Assembly (NCBI GenBank): GCA_030038475.1
Contig: JASHOU010000214.1
Span: forward strand, 1-51,759
Direction: 5' to 3'
DNA: 51,759 nt
Source of the DNA: Terriglobales bacterium
GTDB taxonomy: Bacteria; Acidobacteriota; Terriglobia; Terriglobales; Acidobacteriaceae
Shown: positions 1-51,759 of the stretch, piece after piece
Layout of the letters: each line of letters starts with the position of its first letter
Numbering within the stretch: position 1 is the stretch's first letter
Position numbers and translations under genes: made by a program
The notes under the pieces: generated by a model
Told to the model about the DNA's origin: nothing
Databases searched by the model: none
What the model saw: only the letters and a program-made list of their open reading frames with translations

Positions 1-325
1 GCAGCTTTTCAGCCGCCAGAATCTGCGCCGCGATGATTCCTTTGGCATCGCACGAGCCACGCCCGTAAATGCGAGCGGCATCTTCGGACGACGGAATAAA
101 CGGCGGCACGGTATCCATGTGCGTGGAGAAGACAATCTCCGGGTGTGCGTGGCCCGGAGACGTGGCGATAACATTCGCGCGCGCGCCCTCGACAGACATT
201 TTTACGGCTTCGAAACGGCGCCGTAGCAGCTCCTCGCAGAGAAAATCGCCGACCGCAGCTTCATTCGGAGTAATGGATTCGATATCGACCAGACGACGAG
301 TGAGCGTGAACAGATCGGCATCCAT
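1..325 (-). CDS. M20-family metallopeptidase, N-terminal part (gene runs off the window)
   Basis: This is the first 108 residues of a zinc-dependent M20 hydrolase of the succinyl-diaminopimelate desuccinylase, acetylornithine deacetylase and carboxypeptidase group. These enzymes cleave amide bonds in the cytoplasm. The motif HMDTVPP at residues 69-75 supplies the first metal-binding His and the catalytic Asp, and GRGSCDAKG at 88-96 supplies the bridging Asp. The chosen ATG begins MDADLFTLTRRLVDIES, which matches the usual M20 N-terminus. It lies 83 bp downstream of mqnA on the same strand, so the two may be co-transcribed. The substrate cannot be told because the rest of the gene lies outside the window. 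Confidence 0.85.
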   Translation of the reverse strand, partial: MDADLFTLTRRLVDIESITPNEAAVGDFLCEELLRRRFEAVKMSVEGARANVIATSPGHAHPEIVFSTHMDTVPPFIPSSEDAARIYGRGSCDAKGIIAAQILAAEKL

Positions 326-408
326 GCAGAAAAAGAGTACCAGCGGATGCGGATTGTGAATAGGGCGCGCCTCTTAGGCAGCATGAATCGGGTTTTACGC
401 GGCGGGCT

Positions 409-1317
409 TTAAGCGGCATTCGATAAGCGGAGTTCGGGCGCGGGCGGGAGTATGCCAAGCTCCGCGCCGAGCCTGTAGAAAAGGTCGAGGCCCTCAAGGC
501 AAGGAGGGTCGAGATAATAGTGGATGTGATGCGTCAAATAGACGCGAATGGCTTCGAGCGACAGGCCGAGACGCGGCGCCCACTGCTGCGCGATGGTCTC
601 GAGGTTTTTGGGAGCGAGGCCATGGTCGCGGGATTTTTTGAAAACGTCGGCAATCGCCGCGGCATTACGTCCGGCAAGCGCTTGCCGGCGAATCGCCCAA
701 AAAGCAAAGACGAATGATTCTCCGGTGCGCGCGACCCACTCTTCTGCCAGGTCAAGCGTGAAGTAGCGCGAGCGATCGACTTGCAGCGCGGGGTCTCCAA
801 TAAGCAGGGCCGCATCGCATGAAGCCAGCATGGCATCAATATCGGGAGCCATTGGCCGATATTGGCGCGCTCCGCCCAGCCATTTGGCAAACAGAATTTT
901 GGCCAGCGCAACCGAGGTCATCGAAGACGTATCGAGCGCAACGGTGTGAACGCGGCGCAACCATTCTTCTGTCGGTGCCAGTTGACTGCGTGTTTCAGCC
1001 CGCATCTTGTGCGGCGTTTTACCGGGCATTTTCGTTGGCATCTTACCTACTAGCAGAATCGACTGCACTGCGCGACGCGCCGCAATCGCGACTTCGGGAA
1101 TGATTACGAGGTCGGGAACGGTGGTATAAGCCGCGGCAGGTATGATGCCGATGTCGCCTGCGCCGGTGCGCAGTGCTTCCGCGCAGGCGGAAGGAATTGT
1201 GTAGGAAATATCGAAATCGGCGCCAGCTTCGCCACGCTCAAAATCCCACATCAGCGGCGCCGTGTTGAGGTAGGAAATAGCCGAGATCTTTAATCGGTCG
1301 ATCACTAGCCGGCTCAT
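409..1317 (-). CDS. mqnA: Chorismate dehydratase, futalosine pathway of menaquinone synthesis
   Basis: MqnA converts chorismate to 3-enolpyruvylbenzoate, the first step of the futalosine route to menaquinone. The N-terminus ISAISYLNTAPLMWDF and the later segments VALDTSSMTSVALAKIL and DAALLIGDPAL are typical of this periplasmic-binding-protein-like family. I start at ATG 1317 (302 aa) because the reading frame further upstream is repeat-rich and not family-like. The partner mqnD lies about 6 kb away and menG about 44 kb away, so the pathway is scattered here. An oddity is a roughly 30-residue insertion near residues 92-123, rich in K, P, M and T (MPTKMPGKTPHKM), placed between the SILLVGK strand and the HTVALDTSS strand. 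Confidence 0.9.
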   Translation of the reverse strand: MSRLVIDRLKISAISYLNTAPLMWDFERGEAGADFDISYTIPSACAEALRTGAGDIGIIPAAAYTTVPDLVIIPEVAIAARRAVQSILLVGKMPTKMPGKTPHKMRAETRSQLAPTEEWLRRVHTVALDTSSMTSVALAKILFAKWLGGARQYRPMAPDIDAMLASCDAALLIGDPALQVDRSRYFTLDLAEEWVARTGESFVFAFWAIRRQALAGRNAAAIADVFKKSRDHGLAPKNLETIAQQWAPRLGLSLEAIRVYLTHHIHYYLDPPCLEGLDLFYRLGAELGILPPAPELRLSNAA

Positions 1318-1399
1318 CAACTTACGAATTCTACCAAAAGCGATGTGCGCGCCCTCCTTGACAGCGCTTTCAAAAGTGGAATAAGCATGGGCTTGCCGG

Positions 1400-1515
1400 G
1401 AGCTTCGAGCTACGAGCCGCGAGCTACGGGCGATCAGTTGGATCAAAAGCTTTCGCTCGAGGACTGGGTTTCAAAGCCTGGAACTCGAATCTCGAACTCG
1501 AAGCCCGCAGCCCGG
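1400..1515. repeat. Reiterated-word repeats in the mqnA/dprA divergent gap
   Basis: Two short blocks are made of slightly varied copies of the same word. The first, at 1400-1430, repeats agctacgag-like units. The second, at 1481-1515, repeats gaactcgaa-like units. They occupy the 207-bp gap between the divergent mqnA and dprA starts and belong to the same type of low-complexity intergenic repeat seen at several other loci in this window. I see no clear promoter in the gap. Confidence 0.5.
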
Positions 1516-1524
1516 TTTTTCTCT

Positions 1525-2691
1525 ATGGCGAATCTCGCGGTTGCCCCTTCCAATCTGACTTCTCAACAGGGCCTCTACTGGCTGGCTCTGGCTTTGACTC
1601 CCGGGTTAGGGCCCACGCGCATCAAGAAATTGATCGAGCACTGCGGCCCGGCTGAGCGCGTGTTTCAGTTCAGCCTCACCGAGCTCGAAGCATTGGGCAT
1701 GCGCGCGGTTTCCGCGCAATCGATTGCCACAGGGAAATCGATGGAGTTGGCACAGCAGGAGTGCGTGCAGGCGGCCGAGGCTGGCGCCACGATCGTCGCG
1801 CTCAGCGATCCCGAATATCCATCGCGCCTGAAAGAAATCTATGACCCGCCGGTTATTCTGTTCGTCAAAGGCAGCCTCGAGGCGCTGGCGCAGCCGAGCA
1901 TTGCCATGGTGGGAACGCGCCACCCCACGCCTTACGGCACTGGCATGGCCGAACGCCTCTCCATTGATCTCGCGGCGCGTGGCTTGGTAATTCTTAGCGG
2001 GCTGGCGCGCGGCGTCGATGCCGCGTCGCATAGAGGCGCGGTCGCTGCCAAAGGAAAAAGCATTGCCGTGCTCGGCACGGGAATCGACATCATTTATCCG
2101 AAGGAAAACACGCGGCTCGCCGAACAGATGCTCGCTCTCGGCGGCGCGCTGGTTACGGAGTTTCCAGTCGGCATTTCGCCCGCTCCGCAGAATTTTCCCA
2201 TTCGCAATCGCATCATTAGCGGCATGTCCACGGGAGTTCTGGTCGTGGAAGCCGCGGAGTATAGCGGCACGCGTATCACGTCGCGCTGCGCTCTGGAACA
2301 AAACCGGGACGTCTTCGCCGTTCCCGGCAATGTGACCAACAAAAACTCGTGGGGGCCGAACACGCTGATCAAGCAAGGCGCGAAGCTCGTTGCTACCTGG
2401 GAGGATGTATGGGAGGAACTGTCGTCCGACGTGCAGGTTACCCTCAGCGCAATGCAGAATGAATCCCCCGCGCCCGAAACTGCATCTCTATTTCCTGACG
2501 AGCCGACTTCGCCCCACGAAAAGAAGATCCTCAAGCTGCTGAAGGCCGATGAATCCACGCACATCGATCAACTGGTGGAATTGCTGGAAGCCGAAATGTC
2601 CTCCTCGGAAATCTTCGCCGCATTGTTCGAGCTGGAGCTGAACGGGAAAGTGCGCCAGTTGCCGGGGAAGAATTTTGTGAAGAGCTTTTAG
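1525..2691 (+). CDS. dprA: DNA-processing protein DprA
   Basis: DprA (Smf) binds incoming single-stranded DNA in the cytoplasm and loads RecA during natural transformation. The 388-residue protein has an N-terminal helical region, a Rossmann-like core with MVGTRHPTPYG (about 127-137), SGLARGVDAASHRGA (about 158-172), GTGIDIIYPKEN and FPIRNRIISG, and a C-terminal winged-helix DprA domain from about residue 320 ending VRQLPGKNFVKSF. The ATG at 1525 is preferred over longer in-frame starts because upstream codons fall in the repeat-rich intergenic DNA. It is divergent from mqnA. Competence is possible but not proven by this one gene. Confidence 0.93.
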   Translation: MANLAVAPSNLTSQQGLYWLALALTPGLGPTRIKKLIEHCGPAERVFQFSLTELEALGMRAVSAQSIATGKSMELAQQECVQAAEAGATIVALSDPEYPSRLKEIYDPPVILFVKGSLEALAQPSIAMVGTRHPTPYGTGMAERLSIDLAARGLVILSGLARGVDAASHRGAVAAKGKSIAVLGTGIDIIYPKENTRLAEQMLALGGALVTEFPVGISPAPQNFPIRNRIISGMSTGVLVVEAAEYSGTRITSRCALEQNRDVFAVPGNVTNKNSWGPNTLIKQGAKLVATWEDVWEELSSDVQVTLSAMQNESPAPETASLFPDEPTSPHEKKILKLLKADESTHIDQLVELLEAEMSSSEIFAALFELELNGKVRQLPGKNFVKSF

Positions 2692-2704
2692 CGGCTGGCT
2701 GTTG

Positions 2705-2727
2705 GCTATTAGCTCCTGGCTCTTGGC
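2705..2727. repeat. Left arm of inverted repeat around the four-helix-bundle gene
   Basis: The 23-nt arm is composed of TGGCTCTTGGC and related words. Its reverse complement occurs at 3149-3171 with 20 of 23 positions matching, by hand alignment. The two arms enclose the four-helix-bundle gene almost exactly. Confidence 0.65.
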
Positions 2728-2751
2728 TCTTGCGAAGACGTGAAAGTGCTC

Positions 2752-3174
2752 ATGAGAAACTACAGAGATTTGAGCGTTTGGGAGAAAGCGCACCGCCTAA
2801 CGCTCGCGGTTTACAAGAATACGCAGACTTTCCCCAGCGAGGAACGATTTGGCCTGACGAGTCAGATGCGTCGTGCGTCGTCATCCATTGCAGCAAATCT
2901 CGCCGAAGGCTGTGGTCGACGGTCAGACGGCGAAATGCAAAGATTCATACAAATCGCCATGGGTTCGGGCACTGAACTGTCATACCACCTTTTGTTGGCC
3001 AAGGATCTGGGACTTATCGAGGAGAGAATTCATCTGGGCTTGGATTCAGATTTGGGAATCGTCATGCGCATGATGTCATCGCTCTTGCAGAGGATTAGAG
3101 CTCATCCGGGAAGAGATAATGAGTACCCTCTAAAACGTGAGGCCATGGGCCAAGAGCCAATAGCTAAAAGCTAG
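2752..3174 (+). CDS. Four-helix-bundle protein (23S rRNA intervening-sequence protein family)
   Basis: The protein of about 140 residues starts MRNYRDLSVWEKAHRL and contains SSSIAANLAEGCGRR and the helix GTELSYHLLLAKDLGLI. These are hallmarks of the TIGR02436 four-helix-bundle family, first met in 23S rRNA intervening sequences and related to the Avd accessory protein of diversity-generating retroelements. No reverse transcriptase or variable repeat is visible here. A GTG at 2740 is an alternative start. The last ten residues (GQEPIAKS at the end) are encoded by the right arm of an inverted repeat, so the tail is not family sequence and the gene may have captured a new stop codon. Molecular function is unknown. 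Confidence 0.85.
   Translation: MRNYRDLSVWEKAHRLTLAVYKNTQTFPSEERFGLTSQMRRASSSIAANLAEGCGRRSDGEMQRFIQIAMGSGTELSYHLLLAKDLGLIEERIHLGLDSDLGIVMRMMSSLLQRIRAHPGRDNEYPLKREAMGQEPIAKS
3149..3171. repeat. Right arm of inverted repeat around the four-helix-bundle gene
   Basis: This 23-nt arm is the inverted partner of 2705-2727. It overlaps the final codons of the four-helix-bundle gene, whose stop codon lies at its outer edge. The word composition matches the hairpin at 25377-25426. Confidence 0.65.
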
Positions 3175-3245
3175 ACGCCGCACAGTTGTTGCAATTCGCC
3201 ATTTCGTGCTAGGGTCAATTTCATTACCGTCATCTAGAGGAGCCA

Positions 3246-5750
3246 TTGTCTAAGGGTTTAGTCATTGTCGAATCGCCGGCTAAGGCGAAAACTATCCAGA
3301 AGTATTTGGGCAAGGGATTTACGGTCGATGCGTCATTCGGCCACGTGAAGGATCTGCCCAAGAGCAGCCTCGGTGTCGATCTCGACAACGATTTCGAAAC
3401 CGAATACGTTGTCATTCCTGGAAAAGAAAAGGTCCTGGCCAAGCTGAAGAAGCTGGCGCTTTCCGCCGATCACATCTATCTCGCGCCCGACCCCGATCGC
3501 GAAGGCGAAGCCATCGCCGCGCATCTTGCCGAGGAACTGGGCGACGATTCGGGCAAAAAGAAAAAAGCAAAGAAAAAGAGCGCCAAGGCAAAGACAGGCG
3601 CGGATTCGAATGGCGATGGCGAGCGCATTCGCCGCGTAACGTTCAACGAAATCACGCAACGCGCGGTGAAGGCTGCATTCGAGCATCCGCGCGACATCGA
3701 TAAGAATCTGGTCGATGCGCAGCAAACCCGCCGCGTGCTCGATCGCCTGGTGGGCTACCAGGTTTCTCCTCTTTTATGGGACAAGGTGCGCCGCGGGCTT
3801 TCTGCGGGACGCGTGCAGACCGTCGCGCTGCGCCTGATCGTCGACCGCGAGCGGGAAATCAAGGCCTTCGAGAAAAAAGAATATTGGACCATCGATGCCA
3901 ATCTCGCAGCCGCCAAGCCTCCCGTGTTTGCCGCGCACTTTCTGGGTAAGGGCGAAGAGAAAATCGAAATTGCGAACGGCGAGGAAGCGGATAAGATCCG
4001 GCTGGCGCTGGAAAAGGCCGATTGGGTCGTTCGCACGGCCGAAAAGAAAGAGCGGCGCCGCAATGCGACTCCGCCATTTACCACCAGCAAACTGCAGCAG
4101 GATTCCTCGCGAAAACTGCGTTTCAGCGTGAAGCGCACCATGATGATCGCGCAGCGTCTTTATGAAGGCATCGAACTGGGTGATGAAGGATTGATCGGTT
4201 TGATCACCTACATGCGTACCGATTCCACTCGGGTTGCGCCCGAAGCGATCACCGAGGTGCGCGAATACATCGGCAAAGAATATGGCGTCAGCTATCTGCC
4301 CGAATCTCCGAATACATATAAGGAGAAGAAAGAAGCGCAGGCGGCGCACGAAGCCATTCGTCCGACTTCGGCGATGCGCCATCCCGATCAGGTCAAGCAA
4401 TACTTGCAGGAAGACGAATTCAAGGTCTACAAACTGATCTGGCAGCGTTTCATTGCCTCACAGATGAACGCCGCCGTGTTCGATCAGACTTCAGTCGATA
4501 TCGACGCCAAATCAGTAAGCAACATTTTCTGGTTCCGCGTTACAGGGTCGGTGATGAAGTTTGACGGCTTCCTCAAAGTTTATGAAGAGGCCAAAGACAC
4601 AAAGGATGAAGAAGACCAGGAACGAAAACTTCCGCCGCTCGAGGCCGGCCAGAAATTGACGCTGAAGTCGTTGCATCCAGAGCAGCATTTCACCGAGCCA
4701 CCTCCGCGCTTCAACGAAGCTTCGCTGGTGAAGGAATTAGAAGAGCGCGGCATTGGCCGGCCGTCCACCTACGCGACGATTCTGAGCACGATTCAGGAGC
4801 GCATGTACGCGCAAAAAGTCGGCGGCAAATTTGTGCCCACCGAAATCGGCCTGGTCGTGACCGATCTGCTGGTCGAAAATTTCAAGGATATTTTCGATTT
4901 CCAGTACACCGCGCGGCTGGAGGAAGAACTCGACGAAATTGAAGAGGGCAAGCAAACCGGCAACGACGCGCTCAACGAGTTTTACAAGAAATTCGCCAAG
5001 GATCTCCGCTACGCCGAGAAGCACATGGAAAACATCAAGCGTATGGAGAAACCGACCGACGAAAAATGCGAACTCTGCGGAGCGCCGCTCGTTATCAAGT
5101 GGGGCAAGCACGGCTCGTTTTACGCTTGCAGCACCTATGACAAGGAGAATCCCGATAGCTGCAAGTTTACCAAGGAAAATCCCATTAATCTTCCCGACCT
5201 CGACTCGGCCGATGTGCAGGAAACATCGCAGGAGGAATACTGCGAAAACTGCGGCCGCGTGATGGTGCTGAAGCGTGGACGCTTCGGCCAGTTCATGGCC
5301 TGCACCGGTTATCCCGATTGCAAAACGACTCGCCGGCTCGATCAGGGCAAAAAAGTTCCCGACATTCCGCTCGAAGAAATCTGCCCGCAGTGTGGACGCA
5401 ACCTGATTCTGCGCCATGGCCGCTACGGCGAATTCGTCTCCTGTAGCGGATATCCTGAGTGCAAATATGTGAAGCAGAACTTCATCGGCGTAAAGTGCCC
5501 GCTATGCAAAGAAGGCGAACTGGTGGAGAAGCGAGCGCGCAAGGGCAATACTTTTTACGGCTGCGCAAATTATCCGAAGTGCAAATTCACCTCCGCTTCG
5601 AAGCCCATTGCCGAAAAGTGTCCGCTGTGCGGAAGCGAATACCTGGTGGAACGGATGCGCAAAGACGGTTCAGTGATTGCCTGCCCCAATAAGGAATGCG
5701 ATTACGAGCGCGCGTTGGAAGGCGCGGCGGCGGGCGCATCCAAGGTGTGA
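3246..5750 (+). CDS. topA: DNA topoisomerase I (type IA)
   Basis: TopA relaxes negative supercoils by transient single-strand cleavage. The 834-residue protein has an N-terminal Toprim domain (KGLVIVESPAKAKTIQKYLG, then DPDREGEAIAAHL), the catalytic tyrosine in LITYMRTDSTR at about residue 321, and five C4-type zinc-finger modules starting near residues 607, 665, 713, 750 and 792. The start is a TTG preceded by AGAGGAG with short spacing. No ATG or GTG further in would preserve the Toprim start. A lysine-rich insertion (about residues 100-123, KKKKAKKKSAKAK) sits inside the Toprim domain after the DxDxE-type motif. Confidence 0.97.
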   Translation: MSKGLVIVESPAKAKTIQKYLGKGFTVDASFGHVKDLPKSSLGVDLDNDFETEYVVIPGKEKVLAKLKKLALSADHIYLAPDPDREGEAIAAHLAEELGDDSGKKKKAKKKSAKAKTGADSNGDGERIRRVTFNEITQRAVKAAFEHPRDIDKNLVDAQQTRRVLDRLVGYQVSPLLWDKVRRGLSAGRVQTVALRLIVDREREIKAFEKKEYWTIDANLAAAKPPVFAAHFLGKGEEKIEIANGEEADKIRLALEKADWVVRTAEKKERRRNATPPFTTSKLQQDSSRKLRFSVKRTMMIAQRLYEGIELGDEGLIGLITYMRTDSTRVAPEAITEVREYIGKEYGVSYLPESPNTYKEKKEAQAAHEAIRPTSAMRHPDQVKQYLQEDEFKVYKLIWQRFIASQMNAAVFDQTSVDIDAKSVSNIFWFRVTGSVMKFDGFLKVYEEAKDTKDEEDQERKLPPLEAGQKLTLKSLHPEQHFTEPPPRFNEASLVKELEERGIGRPSTYATILSTIQERMYAQKVGGKFVPTEIGLVVTDLLVENFKDIFDFQYTARLEEELDEIEEGKQTGNDALNEFYKKFAKDLRYAEKHMENIKRMEKPTDEKCELCGAPLVIKWGKHGSFYACSTYDKENPDSCKFTKENPINLPDLDSADVQETSQEEYCENCGRVMVLKRGRFGQFMACTGYPDCKTTRRLDQGKKVPDIPLEEICPQCGRNLILRHGRYGEFVSCSGYPECKYVKQNFIGVKCPLCKEGELVEKRARKGNTFYGCANYPKCKFTSASKPIAEKCPLCGSEYLVERMRKDGSVIACPNKECDYERALEGAAAGASKV

Positions 5751-5828
5751 CAGGATCAGGTCTTCAGAAACGAATCTCAATAGAAATAATTTCAGTAACG
5801 AAAAAAATAGAAATACGAGGGAAAATAA

Positions 5829-6293
5829 ATGGCGAAAAAGGCGACCGCTCAGGATGCAACCCTGATCATGCAACTCTACGATCTCCGCCGTGAAGCGGAG
5901 ATGCGTAAGGCAAGAAACTGGTTTACTGCCGAGTTCTGGCCGCAGAGCATCGATGAGTTTATGAAAGTCGTGAACTCGTTCCCCAGCCAGGAAAACGCGT
6001 GGGCTCGCCAGGTGGGAGGCTACTGGGATATGGCCGCATCGTTCGTGGTGCAGGGCGCGCTCAACGAAACGCTTTTCCTACAGCCCGGCTGCAGCGGCGA
6101 AATGTTTTTCATTTTTGCGAAGGTGTCTCCCTACCTGAAGGAGTTTCGCGAGCAAACTAATAATCCCGATGCCTTCGTGAATATCGAAAAAGTTGCTACG
6201 GGATCGAAGTTGGCACGCAAACGGCTGGAGCGCGTCTCGAAAAATGTTGAGAATCGGCTGAAAGCGCTGGCCAAGGCCGCTAAGAAGAGTTGA
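5829..6293 (+). CDS. Conserved hypothetical protein, 154 aa
   Basis: I do not recognise a named family. The product is soluble-looking, without a signal peptide or membrane segment. It begins with a charged helix (LYDLRREAEMRKARNWF), contains an aromatic-rich middle (GGYWDMAASFVVQGALNE) and ends with a basic helix (LERVSKNVENRLKALAKAA). The ATG follows GAGGG with 7 nt spacing, which supports the start. It lies 78 bp after topA on the same strand and may be co-transcribed. Ordered segments and a good ribosome-binding site make it a real gene rather than a chance reading frame. Confidence 0.75.
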   Translation: MAKKATAQDATLIMQLYDLRREAEMRKARNWFTAEFWPQSIDEFMKVVNSFPSQENAWARQVGGYWDMAASFVVQGALNETLFLQPGCSGEMFFIFAKVSPYLKEFREQTNNPDAFVNIEKVATGSKLARKRLERVSKNVENRLKALAKAAKKS

Positions 6294-6331
6294 CAGGCAA
6301 TCCTGTTTCTCATTCCTCATTTTTGTGACTC

Positions 6332-6351
6332 GGGACACAAATTCGTGTCCC
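6332..6351. other. Stem-loop downstream of the 154-aa hypothetical gene
   Basis: GGGACAC at 6332-6338 pairs perfectly with GTGTCCC at 6345-6351 around a 6-nt loop. It lies 38 bp after a stop codon and could act as a terminator, but there is no T-run, so its role is uncertain. Confidence 0.4.
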
Positions 6352-6379
6352 TCCATCTGCTATTCTTAAGTCCGTTGTT

Positions 6380-6535
6380 ATGCTTTGGTGGTTTGTCATA
6401 CTCGGAGTCAGTACCTTGGTCGTCGTTTCAGTTGCGCTTACCATTTACATGCGGGTTCGCCGGCAGATGAAGCAGCGGGGGCCGCAGCAAGCGGAACTCG
6501 ACGGCCTGGACCATCCGTCGCCGCCTGAAACCTGA
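6380..6535 (+). CDS. Small single-pass membrane protein, 51 aa
   Basis: This reading frame of 51 codons plus stop begins MLWWFVILGVSTLVVVS and continues VALTIYMRVRRQMKQRG, giving one N-terminal transmembrane helix (about residues 3-24) followed by a basic cytoplasmic stretch and a short acidic, proline-rich tail ending PSPPET. It sits 46 bp ahead of the bioY start on the same strand. There is no strong Shine-Dalgarno, so initiation is less certain than the topology. The composition is that of a genuine small membrane protein. No function can be assigned. Confidence 0.55.
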   Translation: MLWWFVILGVSTLVVVSVALTIYMRVRRQMKQRGPQQAELDGLDHPSPPET

Positions 6536-6581
6536 TTCAGCACGGGAGTTGGTTCGCATCATTGGTACGAGGAGGAAAGGC

Positions 6582-7199
6582 ATGTCTAGAGCAGCCACGG
6601 AGGTTTTGGGCAAGAGCGCGCAATCCCTCAGTCCGGAAAAAGATTGGAAAAAGGAATGGGCGAAGCAGTCGGCGATCGTGATCGGCGCCAGTTTGTTTGT
6701 CGCTCTGTGCGCGCGCGTTACGGTGCCACTGCCCTTTACTCCAGTTCCGCTGACGCTGCAAAACTTCGGGGTGCTCGTGGTCGGGTTGCTGCTCGGTTCG
6801 CGGCGCGGGTTCGCCGCGCTCGCACTTTATCTCGCCGAGGGGGTTGCGGGAATGCCCGTATTCAGCCCGACAATTCTTGGCAGCGGAATCGCACATCTGC
6901 TCGGACCGACGGGCGGTTTCCTGATGGCGTATCCAGTTATGGCGTTCGTCGCTGGTTGGGTCTACGAGCGGGGGCCGGCGGAAAGCGGACGCCGCTTCAC
7001 TCGGGCTTTGCTATCGGCTGTGGCGGGTGAGGTTGTGCTTTTCGCTGGCGGGCTAAGCTGGCTCGCCGTGCTCACGCATTCTGTTTCTTTGGCGATCAGG
7101 TATGGCTTTTACTGGTTCGTGTTTGCCGAGGTCATCAAGGTGCTCATGGCCGCCGCCGTTGCCTCGCGTTGGCGCCAGCAACGTAGTGCGCAGGCGTGA
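6582..7199 (+). CDS. bioY: Biotin ECF transporter substrate-binding subunit BioY
   Basis: BioY is the membrane S-component that captures biotin and works with an ECF energy-coupling module (AT proteins), which is not encoded nearby. The 205-residue protein has about six hydrophobic helices and the family signature running from VTVPLPFTPVPLTLQNFG through GSRRGFAALALYLAEG to GPTGGFLMAYP. ATG 6582 is chosen because it has an excellent Shine-Dalgarno, GAGGAGGAAAGG, just upstream. The longer frame from a TTG at 6549 lacks one. No biotin repressor operator is evident in the short upstream gap. Confidence 0.93.
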   Translation: MSRAATEVLGKSAQSLSPEKDWKKEWAKQSAIVIGASLFVALCARVTVPLPFTPVPLTLQNFGVLVVGLLLGSRRGFAALALYLAEGVAGMPVFSPTILGSGIAHLLGPTGGFLMAYPVMAFVAGWVYERGPAESGRRFTRALLSAVAGEVVLFAGGLSWLAVLTHSVSLAIRYGFYWFVFAEVIKVLMAAAVASRWRQQRSAQA

Positions 7200-7323
7200 A
7201 ATGGCGCATCGAGCTTCGCATGAGCGGGCTGCTTTGAGCAGATGCCGTGCTTTCACTGAGTCGATCCTGAGGACAGGTCTGAATTTTTAATCCCGAAGTT
7301 ATAGAACAGGATTACGCAATCTT

Positions 7324-8178
7324 ATGAGTACCGTATCTTCCCCAGTTCGCGAAATCAGCGTGGCGCACAGCCCGGATTCGGATGATGCATTCATGTTTTA
7401 TGGCCTGGCTACGAACAAAGTTCGCGCGCCAGGACTGAAGTTCAAGCACACGCTTTGCGACATCGAAACGCTGAACCGGCAGGCGCAGCAAGGTGACGGC
7501 GTCTACGATGTCACCGCGATTTCGTTTCATGCCTTTCCCTACGTTCAGGAAAACTACGCATTGATGTCGTGTGGCGGCAGCGTGGGAGACGGTTATGGTC
7601 CCATGCTCGTTTCCACGCGCGCCTTCACTCAGGAAGAAATCAAGCAAAAGAAAATCGCCGTGCCCGGCAAACTCACCACCGCGTATCTGGCCCTCGAACT
7701 GTTTGCGCCCGGCGTCGAAGTGGAGGTCGTTCCCTTCGATCAGATCATTCCGCAGATTCTTGAGGGCAAATACGAAGCGGGCCTCATCATCCACGAGGGC
7801 CAGCTCACGTATGACAAGTCGGGGTTGCACCGGGTGGTCGATCTTGGCCGCTGGTGGCAAAAAGTTACAGGACTGCCGCTGCCACTCGGAGGGAACGCCA
7901 TTCGCCGTTCGCTCGGCCGCGAAACCATGTCAAGCGTGACGCAGGCGCTGCGCGAGAGCATCCAATACGCGATCGATCATCGTGAAGAGGCGCTCGCGTA
8001 TGCCATGCAGTTCGCCCGCGATCTCGATACGCAGCTAGCCGATAAGTTTGTCGGCATGTATGTGAATGAGCGGACGCTCGACTATGGAGAAGACGGCCGC
8101 GAAGCTGTGCGCCGCCTGCTGGATATGGGCCACAAAGCTGGGATCATTCCGCAAACGCCGAGAGTGGAGTGGGTGTAG
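7324..8178 (+). CDS. mqnD: 1,4-dihydroxy-6-naphthoate synthase, futalosine pathway
   Basis: MqnD converts cyclic dehypoxanthine futalosine to 1,4-dihydroxy-6-naphthoate in menaquinone synthesis. The 284-residue sequence opens with the signature VAHSPDSDDAFMFYGL and contains the conserved segments DVTAISFHAFPYV, GYGPMLVS, GLIIHEGQLTY and LPLPLGGNAIRR. Length matches the family. It is a stand-alone gene downstream of bioY. With mqnA and menG in the same window, it implies the organism makes menaquinone by the futalosine route. MqnB, MqnC and MqnE are not in the window. Confidence 0.95.
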   Translation: MSTVSSPVREISVAHSPDSDDAFMFYGLATNKVRAPGLKFKHTLCDIETLNRQAQQGDGVYDVTAISFHAFPYVQENYALMSCGGSVGDGYGPMLVSTRAFTQEEIKQKKIAVPGKLTTAYLALELFAPGVEVEVVPFDQIIPQILEGKYEAGLIIHEGQLTYDKSGLHRVVDLGRWWQKVTGLPLPLGGNAIRRSLGRETMSSVTQALRESIQYAIDHREEALAYAMQFARDLDTQLADKFVGMYVNERTLDYGEDGREAVRRLLDMGHKAGIIPQTPRVEWV

Positions 8179-8180
8179 GA

Positions 8181-8303
8181 GAGCTGCGAGCTTCGGGCTG
8201 CGAGCTTCGAGCGAGCAACTGCAGATCCCTCGCTCCGCTCGGGATGACAATCCCTGAAATACAGGGCAGTACCTGACGGCTCGCAGCCCGAGGCTCGTAG
8301 CTC
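8181..8303. repeat. Word-repeat palindrome enclosing a GTCATCCC-type element
   Basis: Two 25-nt arms, 8181-8205 and 8279-8303, are inverted copies with 23 of 25 matches. They are built from the reiterated word GAGCTGCGAGC and its variants. They enclose 73 bp that include an element at 8226-8248 whose reverse complement matches 40705-40727 at 21 of 23 positions. The structure fills the gap between the convergent mqnD and M49-like genes, so it may also act as a two-way terminator. Confidence 0.65.
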
Positions 8304-8311
8304 CAAGCGCC

Positions 8312-10102
8312 CTACTTCACTCTCTCCTTAAACGAAAACACGGGATCGATATCCACCGGAACATCTGAAATCGCGTCGAGCGATGCCTTCAAATCCGCCG
8401 GCATACTGTCGTACTTCTTGAACCAGTTCTCCGCACGCGCGCGATCGCCCGTGGCCTCGATCTGCAGTAGTTCTTTAGTTAAATCGGCCATTGCGCCCGG
8501 CATCTGCGCGTAGTCGATGGCATAACGTCCATTGGTATCGCGGTGAATCGCGCCGCGCTCGGAGAGATAATTGAACTCCATCATCTCCGCCTGGCCATGC
8601 GCTTCGGCGATCCCGAATCGTACCGTGCGAAAAATTCCGCCCACGTACGAAGCGTAATATTCCTCAAGTTTTTCTTTTGGCAACGCGCCGTGATCCACCA
8701 GCCATTTCAAAGCGAACATTCCCGTCACGTCGGCCTTGGCTTCTTCCAGTCCACTGTACTGGTGGCCGATCGCTTCCCGAATATCCACTTTGCCGGCGGG
8801 TGTTCGCGAATACGCAGGACCAAGCCCGTGGCAAATCTCGTGCATGACGGTGCTCTGCAGATAGCCTTCCCCAGAAACCTTGGCTGCCTGTTCGGGCACC
8901 ATGAGCTTGCGCGCGACCGGCAGGATGATGTAGTTCACGCGCGCGTCCATAAAATTCTTGAAGAAAAGTTTCTTGCTGCCTTTTTGCTCGTGCACGCGCG
9001 GATCGTTGGGCAGATTGTCCGCAACTGCCTGGTAGCCGTGGGTCAGGTCGCCCGCGCGAAATGGCGCGTCCATCACCTCCATGGGCGTTTCCAATCCCTG
9101 TTTCGACGGACGGTCTTCTGGCGCGAGCGGGAGCGAGTCCTGAATTTGCGGCACATATTGCTGGAACAACTCCAGCTTCTTGCTCTCGCGTTCGTGGCGA
9201 ACCAGCACCGCCGCGCCGTACGAACCTTTCACGCCGAGCAGTCCATCGAGGTAGGTTTCGTAAGGCGCGAAGATGATGTCGAATTTCGGATTCTTCAATT
9301 CCAGCCACGCGATGTCGCTTGCGAAATAGTCGTCGCTGAGCAGCGCGTCGGCTCGCAATCGAAGAAACTTCGCAAACGCGGCATCGTCGCTCAGATCGGC
9401 CGCTGCGCGCAGAGCCTTCGCCGCCGGCTCAAGAAAGGAACGGAACGCAATTCGATACGGAACCGTCGCCAGCTTTCCTTCATCCCAGCGCACGATCGTG
9501 AACTGGTTGTAGATCGCGGCCTTTTGCTCGGGATGCTGTTGGACATACTGTTCCACCTGCTCGCGCGTCAGCTTCGCCGGATAGAATCCGCGTCCCGGCG
9601 GCATCGGCTCGGTTCCGACGAACGGCTTGTTGTTGTCGATCAGGTCGAAGTGCGAGGCATTGATCCACAAATAGCGCCGCAGTTCCACATCGCGCCGGTT
9701 CTGACTTGAGGCGAGCGATTGGTACAGGGTCAAGGCATCGGGATCGCTCTGCCGCCAATAGATGCTTTCCAGGTAGCCGCAGGCCTCCACCAGTTTCCGC
9801 ACGAGTTTCTGGTCGCGAAGGCTCAGATCCGTTGTCCGAAAAGGCATTTGTACGCGCCGGAACTTCGCCAAGCGCTCGGCGAGATCGGGAACAACCTTCA
9901 GGTTTGCCGGGGCGCCGCTCGCGGCCGCGGAACCGGTCATTGTTCCTGTTCCTGTTCTTGTTTTTGTTGTTTTCTGTTGGGCTGCGCCAAGGGTTGTCAT
10001 CAGGATCACGAAAAGCAAAAGCGGTCTGTAATTCGTGAGAATCGTTGTTGAAAATGTTGTAAAAGAGCGCGCTAAAAAGGTTTCAACTCCCCCATTGGTC
10101 AT
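8312..10102 (-). CDS. M49-like zinc peptidase (dipeptidyl-peptidase III-like), secreted
   Basis: The 596-residue protein resembles the short bacterial relatives of dipeptidyl-peptidase III. Zinc-binding residues appear in HEICHGLGP (about 420-428) and in LEEAKADVTGMFALKWL (about 450-466), which give the HExxH and ExxxAD-type ligands of the M49 superfamily. The middle region FDIIFAPYETYLDGLLGVKG and the stretch DARVNYIILPVARKL are also typical. A hydrophobic stretch, LLLFVILMTTLGAAQQ, at about residues 28-43 suggests export, followed by a Thr/Lys/Gly-rich linker. The exact start is uncertain because no strong ribosome-binding site is seen. Its substrate may be oligopeptides, and the enzyme class is inferred. 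Confidence 0.75.
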   Translation of the reverse strand: MTNGGVETFLARSFTTFSTTILTNYRPLLLFVILMTTLGAAQQKTTKTRTGTGTMTGSAAASGAPANLKVVPDLAERLAKFRRVQMPFRTTDLSLRDQKLVRKLVEACGYLESIYWRQSDPDALTLYQSLASSQNRRDVELRRYLWINASHFDLIDNNKPFVGTEPMPPGRGFYPAKLTREQVEQYVQQHPEQKAAIYNQFTIVRWDEGKLATVPYRIAFRSFLEPAAKALRAAADLSDDAAFAKFLRLRADALLSDDYFASDIAWLELKNPKFDIIFAPYETYLDGLLGVKGSYGAAVLVRHERESKKLELFQQYVPQIQDSLPLAPEDRPSKQGLETPMEVMDAPFRAGDLTHGYQAVADNLPNDPRVHEQKGSKKLFFKNFMDARVNYIILPVARKLMVPEQAAKVSGEGYLQSTVMHEICHGLGPAYSRTPAGKVDIREAIGHQYSGLEEAKADVTGMFALKWLVDHGALPKEKLEEYYASYVGGIFRTVRFGIAEAHGQAEMMEFNYLSERGAIHRDTNGRYAIDYAQMPGAMADLTKELLQIEATGDRARAENWFKKYDSMPADLKASLDAISDVPVDIDPVFSFKERVK

Positions 10103-10157
10103 ATCTCAAGAAGTCTATCAGAGCCGGGAATCTGCCCCGAACCGTTATCATGAATTC

Positions 10158-10862
10158 ATGCCGGGAGAGAACGGAGCCCAGACGCTGCTGATCGATGCTG
10201 ATGACACGCTCTGGGAAAACAACATTTATTTTGAACGGGCGATCGCCAACTTCATCTCGTTCCTGAACCATCGCGAATACTCGCCTGAAATGGTTCGACT
10301 GGTGCTGAACGATGTGGAGCGCGAATCCATCGTCACGCACGGCTACGGCTTGCACAGCTTCGCCCACTCGCTGGTCGAAACTTTCGAGAAGCTTTCCGTC
10401 GACCCAGTCACGCCTGAGCTGCACGAACGCATACGGAGTTTCGCGCACCAGATTGCCGATCATCCCATCGAGATTCTACCCGGCGTGCCCGAGACGCTGC
10501 AGTATCTGGGTGAACGTCATCATCTGATCATGATGACCAAGGGGAACCCAGCCGAACAATCGGGAAAAGTCGAGCGTTCGGGACTGAAGGAATATTTTTC
10601 CGCCGTCGAGATTGTAGCCGAGAAAGACGCATCGACCTACCGGTTGGCGGTTGCCAAATACGTGCTGCGCACCGACAACACCTGGATGGTCGGCAACAGT
10701 CCCAAGTCCGATATCAACCCCGCGCTTGCCGCCGGTCTTCATGCCGTCTTCGTTCCCCACGGCCAGACCTGGATCCTGGAGCATGAGGAGGTTGCGGCTG
10801 CTCCTGAGGCACAACGTTTGCTGGTGGTGGATCGTTTCGCCGACCTTCGAAAACACTTTTAG
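10158..10862 (+). CDS. HAD-superfamily hydrolase
   Basis: This 234-residue cytoplasmic phosphatase-like protein has the complete HAD motif set. Motif I is LLIDADDTLWENN (nucleophile Asp), motif II is MMTKGNP, and motif IV is VGNSPKSDINPA. The cap region lies between motifs I and II. I start at ATG 10158, which places motif I about 11 residues in, as is usual. Longer upstream codons overlap the divergent M49-like gene. The substrate is unknown; phosphoglycolate phosphatase-like or nucleotidase-like activity is possible. Confidence 0.85.
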   Translation: MPGENGAQTLLIDADDTLWENNIYFERAIANFISFLNHREYSPEMVRLVLNDVERESIVTHGYGLHSFAHSLVETFEKLSVDPVTPELHERIRSFAHQIADHPIEILPGVPETLQYLGERHHLIMMTKGNPAEQSGKVERSGLKEYFSAVEIVAEKDASTYRLAVAKYVLRTDNTWMVGNSPKSDINPALAAGLHAVFVPHGQTWILEHEEVAAAPEAQRLLVVDRFADLRKHF

Positions 10863-10901
10863 GTAACTATCTACGACCTGGCCGAAGTTACTCCACAAAA
10901 A

Positions 10902-10935
10902 TGCCCTTGTATCTCAGATAAGAGATGCAAGGGCA
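10902..10935. terminator. Intrinsic terminator between convergent genes
   Basis: TGCCCTTG at 10902-10909 pairs with CAAGGGCA at 10928-10935, and an inner ATCT/AGAT extends the stem. On the minus strand the stem is followed by TTTTTG, making a good rho-independent terminator for the Kelch-protein gene. It could also stop transcription of the HAD gene from the other side. Confidence 0.7.
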
Positions 10936-10965
10936 GTTCGTAGAATCACGATAAAGTCGGTTGGA

Positions 10966-12471
10966 TTACTGAACAGTAATATCAACCGGATTCGATGGAA
11001 TTCCGTTGGCGATAACGACCAGCGTGCTTGCGCCGGTTTCTATCGTTGTCGGTACGTCGAAGTTCGTCGAAACCGTCGCTGTGCCAGTGGCCACGCCCAT
11101 TGAGCTGTGGTTGTGGGTTCTGGCGTAGAAGACGTGGCCTGTGCCGGTGTTGGTTATCTGCACAAGAGGATAGTTGGTCGCGAACTGGAATTCGTCTCCG
11201 AAAGAGCCCGCCTGCGACAAGCCGTTGAATTGCGTGCCCGAGATCTGGTAAGTCGATCCCGGAGTTACCGACGATGGATAACTGGAAATCGTCGGTTGCC
11301 ACGAGCTTTGGTAAGTGCCCGACGAAGTGTAAACTTCCGTTGTTCCGCCGCCAACTAACACTTGGCCGTTCGGCAGTATCATCAGACTTCCCGGTGTAAA
11401 CGCTGAGGTGGTAAAGGTCGATCCGTTCCATAGGTAACCCTCGCCCGAATCGCCCTCTACGAGCACGTCGCCATTGGTCAGCAGCACGGCGAATGAGTCA
11501 CCGGCGTTGTCGCCATTGGGGAAGGTTGGACCCGCCGTCCATCCGCCTTCAAGAGAGTTATAAATGGCAGTGTTCCCGGGGCCGTTATCCTTCGAGTACG
11601 ATCCGGTGTAGAAGACCGTGCCGTCGGGACGCAGAATTGCTGGCCCAATTTCTCCAGGCGGGTAGTAGCAGAGTTTTCCGCCAGGGCCATAGTTAATGCA
11701 ACCGTAGGGGGATGGCGAATGCAAATCTACGATCGTGCTGCCCGCCGATGTCCATTCCGGTTTCTTTGCTGTCGCATCGTAGATCTCGGAGTTTGGAGCA
11801 TCTTTCACGTCCGCCGTCAGAACCGAACCATTGGCCAACAGGGTCCATCCTTCCTCGGCGTCAAAGTCGGCCTTGCCCTTGTCGGGCATCGATTTCCACT
11901 CCATAGTGGTCGGGTTGAGCTCACGATCTTGCTTTGTAAGTTTATTTCCGATCAAATAATCGCCGTTTGCAAGCACGGTCGATGGTGAGTCGCCAATATA
12001 GTTCCAGCCTTTCGGCGGCGTCACGGTGGTCCAAGTGTTGGTGGTGGGCTGATAGACGGCGCCCTGGTTGGTAAGGGTGAATTCGGCGCCGCAGCCAGAG
12101 TACTCACCGCCCTCAATCAGCAGGCGTCCATCAGCCAAGACCGCTGAAGCTGTGGCGTACGGCGCATATCCGGCGGGAAGACTGGCGAGTTGCGTCCAGG
12201 TACCGTTGACGTAGCTGCCGTTGATGTCGGGTGTGAGCTGCCAGAAATCGGAGCAGTTGCCGCCTTGGACCATCACGGTGCCATCGGTCAATTGGAAGCT
12301 GTAAATGATTCCATCCGGCGGTTGATTCTTGAGCGGGGTTAACGTCTGTGCCAGCGCAAGGCCGGAGACGACGAGCAAAACCATAACTACTGAGAGAATA
12401 AACTTCTTGAACAAGAGGCACGACCTTTCTGTGGACACAGAACTTTCCCAATGAACTGAACTGCTGAACAT
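10966..12471 (-). CDS. Secreted Kelch-repeat protein with galactose-oxidase-like C-terminal domain
   Basis: The 501-residue protein has a signal segment (FILSVVMVLLVVSGLALAQ, about residues 23-41), then repeated Kelch-type blades such as DGRLLIEGGEYSG, NGSVLTAD, DGTVFYTGSYS and NGQVLVGGGT. It ends with an Ig-like domain (from about residue 390) of the type that closes galactose oxidase-like propellers. I do not see the Tyr-Cys copper radical site, so oxidase activity is not claimed. ATG 12471 has a perfect AGGAGG at 12480-12485, 8 nt upstream. It is transcribed alone, towards the terminator at 10902-10935. A cell-surface or periplasmic binding role is inferred. Confidence 0.75.
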   Translation of the reverse strand: MFSSSVHWESSVSTERSCLLFKKFILSVVMVLLVVSGLALAQTLTPLKNQPPDGIIYSFQLTDGTVMVQGGNCSDFWQLTPDINGSYVNGTWTQLASLPAGYAPYATASAVLADGRLLIEGGEYSGCGAEFTLTNQGAVYQPTTNTWTTVTPPKGWNYIGDSPSTVLANGDYLIGNKLTKQDRELNPTTMEWKSMPDKGKADFDAEEGWTLLANGSVLTADVKDAPNSEIYDATAKKPEWTSAGSTIVDLHSPSPYGCINYGPGGKLCYYPPGEIGPAILRPDGTVFYTGSYSKDNGPGNTAIYNSLEGGWTAGPTFPNGDNAGDSFAVLLTNGDVLVEGDSGEGYLWNGSTFTTSAFTPGSLMILPNGQVLVGGGTTEVYTSSGTYQSSWQPTISSYPSSVTPGSTYQISGTQFNGLSQAGSFGDEFQFATNYPLVQITNTGTGHVFYARTHNHSSMGVATGTATVSTNFDVPTTIETGASTLVVIANGIPSNPVDITVQ

Positions 12472-12617
12472 TTTGCAATCCTCCTGGGGGCGGTAGGCGC
12501 AGGCGCACCATCATAGCAAAAGACGATTCAATTTGATAGGCGATTGCGGACAGGGGCGTGTGGATTGTTATGTAGGGGGCAGGCCGATTCGCGATCTCGG
12601 TCAACGCCAAAAGACAC

Positions 12618-12653
12618 AAGCCGGGAAACCGGAATTACTTCCGGTCCCGGCTT
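12618..12653 (-). terminator. Rho-independent terminator of the M48 protease gene
   Basis: AAGCCGGGA at 12618-12626 pairs with TCCCGGCTT at 12645-12653, with inner CCGGAA/TTCCGG pairing. On the minus strand it lies 27 bp after the protease stop and is followed by CTTTTGG, a modest T-run. Confidence 0.7.
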
Positions 12654-12679
12654 GCGCTTCTATCAACTTGTGCGACGCC

Positions 12680-14512
12680 TCAGTTGGTCTGGTCAGGGCT
12701 GGCGTTGGCTGTGGTGGTAGGGGTTGTCGCCGGCGCCGCCGCGGTGGTGGTTGCGGAAGCGTTGGCAGCGTTGTAGCGCGAAAGCCTCGGGTAGAACGGA
12801 GTCACTTCAAACGGCATTTTGTCGCGTGCCGAAGTGATCGCAACCGGTTGCGCTTTGACGATCTCCACTTTGTCATCCCAGGGGTTCAGCTTGACGCGTC
12901 CGCCGAGCGGCAGCGCGGCAATCTGATCCAGTTTGTTCCAGTCGAGCGCCGGCGCCGAGGTGGCAAGCGAGGCCATGCGGGTCACGGTTCCGTTATCCGC
13001 AATGTTATTGCCGAGGTGCGCCTGCAGCAGAGCGCTCAATTGCGGGGCCCGCTGCTGCAGCGCTTTGATGAAAAGCCCGGCCGATTCCAGTTTTTGTGCG
13101 TAGGGCGAGTTCTTCAGCAGCTCGACGGCTTTCTTGTCGGCCGCCGTTTCCTCTTCGGGAATGTGCTTGAATCCCAGGTTCTGGTACGTTCCCTCGTCGG
13201 AGAACAACATGCGGTCGTTGAAGGCGTACTGGCTTCCCAGGTTGTGGCCAAGAACAATGTGTGCCAGTTCGTGCGAAAGCACCATCGCCAGGCTGGCTTC
13301 ATCGGGAAGTACGTCGATCAACCCGCGGCTCACCACGATGGTGTTGCCGACGCTGAAGGTCTCAAGCGGCGAAGTGGTCAGCACCCGCGTCCGGACCGGC
13401 CGCGGCAGTTCGATATTGTTGGTGATCTCCAGGTTATTCACCACGGTTTGCAGAATCTTGTCGACATCGCCTTCGGGCGCCAGCAATCCGGCGCGTTCCA
13501 GCCGTTCGACCACGTTGTCTTCCGCCTGCTGCTGCCATTCGCGCTCGGCGGCCAGCGGAGTCGCATCCTGCGCCGTCGGCGTGTCATCTTTCACGCTGTC
13601 CACGCGGATGTTGGTGAGTTCGTCATTCGCAGTCGCGGTCTTCAGGTTATATCCCCACATGCGTGTCTGTGCCTTGAACGCAATTTTGTTCTTGGCTCCG
13701 GCGGTAAAATCGCCTTCCTCGCTGTAGATGTAAGCAGGGATCCAGTAACCCGGAATCAGATTGAGCCGCCAGCTGTCCATGTGGAAGTAATAGTTGTTCC
13801 GCGAAGGCCGCGCATACGTTCCGTTCAGCCGCACGATATTGAAGTCCTGATCATCAACCCAGATGCGGCCAAGGAATCGTCCGCGCCCCGCGTCTTTTTT
13901 GGGCGTGATATCAAACACCAGGCAGCGCACGTCTCCCAGGAACTCGCGTCGCGCATAATGAAAATCGTAATGCTGGCGGTCGAAGTCGTTGCGATCGGCA
14001 AAGATCATCCACGAAAAACCCAGGGGCTGGTACTGGAATTTGAACTTGCTCGTGAACTCGCCGAGCAAATGCTTTTCCATGCTCTCGCTTTTGTCTTTAC
14101 CTTTGCCTTCGAGATAGTCGCTGCGATCGATCGATTGGCTCAGATCCATGCGTCCCAGAAAATAGTGATCGTCCTGCGGAATCGGCCCCAGTTGCGGATC
14201 CTGTGTCAGGTTTTGCAGATAGGTCTCGACCACCGGTGTGCGCGGAGACAAGAACTTGATCAGTTCCTTCTCGCGCAGGATCACGCGGTCTACGACCTGA
14301 TCCATTGTGGTCGGCGGCGCGAGGTTCACCGGCGCTGGCTGCGACTGGGCGGACTGCGACTGGGCTGACTGCGCCGAGACCGTCTGCGCGCTCTGCGCCG
14401 CGGACGCCGGCTGCTGAGCCACTGCCGTCATGCTCAGCGCGAGCAGAGCCAACGCCATCCAGTTCATATTGCCGATTGCTTCACGCATAACTTTCTGCAT
14501 AACTCTCCCCAT
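12680..14512 (-). CDS. M48-family zinc metalloprotease, secreted
   Basis: The product of about 610 residues carries an export signal (NWMALALLALSMTAVAQQ) followed by an Ala/Gln/Ser-rich linker, a long N-terminal domain of about 300 residues, and an M48 peptidase core with the zinc motif LSHELAHIVLGHN (HExxH at about 413-417). The third ligand is probably the Glu in HIPEEETAADKKAVELL. Several nearby ATG codons (14512, 14500, 14488) follow one another, each after a GA-rich stretch; 14512 is preferred because it has GGAG upstream and clears the preceding gene. It follows the TonB-type gene by 19 bp and probably shares its transcript. A role in envelope protein quality control is inferred from BepA-like relatives. 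Confidence 0.8.
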   Translation of the reverse strand: MGRVMQKVMREAIGNMNWMALALLALSMTAVAQQPASAAQSAQTVSAQSAQSQSAQSQPAPVNLAPPTTMDQVVDRVILREKELIKFLSPRTPVVETYLQNLTQDPQLGPIPQDDHYFLGRMDLSQSIDRSDYLEGKGKDKSESMEKHLLGEFTSKFKFQYQPLGFSWMIFADRNDFDRQHYDFHYARREFLGDVRCLVFDITPKKDAGRGRFLGRIWVDDQDFNIVRLNGTYARPSRNNYYFHMDSWRLNLIPGYWIPAYIYSEEGDFTAGAKNKIAFKAQTRMWGYNLKTATANDELTNIRVDSVKDDTPTAQDATPLAAEREWQQQAEDNVVERLERAGLLAPEGDVDKILQTVVNNLEITNNIELPRPVRTRVLTTSPLETFSVGNTIVVSRGLIDVLPDEASLAMVLSHELAHIVLGHNLGSQYAFNDRMLFSDEGTYQNLGFKHIPEEETAADKKAVELLKNSPYAQKLESAGLFIKALQQRAPQLSALLQAHLGNNIADNGTVTRMASLATSAPALDWNKLDQIAALPLGGRVKLNPWDDKVEIVKAQPVAITSARDKMPFEVTPFYPRLSRYNAANASATTTAAAPATTPTTTANASPDQTN

Positions 14513-14531
14513 AACTCTCGTCTCCAAAGTT

Positions 14532-15578
14532 TCAGTACGCCAGTTGAAATACCACGTGAACAATTGCCGTCGAGTCGATCGCCTGCCCGCTGCGCAGAGC
14601 CGGCTTGAAATGCATTTTGTTGGCGGCAGTTATCGCAGCTTCATCGAGTCCATGACCCAATCCACGCACCACACGGTTCACGTGAAGTTGCCCGTTCGCT
14701 CCAAACTGCACTTCCAGCAAAACTTCGCCTTCCAATTTCAGATTTCGCGCTTCCTCCGTGTAAATCGGATTCGGCTTGAAGGTGATCTCGACCGGCGTCG
14801 TCGCCGGTCCGCTATCCATGCGCTGAACATGAGGCGTGTTCTGCGCGACCTCCTGCGTGCCAAAGCCCGAAGTCTGCACGCCACGGCCATTGCCACGCCC
14901 GTCTCCGCGCCCCGGAGTTGCGACGCCCGTGCCGAAATCGGCGCTCGCTACCGTTCCCTTGATTCCTTTTGCTCCGCCTGATCCGTTGCCCTGGCCCGCG
15001 CCCACCGGCATGTCGAACGCACCCGAAGCGGATGCAATCAACTTGCCGTTTGGTTTGCTGTTATCGCTGGGCTTAAGACCATTGGGATCTCCGAAGCCGC
15101 CCGTCTGCACTTTCGAAATGGGAGCGTTCACCGTGGGCGTCGCCGAGCTTCCTTGAAAATCTCCGGTGTGAATCAGCACCGGACGCGCTCCACTGGTCTG
15201 CGTGAGCACCGCAGGCGCGAAGTTGTTCATGGTCACCTTGGGAGGTTCCACTTCCTGCGGCTGCGGCTTGGGCGCCCGGATTTCACGGGGCACAACTAAT
15301 TTCGGCGCCTCGAACACGGGCTCCGGAGGCAGCAACTTGGCGTGTAGCGGGTGTGTCTTAACGATTGGAATGTGCTCGGGCGTCAGCGACGGCCGAGGCA
15401 CGATCTCCGTGACGTGATAATTTCCCGTGATGAGTATCGTGTCGGGAAACAGAATCCCGAAACAGATCAGAAACAGAATCAGAGCGGTGACGATGCCGTA
15501 GCTGGTGGCAAACGTCCGCCAGTTCCATTTCTTCTCCGGCAAAAGGCCGAGTTGAAAGCCGCGATAGTACGTAGGCAT
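14532..15578 (-). CDS. TonB-family energy-transducer protein
   Basis: The 348-residue protein has a short cytoplasmic start (MPTYYRGFQLGLLP), one transmembrane helix (about residues 24-45), a proline-rich spacer with PKPQPQEVEPP, a glycine-rich stretch (GRGDGRGNGRG) and a C-terminal TonB domain with PIYTEEARNLKLEGEV and LDEAAITAANKMHFKPAL. TonB proteins link inner-membrane proton-motive energy to outer-membrane receptors. ATG 15578 has GGAG 6 nt upstream; the in-frame TTG at 15590 is weaker. No exbB, exbD or receptor gene is adjacent. The pairing with an M48 protease could reflect an envelope system, possibly BlaR-like signalling, but that is only conjecture. Confidence 0.85.
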   Translation of the reverse strand: MPTYYRGFQLGLLPEKKWNWRTFATSYGIVTALILFLICFGILFPDTILITGNYHVTEIVPRPSLTPEHIPIVKTHPLHAKLLPPEPVFEAPKLVVPREIRAPKPQPQEVEPPKVTMNNFAPAVLTQTSGARPVLIHTGDFQGSSATPTVNAPISKVQTGGFGDPNGLKPSDNSKPNGKLIASASGAFDMPVGAGQGNGSGGAKGIKGTVASADFGTGVATPGRGDGRGNGRGVQTSGFGTQEVAQNTPHVQRMDSGPATTPVEITFKPNPIYTEEARNLKLEGEVLLEVQFGANGQLHVNRVVRGLGHGLDEAAITAANKMHFKPALRSGQAIDSTAIVHVVFQLAY

Positions 15579-15780
15579 CCATGACTCCAAAAGGGAGGCC
15601 GGGCGCGGGGAGAGCGCTTGGCATTGGAGTCTTCACCTTATGGGAGAATGGGCAGGGGGTAAACGTGTCGCCTGCGCCTGTCCTTTGGTAACAATCTTTG
15701 GTATACGACTTGATAGCCGACGAGAAACGACAACTAGCAGGTGTTTCAGAAAGTGTAAGTCGCTTGGGATGAATAGAGTT

Positions 15781-17190
15781 TTAGATGCTGACTGTCGTAC
15801 GCCGCCGCCGCGCAAAATAGTAAAAGACCGGAACTCCCGCCAGAATTACGGCACATCCGCCAACGGAACTCTTCAGATTATCGGTAAACGTGTAATAAAG
15901 AAGCACCGCGGAAACTGCCACGAACAGCGCCGGAACTACTGGATATCCCCAGACGCGATAGGGCCTGTCGGCCAGCGGCTCGCGCCTGCGGAAAACGAAC
16001 ACCGTGCTGCCCGCGATCAGGTAGAAGAGCCACTCCGCGAAGATCGCCAGGGAGAAGAACTGGCGAAAACTGCCGCCGAGCACAAGCAGAATAACCGCCA
16101 GACTACACTGCGCCACAATCGCCACCGATGGCGTGCGAAAGCGCGGATGAACTTCAGCCATCGCCCGGAAAAAATACCCATCGCGCGCCATGGCAAAGGG
16201 CACGCGCGCGCCGCTCAGGATGGTTCCGTTCAACGTCACGAGCATCGAAACCGCCATGCCCGCCGACACCAGGCTCGCTCCCGCGCGTCCCAGCACCATC
16301 GCTACCGCGTCCGATGCCGGACGCTCCGAAGCCGCTACTGACGCGGCTGGCAGCACATATTGCACCGCCGCGTTCACCAGAATGTAGAGCCCGCCCACTG
16401 TCGCCACGCCCCAGATCAGCGACAGCGGCACATTGCGCTGCGGATCGCGGATCTCGCCCGCGACCATGTTCAGATCGTTCCAGCCGTCGTAGGCCCAAAG
16501 CGCGGCCACGAGCGCGGCGAAGAATCCAGCGATCCCACCTTTTGCTCCGGCGAATTCGGTGGCAAAATTCGCCCACGTTCCCCCGCGGTAGGAAAAGCCA
16601 ACCACCACAATTCCCAGTATGATGGCCACTTTCAGCAACGTGAACAGAAATTGAAATTCTCCGGCGCGCCGCACGCCGATGTAGTTCAGCCATGAAATCA
16701 GAAGCGTGGCCGCAATGGCGACCAGTTGCCCATAGTTGACGGTGAAGGAACCGACAGAAAAGCATGCTTGAGAGAAAAAAGAAAACACAGGGAAGGTTCC
16801 CAGAATGCGCACCAGGCCGGTGGTGATCGTGGCGATCGAAGCCGGCTTGGCGATCAAAAACCACGTCCACGAATATAAGAATCCGGCCAGCGGCCCGTAC
16901 GCGTCGCGCACATAGACGTACTCGCCGCCGGCTTGTGGCTTCATCGCGCCCAGTTCGGCATAAGTAATCGCGCCAAAAAACGAAAGCAAACCGCCAACGA
17001 TCCACGCGAGATAGACCAGCCGCGCCGATCCCACTGCCTGCATCATCTCGGTCGGCACCAGAAAAATTCCGCTTCCGATGATCGTTCCGACCACGACCGC
17101 GCCAGCGTGCGACAAACCGAGGTCGCGAGCCAGTTCGGGTTTGGCCGTCCCCATATATCCCTCTGTGCGTTCTGTGGTTCCAGTTTTCAT
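15781..17190 (-). CDS. APC-superfamily amino-acid permease
   Basis: The 469-residue inner-membrane protein has about twelve hydrophobic helices. Its N-terminus GTIIGSGIFLVPTEMM is the substrate-binding helix-1 signature of the amino acid/polyamine/organocation family, and GGEYVYVRDAYGPLAGF is the helix-3 region. The order of motifs fits the LAT-like branch (serine/threonine exchanger type). Its ATG overlaps the stop of the upstream sodium symporter gene by 4 nt (ATGA), so the two are translationally coupled. The 202 bp downstream, before the TonB-type gene, contain nothing I recognise. Substrate specificity cannot be read from sequence. Confidence 0.9.
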   Translation of the reverse strand: MKTGTTERTEGYMGTAKPELARDLGLSHAGAVVVGTIIGSGIFLVPTEMMQAVGSARLVYLAWIVGGLLSFFGAITYAELGAMKPQAGGEYVYVRDAYGPLAGFLYSWTWFLIAKPASIATITTGLVRILGTFPVFSFFSQACFSVGSFTVNYGQLVAIAATLLISWLNYIGVRRAGEFQFLFTLLKVAIILGIVVVGFSYRGGTWANFATEFAGAKGGIAGFFAALVAALWAYDGWNDLNMVAGEIRDPQRNVPLSLIWGVATVGGLYILVNAAVQYVLPAASVAASERPASDAVAMVLGRAGASLVSAGMAVSMLVTLNGTILSGARVPFAMARDGYFFRAMAEVHPRFRTPSVAIVAQCSLAVILLVLGGSFRQFFSLAIFAEWLFYLIAGSTVFVFRRREPLADRPYRVWGYPVVPALFVAVSAVLLYYTFTDNLKSSVGGCAVILAGVPVFYYFARRRRTTVSI

Positions 17191-18647
17191 TTAGCCTTCT
17201 GCGCGAGACTCGCGGAATACCCGACGGCAAATGCCACGCCCGTTCCAATCATGACCCACCAGGTGTAAGCCACATGAGTCGAAGTCCAAAGATATAACTC
17301 GATAGCTATGCCGCAGATCATGCCCACGATCGCCCCGCTTTGATTCGCGCGCCGCGTCAGCACTCCCAGAAGAAACACTCCGAGCAGCGCACCATACGCG
17401 ATGGATGCGATTTGCAGCCCGATTTCCACCACGCGCCCACCCCGGTGCAAGACCAGCACCGCCAGGCTGAACAACACCAGCGCCCAGCCAACCGTCGCCA
17501 GTCGCGCCAGCCGCAACCGTACCGCATCGCTCAGGGAAGCAGCAGAGCCAGGACGAAATCGTACATAAAAATCCATAATCGAACTCGATGACAGCGAATT
17601 GAGCGCCGCGCTCAAGTTGGACATTGCCGCGGCAAGAATCGCCGCGATCAACAGACCGGCGATTCCATGCGGCATCCGGCTGACAATGAACGTGGGATAA
17701 ATCCTGTCCGCTCGGCCAAACGATGCCGATGGAACCCGGTAATAGGCAAACAACATCACACCCACAAAAAGAAACAGGACGAACTGAAAAAACACTGCCA
17801 CTCCGCTCGAAAGCAACGCCAGCACCGACTGCCGTTCGTTCCGCGCGGCCAGCAACCTCTGCACGATCAGTTGATCGGTGCCATGGCTGGCGGTGACAAA
17901 AAACGCGCCGCCGACCATTCCCGCAAAAAGCGTGTACGGTTTCGCAAAATTCAGAAACGGCCAGCGTGCCAGGATAGCGGGATCGAACACCTGGAACTTG
18001 TGCAACCCGCCGGCAATCGTCTCGACCGATGACCATCCACCGGGCACGAGATGCAGAATCGTCACCAAGCCCACCAGCGTCCCGCCGACGTAAATAAAGG
18101 TCTGCACCACGTCAGTCCAGATCACGGCCGCCAAGCCGCCTTCAAAGGTATAGATCAAAGTCAGCAGCGTGATAATCGCAATCGAAGCAGTCTCACCCGT
18201 GCCGAGCGCAATCGAGACCACAATCGACACCGCATACACGCGCACCCCCTCGGCCGCCGCGCGCGTCAACAGAAACACGCCGGCCGTCACGGTGCGCAGC
18301 TCGGGACCAAAGCGGCGCTCAATCAACTGATAAGCGGTATACAACTCGCCGCGAAAATACTGCGGCAGCAACACAAAACTGATAACGACGCGTCCGATTA
18401 AATACCCCACCACCCATTGCAAGAAAGTAAGATTGGAATCGTAAGCCAGGCCGGGAATGCTGATGATGGTTAGCGTGCTCGTTTCCGCCGCCACAATCGA
18501 CAGGGCGATCGCCCACCAGGGAATGTTGCGGTCGGCGAGAAAGTAATCGCGCATCGTCCGCTGGCGTTTGCGAAAGCGCAGCCCAAACAGCGTGATTCCC
18601 GCCAGGTACGCCGCGATAATCAGCAGGTCGATCCGATTCAGCCCCAA
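17187..18647 (-). CDS. Sodium:solute symporter (SSS family)
   Basis: The product of 486 residues has about thirteen hydrophobic helices. Segments such as RTMRDYFLADRNIPWWAI, ISIPGLAYDSNLTF and GLLIAAILAAAMSNLSAAL are characteristic of the sodium/solute symporter family; the last is the sodium-binding helix region rich in Ser. I prefer the TTG at 18647, which has AAGGA about 6 nt upstream and gives a typical short N-terminus (GLNRIDLLIIAAYL). An ATG at 18710 is possible but adds 21 non-hydrophobic residues. It is coupled to the downstream permease by a 4-nt overlap, suggesting joint uptake of related solutes. Confidence 0.9.
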   Translation of the reverse strand: MGLNRIDLLIIAAYLAGITLFGLRFRKRQRTMRDYFLADRNIPWWAIALSIVAAETSTLTIISIPGLAYDSNLTFLQWVVGYLIGRVVISFVLLPQYFRGELYTAYQLIERRFGPELRTVTAGVFLLTRAAAEGVRVYAVSIVVSIALGTGETASIAIITLLTLIYTFEGGLAAVIWTDVVQTFIYVGGTLVGLVTILHLVPGGWSSVETIAGGLHKFQVFDPAILARWPFLNFAKPYTLFAGMVGGAFFVTASHGTDQLIVQRLLAARNERQSVLALLSSGVAVFFQFVLFLFVGVMLFAYYRVPSASFGRADRIYPTFIVSRMPHGIAGLLIAAILAAAMSNLSAALNSLSSSSIMDFYVRFRPGSAASLSDAVRLRLARLATVGWALVLFSLAVLVLHRGGRVVEIGLQIASIAYGALLGVFLLGVLTRRANQSGAIVGMICGIAIELYLWTSTHVAYTWWVMIGTGVAFAVGYSASLAQKAK

Positions 18648-18717
18648 GCGATTCCTTAGTAGAGACGGCGAAGAGCAGTTCGCAGCATTGTACAGGCAGG
18701 ATTGAGTCATTTAGCCA

Positions 18718-18776
18718 TTGAGAGATTGAATGATTGGGACAATCGGGTCCAATGCCTCAATGATTCAATGTCTCAA
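18718..18776. repeat. Word-repeat palindrome in a divergent promoter region
   Basis: Arms 18718-18736 and 18758-18776 are inverted copies (17 of 19 matches) made of the reiterated word ATTGA/TCAAT. The palindrome lies between the divergent sodium symporter and kinase genes, so it cannot be a terminator for either. It could be a regulatory site or an inert repeat. Confidence 0.6.
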
Positions 18777-18808
18777 CAATCCAGCGGACGTGTGTTAGAA
18801 CTAGCGCG

Positions 18809-19735
18809 ATGGCCTACTATCTCGCAATCGACGGCGGTGGCACCAAAACGCGCTGCGTTCTCGCCGACGAAACCACCGTGCTCGCCCGGGCCATGACCGG
18901 CGGATGCAGCGTGATTCGGCTGGGCGAGCGTCAGGCGCGGGAATCGCTGCAATCTGCCATTGGACAGGTTTGCGCGGCTGCGAGAATTTCTCCCGAGCAG
19001 ATCGCAGCCGTCTGCATCGGCGCAACTGGCACGGCTCGACCGGAGATCGCGGCCAAGATTCGCAGTATTCTCGCCGAGCGCGTTCCTGCGACTTCCGCAA
19101 AGATCGAAGTCGTCCCTGACACCGTAATCGCCCTCGACGCCGCTTTCGGCGAGAGTCCCGGTGTGATTGCCGTAGCCGGTACAGGCTCGGTCGTCTACGG
19201 CCGCGATGCCGCGGGTCACACCGCGCGCGCCGGCGGCTGGGGATTTGCCATCTCCGACGAAGGCTCCGGATACTGGATCGGCCGCCGCGCCGTTTCTGCC
19301 ATCCTGAACGCGCAAGATGCGCAACGCGAAACCGCACTCACCGCGCTGGTTCTCGAGGCCTGCAAGTGCGCCGACATCGACGAACTGGTGCAGCAAGCCA
19401 ACTCGACTCCAGCACCCGATTTCCCACGGTTGTTTCCCGTCGTTCTTCGCGCCGCCGAGGATGGCGATGGCGACACTATTGCGCACGACCTTCTGACTCA
19501 GGCGGGAACCCGCCTAGCTAGTCTTGCCGTTCTCGTGCTTCGCCGTCTCGCACCACGCGCGTCTGAAGCGCTTCCCGTGGCGACGACGGGCAGCGTCTTT
19601 CGTCAGTCGGCGGAGGTCCGCCGTGTTTTCTACAATCAGCTCGAGACCATATTTCCGGGAATCGAGATTCGAGAGGACTTCGTCGAGCCGGTGCTGGGCG
19701 CCCTCGCCCGGGCACGCACCGCCGGAAGTAAATGA
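18809..19735 (+). CDS. BadF/BadG/BcrA/BcrD-type ATPase, probable N-acetylglucosamine kinase
   Basis: This 308-residue ASKHA-fold protein opens with the phosphate-1 loop LAIDGGGTKTRCVLAD and contains VAGTGSVVYG (phosphate-2 region) and GWGFAISDEGSGYWIGRRA, which is typical of N-acetylglucosamine kinase-like members of the BadF family. Such enzymes phosphorylate amino sugars in the cytoplasm for salvage of cell-wall or chitin fragments. No cysteine cluster for an iron-sulfur site of the benzoyl-CoA reductase activator type is evident, which favours the kinase reading. The gene is followed closely by a hypothetical gene on the same strand. Confidence 0.8.
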   Translation: MAYYLAIDGGGTKTRCVLADETTVLARAMTGGCSVIRLGERQARESLQSAIGQVCAAARISPEQIAAVCIGATGTARPEIAAKIRSILAERVPATSAKIEVVPDTVIALDAAFGESPGVIAVAGTGSVVYGRDAAGHTARAGGWGFAISDEGSGYWIGRRAVSAILNAQDAQRETALTALVLEACKCADIDELVQQANSTPAPDFPRLFPVVLRAAEDGDGDTIAHDLLTQAGTRLASLAVLVLRRLAPRASEALPVATTGSVFRQSAEVRRVFYNQLETIFPGIEIREDFVEPVLGALARARTAGSK

Positions 19736-19777
19736 GTGGGAGGGTTTCAAGCTCCTCGCAGTTACGGTTGAGTTTTT

Positions 19778-20557
19778 ATGAGTTCACGAAACGCGCAGCC
19801 AGAGCCGGCCCAAGCTTCGGCAGTAATTCCAGCGGTGGCCTCGGCGATGCCACTCGAAGAAGCAATCCACAGCGCCGTGCGCGACGAGTTGGTGCGTGCC
19901 GCGGCTGATCCCGCGCTTACTGCCGATCTTGCTCTCGCCTTGCTCAAGCGCGCCGATCTGCCTGCCGATGTGCTCACCGAACTCTTGAAGAATCGCAGTC
20001 TGATCAAACTCCGCAAGGTCACGATCGCGATCGTTTCTCATCCGCAGACGCCACGTCAGATATCGCTGCCGCTCATCCGCCAGTTCTATACGTTCGATTT
20101 GATGAAAGTGGCCCTTTCGCCTGTGGTTCCCGCCGATGTGAAACGCGCCGCCGATGAAACTTTGTTGATCCGCCTTAAGAGCGTTACCCCCGGCGAGCGT
20201 TTGACGCTGGCGCGTCAGGGCTCAGGAAGAATCGCGGGCGCTCTGCTGCTCGACTCCGAGCAGCGCATCATGCGCACCGCGCTTGAAAATGCGCGCCTCA
20301 CCGAGGCTTTCGTCGTGCAGGCGGTGCTCAAGCCGGAAGCCGGACCGGTTCTGATCCAGGCTGTTTCGCAGCACGCCAAATGGTCGTATCGGCACGATGT
20401 GCAGATCGCGCTTTTGCGCACCGAGCATCTCTCGCTCGCTCGTGCGCTGGCTTTCGCGTGCACGTTTTCGCCGCCGAAGCTGCGCGAGATTCTGCAGAGT
20501 TCGCGCCTGCCGGCGAGGATCAAGGATCAGCTCTTGCGCGAGACGCAGAAACCGTGA
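19778..20557 (+). CDS. Hypothetical helical-repeat protein, 259 aa
   Basis: I do not recognise a named family. The protein is almost wholly alpha-helical, with no signal peptide. Successive segments such as LTADLALALLKRADLPADVL, VSHPQTPRQISLPLIRQF and SLARALAFACTFSPPKLREI look like HEAT- or leucine-rich-variant-type helical pairs, a layout also found in DUF2336-like proteins. The start ATG has no strong Shine-Dalgarno. It lies 42 bp after the kinase gene and probably shares its transcript. A scaffolding or protein-binding role is possible. Confidence 0.65.
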   Translation: MSSRNAQPEPAQASAVIPAVASAMPLEEAIHSAVRDELVRAAADPALTADLALALLKRADLPADVLTELLKNRSLIKLRKVTIAIVSHPQTPRQISLPLIRQFYTFDLMKVALSPVVPADVKRAADETLLIRLKSVTPGERLTLARQGSGRIAGALLLDSEQRIMRTALENARLTEAFVVQAVLKPEAGPVLIQAVSQHAKWSYRHDVQIALLRTEHLSLARALAFACTFSPPKLREILQSSRLPARIKDQLLRETQKP

Positions 20558-20630
20558 TTCTCATGAATGTCCGGCCGGCGGGCGCACTTGAGGCCGGTCG
20601 CGCAATCGAAATTCTGACGTCTAACTTTTT

Positions 20631-21701
20631 CTATTCCACCCAATCGGCAATGAATATGTTCGTTTCGTGCTGCGCCTTACCGTTTCGGTGCGAAATCCAC
20701 ACCAACTGCTTTCCATCCGGGCTAAACATGGGGAATCCGTCAAATCCGTCGCTGAATGTGATGCGCTCCAGGCCCGTCCCATCCACATTGACCGTGTACA
20801 GCTCAAAATTTCCCATCCCGCCCGTCGAGCCGAGATTGGTCGCAAAAATGATCCGTTTACCATCCGGAAAAAACGATGGCGCAAAACTCGCCGCATTCAA
20901 ATTCGTGACCTGCCGCTTCCCGCTACCATCGGCCTTCATAATCCAGATTTCAAGCGTCGTCGGACGAACCAGATTCTGCTTCAGCAGTTCTTTGTAATCC
21001 GAAATTTCCTGTTCGGTCTTCGGATGGTACGCGCGATAAACAATCCACTTCCGGTCCGGCGAAAAAAACGGTCCGCCGTCATATCCCAGTTCATGCGTAA
21101 GCTGCTTCACATGCCTGCCATCGGCATCCATCGAATAAATATCCAGGTCGCCGTTGCGCAGCGAAGTGAAAACAATCTTCTTCCCATCTTCTGAGATCGT
21201 CGCCTCCGCGTCATACCCCGGAGTCGTTGTCAGTTGCTTCAAGTCTGACCCGTCGAGCTTGGCCGTAAAAATATCGAACCCCGGATACACCGCCCACACA
21301 TAGCCCTTCGAGTAGTCTGGACGCGGCGGGCAAGCCGCATCCGCCAAATGCGTCGACGAATAAAGAATCTTATCCTGATGTGGAAAAATGTAACCGCAGG
21401 TCGTGCGCCCCTTACCGGTCGAGACCATCTTCTGGTCGCTTCCGTCGATATTCATGGTGAAGATCTGGTCACACTGCAGGTCGCCACGTGTCGATTGAAA
21501 GATGAGCCGTTTGCCGTCTTCGGAAAAATACGCCTCGGCATTCGAACCGCCAAAGGTCAGCTGCCGCACATTCCGCAGATGCTTTTCTTCAGGCGTTCGG
21601 AGATCGGACGCGCCCGCCGCCGCCGCTGCCTGTGCAAAGGCGACTCGCATCGCCGGCATCGCAACCAGCGTCACAATCACCAGGAGTCTCAGAGTTTTCA
21701 T
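20631..21701 (-). CDS. TolB-like beta-propeller protein, secreted
   Basis: The 356-residue protein starts MKTLRLLVIVTLVAMPAM with a cleavable signal peptide ending near AFAQA. It then has about six WD40-like PD40 repeats, shown by recurrent motifs such as YFSEDGKRLIFQS, ISEDGKKIVFTSLRNG, FSPDRKWIVYRAYH, FFPDGKRIIFATN and FSPDGKQLVWISHRNG, each followed by a DIYSMDADG-like strand. It probably forms a periplasmic propeller as in the TolB C-terminal domain, but it lacks the TolB N-terminal domain and a tol operon, so it is not TolB itself. ATG 21701 is chosen for the signal peptide. Confidence 0.8.
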   Translation of the reverse strand: MKTLRLLVIVTLVAMPAMRVAFAQAAAAAGASDLRTPEEKHLRNVRQLTFGGSNAEAYFSEDGKRLIFQSTRGDLQCDQIFTMNIDGSDQKMVSTGKGRTTCGYIFPHQDKILYSSTHLADAACPPRPDYSKGYVWAVYPGFDIFTAKLDGSDLKQLTTTPGYDAEATISEDGKKIVFTSLRNGDLDIYSMDADGRHVKQLTHELGYDGGPFFSPDRKWIVYRAYHPKTEQEISDYKELLKQNLVRPTTLEIWIMKADGSGKRQVTNLNAASFAPSFFPDGKRIIFATNLGSTGGMGNFELYTVNVDGTGLERITFSDGFDGFPMFSPDGKQLVWISHRNGKAQHETNIFIADWVE

Positions 21702-21839
21702 GGAGACAAAGTTTAGCAGGTAGGAGTTCTTGTGGTGTGGACCGGTCCTGGCGAAGCCGAAGGAGCCTTCGCGCGTACCGTGTGCACAATTGATAGGGAC
21801 GCTGCACTCAGCCGACGATTTAAAAGCCACGCTAAGCTG

Positions 21840-22712
21840 TCACGCGGCGACGGCTTTTGCGCGAATCGCAGCCATCAGCTTCCCGGTTGTCGAAACATCG
21901 ATGCAATAGCGTTCTCCGCCGCGCACGATCGGCCCGCCAATTTCGTCCAACTCCAGCTGGCGTCCGGCAACAACGTCTTTCTGCATGGAGCTGCGCATCG
22001 CCGCTGGCGCGTTATCAACCGCCGCATGAATCTTCGACGCGTCGATCTCCGCCCCGCTGGCATTGGCCACGGCGCACGCCTCATCAATCGCGGAATTCAA
22101 CTTCGCCTTCCACTCCGCGCTCGCCCGAATCTCGCCAATGTTCATGCCCGCTGCCGAGGTAGTCAGCGCCAGCGGTCCCAGAAAGCAGAGTTTGTTCCAC
22201 AGCAGAGTCTGCTCGTTGGCAATGAACTGGCAGTTGAATCCCAGATCGCCCAGTCGCGCGACAATCTTTCCCAAAACTGGCTCTCCGCTCGCGGCGAGGT
22301 TGAAGCGAACAAACGGAGACCGCTGGATGAATTTTCCCGGGGCAATCCTCTCCGCTTCGACCGCAATCGTTCCCGGAACCACGCGCGCAAACCGCTCGCG
22401 CAGCATTGCGACGTGGTCGACCCCATTCAGCAGCGGAACCACGCATTCGGGCGACACTTGCACGGCCTTGAGCGCGGGTTGCAACTGATAGGTTTTCGTC
22501 GCAATCCACAGCACGTCAACCGGCTCGGCCACTGTAGCAATTGCCTTCGCCGATGCCGTCAGCCGGCCCGACGAACGCTCCAATTCCAATTCCCGCGGAT
22601 AACTCGCCAACTTCTCGGGGCGCACCACCATGCTGACGTCTTCGCCCAGAGAGGCCATCACCGTGCCCAGCAAACCGCCAATTGCCCCCGCTCCCAAAAT
22701 TGCGTGTTTCAT
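21840..22712 (-). CDS. panE: 2-dehydropantoate 2-reductase (ketopantoate reductase-like)
   Basis: The 290-residue protein begins MKHAILGAGAIGGLLG, the Rossmann NADPH-binding motif (GxGxxG) of ketopantoate reductases, which make pantoate for coenzyme A. Further family features are VLWIATKTYQLQPAL, LLNGVDHVAML and the C-terminal helical domain with NKLCFLGPLALTT and AAMRSSMQKDVVAGR, which ends in ELDEIGG. The ATG at 22712 places the nucleotide-binding loop at the very N-terminus, as usual. The gene is divergent from the acyl-CoA dehydrogenase gene across 180 bp. Paralogues with other ketoacid substrates exist, so the symbol is a best guess. Confidence 0.8.
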   Translation of the reverse strand: MKHAILGAGAIGGLLGTVMASLGEDVSMVVRPEKLASYPRELELERSSGRLTASAKAIATVAEPVDVLWIATKTYQLQPALKAVQVSPECVVPLLNGVDHVAMLRERFARVVPGTIAVEAERIAPGKFIQRSPFVRFNLAASGEPVLGKIVARLGDLGFNCQFIANEQTLLWNKLCFLGPLALTTSAAGMNIGEIRASAEWKAKLNSAIDEACAVANASGAEIDASKIHAAVDNAPAAMRSSMQKDVVAGRQLELDEIGGPIVRGGERYCIDVSTTGKLMAAIRAKAVAA

Positions 22713-22892
22713 CAGAACGCCTCGTCGAAAACTGTGGGATACGGTAGTTTTGGATGCGGCCACCGCCAGGGCCGACGCAAGTTACCTTGGGCGCGGCTTT
22801 GGTCCCTATCCTTACTTATGGTTTCGCTATTAGAATAATTCTGTTCCTTTGGCGTCGAGCACAAATCACTCTTTTCATATCGAGGATTCGAA

Positions 22893-24689
22893 ATGGCCAC
22901 AACCGCAATCCCCAAAACCAAAATCTCCGGCGGCAGCTTTTTACTCGAAGAGCGACAGACTGCTGATGTATTCACCCCCGAAGATTTTTCCGAGCAGCAA
23001 CAGATGATCGGGCAGACCACCGAAGAATTTGCCGTCAACGAAATTCTGCCGCAGGTTGAAAAGATCGAGCACAAAGACTACTCGATTTCGCGCGCCCTGC
23101 TGAAGAAAGCCGGCGACCTCGGCTTGGCCGGAGTGGAAATTCCCGAGGCTTACGGCGGCCTCGAGATGGATAAAGTCACCGCTGCCATCATCGCCGATCA
23201 CATCGCCAAGTACGCAGGCTTTGCCACCACCTGGGGCGCGCACAGCGGCATCGGCCTGTTGCCCATCGTCTATTTCGGGACCGAAGAACAAAAGCAAAGA
23301 TATCTGCCGCGCCTCGCCACCGGAGAAATTGTTGGCGCCTATGCCTTGTCGGAAGCCACTTCCGGATCCGATGCTCTGAATTGCCGCGCCCGCGCCGTGC
23401 TTTCGCCCGATGGCAAGCATTACATTCTAAACGGCGAAAAAATGTGGATCACGAACGCCGGCTTCGCCGACTTGTTCACCGTCTTCGCCAAAATCGACGG
23501 CGAAAAGTTTTCTGCGTTCCTCGTGGAACAAACCTTCCCCGGATTTTCCACCGGCGCAGAAGAACACAAAATGGGCATTCGCGGGTCGTCCACCTGTCCC
23601 ATCATTCTGAACGACTGCAAAGTTCCGGTCGAAAATCTGCTCGGCGAAATCGGCAAGGGTCACATCATCGCCTTCAACATTTTGAATATCGGACGCTTCA
23701 AACTCGGCGCCATGTGCGTAGGCGGCGCACGCGTTTCCATCGAAAGCGCCGTGGCTTATGCTAAACAGCGCAAAGCCTTTGGCAAATCGATCAGCGACTT
23801 CGGCTTGGTGCGCGAAAAAATCGCCAACATGGCCACGCTCATTTATGTGGGCGAATCGCTCGTCTATCGCACCGTTGGCATGATGGACGCGCTGCTTTCG
23901 GAAATCGATTCCGCCAGTCCCGACGCGGCTAAAGAACGCCGCAAGGCCATCGAGGAATATGCAGTCGAGTGCTCGATCCTCAAAGTCTGGGGTTCGGAGA
24001 TGATCGACTACGTCGTCGATGAAGCCATGCAGATCTTCGCCGGCTACGGATTCGTCGAGGAATATCCGGCCGAACGGGCGTATCGTGATGCTCGTATCAA
24101 TCGCATTTTCGAAGGCACCAATGAAATCAATCGGCTCATCATCACTGGCTTTTTGCTGAAACGGGCAATGTCGGGCCAGTTGCCGCTGATGCCGGCCATC
24201 AAGAAACTGATGGACGAAGTGCTGAGCGGGCCTTCGAACGGCGACGAGATCGATGGCGCGCTGGCCGATGAGCGCAGACTGGTCGCGCAGGCCAAGAAAC
24301 TCGGATTGTTTGTCGCCGGGGCAGCCACGCAAAAATACATGCAGGCGATTCAGGATCAGCAGGAAGTCATGGGTGCGATCGCCGACATGACCATCGAGAT
24401 TTACGCCATGGAATCGGCCGCGCTGCGCGCGCAAAAGATGGTGGAACAAAAAGGCGAGGCGTCTGCCGCTCTGCCGGTTGCGATGACGCGCGTTTATCTC
24501 ACCCAGGCGTTCGAAAAAATCGAAGCCGCCGCAAAGAAGGTGATTGCCGACGTAGCCGAAGGCGACATGCTGCGCACGCAACTGGCGATCCTGCGTCGCC
24601 TGGCGAAGCACGAACCGTTCAACACGATTGCGCTGCGGCAGCAGATTGCGCAGAAGGCAATCGAAGCGGGAAGGTACACACTAGCCTAA
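22893..24689 (+). CDS. Acyl-CoA dehydrogenase, large VLCAD/ACAD9-like form
   Basis: The 598-residue FAD enzyme catalyses the first step of fatty-acid beta-oxidation. The N- and middle domains hold YALSEATSGSDAL and KMWITNAGFADLFTVFAKI, and the C-terminal helical domain includes RKAFGKSISDFGLVREKIA and FAGYGFVEEYPAERAYRD. The base is probably the Glu of IFEGTNEINRL. The extra C-terminal region of about 170 residues after that motif is the hallmark of the long-chain VLCAD-type and bacterial 600-residue ACADs. The gene stands alone, with a hairpin just downstream. Electron transfer partners (ETF) are not in the window. Confidence 0.93.
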   Translation: MATTAIPKTKISGGSFLLEERQTADVFTPEDFSEQQQMIGQTTEEFAVNEILPQVEKIEHKDYSISRALLKKAGDLGLAGVEIPEAYGGLEMDKVTAAIIADHIAKYAGFATTWGAHSGIGLLPIVYFGTEEQKQRYLPRLATGEIVGAYALSEATSGSDALNCRARAVLSPDGKHYILNGEKMWITNAGFADLFTVFAKIDGEKFSAFLVEQTFPGFSTGAEEHKMGIRGSSTCPIILNDCKVPVENLLGEIGKGHIIAFNILNIGRFKLGAMCVGGARVSIESAVAYAKQRKAFGKSISDFGLVREKIANMATLIYVGESLVYRTVGMMDALLSEIDSASPDAAKERRKAIEEYAVECSILKVWGSEMIDYVVDEAMQIFAGYGFVEEYPAERAYRDARINRIFEGTNEINRLIITGFLLKRAMSGQLPLMPAIKKLMDEVLSGPSNGDEIDGALADERRLVAQAKKLGLFVAGAATQKYMQAIQDQQEVMGAIADMTIEIYAMESAALRAQKMVEQKGEASAALPVAMTRVYLTQAFEKIEAAAKKVIADVAEGDMLRTQLAILRRLAKHEPFNTIALRQQIAQKAIEAGRYTLA

Positions 24690-24696
24690 ACATTGA

Positions 24697-24721
24697 AGGG
24701 ACGGCCATATCGTCCGTCCCT
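24697..24721. terminator. Hairpin between convergent genes
   Basis: AGGGACGG at 24697-24704 pairs perfectly with CCGTCCCT at 24714-24721. It begins 8 bp after the acyl-CoA dehydrogenase stop. No long T-run follows, so efficiency is uncertain. Confidence 0.55.
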
Positions 24722-24761
24722 GAAGCACAATTCGGCAGCACGCTGAGGCCGGCGCAGAAGT

Positions 24762-24908
24762 TCACTCGAACCAGCCGCTGCGGTAAGCGATCCACCATGA
24801 GAAGTAGATGATCGGGATGGTAGCGCCCACGGCCCACCACAAGGGCAGAATCAAATCGGCGAGCAGGCCGAGCACGGTCATCGAGCCCCAGAAAATCTTG
24901 CGCTCCAT
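24762..24908 (-). CDS. Small two-helix membrane protein, 48 aa
   Basis: This short frame starts at ATG 24908 with MERKIFWGSMTVLGLLADLI and continues through LPLWWAVGATIPIIYFSWW to AYRSGWFE. It gives two adjacent hydrophobic segments with a basic N-terminus and many Trp and aromatic residues. That composition is hard to explain as a chance frame. I recognise no family. It lies convergent to the acyl-CoA dehydrogenase gene and 161 bp downstream of the 84-residue hypothetical gene on the same strand; that gap contains nothing I can name. Confidence 0.55.
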   Translation of the reverse strand: MERKIFWGSMTVLGLLADLILPLWWAVGATIPIIYFSWWIAYRSGWFE

Positions 24909-25069
24909 ACACTAAATTGTAAGTCTTTGAGTCGGCACACGACCTCTTTTCGCAGGCTGCGAAAAAACTTCTGTCCTGTGTCGAAAGTTTTCTTCCACAC
25001 GCGGCAGCGTGGCTTGGGGTTTGCCTTCGGCGCGGCAACAGATGCGGCAGGCAGCGCATCCTGAGGAAT

Positions 25070-25324
25070 TCACGTTTTCGGCTTCAACTCTTCCATCACA
25101 CTCTGAATCAGTTCCTTCGCATCGGTGAGATTTTTCATGATGAGCTGCACATCCATGACCGGCTTGCCCGGCCAGCGCTGGCTCTGGCAATAGACGCCAT
25201 GTTGCCCCACCAGCGCCATTGCATCGGTGACCAAATCCATGGTGACCGCCAGGCGTCCGCGTGGCACGCCCATGCGCATTTCGAAATGCTCCAGCTCTTC
25301 CTGCTTTTCGTTGAAGACCGCCAT
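25070..25324 (-). CDS. Hypothetical protein, 84 aa
   Basis: The product MAVFNEKQEELEHFEMRMGV and the later segment PVMDVQLIMKNLTDAKELI read like a small, soluble alpha/beta protein without a signal or membrane span. I recognise no named family. A TACAAT hexamer on the minus strand (25331-25336) ends 6 nt before the ATG, so the message could be leaderless, though no convincing -35 box is present. It diverges from the DUF2911 gene. Confidence 0.6.
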   Translation of the reverse strand: MAVFNEKQEELEHFEMRMGVPRGRLAVTMDLVTDAMALVGQHGVYCQSQRWPGKPVMDVQLIMKNLTDAKELIQSVMEELKPKT

Positions 25325-25376
25325 ACAGAGATTGTAGCGAGGATGTGAGTATAATTCTCGTGCCAGCGCTCAGCGC

Positions 25377-25426
25377 TTAGCTTTTAGCTCTTAGCCAAAA
25401 GCTAAGGGCCAAGAGCTGAAAGCAAA
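25377..25426. repeat. Near-continuous word-repeat hairpin
   Basis: Arms 25377-25396 and 25407-25426 are inverted copies (17 of 20 matches) around a 10-nt loop, built from TTAGC/GCTCTTGGC words. The vocabulary is the same as in the arms that flank the four-helix-bundle gene at 2705-3171, but here nothing lies between the arms. It is located between divergent genes. Confidence 0.6.
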
Positions 25427-25464
25427 AAGCCAACACCTGACTGCCATCACTGGAGGGAAGCGTC

Positions 25465-26031
25465 ATGAAGAGATTTGCCTTAATCGCAGCATCATTGTTT
25501 GCCATTTCGACTGTCGCTGTCTCAACTCTGGCCTCGGCCCAGGGAATGTCGCACGACAATTCCACGCGGCCCAGTCCGCCAGCGAACGCCGAGTGCAAGT
25601 TTTCCGATGGCAAGACCATCAAGATCGCCTACTCCAGTCCGCGCGCAAAGGGACGCACGATTTTTGGCGACGCCAGCGCTAAGGCTCTGGTGCCTTACGG
25701 CGAAGTGTGGCGCACCGGCGCAAACGAAGCGACCACATTTGTTACCGACGCCGATGTGAAGGTAGCCGGCAAGGCCGTGCCCGCAGGCAACTACACCATC
25801 TTCACCATCCCCGCAGCCGACAAGTGGACCCTGATCATCAACAAGAAGACCGGCGAGTGGGGTATTCCTTACAAGTATGAATCCGACGAACTGGACCGAG
25901 TCGACATGAAGGCGGGGAAAACCTCAGCGCCGGTAGAAGACTTCACGATCGCGTTCGACCAGTCTGGTAGCAAATGCACGCTGCGCATGGAGTGGGAAAA
26001 CACCCGCGCCTGGGTCGACATCACGAAGTAG
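25465..26031 (+). CDS. DUF2911-family exported protein
   Basis: The 188-residue protein has a signal peptide (MKRFALIAASLFAISTVAVS, cleavage probably after ASA) and a single beta-rich DUF2911 domain with YSSPRAKGRTIFG, LVPYGEVWRTGANEATTF and VPAGNYTIFTIPAADKWTLI. Such proteins are frequent in Acidobacteriota and Bacteroidota; their function is unknown. The start is well supported by GGAGGG 9-10 nt upstream of the ATG. It appears to be a single-gene unit. Confidence 0.9.
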   Translation: MKRFALIAASLFAISTVAVSTLASAQGMSHDNSTRPSPPANAECKFSDGKTIKIAYSSPRAKGRTIFGDASAKALVPYGEVWRTGANEATTFVTDADVKVAGKAVPAGNYTIFTIPAADKWTLIINKKTGEWGIPYKYESDELDRVDMKAGKTSAPVEDFTIAFDQSGSKCTLRMEWENTRAWVDITK

Positions 26032-26179
26032 AGTTCGATTGTAGAGACGAGGCTTGCCTCCCAAACCAGTCGTTGGTCGTTAGCGAACCGCGAACGACGA
26101 TCGTCGGCAGTTCCGACGCAGCCCTCTACGCGAGAACCGGGGCCGGACAGCGCCTCGCGCCACGTTATACTGAAACGCG

Positions 26180-26410
26180 ATGCGGCCAATGCTGCGTTTT
26201 CTCTGGAACTCGACTCGCGGCCACCGGATTGCGCCCTGGCGCAGTCCGTATCTACTGTGGCGTCTCGAGACTTACACCGGCGTCAAGATGACGCAGATTG
26301 GCTTCCTTGAGTTTTGGGAGTTCCTCTGGACCGAGCGCGCCAACGTCTGGCGCTTCCTGAAGTGGACGGCGGAGATGGATCGCTACGTACACCCGAAAGC
26401 ATCAACGTAG
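26180..26410 (+). CDS. Hypothetical protein, 76 aa
   Basis: The sequence MRPMLRFLWNSTRGHRIAPW, then SPYLLWRLETYTGVKMTQI and FWEFLWTERANVWRFLKW, is rich in Trp, Arg and Tyr and predicts short amphipathic helices. I do not recognise it, but the ordered amphipathic pattern and a codon usage like its neighbours suggest a real small gene. A TATACT hexamer lies just ahead of the ATG. Word repeats of the GTCGTTGG kind lie upstream around 26069-26105. Confidence 0.5.
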   Translation: MRPMLRFLWNSTRGHRIAPWRSPYLLWRLETYTGVKMTQIGFLEFWEFLWTERANVWRFLKWTAEMDRYVHPKAST

Positions 26411-26496
26411 GGACCCCGGCGTCACATATCGGCAGGCGCGGTCCTATGCCAAATTTGCGGCGTCGAATACTGGCAACTGGGTACTGGCAACTGATC

Positions 26497-27306
26497 CTAC
26501 CCTTCCATTACCACGTTCACTTCACTTCCCTTGCCCGCGCCGAGCAACTGGTTGGCTGATCCCCGGTTGGCCGCGACCTCCAGAAAACCGGTGCTGCCTA
26601 GGATTCCAAACACTTCGCCCGGAGATCCCTCGGCATAATTCGTGCAAATCCGCGTCGCCTGCGCCTTGGTGCCAATCGCAATCTTGAACGCGGGAGGATC
26701 GACGCCAAAAAGCTGCGGCGCATCCTTCGGAGTAATGTTGGTAATGAGGTTGCCAAAGCGATCGACCTTCAGCACCACACCCCGGAGCGTCCGTTCATCC
26801 ACCGGCTTGGGACGAGGCGCGCCGAAGCGCACATAATCGGTGATCTCTTCGCCGAATTTACTGGTCTCGACTCCCTTTGCCAGATAAGCCGCTACCGGCG
26901 AGAAAATATCGCGCCCATGAAAGGTGTTGCTGCGCGGCTGCAGAAAATAATGCTCGGCGGTGATATGGCGCACGGAAACGCGCTCCTCGCGGTCGTAGAT
27001 CAGCGACAGCACTCCATTATCGGGAGCGACAAAAAGGTGGCGGTCGCCGGTCATCAGCACCGGCCGTCGCGTCGTGCCAACGCCGGGATCGACGATCACC
27101 ATGTGCACCGTGCCGGAAGGGAAATACGAATAAGCCTGGGAAATGATCAGCGCGCCGTCGAGGATGTCGAAGGGCTGCACCGCATGGCTGATGTCGATGA
27201 TCTGCGCCTCGGGAGCGATCTCCAGAATCACCCCTTTCATGGCGCCGATAAAATGATCGTTGGTTCCAAAATCCGTGGTGAGGGTGATGATCGGATTGCG
27301 TGCCAA
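26497..27306 (-). CDS. SAM hydrolase (SAM hydroxide adenosyltransferase, DUF62 family)
   Basis: This family hydrolyses S-adenosylmethionine to adenosine and methionine and is related to fluorinase. The 269-residue protein has the signature IITLTTDFGTNDHFIGAMKG at the N-terminus, ISHAVQPFDILDGALII, VDPGVGT, FVAPDNGVLS and TFHGRDIFSPVAAYLA, followed by the C-terminal barrel with KVDRFGNLITNI. Length is typical. The start is TTG at 27306 with GAGG about 6 nt upstream. Its first 70 bp overlap the 3' end of the RelA/SpoT-domain gene, read in a different frame on the same strand. Confidence 0.92.
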   Translation of the reverse strand: MARNPIITLTTDFGTNDHFIGAMKGVILEIAPEAQIIDISHAVQPFDILDGALIISQAYSYFPSGTVHMVIVDPGVGTTRRPVLMTGDRHLFVAPDNGVLSLIYDREERVSVRHITAEHYFLQPRSNTFHGRDIFSPVAAYLAKGVETSKFGEEITDYVRFGAPRPKPVDERTLRGVVLKVDRFGNLITNITPKDAPQLFGVDPPAFKIAIGTKAQATRICTNYAEGSPGEVFGILGSTGFLEVAANRGSANQLLGAGKGSEVNVVMEG

Positions 27307-28067
27307 TTCCTACCTCGCCGAGCCGAAGAATTTCTAAGAGCCCCAACGAAGTATCGAATGCCGCACGAGGGTGCGTCAAGGCAGGGGCTCACGTCGGCGC
27401 TAGCCCGCGATGTTAGAACTCGGCTCTTTTTCAGTGGATCCCGTTGCACCAGGCGCTCGAAGCTCTCTTCAAACGCCTGGAGTGCCCTCAAAACATCGCT
27501 GGTGCGTTGCCGCATTTCCAGCGATTCAGAAACACCCTTGAGCTCCGGAGACGGTTTGTAAATTGCGGAGTGCTCAATCTGCCAGAATAGGCCTATCAAC
27601 ATGGGTACGATCTGGAGCTCACCGCGGACCTTTGAGCTGCCCTCGCAGTTACCGTGATATTTCAGTGCCAGGGGTTCTTCACCGGCGTCGGAAGGAACGG
27701 GATCAGGAGACCACGAAGAGAAGAGGGTGTGACGGCGCAGAGTGGCATCTGCCTCAGTCAACCTGCCCTTCGGAAAGGCAAGAACACGAACGCCTGCTAA
27801 GTCATTGAGAGATGTGAGTGTGTACGATTCACCGCGTTCGGGATCGAATGTCGCGCCCTCTTGACGTCTGCGAAGCGCTTCTAGCGCACTTTCACAATCT
27901 TTGACCCTGGAAGTAACAACCAGCCGTTCATACTTGTTCAACCGATTGGAAAGTGGAAGAAGGCAGTGCCGAACTTTGGTTTCCAATTCTCCCAGGACTC
28001 GACGCGCCTCAGGCAGCAGCAGGAAGTATTCTTGCCGCAGGCGGTCTTCGACTGTTCGTTCCGCCAT
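27237..28067 (-). CDS. RelA/SpoT-domain protein, small alarmone synthetase-like (candidate toxin)
   Basis: The 276-residue protein matches the RelA_SpoT synthetase fold in order: TSRVKDCESALEAL (about 52-65), LNDLAGVRVLAFPKG (87-101), ALKYHGN (134-140), ELQIVPM (150-156) and FWQIEHSAIYKP (161-172). Compared with small alarmone synthetases, the GYRSLH region reads KYHGN and ExQIRT reads ELQIVPM, so activity may differ from (p)ppGpp synthesis; toxSAS toxins of this fold instead block translation. Its start shares one base with the stop of the 82-residue gene (TAATG), so translation is coupled. Residues after about 215 look unrelated to the fold and run into the SAM hydrolase gene, suggesting the native stop was lost at a junction. 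Confidence 0.7.
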   Translation of the reverse strand: MAERTVEDRLRQEYFLLLPEARRVLGELETKVRHCLLPLSNRLNKYERLVVTSRVKDCESALEALRRRQEGATFDPERGESYTLTSLNDLAGVRVLAFPKGRLTEADATLRRHTLFSSWSPDPVPSDAGEEPLALKYHGNCEGSSKVRGELQIVPMLIGLFWQIEHSAIYKPSPELKGVSESLEMRQRTSDVLRALQAFEESFERLVQRDPLKKSRVLTSRASADVSPCLDAPSCGIRYFVGALRNSSARRGRNWHAIRSSPSPRILEPTIILSAP

Positions 28068-28315
28068 TACGCAAGGAGGGCAGAGAGTTCCCGTCGTACT
28101 GCTTCAGATGGGCCAGAGTTGAAGTAGAACCCCCATTCGCCAGGCGGGGGCGCGGGTTCGTTGATTCGAGCTTCCAACTCACCTTCACTGTGGTCGTCAA
28201 CAAACTCCACGCTGAAGGCCTTCCTAGCATCCCGGTTGATGTAGATCATCCGGTCAAAGCTATAGAAGTACCCGGCATCCTCAAGAATTTGCCTCTTTGT
28301 CGCTGTCGTCGGCAC
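28067..28315 (-). CDS. Small protein, 82 aa, candidate antitoxin or partner of the RelA/SpoT-domain protein
   Basis: The start is a GTG at 28315 with a perfect GGAGG at 28324-28328, 8 nt upstream. A longer frame from ATG 28423 exists but lacks this support. The product begins PTTATKRQILEDAGYFYSF, continues DRMIYINRDARKAFSVEFV, and ends with SEAVRRELSALLA. It is an acidic, soluble protein of a size common among antitoxins. I recognise no family. Its stop codon overlaps the start of the RelA/SpoT-domain gene by one base, the order and coupling usual for antitoxin-toxin pairs. The pairing is inferred from layout only. A weak TACAAT hexamer lies just upstream at 28336-28341. Confidence 0.6.
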   Translation of the reverse strand: MPTTATKRQILEDAGYFYSFDRMIYINRDARKAFSVEFVDDHSEGELEARINEPAPPPGEWGFYFNSGPSEAVRRELSALLA

Positions 28316-28407
28316 TCGAACGGCCTCCAAGTTCAATTGTATTCCCCGACGAGCGGACACGAAAGAGGAACGTCCTTTCCTCGTAGCCTTACTATTCCCA
28401 TTTTGCC

Positions 28408-28995
28408 TTATTGGCCCGTCCAAAAGACGCTGTCCACATTCGCATCCAACAAGGCCCGCTTCGCCTCAGGCCGAAAACCTTGCGTGTAGAAAACGGGATC
28501 GATTCTTGCGGCTAGACAAATGTCTTTCATTAATCCGTCCACCTCTCCAAGATTTAGCCCGTAGAACGGCGGATTCGAACCGGAGACAGCTCCGGGCCCT
28601 CCAGCTACCCTTCTGCCAACATTAATGCTTGCGGCCATGCCATTGGAGATAATCTTTTGGGGGTAGCGGATGTCTTCAAAGGAGCTTACCTCCGTTATCG
28701 TTTCATCGTGCACGTCCAGGTTTGGATCGCTTGCGGTGTTCTTGAATGCAAACCAAAGCCCCGTAAGATTATGGTTCGAGCGTCGAAGCTGTTCCTCAGT
28801 CATCGTGCGGCTAAGGTGTCCTTTCAAGCACATCTCCACCGCATGATGTGCCAAGTTACCCGATATTGGAATGAATCCGGCGAACGCCGCGAAACGCGCG
28901 GAAAAGTAGTATTGAATTCCTAACGAGAAGAACTCTAAGACTAGCATTTCCTCACGGTGAGAGAAGTTCGCGCCCGAGGCCGAGGAGGATGACAT
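28408..28995 (-). CDS. HEPN-like domain protein, 195 aa
   Basis: The helical N-terminal half reads like a HEPN domain: LGIQYYFSARFAAFAGFIP, then NLAHHAVEMCLKGHL (about 48-61), RRSNHNLTGLWFAF (71-84) and FEDIRYP (106-112). These match the helix with QAAE-type residues, the HxL helix and the terminal Tyr of HEPN folds. The RNase signature R-x4-6-H is not evident, so it may be a binding rather than a cleaving HEPN. ATG 28995 is preferred, with AAGGGG upstream; ATG 29028 is an alternative. The start lies 55 bp from the 3' end of ssrA, and 92 bp separate its stop from the 82-residue gene on the same strand. The assignment is tentative. Confidence 0.5.
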   Translation of the reverse strand: MSSSSASGANFSHREEMLVLEFFSLGIQYYFSARFAAFAGFIPISGNLAHHAVEMCLKGHLSRTMTEEQLRRSNHNLTGLWFAFKNTASDPNLDVHDETITEVSSFEDIRYPQKIISNGMAASINVGRRVAGGPGAVSGSNPPFYGLNLGEVDGLMKDICLAARIDPVFYTQGFRPEAKRALLDANVDSVFWTGQ

Positions 28996-29050
28996 AAGAA
29001 CGCCCCTTCTAGTGGACAGTGGCACCAAAAGCTCCCGAAATGTCGATGTT

Positions 29051-29444
29051 TGGTGGAGGCGGCGGGAGTCGAACCCGCGTCCGAAAATGTTACTGGCGAG
29101 GAGACTACATGCTTATTCCGGTTCAAGCCCCGAGCGTTTGGCTACGCCGCTTGCGCGGCACAGCTTCCCCCAGGACGTTCGCGACCCACGCTCAGAACGG
29201 ACAAGAAACGCTAGCCGCTAGCCTGTAATCTTAGCCCCTCGGCCCAGACGTAGCCGGGAAGAGCAGCCCGCTGTGCGACGTCCTTCGGAGGCCCACGGGC
29301 AAAGCCTCCGAGAACGGCTACCTACAATTAGGCAGCGTATGCCATCTGTTGATTGGCAATTATCATTTTGCACGCGATTACGGGTGTGTGCACCCCGGCA
29401 TGCCTCCTGGCCGCAAGCATCTCCGTCGAAGCCGTGACGCCCCC
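29051..29444 (-). ncRNA. ssrA: Transfer-messenger RNA (tmRNA)
   Basis: The 394-nt gene begins GGGGGCGTCACGGCTTCGAC and ends with the tRNA-like T arm GGGTTCGACTCCC and CGCCTCCACCA, the encoded CCA being at 29053-29051. The tag reading frame is GCC AAT CAA CAG ATG GCA TAC GCT GCC TAA, giving ANQQMAYAA, at 29357-29331 with the stop at 29330-29328. The hydrophobic YAA end is the proteolysis signal. tmRNA frees stalled ribosomes together with SmpB. The region downstream of the CCA end shows no clear terminator; instead the HEPN-like gene starts 55 bp later. Confidence 0.97.
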
Positions 29445-29478
29445 ACTCTGCGGGATGGGCCTTGAAAGAACTGCTTCT

Positions 29479-29507
29479 ATTTTAGGTGGAAATAGCGGCA
29501 AGCACAA
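29479..29507 (-). promoter_or_regulatory. Probable ssrA promoter
   Basis: On the minus strand, TTGTGC (29502-29507) and TAAAAT (29479-29484) are separated by 17 bp. Transcription would start near 29472, leaving a leader of about 28 nt for removal by RNase P, which is normal for tmRNA precursors. It begins directly upstream of ssrA and just after the lipoprotein stop codon. Confidence 0.55.
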
Positions 29508-29518
29508 ATGGCTGAGGC

Positions 29519-29965
29519 TCACGGGCAGGGCTGCGGAGCGCCGCTCACGATGGTGATTTTGGCCGAGACAGACTTGGTCGGATCGGTTACCGAAGTGGCC
29601 GTCACGGTCACTGGATTCTCAGTCGGGATTTGGTCAGGAGCGAGGTAACACACCGGAACATTGCTGCCGGTTGGCCCCGATGGGGTGAAGGTTCCGCAGG
29701 CACCGGCGGGTGAGTTGGGAACGCAGGAAAAAGTCACGCCGGCGTTCTTGTTGTCGTTGGTAACAGTTGCCGCGATGGCCGCGTACGCTCCGGTTTCGAG
29801 CGAAGCCGGAGGCGGATAATCCGGGTCAAACGTCACAACAATTGGGGGGAGCGTAGCGTTGGAGTTGCCGCACGCAGTAAGACTCACTATTAATGCCGCC
29901 ATGCCTATTACTGCGACGCCGGCGACTTTGCCGATCGACACTGGAAGCGATTTGCGAAATAGCAT
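29519..29965 (-). CDS. Exported lipoprotein with an Ig-like domain
   Basis: The 148-residue product starts MLFRKSLPVSIGKVAGVAVI and has a lipobox SLTACGN with Cys at about residue 33. The mature part is beta-rich with a single Ig-like region (AIAATVTNDNKNAGVTFSC, then VTVTATSVTDPTKSVSAKI), a pattern common in Acidobacteriota surface proteins. Four further cysteines may form disulfides. A similar lipoprotein lies at 50075-50686. No enzymatic motif is present. Confidence 0.7.
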   Translation of the reverse strand: MLFRKSLPVSIGKVAGVAVIGMAALIVSLTACGNSNATLPPIVVTFDPDYPPPASLETGAYAAIAATVTNDNKNAGVTFSCVPNSPAGACGTFTPSGPTGSNVPVCYLAPDQIPTENPVTVTATSVTDPTKSVSAKITIVSGAPQPCP

Positions 29966-30143
29966 TGGATGGTCGTCGAAGCAAAGCGCTAGAACCGAGT
30001 CTAGCATGGAAGATGCGCGACAATGCCCACTTCGGAAAGCACTCTGAACTACAAATTTTGTCGATCTTCAAGATGTTCAGCGACAAAATGTTTACAACTT
30101 GTTGACGGCGAGGTGACATTCGCCGACCGGAGACCGGGATATT

Positions 30144-31406
30144 TTGTTTGGTCGAGCTGAGATCACATCGAGGTCACATCATGGACGCAAAAGTACATTT
30201 TTGTTTTCATGTCGGGCGTCAGTGTTATTGCTCATGGGTTTGTTTTTGCTGGGTGGGTCCGCACTGGTATTCGGGCAGTCGGCCGAGGGAAGTGATGAGC
30301 GGAGTGACGATTCACAGGCGAAGGCGGCCATCGGGCCGGGGAGCGTTATTGTCCAGAGCAAATTCGGCGGATCGATTTTCGGCTTCGATATCGACCAGAA
30401 CGGGACCGAAGGCGTGCTAAGCGAAGGCCAGACCCTTCCCAATGGGAAAACGCTGGCCGCGGTCGAAACTTTCGATCAGGCCACGGGGAAAATTCTGAAA
30501 GTCGTAAAGAAGTCGGAAAACCTCGACGACTTTGTGACCCACGCAATTGTCGGAACGAGCGTTGGACTGGTGGAGCACCAGATCGTGACCGGGATTTATG
30601 TGACAAAGCGGGTGTACGAAGAGTTGAATCCTGTGGACGCGAACAAGTTTACCGGCACATGGAAAGCGCCGCTTAAGGCGAATGACATTATTATCGGCGT
30701 GAGCCACGATCAGGGTTTCGCGACCACGGCTGTGTTCGCCTTTGAGAATGGTGACTTTACTTCGTTTGTATTCGGGTCAAACGTGGGCGCAAATACTTTT
30801 GGATCGGTTATCAACCTCAGCGATCAGATTTTTGGCTTCAACTACTCTCCCGTGATGGCCTACGACACGGTGACAAATCAGGCGGTGATTGCATCTTCGA
30901 CCGGAGCGGTAGGCGATCCGGCTCCACAAATCGCGCTGGTGAATCTGACGACGGGCGAGGTGACGCAGTTCACTGGCGTTCCGGAGCCTCCGCTTGGGCC
31001 GGGTTCTGTGAATGGGATCGCGGTTGATGCGGAGGATGGAATTGCGGTTACGGCGACGGAGCTGAACGGCAACATTACCTTCTACAACCTGGCGACGCAG
31101 ACGGGATTCCTGGTACCGCTGCCGGATGCGGGTCAACTGACCAGCGGGACGGATGTGGAGTTCGACGCTGTCAACAAGCTGTTTTTCGTGGCGCAGGAGG
31201 TTTCGGGCACGGGGCCGGGGAGCAGCATTCAAGTCTACGACACCAGTGGAAATCTGGTGGAGTCGCTCAATGGGTTCAATTTCTCGGACGCATCGAGTGT
31301 GATTGGGACATACATCGCGTTGAACCCTAGCAATCGCAGTGGATATGTCAATAGTGCGGGCCCGGAAGGGACCCAGGGAAACGAGCTACAATCGTTTACG
31401 TATTAG
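30144..31406 (+). CDS. Secreted hypothetical protein with propeller-like repeats
   Basis: The protein of about 420 residues has a strong hydrophobic export segment (SVLLLMGLFLLGGSALVFGQ) and a mature part rich in Gly, Thr, Asn and Val, with repeating strands such as GPGSVNGIAVDAEDGIAV, FYNLATQTGFLVPL and SIQVYDTSGNLVESLNG that resemble NHL/YVTN-type propellers. Few Cys and no catalytic motif are seen. The start is uncertain: a TTG at 30144 is in frame, whereas the ATG at 30181 is in another frame, so a frameshift near the start cannot be excluded. Function is unknown. Confidence 0.65.
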   Translation: MFGRAEITSRSHHGRKSTFLFSCRASVLLLMGLFLLGGSALVFGQSAEGSDERSDDSQAKAAIGPGSVIVQSKFGGSIFGFDIDQNGTEGVLSEGQTLPNGKTLAAVETFDQATGKILKVVKKSENLDDFVTHAIVGTSVGLVEHQIVTGIYVTKRVYEELNPVDANKFTGTWKAPLKANDIIIGVSHDQGFATTAVFAFENGDFTSFVFGSNVGANTFGSVINLSDQIFGFNYSPVMAYDTVTNQAVIASSTGAVGDPAPQIALVNLTTGEVTQFTGVPEPPLGPGSVNGIAVDAEDGIAVTATELNGNITFYNLATQTGFLVPLPDAGQLTSGTDVEFDAVNKLFFVAQEVSGTGPGSSIQVYDTSGNLVESLNGFNFSDASSVIGTYIALNPSNRSGYVNSAGPEGTQGNELQSFTY

Positions 31407-31544
31407 TTACGTAAGAGGTCCACGATCACAGTTATCTGCTCAAATCTCACTTCTCGGCCGAGAATGTATCCATGTGCCGGTGGATCGCGTCGCCAATAGG
31501 GGTCTAACTCCTCTGTAGTACACTCGTCTGGCTCGGAGGTGTGT

Positions 31545-32533
31545 ATGTCCGGGGCCACGAAGTTATTCCTCTCGATCATAACTCTGCCGGCATTCTTGCA
31601 CTCAGGCATCGCACAGGCAGTTCCAAATTCAACGCCGGGGGTGCGTTCCGTAATGGTCAACGTCTTTGACGCGCATGGGAACTCGTGCGTGATCTGACCA
31701 AAGAGAATTTTCGTGTCCAACTGAACGGCAAGCCGACCGCGGTCCTCGAAGCGCGTTACGGCCTTGCTCCCCGCAGGATCGTTGTGCTCCTGGATACGAG
31801 TGGAAGCATGGCTGGCGAAACATCCGGTGGGAGGCGGCAGGTCGCACGTGAGGCAGTGGACGATTTGCTGGAGCAGACATCGGCTAATGTACCAATTGCC
31901 ATGCTGACTTTTTCAGGCAAGGTTCGGGACGTTTTCGATTTTTCCCAAGGCAGGGCCGCAATTGCCAAATGGTTGACAGAAGGTTCGGGCCAGCACCCAA
32001 GCCTTAGCCACCCGGCGAAAACGGCACTGTTCGACGCAATTCTTGCGGGGGTGAAGTTATTGAGCCCACTTGAGCCCGGCGATGTCGTTTACGCGATCAC
32101 CGATGGCGGCGACAACGCGAGCCAGGCGTCAGCGATGCAAACGAAGGCAGCTTTGCAGCGCTCGGAGGGGCGGCTGTTTGCTCTCCTTTTTGCTGAGCCT
32201 CTTGACGCGCCTGGGGGCGAAATCCAGAGCAGGAACTCTTTGCTTTCGATAGTGGAGGACAGCGGCGGGTTTGCTTTCGGGGTAGCCGGGCATCTGAAGA
32301 CCTTCGGAACGTCTTGGAAGGACGACTATGCCGATGACAAAGACACGCGGGAGAAGGTGAGGCTATCCACTCAGCAGCTCAACGTTCAAATCGACGGGTT
32401 CTGGACGTTGGAGCTGACGACACCCCCGGCGAATCGGGAGACCAGGATAAAGTTGGACGTCGTGGGCCCCGACGGAAGAAGCCGAAAGGACGTTGGTGTC
32501 GCTTATTGTCGGGTATTGCCAATCGCGAAGTAG
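31545..32533 (+). pseudogene. VWA-domain protein split by a single-base frameshift
   Basis: The first frame, from ATG 31545 (GGAGG at 31535-31539), codes for a signal peptide (FLSIITLPAFLHSGIAQA) and then VRSVMVNVFDAHGNS, ending at TGA 31695-31697. The second frame picks up at 31685 with VRDLTKENFRVQLNGKP and continues to 32533. Together they reconstruct the usual acidobacterial layout VxVxDxxGxxVRDLTKEDFxV, then a VWA domain with the metal-site motif VVLLDTSGSMAG and AITDGGDN. One base is missing near 31683-31688. The gene is therefore either inactivated, a sequencing error, or shifted in translation. The C-terminal part has intact codons. Confidence 0.75.
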
Positions 32534-32625
32534 CATTCGTACTTGTTCCCATAACTGTCGAGGACAGCACTAGCACATTCAATCAAAAACCCAAGTGGTC
32601 GGATCGCTCGATTTCTTCCTTCCAC

Positions 32626-32654
32626 TTGTCAACAAATTGTCAAATTCGTGTCAC
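32626..32654 (+). promoter_or_regulatory. Pho-box-like direct repeats upstream of the response regulator gene
   Basis: Three 7-bp units occur with exact 11-bp spacing: TTGTCAA (32626-32632), TTGTCAA (32637-32643) and GTGTCAC (32648-32654), separated by CAAA and ATTC. This 7-plus-4 pattern with a TGTCA core is that of PhoB-type operators. It lies 53 bp ahead of the response regulator reading frame, and an AATAAC that could be a -10 is about 20 bp downstream. The site could serve autoregulation. Confidence 0.55.
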
Positions 32655-32706
32655 TTTATCCCCCTAAACGCGCCAATAACATGATATCAGGCTAGAGTTT
32701 AAAGGT

Positions 32707-33477
32707 ATGATTTCAAGTCAATTTGGCACTGGGGGATTTGTGAACAGAAACACATCTTCAGCATCAGGGACGGCGACGATGGAATCGGTTCCGGCGACTG
32801 CGGAAAGAATTCTGGTGATCGAGGATGACCGCGCCGTCCAGAAGGCTTTGAAGAGGCTGTTTGAAGCGGAAGGCTTCGCGGTGGATATTGCGGGAAACGG
32901 CGCCGAGGGTTTGGAGTTGTTTCGGGCAGCGACACCCTCTGTGTTGGTGCTGGACCTGAGTTTGCCGGGCACGCCGGGACAGGACGTGTGCCGGGAGATC
33001 AGCCAGGCTGCGCCGTCGTTGCCGATTATCATTTTGAGCGCGCGAACGGAAGTGATGGACAAAGTCCTGCTGCTCGAGTTGGGCGCGCACGACTATGTGA
33101 CCAAGCCTTTCAGTCCGCGGGAATTGCTGGCGCGGGTGCGGACCGCGATGCGGCGTTCGATGCGCACTCCTCTGACGGAAACATTTACCTTCGGCGACGT
33201 GAAAGTCGATTTCACCAAGATGGAGTTGTGGCGCGATGGGGAACCTGTGCAGTTGACATCGCAGGAGTTCAAGGTGCTGAAGTTCATGATTCAAAATTCC
33301 GAACGCGTGCTTTCGCGGGAGGAGTTGCTGAACCATGTTTGGGGATATCGAAACTATCCGAGCACGCGGACGGTTGATAATCACATCCTGCGGCTACGGC
33401 AGAAGCTGGAAAAAGATCCGGCGAACCCGCTGCATTTTCGCACCGTGCACAGTTCGGGTTATAAGTTTGTGCCGTAG
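32707..33477 (+). CDS. OmpR/PhoB-type response regulator
   Basis: The protein of up to 256 residues has a receiver domain (ERILVIEDDRAVQKALK; phosphoacceptor Asp in VLVLDLSLPGTPGQD; Ser in IIILSART; Lys in DYVTKPFSPRELLARV) and a winged-helix DNA-binding domain (SQEFKVLKFMIQNSERVLSR, then RTVDNHILRLRQKLEKDP). The start is uncertain; ATG 32779 (MESVPATAERILVIEDD) is an alternative that removes a low-complexity N-terminal tail. The sensor kinase gene follows after 53 bp, so the pair forms a two-component system, and Pho-box-like repeats lie directly upstream. Confidence 0.93.
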   Translation: MISSQFGTGGFVNRNTSSASGTATMESVPATAERILVIEDDRAVQKALKRLFEAEGFAVDIAGNGAEGLELFRAATPSVLVLDLSLPGTPGQDVCREISQAAPSLPIIILSARTEVMDKVLLLELGAHDYVTKPFSPRELLARVRTAMRRSMRTPLTETFTFGDVKVDFTKMELWRDGEPVQLTSQEFKVLKFMIQNSERVLSREELLNHVWGYRNYPSTRTVDNHILRLRQKLEKDPANPLHFRTVHSSGYKFVP

Positions 33478-33530
33478 CGAGTAACCTGGGAAGAGCAAGG
33501 TGGTAATTGGGGGAGATTGAGGTTTTGACC

Positions 33531-35297
33531 ATGGGTGGAATTCGGTTGCGGACCAAGTTCCTGCTTTCCATGGTCGTGGTATCGGCGACCTTGACCTTGG
33601 CTACGCTGCTGGTGGTGCGGCACACTGTGCAGCAGGAAGTGCGTCTGGGAATCCAGCGCGATCTCGATAATTCCGTTTCCGCATTCCGCAATTTTCAAAA
33701 ACAACGTGAAGCCACCCTCGAGCGCTCGGCTGCGCTGCTCGCCGATTTGCCAAATGTGCGGGCGCTGATGACGACTCACGATCCGGCGACGATCCAGGAC
33801 GCATCGCGAGATTTATGGCAACTGGCAGGAAGCGACTTGTTGGTGCTGGCCGATTCCTCCGGCAAGGTGATGGCGCTGCAGGCGACGCCGCCGGAGATTA
33901 CGGTCGCGGAGGGCCAGGATTTCTTTCCCGCTGTGGTCGCGCGCGCCGAAACGCGGCACTGGTGGTATATCGAAGGGCATCTCTACGAAGTTTTCCTGCA
34001 GGATATTTACTTTGGGCCGGCGAGCGGCCGGCAAATTCTTGGTTATCTTCTGCTGGGATATGAAATCGACGACCGCGTTGCCCGCGACCTGAGCCGGGTC
34101 GCGGCGAGCGAAGTGGCCTTTCGCTATGGAGACGCGATCGTACGCAGCACACTAAAGCCGGCGCAGGAATCGGAGTTGCTGCGCGTGGCGCCGCGAACCG
34201 AAGCTGGAGGCTTGCCGCAAGGCGATCAAATCCGGCTGGGCGAAGAACGATTTTTGGCCACGCTGGTCGATTTGCCCACGCCCGGCGCGCCGTCGCTGAA
34301 CCTGTGGGTGTTGAAGTCGCTCGATCAGGCAACCGCATTCCTGAGCAGCCTAAACGCATTGCTGCTGGCGCTCGGGCTGACCGCGGTTCTGGCGGGAACG
34401 CTGCTGGTTTTCTTTATCTCGCGTACCTTCACACGTCCATTGGAAAATCTGGTTTCGGGGGTGCGTGCTCTGGAGTTGGGCGACTTTGCCTACCCACTAA
34501 ATTCACGTGGCGGCGACGAAGTGGCCGAGGTCACGGGAACCTTCGACCGGATGAGAAAGAATCTTCAAAGAACGCAGCGCGAGTTGCTGGATGCGGAACG
34601 GCTGGCCACGATTGGGCGCATGGCCAGTTCCATCTCGCACGATCTGCGGCATTCTTTGGCCGCAGTCATGGCCAATGCGGAATTCCTTTGTGAAAGCAAC
34701 CTGACGCCGGGACAGCGCGAAGACCTGTACGGCGAAATTCGAATTGCCGTAAACCAGATGACGGAGTTGATCGAGTCGCTGCTGGAGTTCTCGCGCACCC
34801 GGGAGTCGCTGCGTCCCACTTATGGCGATGTTCGCTCGGCGGTAGATCGGGCAGTGCAGGGCGTGAAGGCGCATCCGGAATTCCAGCGCATACGGATTCG
34901 CACTTCGGCGGAGGGATTAACGGAAGGCTGGTTCGATTTCAAAAAGCTGGAACGCGCCCTGCTGAACCTGTTGCTCAACGCGTGCGAGGTTGTTCCCGCG
35001 GACTCGGGGAAGATCCATATCGATCTCAAGCGCAGGGGCGAGAATCTGGAGATTCGCATCGAGGATAACGGACCCGGAATCGCCGAGGCAGTGCGGGATC
35101 GACTGTTTGAGCCTTTTGTCAGCCATGGCAAGGAAAACGGCACCGGGATGGGGTTGACCGTGGTGCAGAAGATTCTTCAGGACCACGGGGGCGATGTCGC
35201 AGTAGAGCAAACGTCGGCTGCGGGAACCATATTTCGCGTGATTCTTCCACTAAATCCGCTGACGGAAAATGCCCTGGCCATCCGCCATGCGAACTAG
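33531..35297 (+). CDS. Membrane sensor histidine kinase with HAMP domain
   Basis: The 588-residue protein has a first transmembrane helix (about 9-28), a periplasmic sensor region of about 240 residues with a CACHE-like strand pattern (SDLLVLADSSGKVMAL, then ILGYLLLGYEIDDRVARDL), a second helix (about 275-300), a HAMP linker, and the catalytic core. The phosphoaccepting His is in SISHDLRHSL (about residue 369), the N box is LLNLLLNACEVV, and G boxes are DNGPGI and GTGMGL. ATG 33531 has GAGG 8 nt upstream and is preferred to the TTG at 33507. It partners the response regulator just upstream. Confidence 0.93.
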   Translation: MGGIRLRTKFLLSMVVVSATLTLATLLVVRHTVQQEVRLGIQRDLDNSVSAFRNFQKQREATLERSAALLADLPNVRALMTTHDPATIQDASRDLWQLAGSDLLVLADSSGKVMALQATPPEITVAEGQDFFPAVVARAETRHWWYIEGHLYEVFLQDIYFGPASGRQILGYLLLGYEIDDRVARDLSRVAASEVAFRYGDAIVRSTLKPAQESELLRVAPRTEAGGLPQGDQIRLGEERFLATLVDLPTPGAPSLNLWVLKSLDQATAFLSSLNALLLALGLTAVLAGTLLVFFISRTFTRPLENLVSGVRALELGDFAYPLNSRGGDEVAEVTGTFDRMRKNLQRTQRELLDAERLATIGRMASSISHDLRHSLAAVMANAEFLCESNLTPGQREDLYGEIRIAVNQMTELIESLLEFSRTRESLRPTYGDVRSAVDRAVQGVKAHPEFQRIRIRTSAEGLTEGWFDFKKLERALLNLLLNACEVVPADSGKIHIDLKRRGENLEIRIEDNGPGIAEAVRDRLFEPFVSHGKENGTGMGLTVVQKILQDHGGDVAVEQTSAAGTIFRVILPLNPLTENALAIRHAN

Positions 35298-35391
35298 ATG
35301 GTGCGGTTCTGTTGCGAGCTTCCAGCAAGAAGATCCAAAAACTTTAGCTGCCTCCGAAATCAGGAACAAGTTCGGAGTATGGGAGGGCCAC

Positions 35392-37020
35392 ATGAGTCTG
35401 TGCAAGAAGCGCTGCTTCGATGGTTTGCGGTGGGCGATCGTCGTGAGTGTGATGGCGTGGAATGCGGTTGGCATAGCCCAGCAAACGGCGAATCGTTCTG
35501 AACCGCCTACTTCGATGTCGGCTGATTCCGTGAATGACTCGGTGCGCGAATTGCGCGAACAGGTGCGGGAACTGCAGGCAGCCGTGGTGGAAATGCGCTC
35601 CGATTGGCAGCGGTCCCGTGAGGAGACGGCACAATTGCGCCGCGAGCTTGAGCAGTTCCGTGCGGGAACAGCGCCGCAGAACGCGATGCTGAAAGACGCG
35701 GCGACACAAAATGCGGCCAGTAATTTGACGGCTGAGCGGGATTTGCAAAACGATCCGCCGCAAGATCAGGAAGAGAAAAAGAGAGCGCATAGCGCCAGCC
35801 TGGAAGAGGAATATCAACTGCTGAGCGGAAAGATCGACGACCAGTACCAGACCAAAGTGGAAAGCGCATCGAAGTACCGGGTGCGGCTTTCGGGGATTGT
35901 CTTGACCAATTTCTTCAGCAATCAAGGCGTGGTCGATAGCATCGATCTGCCCACGCTCTCCTATCCCCGGCCGCCGGGCGATTCAGGAGGAAGCTTCGGT
36001 GCAACGCTGCGGCAGTCGCAGATCGGCTTCGAGGCATTTGGTCCGACGGTGGCCGGTGCGAGGACGCGGGCGGATTTGCAGCTCGATCTGGCTGGGGGCT
36101 TTCCTTCGGTTCCAGACGGAACCGCATTCGGCTATATGCGGTTGCGCACAGCGACGATGCGAATGGATTGGACCAACACCTCGGTCGTGGTTGGGCAGGA
36201 TACGCTGTTTTTCTCGCCAAACTCGCCGACATCGTTTGCGACTCTCGCTATCCCCGCGCTTACCTATGCAGGGAACCTGTGGAGTTGGGTGCCGCAGATA
36301 CGAGTGGAACACAAGGTTACGCTCAGCGATAATTCGAGCCTGCTGTTCCAGGGAGGGATTCTCGATCCGCTGAGTGGAGAAGTACCGGGCACGACGCCAG
36401 GCTCGGATTATTATCGCGCCGCAGGTCCCGGAGAAATGTCGCGACAACCGGCATACGCGACGCGTATAGCCTTTACACAAAATGTCTTCGGGCAGCCATT
36501 GCACATCGGCGCGGGCGGTTACTACTCGCGTCAGGATTACGGTTTCAACCGCGACGTCGATGGTTGGGCCGGTATGGCCGATCTTGAGCTGCCACTCAGC
36601 CACCAGTTTTCGTTAAGCGGAAAATTTTATCGCGGCAGGGCGGTTGGCGGACTCTATGGCGCATTCGGCGAGAGCGTTCTATTCGATGGCGATCCGACAC
36701 AGGCGAGCACGCAAGTGCAGGCGCTGGACTCGGTGGGCGGCTGGGGGCAATTGAAATTCCGGCCATTGGCCAAATGGGAGTTTAATGCGGCCTTCGGAAT
36801 GGATAATGCGTACGCCAGCGATCTGCGATATTTTCCGTACGTCGTTTCCTACGGCGATCCCACGCTGGCGCGGAATCAGACAGGTTTTGTGAATATGATT
36901 TATCGCCCGCGGTCGGATCTGTTATTTTCGGCCGAGTACCGGCATTTGACGACGTTTACAACCACCGGCAGCTCGAGCAGCGCCGGGCATTTGAATCTGA
37001 TGATGGGCGTTCTTTTTTGA
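35392..37020 (+). CDS. Outer-membrane porin, DcaP-like, with N-terminal coiled coil
   Basis: The 542-residue product has a signal peptide (about residues 1-29, ending GIAQQ), a heptad-like coiled coil (VRELREQVRELQAAVVEM, about 50-95), a linker, and a long beta-rich barrel with alternating aromatic strands such as GATLRQSQIGFEAFGP, TATMRMDWTNTSVVVGQDT and FSAEYRHLTTF, ending in a strand with terminal Phe (LMMGVLF), as needed for Bam-mediated insertion. ATG 35392 has GGGAGG 6 nt upstream. It lies 94 bp after the histidine kinase gene. DcaP-type porins carry small anionic or dicarboxylate solutes; its substrate here is unknown. Confidence 0.75.
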   Translation: MSLCKKRCFDGLRWAIVVSVMAWNAVGIAQQTANRSEPPTSMSADSVNDSVRELREQVRELQAAVVEMRSDWQRSREETAQLRRELEQFRAGTAPQNAMLKDAATQNAASNLTAERDLQNDPPQDQEEKKRAHSASLEEEYQLLSGKIDDQYQTKVESASKYRVRLSGIVLTNFFSNQGVVDSIDLPTLSYPRPPGDSGGSFGATLRQSQIGFEAFGPTVAGARTRADLQLDLAGGFPSVPDGTAFGYMRLRTATMRMDWTNTSVVVGQDTLFFSPNSPTSFATLAIPALTYAGNLWSWVPQIRVEHKVTLSDNSSLLFQGGILDPLSGEVPGTTPGSDYYRAAGPGEMSRQPAYATRIAFTQNVFGQPLHIGAGGYYSRQDYGFNRDVDGWAGMADLELPLSHQFSLSGKFYRGRAVGGLYGAFGESVLFDGDPTQASTQVQALDSVGGWGQLKFRPLAKWEFNAAFGMDNAYASDLRYFPYVVSYGDPTLARNQTGFVNMIYRPRSDLLFSAEYRHLTTFTTTGSSSSAGHLNLMMGVLF

Positions 37021-37085
37021 ACGAGTGCACCGAATCGTCGCGGTAAGATGCTGGAACAACCACGAAACGGCGTGGTGGGACGAGA

Positions 37086-37853
37086 ATGAAGAGCCGCAGA
37101 AAAATCTTCGTCTGGATCGCACTATTGGCGACTGGCGTGGGCGGACTGTACGCGCAGGTAACGGCGCTTGCAACAACGGTCCGCGGACGCGTCGAGGCCG
37201 TCGGCGCCGCGAGTGCCGGTAAACGGCGTGGCGCAATTCCCGAGACGGTGGTGTGGTTGACGCCAGTAATGGCCACTGGAGCGGAGACGATCATAGCCGC
37301 GCCCAGCCCGCCGGCAGCTCTGGCGCAAAACCCTCGGCTGGTGCAGAAGAACAAGAGTTTCGAGCCGCATATCCTGGTGGTTCCGGCGGGTTCGCTGGTG
37401 GAGTTTCCCAATCGCGATCCTTTCTTCCACAATGTCTTTTCGCTGTTTGAGGGAAAGCGCTTCGATCTCGGCCTTTACGAAGCGGGAACGACGCGGATGG
37501 TGCGCTTTGACCGTCCCGGCATCAGCTACATCTTCTGCAATATTCATCCCGAGATGAGCGCGGTGGTCATTACGCTGACGACACCGCTGTACGCCATGGC
37601 CAACAAGAACGGGCAGGTGAGCATAGCAGGCGTTCCCTATGGGCGTTACATGCTGCATGTGTGGAGCGAAGGCATGGGACCCGAAAATACGCAGCCGCTC
37701 ACGCGCGAAATCACGATTGCGGAGAATGCCGCGTCGCTCGGGGTGATTCGCGTTCCCGAAGCGGAGAACATGCGCATGGCTCATAAGAACAAATACGGCC
37801 GCGACTACGATGACCCTACGCCGAACAACTCCATTTACCAGCAGCAGCGCTAG
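37086..37853 (+). CDS. Exported cupredoxin-like protein
   Basis: The 255-residue product has a signal segment (IFVWIALLATGVGGLYA) and a cupredoxin domain near residues 85-180: the first His in FPNRDPFFHNVFSLF (about 114), and the copper loop FCNIHPEMSAVVI with Cys (about 150), His and Met ligands. This is the type-1 copper pattern of plastocyanin/azurin-like proteins found in methylamine-utilisation-type families. A C-terminal tail of about 75 residues follows. The gene lies 65 bp downstream of the porin gene and 29 bp upstream of the MFS gene. A periplasmic electron-transfer or copper-binding role is inferred. Confidence 0.8.
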   Translation: MKSRRKIFVWIALLATGVGGLYAQVTALATTVRGRVEAVGAASAGKRRGAIPETVVWLTPVMATGAETIIAAPSPPAALAQNPRLVQKNKSFEPHILVVPAGSLVEFPNRDPFFHNVFSLFEGKRFDLGLYEAGTTRMVRFDRPGISYIFCNIHPEMSAVVITLTTPLYAMANKNGQVSIAGVPYGRYMLHVWSEGMGPENTQPLTREITIAENAASLGVIRVPEAENMRMAHKNKYGRDYDDPTPNNSIYQQQR

Positions 37854-37882
37854 CAGCCCTCCACTGATACAATCCCTCCCGC

Positions 37883-39160
37883 ATGGCGATTGGGCCGATT
37901 CAGGCGCTGCGGCAGGCATCGAGCGAGCAACGCCGCACGCTGCTCGCGGCCGCACTCGGCTGGATGCTTGACTCGTTCGATGCCATGCTTTATGCGCTCG
38001 TCCTGGCCTACGTCATGCGCGATCTCGGCATGTCGAAGGCGACCTCGGGACTTCTCTACACGCTTACCTTGCTGGCCTCTGGCATCGGCGGTGTGGGCTT
38101 CGGGTTTCTCGCTGACCGCATCGGACGCAAGCGCGCGCTGATGCTCAGCATCCTGACTTACTCGCTCTGCTCTTTCGCTTCCGGCCTCTCGACCACGGTG
38201 CTCATGCTCGCTATATTTCGTTTCATCCTGGGACTCGGTATGGGAGGCGAATGGAACACGGGCGCAACCCTTGTTGCGGAAACCTGGCCCAACGAATTGC
38301 GCGCCCAGGCGATTGCGCTGGTGCAAAGCTCCTGGGCGATCGGTTACGCGTGCGCTTCGCTGGTCGCCGGCATTGTTCTGCGTTATGCCAACTGGCGAAT
38401 GGTATTCTTCGTCGGAATTCTTCCTGCCCTTGTCACACTCTGGATACGAAACCGCGTGCCGGAGTCGCAGATGTGGAAAGAACACCAGCGGCTATCGGTG
38501 GAAACGAATCGTTCTCCTTCGTACGCCGAGCCTCCTGCGCCGCAGGATTCCGACTTCTTTGCCATCTTTCGGGCTCCATACGGGGGTAGCACTATTGCGC
38601 TTCTTCTGCTCAACTTCTTCGGACTGTTTGGCTGGTGGGGACTGTTCACCTGGATTCCACCTTATCTTTCGCTTTCGGTCTCGCAAGGCGGGCGCGGGTT
38701 GGGGGTAATGCGCACGACTACGCTGCTGGTTGTGCTCAACCTCTTTGGCATGTTTCCCGGATATGTCACGTTCGGATGGGCAGCCGATCGGCTTGGGCGA
38801 CGTAACGCTTTTGTGCTTTATCTTTTTGCGGCGGCGCTTTTGGTGCCAGTCTATGCGGCGGCGCGTTCGCCGGCCGCCCTGCTCGTGCTGGGCGTGATCG
38901 TAGCTTTTTTCGGCACGGGATTTTTCTCCGGTTCGGGACTGATCGGCAGCGAGATTTTTCCCACGCGTCTTAGAGCGCGCGCTCTCGGCTTTACCTATAA
39001 CGGCGCTCGCACTCTGAGCTGTGTCGCTCCGTGGACGATCGGCTGGGTCGGCCAGACGAAGGGTCTGGCATGGGCTTTCTACTTGTGCGGCGCAGCGTTT
39101 CTGATGGCCAGTTTGATGGCCACGCAGTTGCCGGAGACGCGGGGCAAGGTGTTGGAATAG
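37883..39160 (+). CDS. Major facilitator superfamily transporter
   Basis: The 425-residue protein has about twelve transmembrane helices and the MFS motif between helices 2 and 3, GFGFLADRIGRKRALML, repeated in weaker form as GWAADRLGRRNAFVLY in the second half. Its N-terminus, GWMLDSFDAMLYALVLAYVM, and the motif LGLGMGGEWNTGATLVAETW are typical of sugar-phosphate, aromatic-acid and sialic-acid MFS carriers. It follows the cupredoxin gene by 29 bp, so it may belong to the same transcript as the two-component system, porin and cupredoxin. Substrate cannot be assigned. Confidence 0.9.
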   Translation: MAIGPIQALRQASSEQRRTLLAAALGWMLDSFDAMLYALVLAYVMRDLGMSKATSGLLYTLTLLASGIGGVGFGFLADRIGRKRALMLSILTYSLCSFASGLSTTVLMLAIFRFILGLGMGGEWNTGATLVAETWPNELRAQAIALVQSSWAIGYACASLVAGIVLRYANWRMVFFVGILPALVTLWIRNRVPESQMWKEHQRLSVETNRSPSYAEPPAPQDSDFFAIFRAPYGGSTIALLLLNFFGLFGWWGLFTWIPPYLSLSVSQGGRGLGVMRTTTLLVVLNLFGMFPGYVTFGWAADRLGRRNAFVLYLFAAALLVPVYAAARSPAALLVLGVIVAFFGTGFFSGSGLIGSEIFPTRLRARALGFTYNGARTLSCVAPWTIGWVGQTKGLAWAFYLCGAAFLMASLMATQLPETRGKVLE

Positions 39161-39167
39161 CAGCTTA

Positions 39168-39217
39168 GTCGTTAGTCGTTGGTCGTTCGCAATCCTTGTT
39201 TGCCAATGACTAACAAC
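39168..39217. repeat. Word-repeat palindrome between convergent genes
   Basis: Arms 39168-39182 (GTCGTTAGTCGTTGG) and 39203-39217 are inverted copies with 13 of 15 matches. They are made of the reiterated word GTCGTTA/GTCGTTG, also seen near 26069. Located between the MFS and EamA genes, the structure could form a transcription-stopping hairpin. Confidence 0.6.
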
Positions 39218-39229
39218 CACCGATTCTTC

Positions 39230-40258
39230 TTACTCCATCGGCTCTACGACTAGCTCATCGTTGCGGGTGTGCTCCGGCAACTGGATGAGCACAATCGCCA
39301 CCAGCACTAGAACAATTCCCGCCGTTTGCATCGGCCGCACCAATTCGCCGAGCACGATTGCCGTAATCACGATGCTGAATACCGGTTCAAGGCAACTGGC
39401 GACGATGGCGCGAGTCGGTTCCAGGTGCTGCAACCCGGCAAAATAGCATGAAAACGCCGCCAGCACTGAAATCAGCGAAAACACCAGCATGAATGCCCAT
39501 TGCGACGTGCCGTAATGAGCCGCCAGAATCTTCCACGGAGGATTCACGCAAATCCAGAATGCCGAAGTAGCCAGCAACACCCACAGCAGAACCTTCCAGC
39601 GGTCGTAGCCCGCCAGCACGTTGTGTCCGCCGACGTTGTAAAACGCAAAGGAAAATGCGGCGAGCAGTGCGGCCGTAATTCCGACAGTATCGATGCGGAA
39701 ACGGCCCGAGCCAACCAGACCGACAGCTAATGCGCATCCGGCCACTGCCAGTGCTACCGCTGCGGTTCTCCGCAATGATGGAAGCCGGCCATTACGCGCG
39801 GCAGTATAGAGCAGCACCCAAACCGGCGCGGTGTATTGCAGGATGATGGCTGTCGCAACGTTCGTCCGCTGAATCGCGAGGTAATAAAAATAATTCGACG
39901 CCGCGACTCCGAGAACGCCGAGCAGAAGAAACTGCAGCAAATCGCGGGCCGGAACACGCAGCGACGATGCTCCTCTTCGCACGAGAAGCACGGGCAAAAG
40001 CACCGCCAACGACAAAGTCGCGCGGCTCTGCGACAAAATCAGAGGATCGATCTTGGCTATCGCCGGCCCTAGCGACACTCGCCCGAACAGCGGTCGGCCG
40101 GTGAACGCCGCACGACCGAGGGCCGCGGAAACGCCCCACAAAAACGCCGCACTCCCAATGTAAAAGTACCCGAGCAGCGGATGCTTGCCTGCAGCGTGTT
40201 TACCGGAATTATGCTTGCCGGAATGATGGGCTTCGGCTTGATGCGGACTGGACGTCAC
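39230..40258 (-). CDS. EamA/DMT-family transporter with a His-rich N-terminus
   Basis: The protein of 342 residues has about ten transmembrane helices arranged as two EamA repeats, with helix-1 motif GYFYIGSAAFLWGVSAALG and IVASCLEPVFSIVITAIVLG in the second repeat. The start is a GTG at 40258 that overlaps the stop of the OsmC-like gene (GTGA). This choice creates a cytoplasmic N-terminus with seven His in a short run (AEAHHSGKHNSGKHAAGKH). Longer frames from upstream give no recognisable residues. Drug/metabolite exporters of this class move amino acids or nucleotides. A metal-binding role of the His run is only a possibility. Confidence 0.85.
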   Translation of the reverse strand: MTSSPHQAEAHHSGKHNSGKHAAGKHPLLGYFYIGSAAFLWGVSAALGRAAFTGRPLFGRVSLGPAIAKIDPLILSQSRATLSLAVLLPVLLVRRGASSLRVPARDLLQFLLLGVLGVAASNYFYYLAIQRTNVATAIILQYTAPVWVLLYTAARNGRLPSLRRTAAVALAVAGCALAVGLVGSGRFRIDTVGITAALLAAFSFAFYNVGGHNVLAGYDRWKVLLWVLLATSAFWICVNPPWKILAAHYGTSQWAFMLVFSLISVLAAFSCYFAGLQHLEPTRAIVASCLEPVFSIVITAIVLGELVRPMQTAGIVLVLVAIVLIQLPEHTRNDELVVEPME

Positions 40259-40656
40259 GCCGCGTGCTCGATGGTGTAAGTGATCTTCGCAGACTTCTGC
40301 AGCATGGCGGAAACCGAGCAGTATTTCTCTTCCGAGAGGCGCACTGCATCTTCCATGGCTTTCTTCGATACTGCTCCACGAACGGTATAGGTAAGATGAA
40401 TGGACGTGTAGACAGCGGGGTATCCCTCCGCTCTTTCGCCTTTGGCCGACACTTCGAGTGCAGTAAACGGTTCGCGTTTCTTGCGCAGGATTCCCACCAC
40501 GTCTGAAGCGGTGCACCCGCACAATGCAATCAGCACCAATTCCATTGGAGAGTTCGCGGTTTTGTTGGCCCCGGCATCTACGACGATAGCGTGGCGCGAA
40601 CTTGCCGCGCCCACGAAACGGTCTTTGTCAGTCCAATTGACTGAAGCTTCGATCAT
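40255..40656 (-). CDS. OsmC-family protein
   Basis: The 133-residue protein contains the two characteristic elements of the OsmC/Ohr fold, ANSPMELVLIALCGCTASDV with one catalytic-type Cys pair (CGC), and the C-terminal strand and helix DAVRLSEEKYCSVSAMLQKS with the second reactive Cys. Members reduce organic hydroperoxides using thiols. It resembles the YhfA-like branch rather than Ohr proper. Its stop overlaps the start of the EamA transporter gene by 4 nt, so the two are coupled, and it lies 95 bp downstream of the CDF gene on the same strand. The gap contains a GTCATCCC-type repeat. Confidence 0.9.
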   Translation of the reverse strand: MIEASVNWTDKDRFVGAASSRHAIVVDAGANKTANSPMELVLIALCGCTASDVVGILRKKREPFTALEVSAKGERAEGYPAVYTSIHLTYTVRGAVSKKAMEDAVRLSEEKYCSVSAMLQKSAKITYTIEHAA

Positions 40657-40704
40657 TTTCTGCCCCTTCGCGTGCTCTGCCCTTTCGTGTGCAATTTTAA
40701 GTTG

Positions 40705-40727
40705 TCATCCCGAGCGAAGCGAAGGAC
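40705..40727. repeat. GTCATCCC-type dispersed repeat element, second copy
   Basis: The 23-nt sequence starting GTCATCCCGAGCGAAGCGA matches the reverse complement of 8226-8248 at 21 of 23 positions. Both copies are intergenic, one on each strand, about 32 kb apart. Confidence 0.6.
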
Positions 40728-40751
40728 CTATGCAACGGGCCCGAATTCTCT

Positions 40752-42221
40752 TCACCGCCGGTTATCCGTCACCGGCTCGGGATGAATCAACACCCGGAAC
40801 AATTCCGGCGCATCGTGCTTAAAACGAATCTCGAGCGAAGTCTGCACGTCGTGCACGCGGGAGAGCGGCATATCGTCGGGCAGCGTGCAGTGGCAGGAAA
40901 CATAGAGCCGCGCGCGCACCTTTTTGAATTGAAATTCGTGCACATCCATCACTTCGGGAAACTCTTTCACGATCGCCTTGAGCCGCCGCTCCAATTCCGG
41001 CTCGCGAACGATCTCCTCGCCCCGTTCAATGGTCGCCGGCTCGCTTTCAATGTGGGTGAGAATCGTGGAAATTTCGGGAATTTCGGCACGCATCTCGGTC
41101 TCCAGCCGCGTGACCTCATCGTGCGCCTGCTTCATGCTCAGCCGCTCATCGAGTTCGAGATGCTGTTCCACGTGCAATTGCCCTTTCAAATCCTGCACGC
41201 TGACGTCGTGGACATTCAGGTTGTAGCGCGTAGCGACGGCGCGAATGCGATCAAAAATATTCTCCGTGCGCCGCGCGCGCGGAGTCGTATGCACCATCAC
41301 GTCGGCGTCGGGCAAAACCTCGCGCACACGAGCCCGCACGGCATCGGAAACCTGTTCCGAGCGCTGAAAGGTGAAATTCCGTTCGAGCCCCACCGAAACA
41401 TCCGCGAAGTAGCCATTGCCGGCTTTACGGAATCGCACTCGCTCCACCTCCAGCACGCCATCCACCGTCCGGATACGGGCGAGGATCTGGCCGCGCACGC
41501 CGACCGGGGCTGCGTCCAGGAGTGCGTCGATTGTCTTCCGCGCCAGCCGCCAGCTCACGTAAACCACGACGCCCGCCACAAAAAGAGCGGCCACGGGATC
41601 GGCGTGCCGCAACCATTCCACGCTATAGCGGTGCCCTAGCCAAACCAGAGCGAGACCCAGAATCACGACGCTGCTCGACCAGATGTCAGTGGAAAAATGC
41701 AGCGCATCAGCTTCGAGCGCCTGACTGTCATACCTTCGGGCGATGCGCCCGAGCGCCCGCGAGCGCCAGGCATCGACTGCAATTGACAGAAACATGACCA
41801 GGAACGCGGCAACGCTTGGCTCAATCTCCACGCTGCGGAAAAACAGCCGTCGTATGGCTTCATAGACGATCCAGGCGCAGGTCATGAGCAACAGGCCAGT
41901 TTCGAGAAAGGCGGAAAAATTCTCGACCTTGCCATGCCCATACTGGTGATCGGCATCCGCCGGCTTGTCGGCGACGCGCACGGAGAAAAAAGTCACCAGC
42001 GCCGCAATCAGATCCAAACCAGAGTGCGCGGCCTCCGACAAAATTCCCAGCGATCCGGTTGCAATCCCAACCCCGATTTTCAGGCTCGTGATCACGAACG
42101 CCGCCAGCACCGAGCTCCCCGCAACTGCGCGCTTGTCCCGGCGCATCGATTCGGAACTGTAACTCTCTCGACTTTGCGGCATCATCGACATTATCGCTTT
42201 GGACGCGCCCGCCGCCAACAT
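40752..42221 (-). CDS. Cation diffusion facilitator (CDF) metal exporter
   Basis: The 489-residue protein has about six transmembrane helices. The metal site lies in SEAAHSGLDLIAALV and in ALEADALHFSTDIWSSSVV (HxxxD-type motifs of zinc/cadmium/iron transporters); the segment DADHQYGHGKVENFSAF precedes the third helix. The cytoplasmic C-terminal part is unusually long (about 270 residues) and appears to carry two or three tandem dimerisation modules, with HxE-type motifs such as LHVEQHLELDERLSM. The start ATG has GAGG 8 nt upstream. It exports divalent cations from the cytoplasm. OsmC-like and EamA genes follow on the same strand. Confidence 0.92.
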   Translation of the reverse strand: MLAAGASKAIMSMMPQSRESYSSESMRRDKRAVAGSSVLAAFVITSLKIGVGIATGSLGILSEAAHSGLDLIAALVTFFSVRVADKPADADHQYGHGKVENFSAFLETGLLLMTCAWIVYEAIRRLFFRSVEIEPSVAAFLVMFLSIAVDAWRSRALGRIARRYDSQALEADALHFSTDIWSSSVVILGLALVWLGHRYSVEWLRHADPVAALFVAGVVVYVSWRLARKTIDALLDAAPVGVRGQILARIRTVDGVLEVERVRFRKAGNGYFADVSVGLERNFTFQRSEQVSDAVRARVREVLPDADVMVHTTPRARRTENIFDRIRAVATRYNLNVHDVSVQDLKGQLHVEQHLELDERLSMKQAHDEVTRLETEMRAEIPEISTILTHIESEPATIERGEEIVREPELERRLKAIVKEFPEVMDVHEFQFKKVRARLYVSCHCTLPDDMPLSRVHDVQTSLEIRFKHDAPELFRVLIHPEPVTDNRR

Positions 42222-42312
42222 CAGTCTTACCTCTGCGTGCTATCTCGCCCCGTCTCGCCCGCGCCATGCTAGGATTAAGATTCGCCTATTTCTCCTTGGA
42301 GGATCCTGATTC

Positions 42313-43479
42313 ATGCGTTACCACCGCCTCGTGTATCTTTTGCTGGTTAGCTTGCTCTACGGACAAGCTGCGCCACCCACGCCACCTGCTGCGCCTCCGG
42401 CCGGCGCCACCAGCCCAGCGCAGAACGCTTCTGCGCCTACGCCGCCGCCGACTCCTCCCGAAGTCAAACCCGACGATCCCGTCGTTACGATCAAGGGGTT
42501 CTGCGCCGACCCCTCGCAGCAGGGCGATAGTTGCCAAACCGTCATTAGCCGCGCGCAATTCGATAGGCTGGCCGATGCGCTCCAGCCCAACATGTCGCCG
42601 CCCATCCGCCGCCAGCTTGCCACACGCTACGCGTCGGCACTGCGCATGTCTGCCGTAGCCGAAAAACGCGGACTCGACAAAACTCCGGCCTTCGAAGAAA
42701 AGATGCGCTTTGCGCGGCTGCAGATTCTGGCGCAGTCGCTGAGCGTGGCGCTGCAAGAGGATTCCAACAAGATCAGCGATGAGGACATCGCGGACTACTA
42801 TAAAAAGAACGAGGCCAATTACGAGCAGGCCACGTTGATGCGGATTTTCATTCCGCGCGCCAAACAAATCACAACCGTTCCTGCAAAGCCAGCGGCCGCC
42901 GCTACCGGCGCGAAGACCACTGCGAAATCCACCACCAAGCCCGCGGCGCCGGCGCAGCCGACGGAAGCGCAAAAGAAGGCCAGCGAGGAAGCGATGACCA
43001 AGCTCGCCACGACGATTCGTGCCCGCGCCGCCAAAGGCGAAGATACCGACACGCTACAAAAAGAGGCCTTCGCCGCCGCTGGAATGCCGAGTAACGCCGT
43101 GAATACGAAGATGGAGAAGGTGCGCCGCAACACCCTGCCTCCCGACCAGCAGTCGGTCATGGATCTTAAGCCCGGCGAAGTTTCTCAAGTGATCGACCAA
43201 CCCAACGGCGGTCACTACATCTACAAAATGGTCAGCAAGGAAACTTTAGCTCTTGATGCAGTATCGCCGGAAATCAAGAGAACTCTTTCCAGCCAGCGCT
43301 ACCGCGATGCCATACAGGGTTTTCAGAACACCAGCGACGTTCAGTTGAATGAAGCCTACTTTGGCCCCGCTCGGAATCCCATGATGCCTCCGCCGCGAGG
43401 AGTCAGGCCGCAACAACCTATCGAACACAACCCCGCCGAGGACAACAAAGACAAAGATAACGATAACGATAAAAACTGA
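42313..43479 (+). CDS. PpiC-type peptidyl-prolyl isomerase / SurA-like foldase
   Basis: The 388-residue exported protein has a signal peptide (LVYLLLVSLLYGQA), a Pro/Ala-rich spacer of about 35 residues, a helical chaperone-like N-domain (VISRAQFDRLADALQPNM, LQILAQSLSVAL), a parvulin domain interrupted by an Ala/Lys/Thr linker (KPAAAATGAKTTAKSTT) with FAAAGMPSNAV and LKPGEVSQVIDQPNGGHYIY, and a Lys/Asp/Asn-rich tail (DNKDKDNDNDKN) encoded by short tandem repeats. Such proteins assist outer-membrane protein folding. The parvulin domain looks degenerate at the catalytic site, so it may act chiefly as a chaperone. Confidence 0.85.
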   Translation: MRYHRLVYLLLVSLLYGQAAPPTPPAAPPAGATSPAQNASAPTPPPTPPEVKPDDPVVTIKGFCADPSQQGDSCQTVISRAQFDRLADALQPNMSPPIRRQLATRYASALRMSAVAEKRGLDKTPAFEEKMRFARLQILAQSLSVALQEDSNKISDEDIADYYKKNEANYEQATLMRIFIPRAKQITTVPAKPAAAATGAKTTAKSTTKPAAPAQPTEAQKKASEEAMTKLATTIRARAAKGEDTDTLQKEAFAAAGMPSNAVNTKMEKVRRNTLPPDQQSVMDLKPGEVSQVIDQPNGGHYIYKMVSKETLALDAVSPEIKRTLSSQRYRDAIQGFQNTSDVQLNEAYFGPARNPMMPPPRGVRPQQPIEHNPAEDNKDKDNDNDKN

Positions 43480-43586
43480 GATGGCCGGAGGGAGATCGTC
43501 AAATCTCGGAGTAAGGTCGTTCAAGTTATGATCTCCGAGGACAGATGATCTGAACCAATAACTCAGACTAAGACGACCCGGACGAA

Positions 43587-44651
43587 ATGGATGCGGGCAA
43601 GCCAACCGTTGTAGTTACCGGAGTCTCTGGCAATCTTGGCCAGCGGCTGGTTCCGCAGCTTTCGGATTACAAAGTGGTGGGCGTCGATATCACGCCGCCC
43701 ACCCACTCCACAATCGATCGCTTCGTTCCGCTCGATCTCGGCGCGGAATCGTCTACGCGTGAGTTGCTGCTGCTTTTGCGCGAGGTGCAGCCCGCCTCCG
43801 TAGTCCATCTCGCCTTTGTCATTGATCCGCAACGCTCGGGCGTGCTCGATGTTGACCGCATGTGGCAGATCAACGTCGCCGGCACCGCCCGCGTTATGGA
43901 GGCCATCACCGAAGCCAATCGCAATACCACCCACGCCATTCGCCAGTTCGTTTTTCTGAGCAGCGTATCGGCCTACGGTTCCGACCTTCGCACGGCGGTG
44001 GCCGAAGACGCGCCCCTCGCGGCGCACACGCTGCCTTACGCCATTCACAAAAAGGAAAGTGACCTCGTCGTCCAGCATCGCGCCCCTGCGTTGCGTGGAT
44101 GCGGCGTGTTTGTTTTACGTCCGCACATCTTTGCCGGAGCCACAGTCGAAAACTATCTCATGGGAGCCTTCCGAGGAACACCGAATGGCAAAAGCCGCCG
44201 CGCCGCCCGCATGAGGCAGTCATCGGAGCGCCTGCCCTGCATGTTGCCCTACGGTCAGAGATATCTCGACAATAAAATCCAGTTCATTCACGTCGACGAT
44301 ATGGCTCGGCTGATCGCCTGGATCCTCAAGCGCGAGCCGGAAGCGCAGCGGCTCACCATCCTCAACGTGGCCGGACGGGGCGATCCTCTAACCTTCGCAC
44401 AGTGCATCGAACTGGCGCACGCCAAATTGTGGCGTGTTCCGGGGCAGTGGTCGATGCGGCAGGTTCTGCGCCTGTTGTGGAGTTGGAATATCTCGGCGAT
44501 TCCGCCCGACGCCGTCCCCTACATGACCGGCCAGTACATCATGAACACGGATCGCTTGAAGAAATTTCTCGGCCAGGATTACGAGCGAGTCATAGCAAAA
44601 ACCAACCAGGAAGCCTTCGCGGATGGGATGCAAAATGGGGTTCCAACCTAG
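43587..44651 (+). CDS. NAD-dependent epimerase/dehydratase (extended SDR)
   Basis: The 354-residue Rossmann-fold protein has the cofactor loop VVTGVSGNLGQRLVPQL (GxxGxxG), the segment VVHLAFVIDPQRSG, the Ser/Tyr region FLSSVSAYGSD with YAIHKKESDLVV (YxxxK), and later YLDNKIQFIHVDDMARLIAW, which fits sugar-nucleotide epimerases and related enzymes. The substrate cannot be inferred. The start lacks a strong Shine-Dalgarno. It is a single-gene unit convergent to the cupin gene, with 53 bp between the stops. Confidence 0.85.
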   Translation: MDAGKPTVVVTGVSGNLGQRLVPQLSDYKVVGVDITPPTHSTIDRFVPLDLGAESSTRELLLLLREVQPASVVHLAFVIDPQRSGVLDVDRMWQINVAGTARVMEAITEANRNTTHAIRQFVFLSSVSAYGSDLRTAVAEDAPLAAHTLPYAIHKKESDLVVQHRAPALRGCGVFVLRPHIFAGATVENYLMGAFRGTPNGKSRRAARMRQSSERLPCMLPYGQRYLDNKIQFIHVDDMARLIAWILKREPEAQRLTILNVAGRGDPLTFAQCIELAHAKLWRVPGQWSMRQVLRLLWSWNISAIPPDAVPYMTGQYIMNTDRLKKFLGQDYERVIAKTNQEAFADGMQNGVPT

Positions 44652-44704
44652 GGTCTCAGCGATAACGGATGCAAGTTTCCCCAGTTAAAAGCCGCCTCTG
44701 GGGA

Positions 44705-45070
44705 CTATTTGTTCGCGTAATGTTCCGCTCCAAGAAAATGCAGCGAGACATACGGTTCATCGCCAACGACCCAGCTGTCGTGCCCGGGCGGTCCGGGAGG
44801 AATGTAGAAAAGCATTCCGGCGCGGAGTTCGTGAATCGTTCCATCGTCCATCGCAGCAGTAGCGCAGCCGGAGAGCACCAGGCCAACATGCTCGACGTTG
44901 CAGCGCGTTGCGCCAACGCCAGGCCCGACATGCACCGACCACTTCCATCCCGGCTGATACGTGGCGCGGCCAACGGTCATGCCTCCGATGTGAACCAGTT
45001 CGAATTTGCCTTTTTCGAAGGTTCGCACTTCATCGGGATCTTCAAAGCGCTTCAGAACTGTCTCGAGCAT
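44705..45070 (-). CDS. Cupin-domain protein
   Basis: The 121-residue protein has one cupin barrel: GWKWSVHVGPG followed by CNVEHVGLVLSGCATAAMDDG and later AGMLFYIPPGPPGHDSWVVG. Metal-ligand positions are partly conserved (His in EHVGLV and in GHDSW). ATG 45070 has AGGAG 7 nt upstream. It may be a small metalloenzyme or a sensor; no substrate can be given. It sits 87 bp downstream of menG on the same strand and could share its transcript. Confidence 0.85.
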   Translation of the reverse strand: MLETVLKRFEDPDEVRTFEKGKFELVHIGGMTVGRATYQPGWKWSVHVGPGVGATRCNVEHVGLVLSGCATAAMDDGTIHELRAGMLFYIPPGPPGHDSWVVGDEPYVSLHFLGAEHYANK

Positions 45071-45157
45071 CGCATTACTCCTGAGCCGGAATCCGGAGAC
45101 GCGCGACAGAACGCTCCAGAGCAAGGTGATTTTTTCAGATTCCTCTGCATCTGCCAG

Positions 45158-45964
45158 TTAAGCGCTTTTCACTCCCTGGTAAAGCCCGGCAATGCCAAAA
45201 GTATAGGGAGTCCACGACGCCTGGCGAAATCCTGCCTGGCGCATGCGCTCCAGCATTTCGTCCGGCGCGGGAAAGCGTTCCACCGATGCGGGCAAATACG
45301 CGTAGGGACCACGCACGCCGGAGATGACCGTCCCAATCTTGGGCAGAATATTTTTGAAATAGACGCGGTAGACCGAGCCAAGCAAACCGCCGGGCTCGCC
45401 GAAGTCGAGAATGCCGCATTCTCCGCCGGGAGCGAGTACACGCGCGATTTCGCGCAAGCCCGCATCGTAGTCAGCCAGATTGCGAAAACCAAACGCCGAT
45501 GTGACCAGATGAAAATTTTCATCGGGAAACGGCAACTGCAGGGCATCCGCTTCGATCCAGCGCAGCGCTGTATTCTTCGACTTCTTGGCCGCGCGCTGCA
45601 GCATGGCGTGAGAAAAATCCGCACCCAGAATCTGCGGTGTCGCCGACCCGGCGCGCCGGCGCAGGGCGAAAGTCATGTCTCCAGTTCCACAGCAAAGGTC
45701 AAGCACGCGAGAGCCGGGACGCTTCAGAATCGCATCGAATCTGCGCGCGGTTCGCCACCACCAGAGCCGATCGACGTTGCACGAGAGGATGTGATTCAGG
45801 AGGTCGTAGCGCGGGGCAATCGAGGTGAACATTTCGCGCACCGACCGGGCCGCGGACTCGCGGTCCAATGCATCAATGGGCGCACCAAGCGGAGCTGCAC
45901 CAACGACCTTCTGATCCATGGTTCCGTGACTCATTGTTCCCTGACTCAATGTTTTCTGATTCAC
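45158..45964 (-). CDS. menG: Demethylmenaquinone methyltransferase
   Basis: The 268-residue class I methyltransferase has FTSIAPRYDLLNHILS and the SAM-binding motif VLDLCCGTGDMTFAL, then SAFGFRNLADYDAGLREIARVL and ILDFGEPGG, all signatures of UbiE/MenG. It methylates demethylmenaquinone (or dimethyl-ubiquinol in organisms that make ubiquinone; the window supports menaquinone). The first 25 or so residues (MNQKTLSQGTMSHGTMDQK) are encoded by word-repeat DNA (TGACTCAATG, TGACTCATTG) and look non-homologous, so the ancestral start may lie further in, near FTSIAPRYD. It is 40 bp downstream of aroB. Confidence 0.93.
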   Translation of the reverse strand: MNQKTLSQGTMSHGTMDQKVVGAAPLGAPIDALDRESAARSVREMFTSIAPRYDLLNHILSCNVDRLWWWRTARRFDAILKRPGSRVLDLCCGTGDMTFALRRRAGSATPQILGADFSHAMLQRAAKKSKNTALRWIEADALQLPFPDENFHLVTSAFGFRNLADYDAGLREIARVLAPGGECGILDFGEPGGLLGSVYRVYFKNILPKIGTVISGVRGPYAYLPASVERFPAPDEMLERMRQAGFRQASWTPYTFGIAGLYQGVKSA

Positions 45965-46004
45965 GATTCCCCGATCTACGTTCCATCAGCATCCGTGATC
46001 GGCA

Positions 46005-47102
46005 TCAATTTCGCGCAAGTTTGCGAATCTCGTCGACAGCGGCGCGAATCATCTCTTCCGGCACGTCACTGGTAATCTCAACCTTGCCGATCTCCCGCGG
46101 CAGAATAAAGTGCACCACGCCTCGGCGCGTCTTTTTATCGGAGCGCAATCTTTTCACGATGTTCGCTGTCTGCACCTTCATCTTCGGCAGTTTGCCAAAA
46201 CCGAGCACTGCGTTGGTAATGCGTCCCGCTGTCACGCTGTCCAATTTGCCCGTCGAAAGCGCGATATGTGTGGCGGCAATCATGCCCCAAGCGACCGCTT
46301 CGCCGTGAAGCAACCGCGTATAGCGCGTCTCCGCCTCGAGCGCGTGTCCAATCGTGTGCCCCAGGTTAAGCACTTGCCGCAAACCGCCTTCGCGTTCGTC
46401 TGCGCTTACCACCGATGCCTTCAGGCGCACCGAATCGGCTATAACTTTCTCAACCACAGCCGGATCACGATCCAGAATCTCGCGCCGTTTGTCTTCAAAC
46501 AGCTTGAACAGTCCAGTATCTCCAATGATGCCGCACTTCAGCGATTCGTAAAGGCCGGCGCGGTATTCACGCGCCGGCAGCGTGGCCAGAACCGCGGGGT
46601 CGACGAGCACCGCGCGCGGCTGGTGAAAAGTTCCCAGAAGATTTTTTCCTGACACAAGATTGACGCCGGTTTTCCCGCCAATCGCCGCGTCCACTTGCGC
46701 CAATACGGTGGTTGGCACCTGAATGACATCGATGCCGCGCATATAAATCGATGCCAGAAAGCCAGTCACGTCGCCGACCACGCCGCCGCCGAGGGCAATC
46801 AGCGTGGCATTGCGATCTGCGCCTTGTTTGACCAGCTTCTCGGCCAGTTGCTCCAGCGTTGCCAGACGCTTCGCGCTCTCGCCATCGGGCATTTCGAGCA
46901 GCGTTGTTTCAATTCCGGCGGCCGTCAACGATTTCAAAAAAACTTTTGACCAGCACCGGCGCACAGGCGGAACGGTAACGACAAACGCGCGGCGATTTTC
47001 CAGAATTTTGCCAAGACATTCGCCGGAACACGCAAGCAGACCGCTTCCAATCAGCACTTCATAGGATCGCGACGGCGCAGCCACGGGGATGCTGATCATC
47101 AA
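46005..47102 (-). CDS. aroB: 3-dehydroquinate synthase
   Basis: AroB makes 3-dehydroquinate from DAHP, the second step of the shikimate pathway that ends in chorismate, the precursor of aromatic amino acids and of menaquinone. The 365-residue protein has the nucleotide-binding and catalytic segments LIALGGGVVGDVTGFLASIY, QVPTTVLAQVDAAIGGKTGV, LVSGKNLLGTFHQP and LNLGHTIGHALEAET, with NAD- and metal-binding residues intact. ATG 47102 or the next ATG (47099) is the start. It is upstream of menG and downstream of terC on the same strand. Confidence 0.96.
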   Translation of the reverse strand: MMISIPVAAPSRSYEVLIGSGLLACSGECLGKILENRRAFVVTVPPVRRCWSKVFLKSLTAAGIETTLLEMPDGESAKRLATLEQLAEKLVKQGADRNATLIALGGGVVGDVTGFLASIYMRGIDVIQVPTTVLAQVDAAIGGKTGVNLVSGKNLLGTFHQPRAVLVDPAVLATLPAREYRAGLYESLKCGIIGDTGLFKLFEDKRREILDRDPAVVEKVIADSVRLKASVVSADEREGGLRQVLNLGHTIGHALEAETRYTRLLHGEAVAWGMIAATHIALSTGKLDSVTAGRITNAVLGFGKLPKMKVQTANIVKRLRSDKKTRRGVVHFILPREIGKVEITSDVPEEMIRAAVDEIRKLARN

Positions 47103-47203
47103 CCTTCATCATAGCGTATGGCCGTGTGCGGTGATCTTGTGTTGTCTGTGTCGTCTGAGCTGGAACGCTCGACTTGGCGGAAAGCCAGTGATTGATTACT
47201 CGG

Positions 47204-48103
47204 CTACTTTTTTTTCGGACAGAGCAGCGAAGCGATAATGGAGATTCCCAGAACGAAAAGCACAATCGCCAGTGTCCACTCGGTGGAAATTGAAACGTAG
47301 TGCGATCCGAGCATCTTGAGGCCGATGAGAATCAGCACCACGGACAGCCCATAATGAAGATACTGAAACGCGTTCATGGTGCCCGCCAGCGCGAAGTACA
47401 TGGAGCGCAGGCCGAGAATGGCAAACACATTCGACGTGTAGACAATAAAAGCGTTCAGCGTGATGGCGAAAACCGCGGGGATCGAATCCACGGCAAAAAG
47501 AATGTCGCTGGTTTCAACCAATAACAACACCACAAACAGCGGAGTCGCATACAGTCTGCTCTGGCGGGCAAAAAACCGGCCGCCGACGTATTCCTGCGTC
47601 ACGGGAAGAACTCGGCGGAAAAGACGCAGCACCAGATTCTTATCGGGATGAATTTCCTTGTCGCCGCGCAACAGCCTGAATCCGGAAACAACCAACAGCG
47701 CGCCAAATGCGTAGGTGATCCAAACAAAGCGGCTGATCAAGCCCACTCCCGCCACAATAAACAAGCCGCGCATAATCAGTGCACCCAGGATTCCTGCAAA
47801 CAAAACCTTGTGCTGGTGCTCATCGGGTACCTTGAAATAGCGAAAGATCACTAAGAATAGGAAAAGGTTGTCGAGGCTGAGCGACAGTTCGATTACGTAG
47901 CCGGCAACAAACTGAAGAGCCAAACTGCGCCCGTGCCACAACAACACCAGCACCGCAAAGGCCGCCGCGAGCGCAATCCAGACCGCCGACCAAATCAAAG
48001 CTTCGCGCAAGCCGGTGCGGCGCGAGCGCCGATTCAGCACTCCCAAATCGAGCGCCAGCACCGCAAGCACAAATAAATTGAAGAGAATCCAGAAGACGAG
48101 CAC
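47204..48103 (-). CDS. TerC-family integral membrane protein
   Basis: The 299-residue protein has about eight hydrophobic helices and the family signatures VIELSLSLDNLFLFLVIF (acidic residue in a helix) and VETSDILFAVDSIPAVFAI. TerC/Alx members act in metal-ion export (Mn) or tellurite/pH responses; in this branch manganese exchange is the best-supported function. It ends with a Lys-rich tail (CPKKK). It lies 102 bp upstream of aroB on the same strand. No yybP-ykoY-like riboswitch is obvious upstream. Confidence 0.93.
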   Translation of the reverse strand: MLVFWILFNLFVLAVLALDLGVLNRRSRRTGLREALIWSAVWIALAAAFAVLVLLWHGRSLALQFVAGYVIELSLSLDNLFLFLVIFRYFKVPDEHQHKVLFAGILGALIMRGLFIVAGVGLISRFVWITYAFGALLVVSGFRLLRGDKEIHPDKNLVLRLFRRVLPVTQEYVGGRFFARQSRLYATPLFVVLLLVETSDILFAVDSIPAVFAITLNAFIVYTSNVFAILGLRSMYFALAGTMNAFQYLHYGLSVVLILIGLKMLGSHYVSISTEWTLAIVLFVLGISIIASLLCPKKK

Positions 48104-48127
48104 AGGGAATGGTAACGAATCGAGTGG

Positions 48128-48151
48128 CAGGTGTCAGGTCTCAGGTCTCAG
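48128..48151. repeat. Reiterated CAGGTCT-type word repeat
   Basis: The word caggtctcag is repeated with variation in 24 nt upstream of terC. It is a direct rather than inverted arrangement. The 140-bp gap between rrf2-like and terC genes otherwise contains nothing I recognise. Confidence 0.4.
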
Positions 48152-48243
48152 CGAAACCGCAATTGGAAGCAGATCTCATTAAGAATAGAGGGCGACAACG
48201 AAGAAGCATGGCTCAAGCTGTGCCGAGTGTAACCGCGTTCCGC

Positions 48244-48756
48244 CTAAGAATGGCTCTCGCTTTGCGCCGCCATCGGCAGCACATGCGCTTCGACTTTCTT
48301 TTTCTTGCCACTTTTCCGGCGACCGGTCTTCAGATGGAAATCGCCGGGACCGCGATTGATCAGATCGGCGAGCGTGGTGTTTTCCAGAATTTCAGCGGCT
48401 GCATCCCGAACTTCAAGAAATACTTTGTAAAGCGCGCGGTGGTCGGTATCGCGATCGATGAGAATGCGCAACTGGTCGGCATCACCAAAGGGCGCGAGCG
48501 GCCCGTCAATGAGGCGGATAATCTCGCTCAATGGGATCTCCGATGGCGCGCGCCGTAAACGATATCCGCCCTTGGCGCCGCGAACGCTTTCTACTAAGCG
48601 CGCATTCTTCAATTCCAGAAGAATCAGTTCGAGAAATTTTTCCGGCAGATTTTCTTCGTAGGCAATGTCGCGAATCCGGATCGCTCCCTGCGTATAGCGC
48701 CGGGTCAGGACCATCATGGCCTGTAAGGCATACAGCCCTTTTTGGGAAACTTTCAT
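48244..48756 (-). CDS. Rrf2-family transcriptional regulator without the Fe-S cysteines
   Basis: The 170-residue protein begins MKVSQKGLYALQAMMVLTRR and has the winged helix with ENLPEKFLELILLELKNARL and the wing VRGAKGGYRLRRAPSEIPL, as in Rrf2, IscR and NsrR. It contains no cysteine at all, so the canonical iron-sulfur cluster (three Cys) cannot form. It must sense another signal or act constitutively; some cysteine-free Rrf2 proteins, such as CymR, sense protein or metabolite partners. The C-terminal tail is basic (GRRKSGKKKK). A plausible promoter and palindromic operator lie just upstream. Confidence 0.9.
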   Translation of the reverse strand: MKVSQKGLYALQAMMVLTRRYTQGAIRIRDIAYEENLPEKFLELILLELKNARLVESVRGAKGGYRLRRAPSEIPLSEIIRLIDGPLAPFGDADQLRILIDRDTDHRALYKVFLEVRDAAAEILENTTLADLINRGPGDFHLKTGRRKSGKKKKVEAHVLPMAAQSESHS

Positions 48757-48776
48757 GTTCTGCGCCCCAATTATAT

Positions 48777-48820
48777 CTATTTAACTAATAGGCATTATAG
48801 AAATGCACGCCCGCTGCCAA
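48777..48820 (-). promoter_or_regulatory. Promoter and palindrome upstream of the Rrf2-type gene
   Basis: On the minus strand, TTGGCA (48815-48820) and TATAAT (48794-48799) are separated by 15 bp, a short but usable spacing. Immediately downstream is CTATTTAACTAATAG at 48777-48791, with CTATT/AATAG arms, overlapping the expected transcription start. It is a candidate operator for autoregulation. Confidence 0.5.
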
Positions 48821-48899
48821 AGAAAAAGTTCTTTTTGCCGGCATCAATTTCGTGATTTCAGCAGCTTACCGCGCAACCGAACCCCGAACCCGCTTCCTT

Positions 48900-48915
48900 G
48901 TGCAATATTTTGCAC
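48900..48915. promoter_or_regulatory. Perfect 16-bp palindrome GTGCAA-TATT-TTGCAC
   Basis: A GTGCAA arm and its exact inverted copy TTGCAC flank TATT. It lies 144 bp upstream of the Rrf2-type gene, within the 248-bp gap to the PP2C gene. It looks like a dimeric-regulator binding site. The rest of the gap holds nothing that I recognise. Confidence 0.4.
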
Positions 48916-49004
48916 TTTGAAAGTCGGCGTTTTGGAGAGACAAGGCTGTGCGAAAACTGACTGCCTCGCACAGACCGCGTGCATTCCTGCGACAAACCCG
49001 CACT

Positions 49005-49775
49005 TCACCGCAGGCGCAGAATCTGGACTGTGATGTTGTCCGGTCCACCGCGTTCCCGGGCCAGATGGATCAGTTTGCGACCCGCTTGTTCCGCGCTTTT
49101 GTCCTCGACTGCATCCAGAATTTCGGAATCGGAGACTAATCCCCACAAACCATCGCTGCAGATTAAAAGCACATCTTCCGGACGGAGCGGCTCAGGATGC
49201 TCTGGAGAATCCATAAACAGCTCCGGGTTCGTGCCCAACGCCGCCGTCAGAATATTCCGCTGCGGATGATGCTCCGCTTCTTCCGCGCTGATCATGCCCG
49301 TCTCTACCAGACGTCCCACATAGGAGTGGTCGCGCGTCACCCGCGCAATCTGGCCGTCGCGGATCAAGTAGAGCCTGGTATCGCCCACATGGGCGTAATA
49401 GAGCTCATCCCCGTGCTCACGCCTCACAATTGCCGCCGCGGTGCAGGTCGTTCCCATCCCTTGCAGCTCCGAATGGGCAAAGCTGTATTCCCGGATTCGC
49501 TCATGCGCCGCTTGCAAGGCCTCAACCAGCGCGTCGCGCGGATTATCGCCGGCAAAGTCGCGATAAACAGCCATCAGGGTTTCCACCGCCAGCCGGCTCG
49601 CTTCCTGACCGCCTTCATAACCACCCATCCCATCCGCTACCACCGCCAGCCGGCCTTTGCGCTGGAAGAGCGCATCGTCCTCCGGCTCCCAATAAGCGAA
49701 CGAATCCTCGTTATTGTTGCGCACGCAGCCGATGTCAGTCTGGCTCGACACTTCGATTCCGGTGCGGACGTTCAT
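49005..49775 (-). CDS. PP2C-type serine/threonine phosphatase (Stp1-like)
   Basis: The 256-residue cytoplasmic phosphatase has the full set of PP2C metal-site motifs: CVRNNNEDSFAY, LAVVADGMGGYEGGQ, GMGTTCTAAAIV, HVGDTRLYLIRDG, LLICSDGLWGLVSD and GGPDNITV. It would dephosphorylate targets of Hanks-type serine/threonine kinases; no kinase gene is adjacent. Length is typical of the minimal bacterial form. A promoter with TTGAGC and TATAAT lies upstream, giving a leader of about 70 nt. Confidence 0.96.
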   Translation of the reverse strand: MNVRTGIEVSSQTDIGCVRNNNEDSFAYWEPEDDALFQRKGRLAVVADGMGGYEGGQEASRLAVETLMAVYRDFAGDNPRDALVEALQAAHERIREYSFAHSELQGMGTTCTAAAIVRREHGDELYYAHVGDTRLYLIRDGQIARVTRDHSYVGRLVETGMISAEEAEHHPQRNILTAALGTNPELFMDSPEHPEPLRPEDVLLICSDGLWGLVSDSEILDAVEDKSAEQAGRKLIHLARERGGPDNITVQILRLR

Positions 49776-49848
49776 CCGGTCACGACTTTAATCATGAAAA
49801 TGACAGGCATAGGGTAATTCTCGCCTCAGCAGGCCGAGCAAACCCCGG

Positions 49849-49878
49849 ATTATATAGGGTTACAGCCGGAAGGCTCAA
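49849..49878 (-). promoter_or_regulatory. Probable promoter of the PP2C gene
   Basis: On the minus strand, TTGAGC (49873-49878) and TATAAT (49849-49854) are separated by 18 bp. Transcription would start about 68 bp ahead of the ATG. Confidence 0.5.
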
Positions 49879-50013
49879 ACCGGGCATGGGAATGGTAGAG
49901 CCTATACACATCGTATTCCGCCGAGTCAGGGTGAGATATGGCACCGAGGAGCCTGTTAGGGAGCGGACCGGAGCGGTTCGAAATCAACCGGCCAGAGCGG
50001 CTTAAACGGAGAC

Positions 50014-50040
50014 GGGGACGGCCCTCATGCAGCCATCCCC
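50014..50040 (-). terminator. Hairpin after the lipoprotein gene
   Basis: GGGGACGGC at 50014-50022 pairs with GCCATCCCC at 50032-50040 (one G-T wobble), with a 9-nt loop. On the minus strand it follows the lipoprotein stop by about 35 bp. The T-run is poor. The flanking DNA (49879-50074) has no gene that I can see. Confidence 0.45.
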
Positions 50041-50074
50041 GCAAAATCGTACGCCCCTAGGCGCGCCAGTTGAG

Positions 50075-50686
50075 CTATGACGACGATGGTCCGCACGCAC
50101 CGGAGGGATTGTTCTCCTGGCCGTCGTAATACTGATTGCCTCCGGAAGACGCAATCGGTATATAAATGGGCTGGGATGTGATGCCCTCGAACGTAGCCGT
50201 AATCACATAGTCGCCGGTGTAGAACCAGGCCGGGGTGCCGGGCTCCCCGTTCACCAGTGGCGCTTCGTTGATCCATGTGCATGTTGCCGGCTCAACCGCG
50301 GTGATTAGACCAGTGCTATCCCATGCCAAGGTCCCCGCAGTATAGGGGGGCGAGGATGGGTTGGGGCACGCTGGAGTTTGGCAGGGAGGCAGCAGCGTGT
50401 TGCCGAATGCGTCCACATCGTGGATGGGGTCGACAATGGCCGTAAACGTAGACTTGCTCGTAACATCGAGCGTCTTTCCGTTGCTGTAGTTACCGATCGC
50501 CTGTAGCTGGAGCGTTCCCCCGTTGCCTTGCAACGTGACAAAACCGCCTTCGCCCGTAACAGGCGCGCCGTTGACCTGGCTCACGTTCAGCGTGATGGAC
50601 TGCAAATGATTATCCGTTTGACAGCCTAACGTGCTCAATGCCAGAAGAGCGCAAGCCAATGCGGCAACAAGAGTTTTACGGTTCAC
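50075..50686 (-). CDS. Exported lipoprotein with Ig-like domain
   Basis: The start is a GTG at 50686 with GGAGG at 50696-50700. The 203-residue product opens with a lipoprotein signal (KTLVAALACALLALSTLGCQ, lipobox Cys at about residue 23) and continues with a beta-rich region (SITLNVSQVNGAPV, GGTLQLQAIGNYSNG) like bacterial Ig-like group 2 domains. Longer frames upstream lack a start with a good ribosome-binding site. It may be a surface-exposed adhesive or matrix component. It resembles the smaller lipoprotein at 29519-29965. The 293 bp between this start and the divergent gene at 50980 show no clear promoter. Confidence 0.75.
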   Translation of the reverse strand: MNRKTLVAALACALLALSTLGCQTDNHLQSITLNVSQVNGAPVTGEGGFVTLQGNGGTLQLQAIGNYSNGKTLDVTSKSTFTAIVDPIHDVDAFGNTLLPPCQTPACPNPSSPPYTAGTLAWDSTGLITAVEPATCTWINEAPLVNGEPGTPAWFYTGDYVITATFEGITSQPIYIPIASSGGNQYYDGQENNPSGACGPSSS

Positions 50687-50979
50687 CGCCGAGTACCTCC
50701 AATAAAGGAAATCTTCCGCATCGTCGCAGCATCCGTTACCCGAGGCAAGGTAACCAAAGTCACTGCACTCTACGACGGTAAAACCCTGAACTGTCGCGGC
50801 TTTGGGAACTTGCGCGCTCCACATCATCGCGTTCTTTGCAATGAGCACGAGAGCCTTCGAGAGAAACTGGGAGAGAGTTCGCAGAGCTGCGGGTAAGACT
50901 CGAATTTTGAGTGGCGTGCGCTGTTTCAGCGAGTCAAGTTACGAACGCGATTCCTGCCGAACTCGTCTACAATCAGCCC

Positions 50980-51588
50980 ATGTCCGATCCGGCATCCAAT
51001 CCAGCATCCAGTCCAGGATCGGCCCCACCCGCTCAGTCGAAACCGTCGCCGAATACTGGGGTAACCGACTTTCGTATTGGAGAAGAGTTTGGTACGGCCA
51101 AACGTAATCTTCCGCCGGCGAGTATTGTCGTCATCTGCATTGCTGCCATTGCAATCGTTGTGGGAATTTTTGCTTTTGTGGAACGGCCCAAACCGCAGGG
51201 CGCGGGTTCGATCAATCTTGTGACGGCGGCCGAAGTGCCGGGGCAAAACATGCTCCTGGTTGCCATCACGATGACCCTGCGGAATGCGGCCACCAGACCG
51301 CTGTGGATTCACAGCCTGAAAGCTGAACTCACGACCGCCGATGGCAACCAACTCGAGGATGAAGCGGCATCCGCCGTGGATTTTGACCGCTATTACCAGG
51401 CGTTCCCGGCATTGAAAGAAAACTCTGAGCCACCGCTAACTCCTGAAACCAAGCTCTCAGCCGGAAGCGAACAGCGGGGAACGATCGTTGTCGGCTTCAA
51501 AGTGACGAAGCAAGGCTTCGATCAGCGTCAATCGCTAACCGTCACCATTCAACCTTACGACCAACCGGTGCCGATAATTTTGAAGTGA
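50980..51588 (+). CDS. Membrane-anchored hypothetical protein, 202 aa
   Basis: The 202-residue protein starts MSDPASNPASSPGSAPPAQS, a disordered Pro/Ser segment, followed by one transmembrane helix (SIVVICIAAIAIVVGIFAFV, about 46-65) and an extracytoplasmic beta-rich domain (LLVAITMTLRNAATRPLWIH, then RGTIVVGFKVTKQGF) that looks like an Ig-type fold. I recognise no named family. The ATG at 50980 is preferred because upstream in-frame codons are unlike a protein. Topology is N-in with the domain in the periplasm. Function is unknown. Confidence 0.65.
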   Translation: MSDPASNPASSPGSAPPAQSKPSPNTGVTDFRIGEEFGTAKRNLPPASIVVICIAAIAIVVGIFAFVERPKPQGAGSINLVTAAEVPGQNMLLVAITMTLRNAATRPLWIHSLKAELTTADGNQLEDEAASAVDFDRYYQAFPALKENSEPPLTPETKLSAGSEQRGTIVVGFKVTKQGFDQRQSLTVTIQPYDQPVPIILK

Positions 51589-51634
51589 AGACCGCAGTTC
51601 CATGGGTAGGCCACGCAAATCGCGTCTGTTTAGT

Positions 51635-51759
51635 TTATTTTTTCTCCAGCTCTTTCCGCGCCGCGGCCAGCGCACGCCGCTGTGCGCCGCTCACCTTCGG
51701 ATATTCCAACTTCATCTTCTCGAGCGCATCCACCACCGCCTGTACCACCACAATCCGGC
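51635..51759 (-). CDS. PPK2-like polyphosphate kinase, C-terminal end (gene runs off the window)
   Basis: The last 41 residues, ending RRALAAARKELEKK and preceded by RIVVVQAVVDALEKMKLEYP, match the C-terminal end of PPK2-family nucleotide phosphotransferases, which move phosphate between polyphosphate and nucleotides. The kinase Walker motifs lie outside the window, so the assignment rests on the end only. Confidence 0.5.
   Translation of the reverse strand, partial: RIVVVQAVVDALEKMKLEYPKVSGAQRRALAAARKELEKK

Follow-up and report, generated by a model that had tools for sequence, protein, structure and literature searches.

A short gene of the S23/IVP four-helix-bundle (4HB) family lies between inverted repeats in the 51,759-nucleotide stretch of Terriglobales bacterium DNA analysed here (the window), and the question it raises is whether gene and repeats together form a mobile unit and, if so, of which kind. 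The first-pass annotation had proposed that the gene could be cargo of a small palindromic mobile unit, with a hairpin at 25.4 kb as an empty version of the unit, and had noted that its family is related to the Avd accessory protein of diversity-generating retroelements.

The 4HB gene and its inverted word arrays

The gene (2740..3174, + strand; PF05635, E 6.7e-34; TIGR02436) has the host genes dprA (1345..2691, + strand; PF02481, E 7.6e-76) on its left and topA (3246..5750, + strand; PF01131, E 2.1e-128) on its right. Direct reading bore out the inverted arms proposed at 2705-2727 and 3149-3171, which match at 20 of 23 positions, and likewise that the right arm supplies the C-terminal residues of the open reading frame together with its TAG stop. 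These arms lie within longer arrays of period 7, in which words of the GCTNTTA/G type are reiterated with GC fixed. The left array (2684..2734, − strand) overlaps the end of dprA and has seven units at 2684-2727; the right array (3139..3179, + strand), inverted with respect to the left one, doubles as the 3′ end of the 4HB gene and has six units at 3142-3178. Taken as an extended pair (2691-2727 and 3142-3178), the arms are 37 nt long with a complementarity of 78%. In a flank test that aligns the left flank with the reverse-complemented right flank, the locus scored 34 against a threshold of 29, set at the 99th percentile for 2189 windows of equal geometry from 40 regions of relatives (those of the 40-locus set described below). 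Complementary ends enclosing an S23 ORF, a feature of rRNA intervening sequences (IVS) and S23 elements, are present in the window copy, and the rRNA-gene location of IVS is absent, the copy being sited between dprA and topA.

Started at GTG, the product would comprise 144 amino acids; homologues make the ATG at 2752 a more probable start. Profile searches identified PF05635 as the sole domain, with the Y1 (HUH) transposase absent and no recognised catalytic domain found, and the phage records searched gave no match to the protein. Across 27 4HB sequences, Q42, S49, N53 and E79 were invariant.

The AF2 model of the window protein (pLDDT 90.5) placed the S23 structures 2gsc (Z 20.5) and 2rld first in a structure comparison and Avd next, with Z 14.9 for chains 4dwl (rmsd 1.5, 107 aligned residues) and 8ub7; an unrelated helical fold followed at 12.8. 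Matches besides 2gsc, 2rld and the chains of Avd or diversity-generating retroelements were set aside as common helical arrangements. The proposed relation to Avd holds at the level of the fold but not of the sequence, where the Avd model NF033474 gave 17.4 bits against a cut-off of 80.

Generality of the arms and their coupling to the protein

The own genome of the window (G000) has three PF05635 genes, every one of them inside inverted arrays, and the words differ from copy to copy: GCTNTTA/G in the window, GTTTCAA at L002 and CATTGAAT at L003. Within the host family, PF05635 genes were present in 87 of 120 genomes, with 1-11 copies per genome where present and 325 copies summed. The flank test gave a median score of 42 for 33 loci (the three own ones and thirty that were the best of their genome), compared with 18 when the flanks were taken from different loci. 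For 40 further family loci (4HB places beyond the earlier ones, many near contig starts being passed over) the median was 44.5, and 35 scored at least 29. Short arrays were visible at two loci of this set that fell below the threshold (L072 and L089) and nothing was seen at the others (L080, L084, L098); the misses in the 33-locus set (L043, L057, L061) scored 27-28. Most copies of the gene are accordingly flanked in the same manner as the one in the window, with inverted, locus-specific arms at 65 of 73 family loci.

When periodicity at a lag of 7-9 was demanded in addition, 54 of the 73 4HB loci passed as against 0 of 30 loci of RAYT genes. The best lag was 7 or 14 at 53 of the 65 family loci with arms and at 32 of 48 in another arm-bearing set, and at many loci the arms matched, by eye, in the order of their word variants. 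Not all positions of a word are free to vary: ranked by mean identity they gave 1.00, 0.99, 0.97, 0.90, 0.85, 0.71 and 0.58 for 35 loci with ungapped, period-7 arms. The two arms of a locus are not independent, which makes the combined p value of this comparison too small.

Beyond the family survey, the best 80 of 576 relatives were sampled, of which L242 was excluded for its short flank. Scores of at least 29 were obtained for 50 of the remaining 79 named loci with usable flanks, and those with arms came from Pseudomonadota, Bacteroidota, Planctomycetota, Acidobacteriota, Cyanobacteriota, Fibrobacterota, Ignavibacteriota, candidate phyla and others. The 29 loci under the threshold included 11 of 28 from Bacteroidota, 4 of 5 from Chloroflexota, 3 of 4 from Verrucomicrobiota and both archaeal ones. 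Among plasmids, 31 records matched, and 7 of the 8 loci examined had arms, the locus on the Nostoc HK-01 plasmid (L390) being without arms by score. On a Pseudanabaena galeata plasmid (L388), a 4HB gene with long AAAAGCT arrays lies between cas6 and cas4. L324 and L337 carry a complete word hairpin, not a single array, 5′ of the 4HB gene, which gives three arrays per element.

Word similarity rose with protein identity (Spearman 0.18 over 6138 pairs, with 0 of 999 permutations as high) among 113 loci with an arm score of at least 30, 190 pairs with any homologous neighbouring ORF having been excluded. Taken over all pairs the correlation is weak, but among close proteins it is strong: words matched in 0.5% of pairs below 40% protein identity, in 17% at 60-70% and in 2 of 4 pairs above 70%. 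It persisted when only cross-phylum pairs were considered (rho 0.11, 0 of 999 permutations), where words were common to 15 of the 78 pairs with an identity of at least 60% and to 27 of the 2678 below 50%. The proteins of L174 (Planctomycetota) and L182 (a cyanobacterium), for example, are 72% identical and have identical AGCGGTC words; those of L002 and L192 are 43% identical, yet the loci have words in common. This coupling could also arise if gene and arms were passed on together, with no recognition involved.

One plasmid locus lies inside an rRNA gene. On AZO_p2 of Azospirillum lipoferum 4B, an unannotated 4HB gene (L394:1501-1878) interrupts a 23S rRNA gene (RF02541 over 286-3378 of the locus) and is flanked by inverted TCAGAGGACGGATGACAGAGGACGGA-type words. 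The insertion point is presumably helix 45, going by the E. coli structure. As a single example, L394 ties the word system to the classical rRNA intervening sequences.

Gene-less hairpins and orthologous sites

Word arrays without a 4HB gene occur elsewhere in the window. Gene-less hairpins were found at 8178..8308 (GAGCTTCG-type words, arms 8181-8205 and 8279-8303) and at 18701..18777 (TTGAATGA-type words, resembling those around the own-genome 4HB gene L003), and a GTCGTT-word array with a weaker inverted partner at 39160..39220, the partner and the right end being placed by eye. Single arrays lie at 1395..1433 (GAGCTAC type) and 48119..48156 (CAGGTCT type). The hairpin reported earlier at 25377-25426 is real and extends over about 25361-25430; it is built of GCTCTTA-type words, falls below the stricter hairpin detector and is flanked by a TATAAT-like box and a DUF2911 gene. 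Its reading as an emptied version of the 4HB unit had to be given up, since in all 24 genus genomes the 4HB gene is absent from this site, the intergenic distance being at most 255 nt. A word hairpin stands there in about 16 of the 24 (by eye), with differing words, and none in L139 and L153.

A detector blind to the words found 0 hairpins in 200 kb from G017, a genome without 4HB genes, and 0 in shuffled sequence. It also found 0 in 100 kb of G119 (1 copy), 100 kb of G047 (2 copies) and 80 kb of G031 (3 copies), and 2-8 hairpins per 100 kb in G028, G075, G109 and G025, which have 8-11 4HB copies. In the own genome, with its three copies, 8 gene-less hairpins were present in 311 kb, or 2.6 per 100 kb, a biased density because the stretches came from contigs already known for AGC or 4HB loci. 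Over 120 genomes, two word patterns correlated with 4HB copy number with rho values of 0.46 and 0.51 (0.61 for their sum), kinship being ignored; a word pattern was present in 7 of 33 4HB-free genomes versus 18 of 19 with at least six copies. Genomes whose sampled 4HB gene has a given word were enriched for that word (p 5e-5 and 0.002, four genomes each). In G000, 96 AGC-word and 71 GTCGTT pattern hits (overlapping, the element's own arms counted) compare with three 4HB genes, and GTCGTT is the word of none of the three; arrays can therefore occur without a present cognate.

In genome G001, a filled locus (L103) and a gene-less hairpin (L304) have the left array and much of the right one in common in unrelated surroundings. 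Because word arms are common to both, the 4HB gene and the gene-less hairpins look like one family of tiny mobile elements. Two further arrangements were seen in G003: at L316, an AGTACC-word hairpin whose loop contains an AGCTAAG-word array, so that word types are nested, and at L315, AGTACC arrays about 580 nt apart that enclose, by eye, a GNAT-like acetyltransferase ORF and no 4HB gene.

Sites orthologous to that of the window copy were taken from 30 dprA-topA loci among the topA matches, of which 29 were readable. A 4HB match was present in 22 (truncated in L132) and lacking in 7. Gene and arms were both missing at four of these seven (L126, L128, L129, L130), word-like remnants were visible by eye at two (L114, L120), and L131 kept both arms around a gene remnant. 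The first-pass annotation had named two outcomes that would speak against a mobile unit, namely other gene copies without flanks and gene-less syntenic relatives with both arms; what was found is mainly in favour of such a unit. Between species, 4HB type and word at dprA-topA vary together. The tree of these 4HB types was built from few columns and leaves 42 of 85 inner branches open, and seven loci of the family survey (L035, L046, L055, L057, L078, L092, L100) are also dprA-topA sites, so that long residence is as likely as re-insertion. With the site occupied family-wide, the element there may be merely inherited. Its persistence in many species between topA and dprA, a gene of DNA uptake and recombination, may hint at some benefit from that position.

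At the nrdR-IDH site, an intergenic place compared within the genus, 20 of 21 loci were readable. The 4HB element with CATTGAAT words was found in 7 (decayed in L331), a deletion derivative in 1 of 20 (L328), an ATCGGGT hairpin without 4HB gene in 4 of 20, and neither 4HB gene nor hairpin in 8 of 20, some of the last with REP-like palindromes and one (L326) possibly with decayed words. The shortest intergenic region measured 14 nt past the stop (L338). Presence and absence at orthologous sites, a feature of insertion sequences and MITEs, was thus observed; visual comparison of filled with empty nrdR-IDH sites brought out no evident target-site duplication, and at empty sites deletion is not always separable from missing insertion. 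The REP-like palindromes at L332, L335 and L341 are of the CAGCCGGGGCGGCTG type. In L325, L330 and L342 an ATCGGGT array supplies a new nrdR stop, whereby the C-terminus becomes RVIG or RIIG.

Elements often abut the ends of genes. Of 118 outer boundaries, 72 were no more than 20 nt away from a converging ORF's stop codon, versus 8% of random positions drawn from the whole sequence, intergenic or not; the same held for 24 of 52 gene-less hairpins. Because the elements abut stop codons, they probably lie in transcribed ends.

Explanations and comparison with known systems

The observations as a whole are probably best explained by a REPIN-like family of mobile palindromes with S23 as the cognate gene. 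The unit is made up of an S23/IVP 4HB gene and, on either side of it, inverted arrays whose short word is mostly 7 nt long; related S23 genes bear related words, and the gene-less hairpins would be its dispersed short forms, the counterpart of REPINs in the RAYT system. The S23 protein would most likely recognise the repeated word in hairpin DNA and act in trans, and the palindrome would be copied to new intergenic sites, often at stop codons, perhaps aided by host replication or by an active site that escaped recognition. Where the palindrome lands in a structured site that is transcribed, for instance a helix of 23S rRNA, a classical rRNA intervening sequence would result. Considering the lack of a catalytic domain, the S23/Avd fold and the RAYT, reverse transcriptase (RT) and RNA-stem results given below, we infer word recognition with assisted copying. 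Of the idea of a mobile unit put forward in the first-pass annotation, the palindromic unit of gene and inverted arrays and the existence of gene-less hairpins stand, and the retroelement link and the role as cargo find no support: the gene looks like the element's own because the arrays are usually found with it and the word can be predicted from its sequence. The wider proposition that S23/IVP proteins are the specificity factors of an unrecognised cross-phylum class of mobile DNA is put forward tentatively, with slightly less than even confidence; in it, an Avd-fold non-transposase would set the word by its sequence, hairpins would spread in trans, and both IVS and the TAACTGA and GGGAATC repeats would be special cases.

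An improbable, though the most serious, alternative makes the hairpins the true mobile entity, moved by an enzyme of the host or of RAYT type, and the S23 gene a passenger that was inserted or captured. It would account for arrays far outnumbering genes (the 96 AGC and 71 GTCGTT hits versus three genes in G000), for the 8 gene-less hairpins in 311 kb of that genome, for orphan words and for the AGTACC arrays around the GNAT-like ORF at L315. It does not agree with the joint absence of gene and arms at 4 of 7 dprA-topA and at 8 nrdR-IDH sites, nor with a word that is predicted by the 4HB sequence across phyla. The RAYT genes (PF01797) of the same genomes go with other repeats: inverted flanks occurred at 22 of 30 loci and TAGCCC(A/G)G-type REPs at 16, but periodic word arms at none. 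Five of these loci (L356, L361, L367, L374, L377) are cut by contig ends, and L383 and L373 less so, so that flanks may be misplaced. The correlation of words with 4HB copies given Y1 copies was 0.46 and that of words with Y1 copies given 4HB copies 0.17, kinship being ignored and the two copy numbers being themselves correlated (0.59). Partial correlations and the lack of periodic arms both disfavour RAYT as the mover of the words. With their TAGCCC(A/G)G-type REPs, the RAYT genes (L358-L382) form a REPIN system of their own that runs parallel to the word hairpins.

The arrays could also be kept inverted by selection on RNA, if the element were a selfish one whose stem is excised or processed from transcripts by RNase III. 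Such excision is established for rRNA IVS according to the available text of PMC4990558, L394 is an IVS with word arms, and elements abutting stop codons probably lie in transcribed ends. On the gene strand, arm mismatches were G.U in 69 and A.C in 72 cases (65 loci), a balance that gives no sign of a selected gene-strand RNA stem; this reading, which also leaves the word-protein coupling and the dispersal of hairpins unexplained, was rejected on those counts and appears quite unlikely. Ordinary slippage microsatellites that form chance inverted pairs near small genes, as noise or an effect of composition, are very improbable: heptamer repeats are reported to be over-represented in bacteria (PMC4692102, in the part available), but 65 of 73 loci with arms stand against a background of 1%, periodic arms were found at 54 of 73 4HB loci and 0 of 30 RAYT loci, word variants match in order between arms at many loci by eye, and shuffled sequence and 200 kb of 4HB-free G017 were free of hairpins. 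Least credible of all, to the point of being negligible, is the gene as the Avd accessory part of a diversity-generating retroelement, with the repeats as retroelement machinery. The fold match to 4dwl and 8ub7 (Z 14.9) agrees with it, but the Avd sequence model stayed far under its cut-off, PF00078 (reverse transcriptase) gave 0 matches in the 98.4% complete draft of the own genome and was absent from 9 of 19 genomes with at least six 4HB copies, 13 of 28 word-rich genomes were without RT, and word hits and RT were uncorrelated (0.045). Reverse transcriptase is not required by the element, and the retroelement link was rejected on the RT counts.

A REPIN-like family with S23 as cognate gene would give one account of three puzzles: the role of S23 proteins outside rRNA, the spread of IVS and the origin of bacterial heptamer repeats. 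It points to mobility of the REPIN kind with no known transposase involved, and to a legible code that pairs a small protein with a repeated DNA word and lends itself directly to binding and mobility assays. No report linking S23 genes to word arrays was among the matches listed from the open-licence literature; in the available part of PMC10910872 the domain is named in a figure legend alone.

With the Avd proteins of diversity-generating retroelements, the S23 word elements appear to have the four-helix fold in common, as judged from the model; for the word elements RT is neither needed nor correlated. With rRNA IVS they have in common the protein family and an ORF between complementary ends. 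As described in the available text of PMC4990558, IVS with an S23 ORF (Leptospira, Coxiella) are selfish elements with complementary ends and a sporadic distribution, and the solved Xanthomonas S23 relative is a pentamer; word arrays are not described in that portion. IVS are located in rRNA genes, whereas the S23 word elements are intergenic between protein genes, occur in 1-11 copies and have dispersed hairpins and words that track the protein.

Heptamer repeats have been described from another direction. The sections available of the two papers report TAACTGA heptamers, nearly all direct repeats, in Beggiatoaceae, cyanobacteria and Bacteroidetes (PMC4679880), and GGGAATC heptamers in Xanthomonas and GGGGA(C/T)T in Nostoc, with 186 GGGAATC-type arrays in Xanthomonas campestris (PMC4692102), from which the S23 protein of solved structure, XCC0516, comes. 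Like the S23 words, these heptamers are dispersed, mainly intergenic and of scattered distribution, and those of Xanthomonas have some conserved and some variable word positions and some inverted arrangements. Regulation or G-quadruplexes are discussed in these sections, and the terms 'four helix' and 'S23' have 0 occurrences in the main text of either paper.

A further close parallel is the REPIN-RAYT system, in which, according to the parts available of PMC3116915 and PMC3733652, inverted repeats flank the gene and are also dispersed as inverted pairs, and gene and repeat co-diversify. A Y1 transposase is present there and none in the S23 word element, and a single GTAG- or CGTC-tagged palindrome takes the place of the multi-unit arrays of period 7 or 8. 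What the two have in common is that the inverted repeat flanking the gene recurs elsewhere in the form of inverted pairs, as it was found to do for the S23 elements too.
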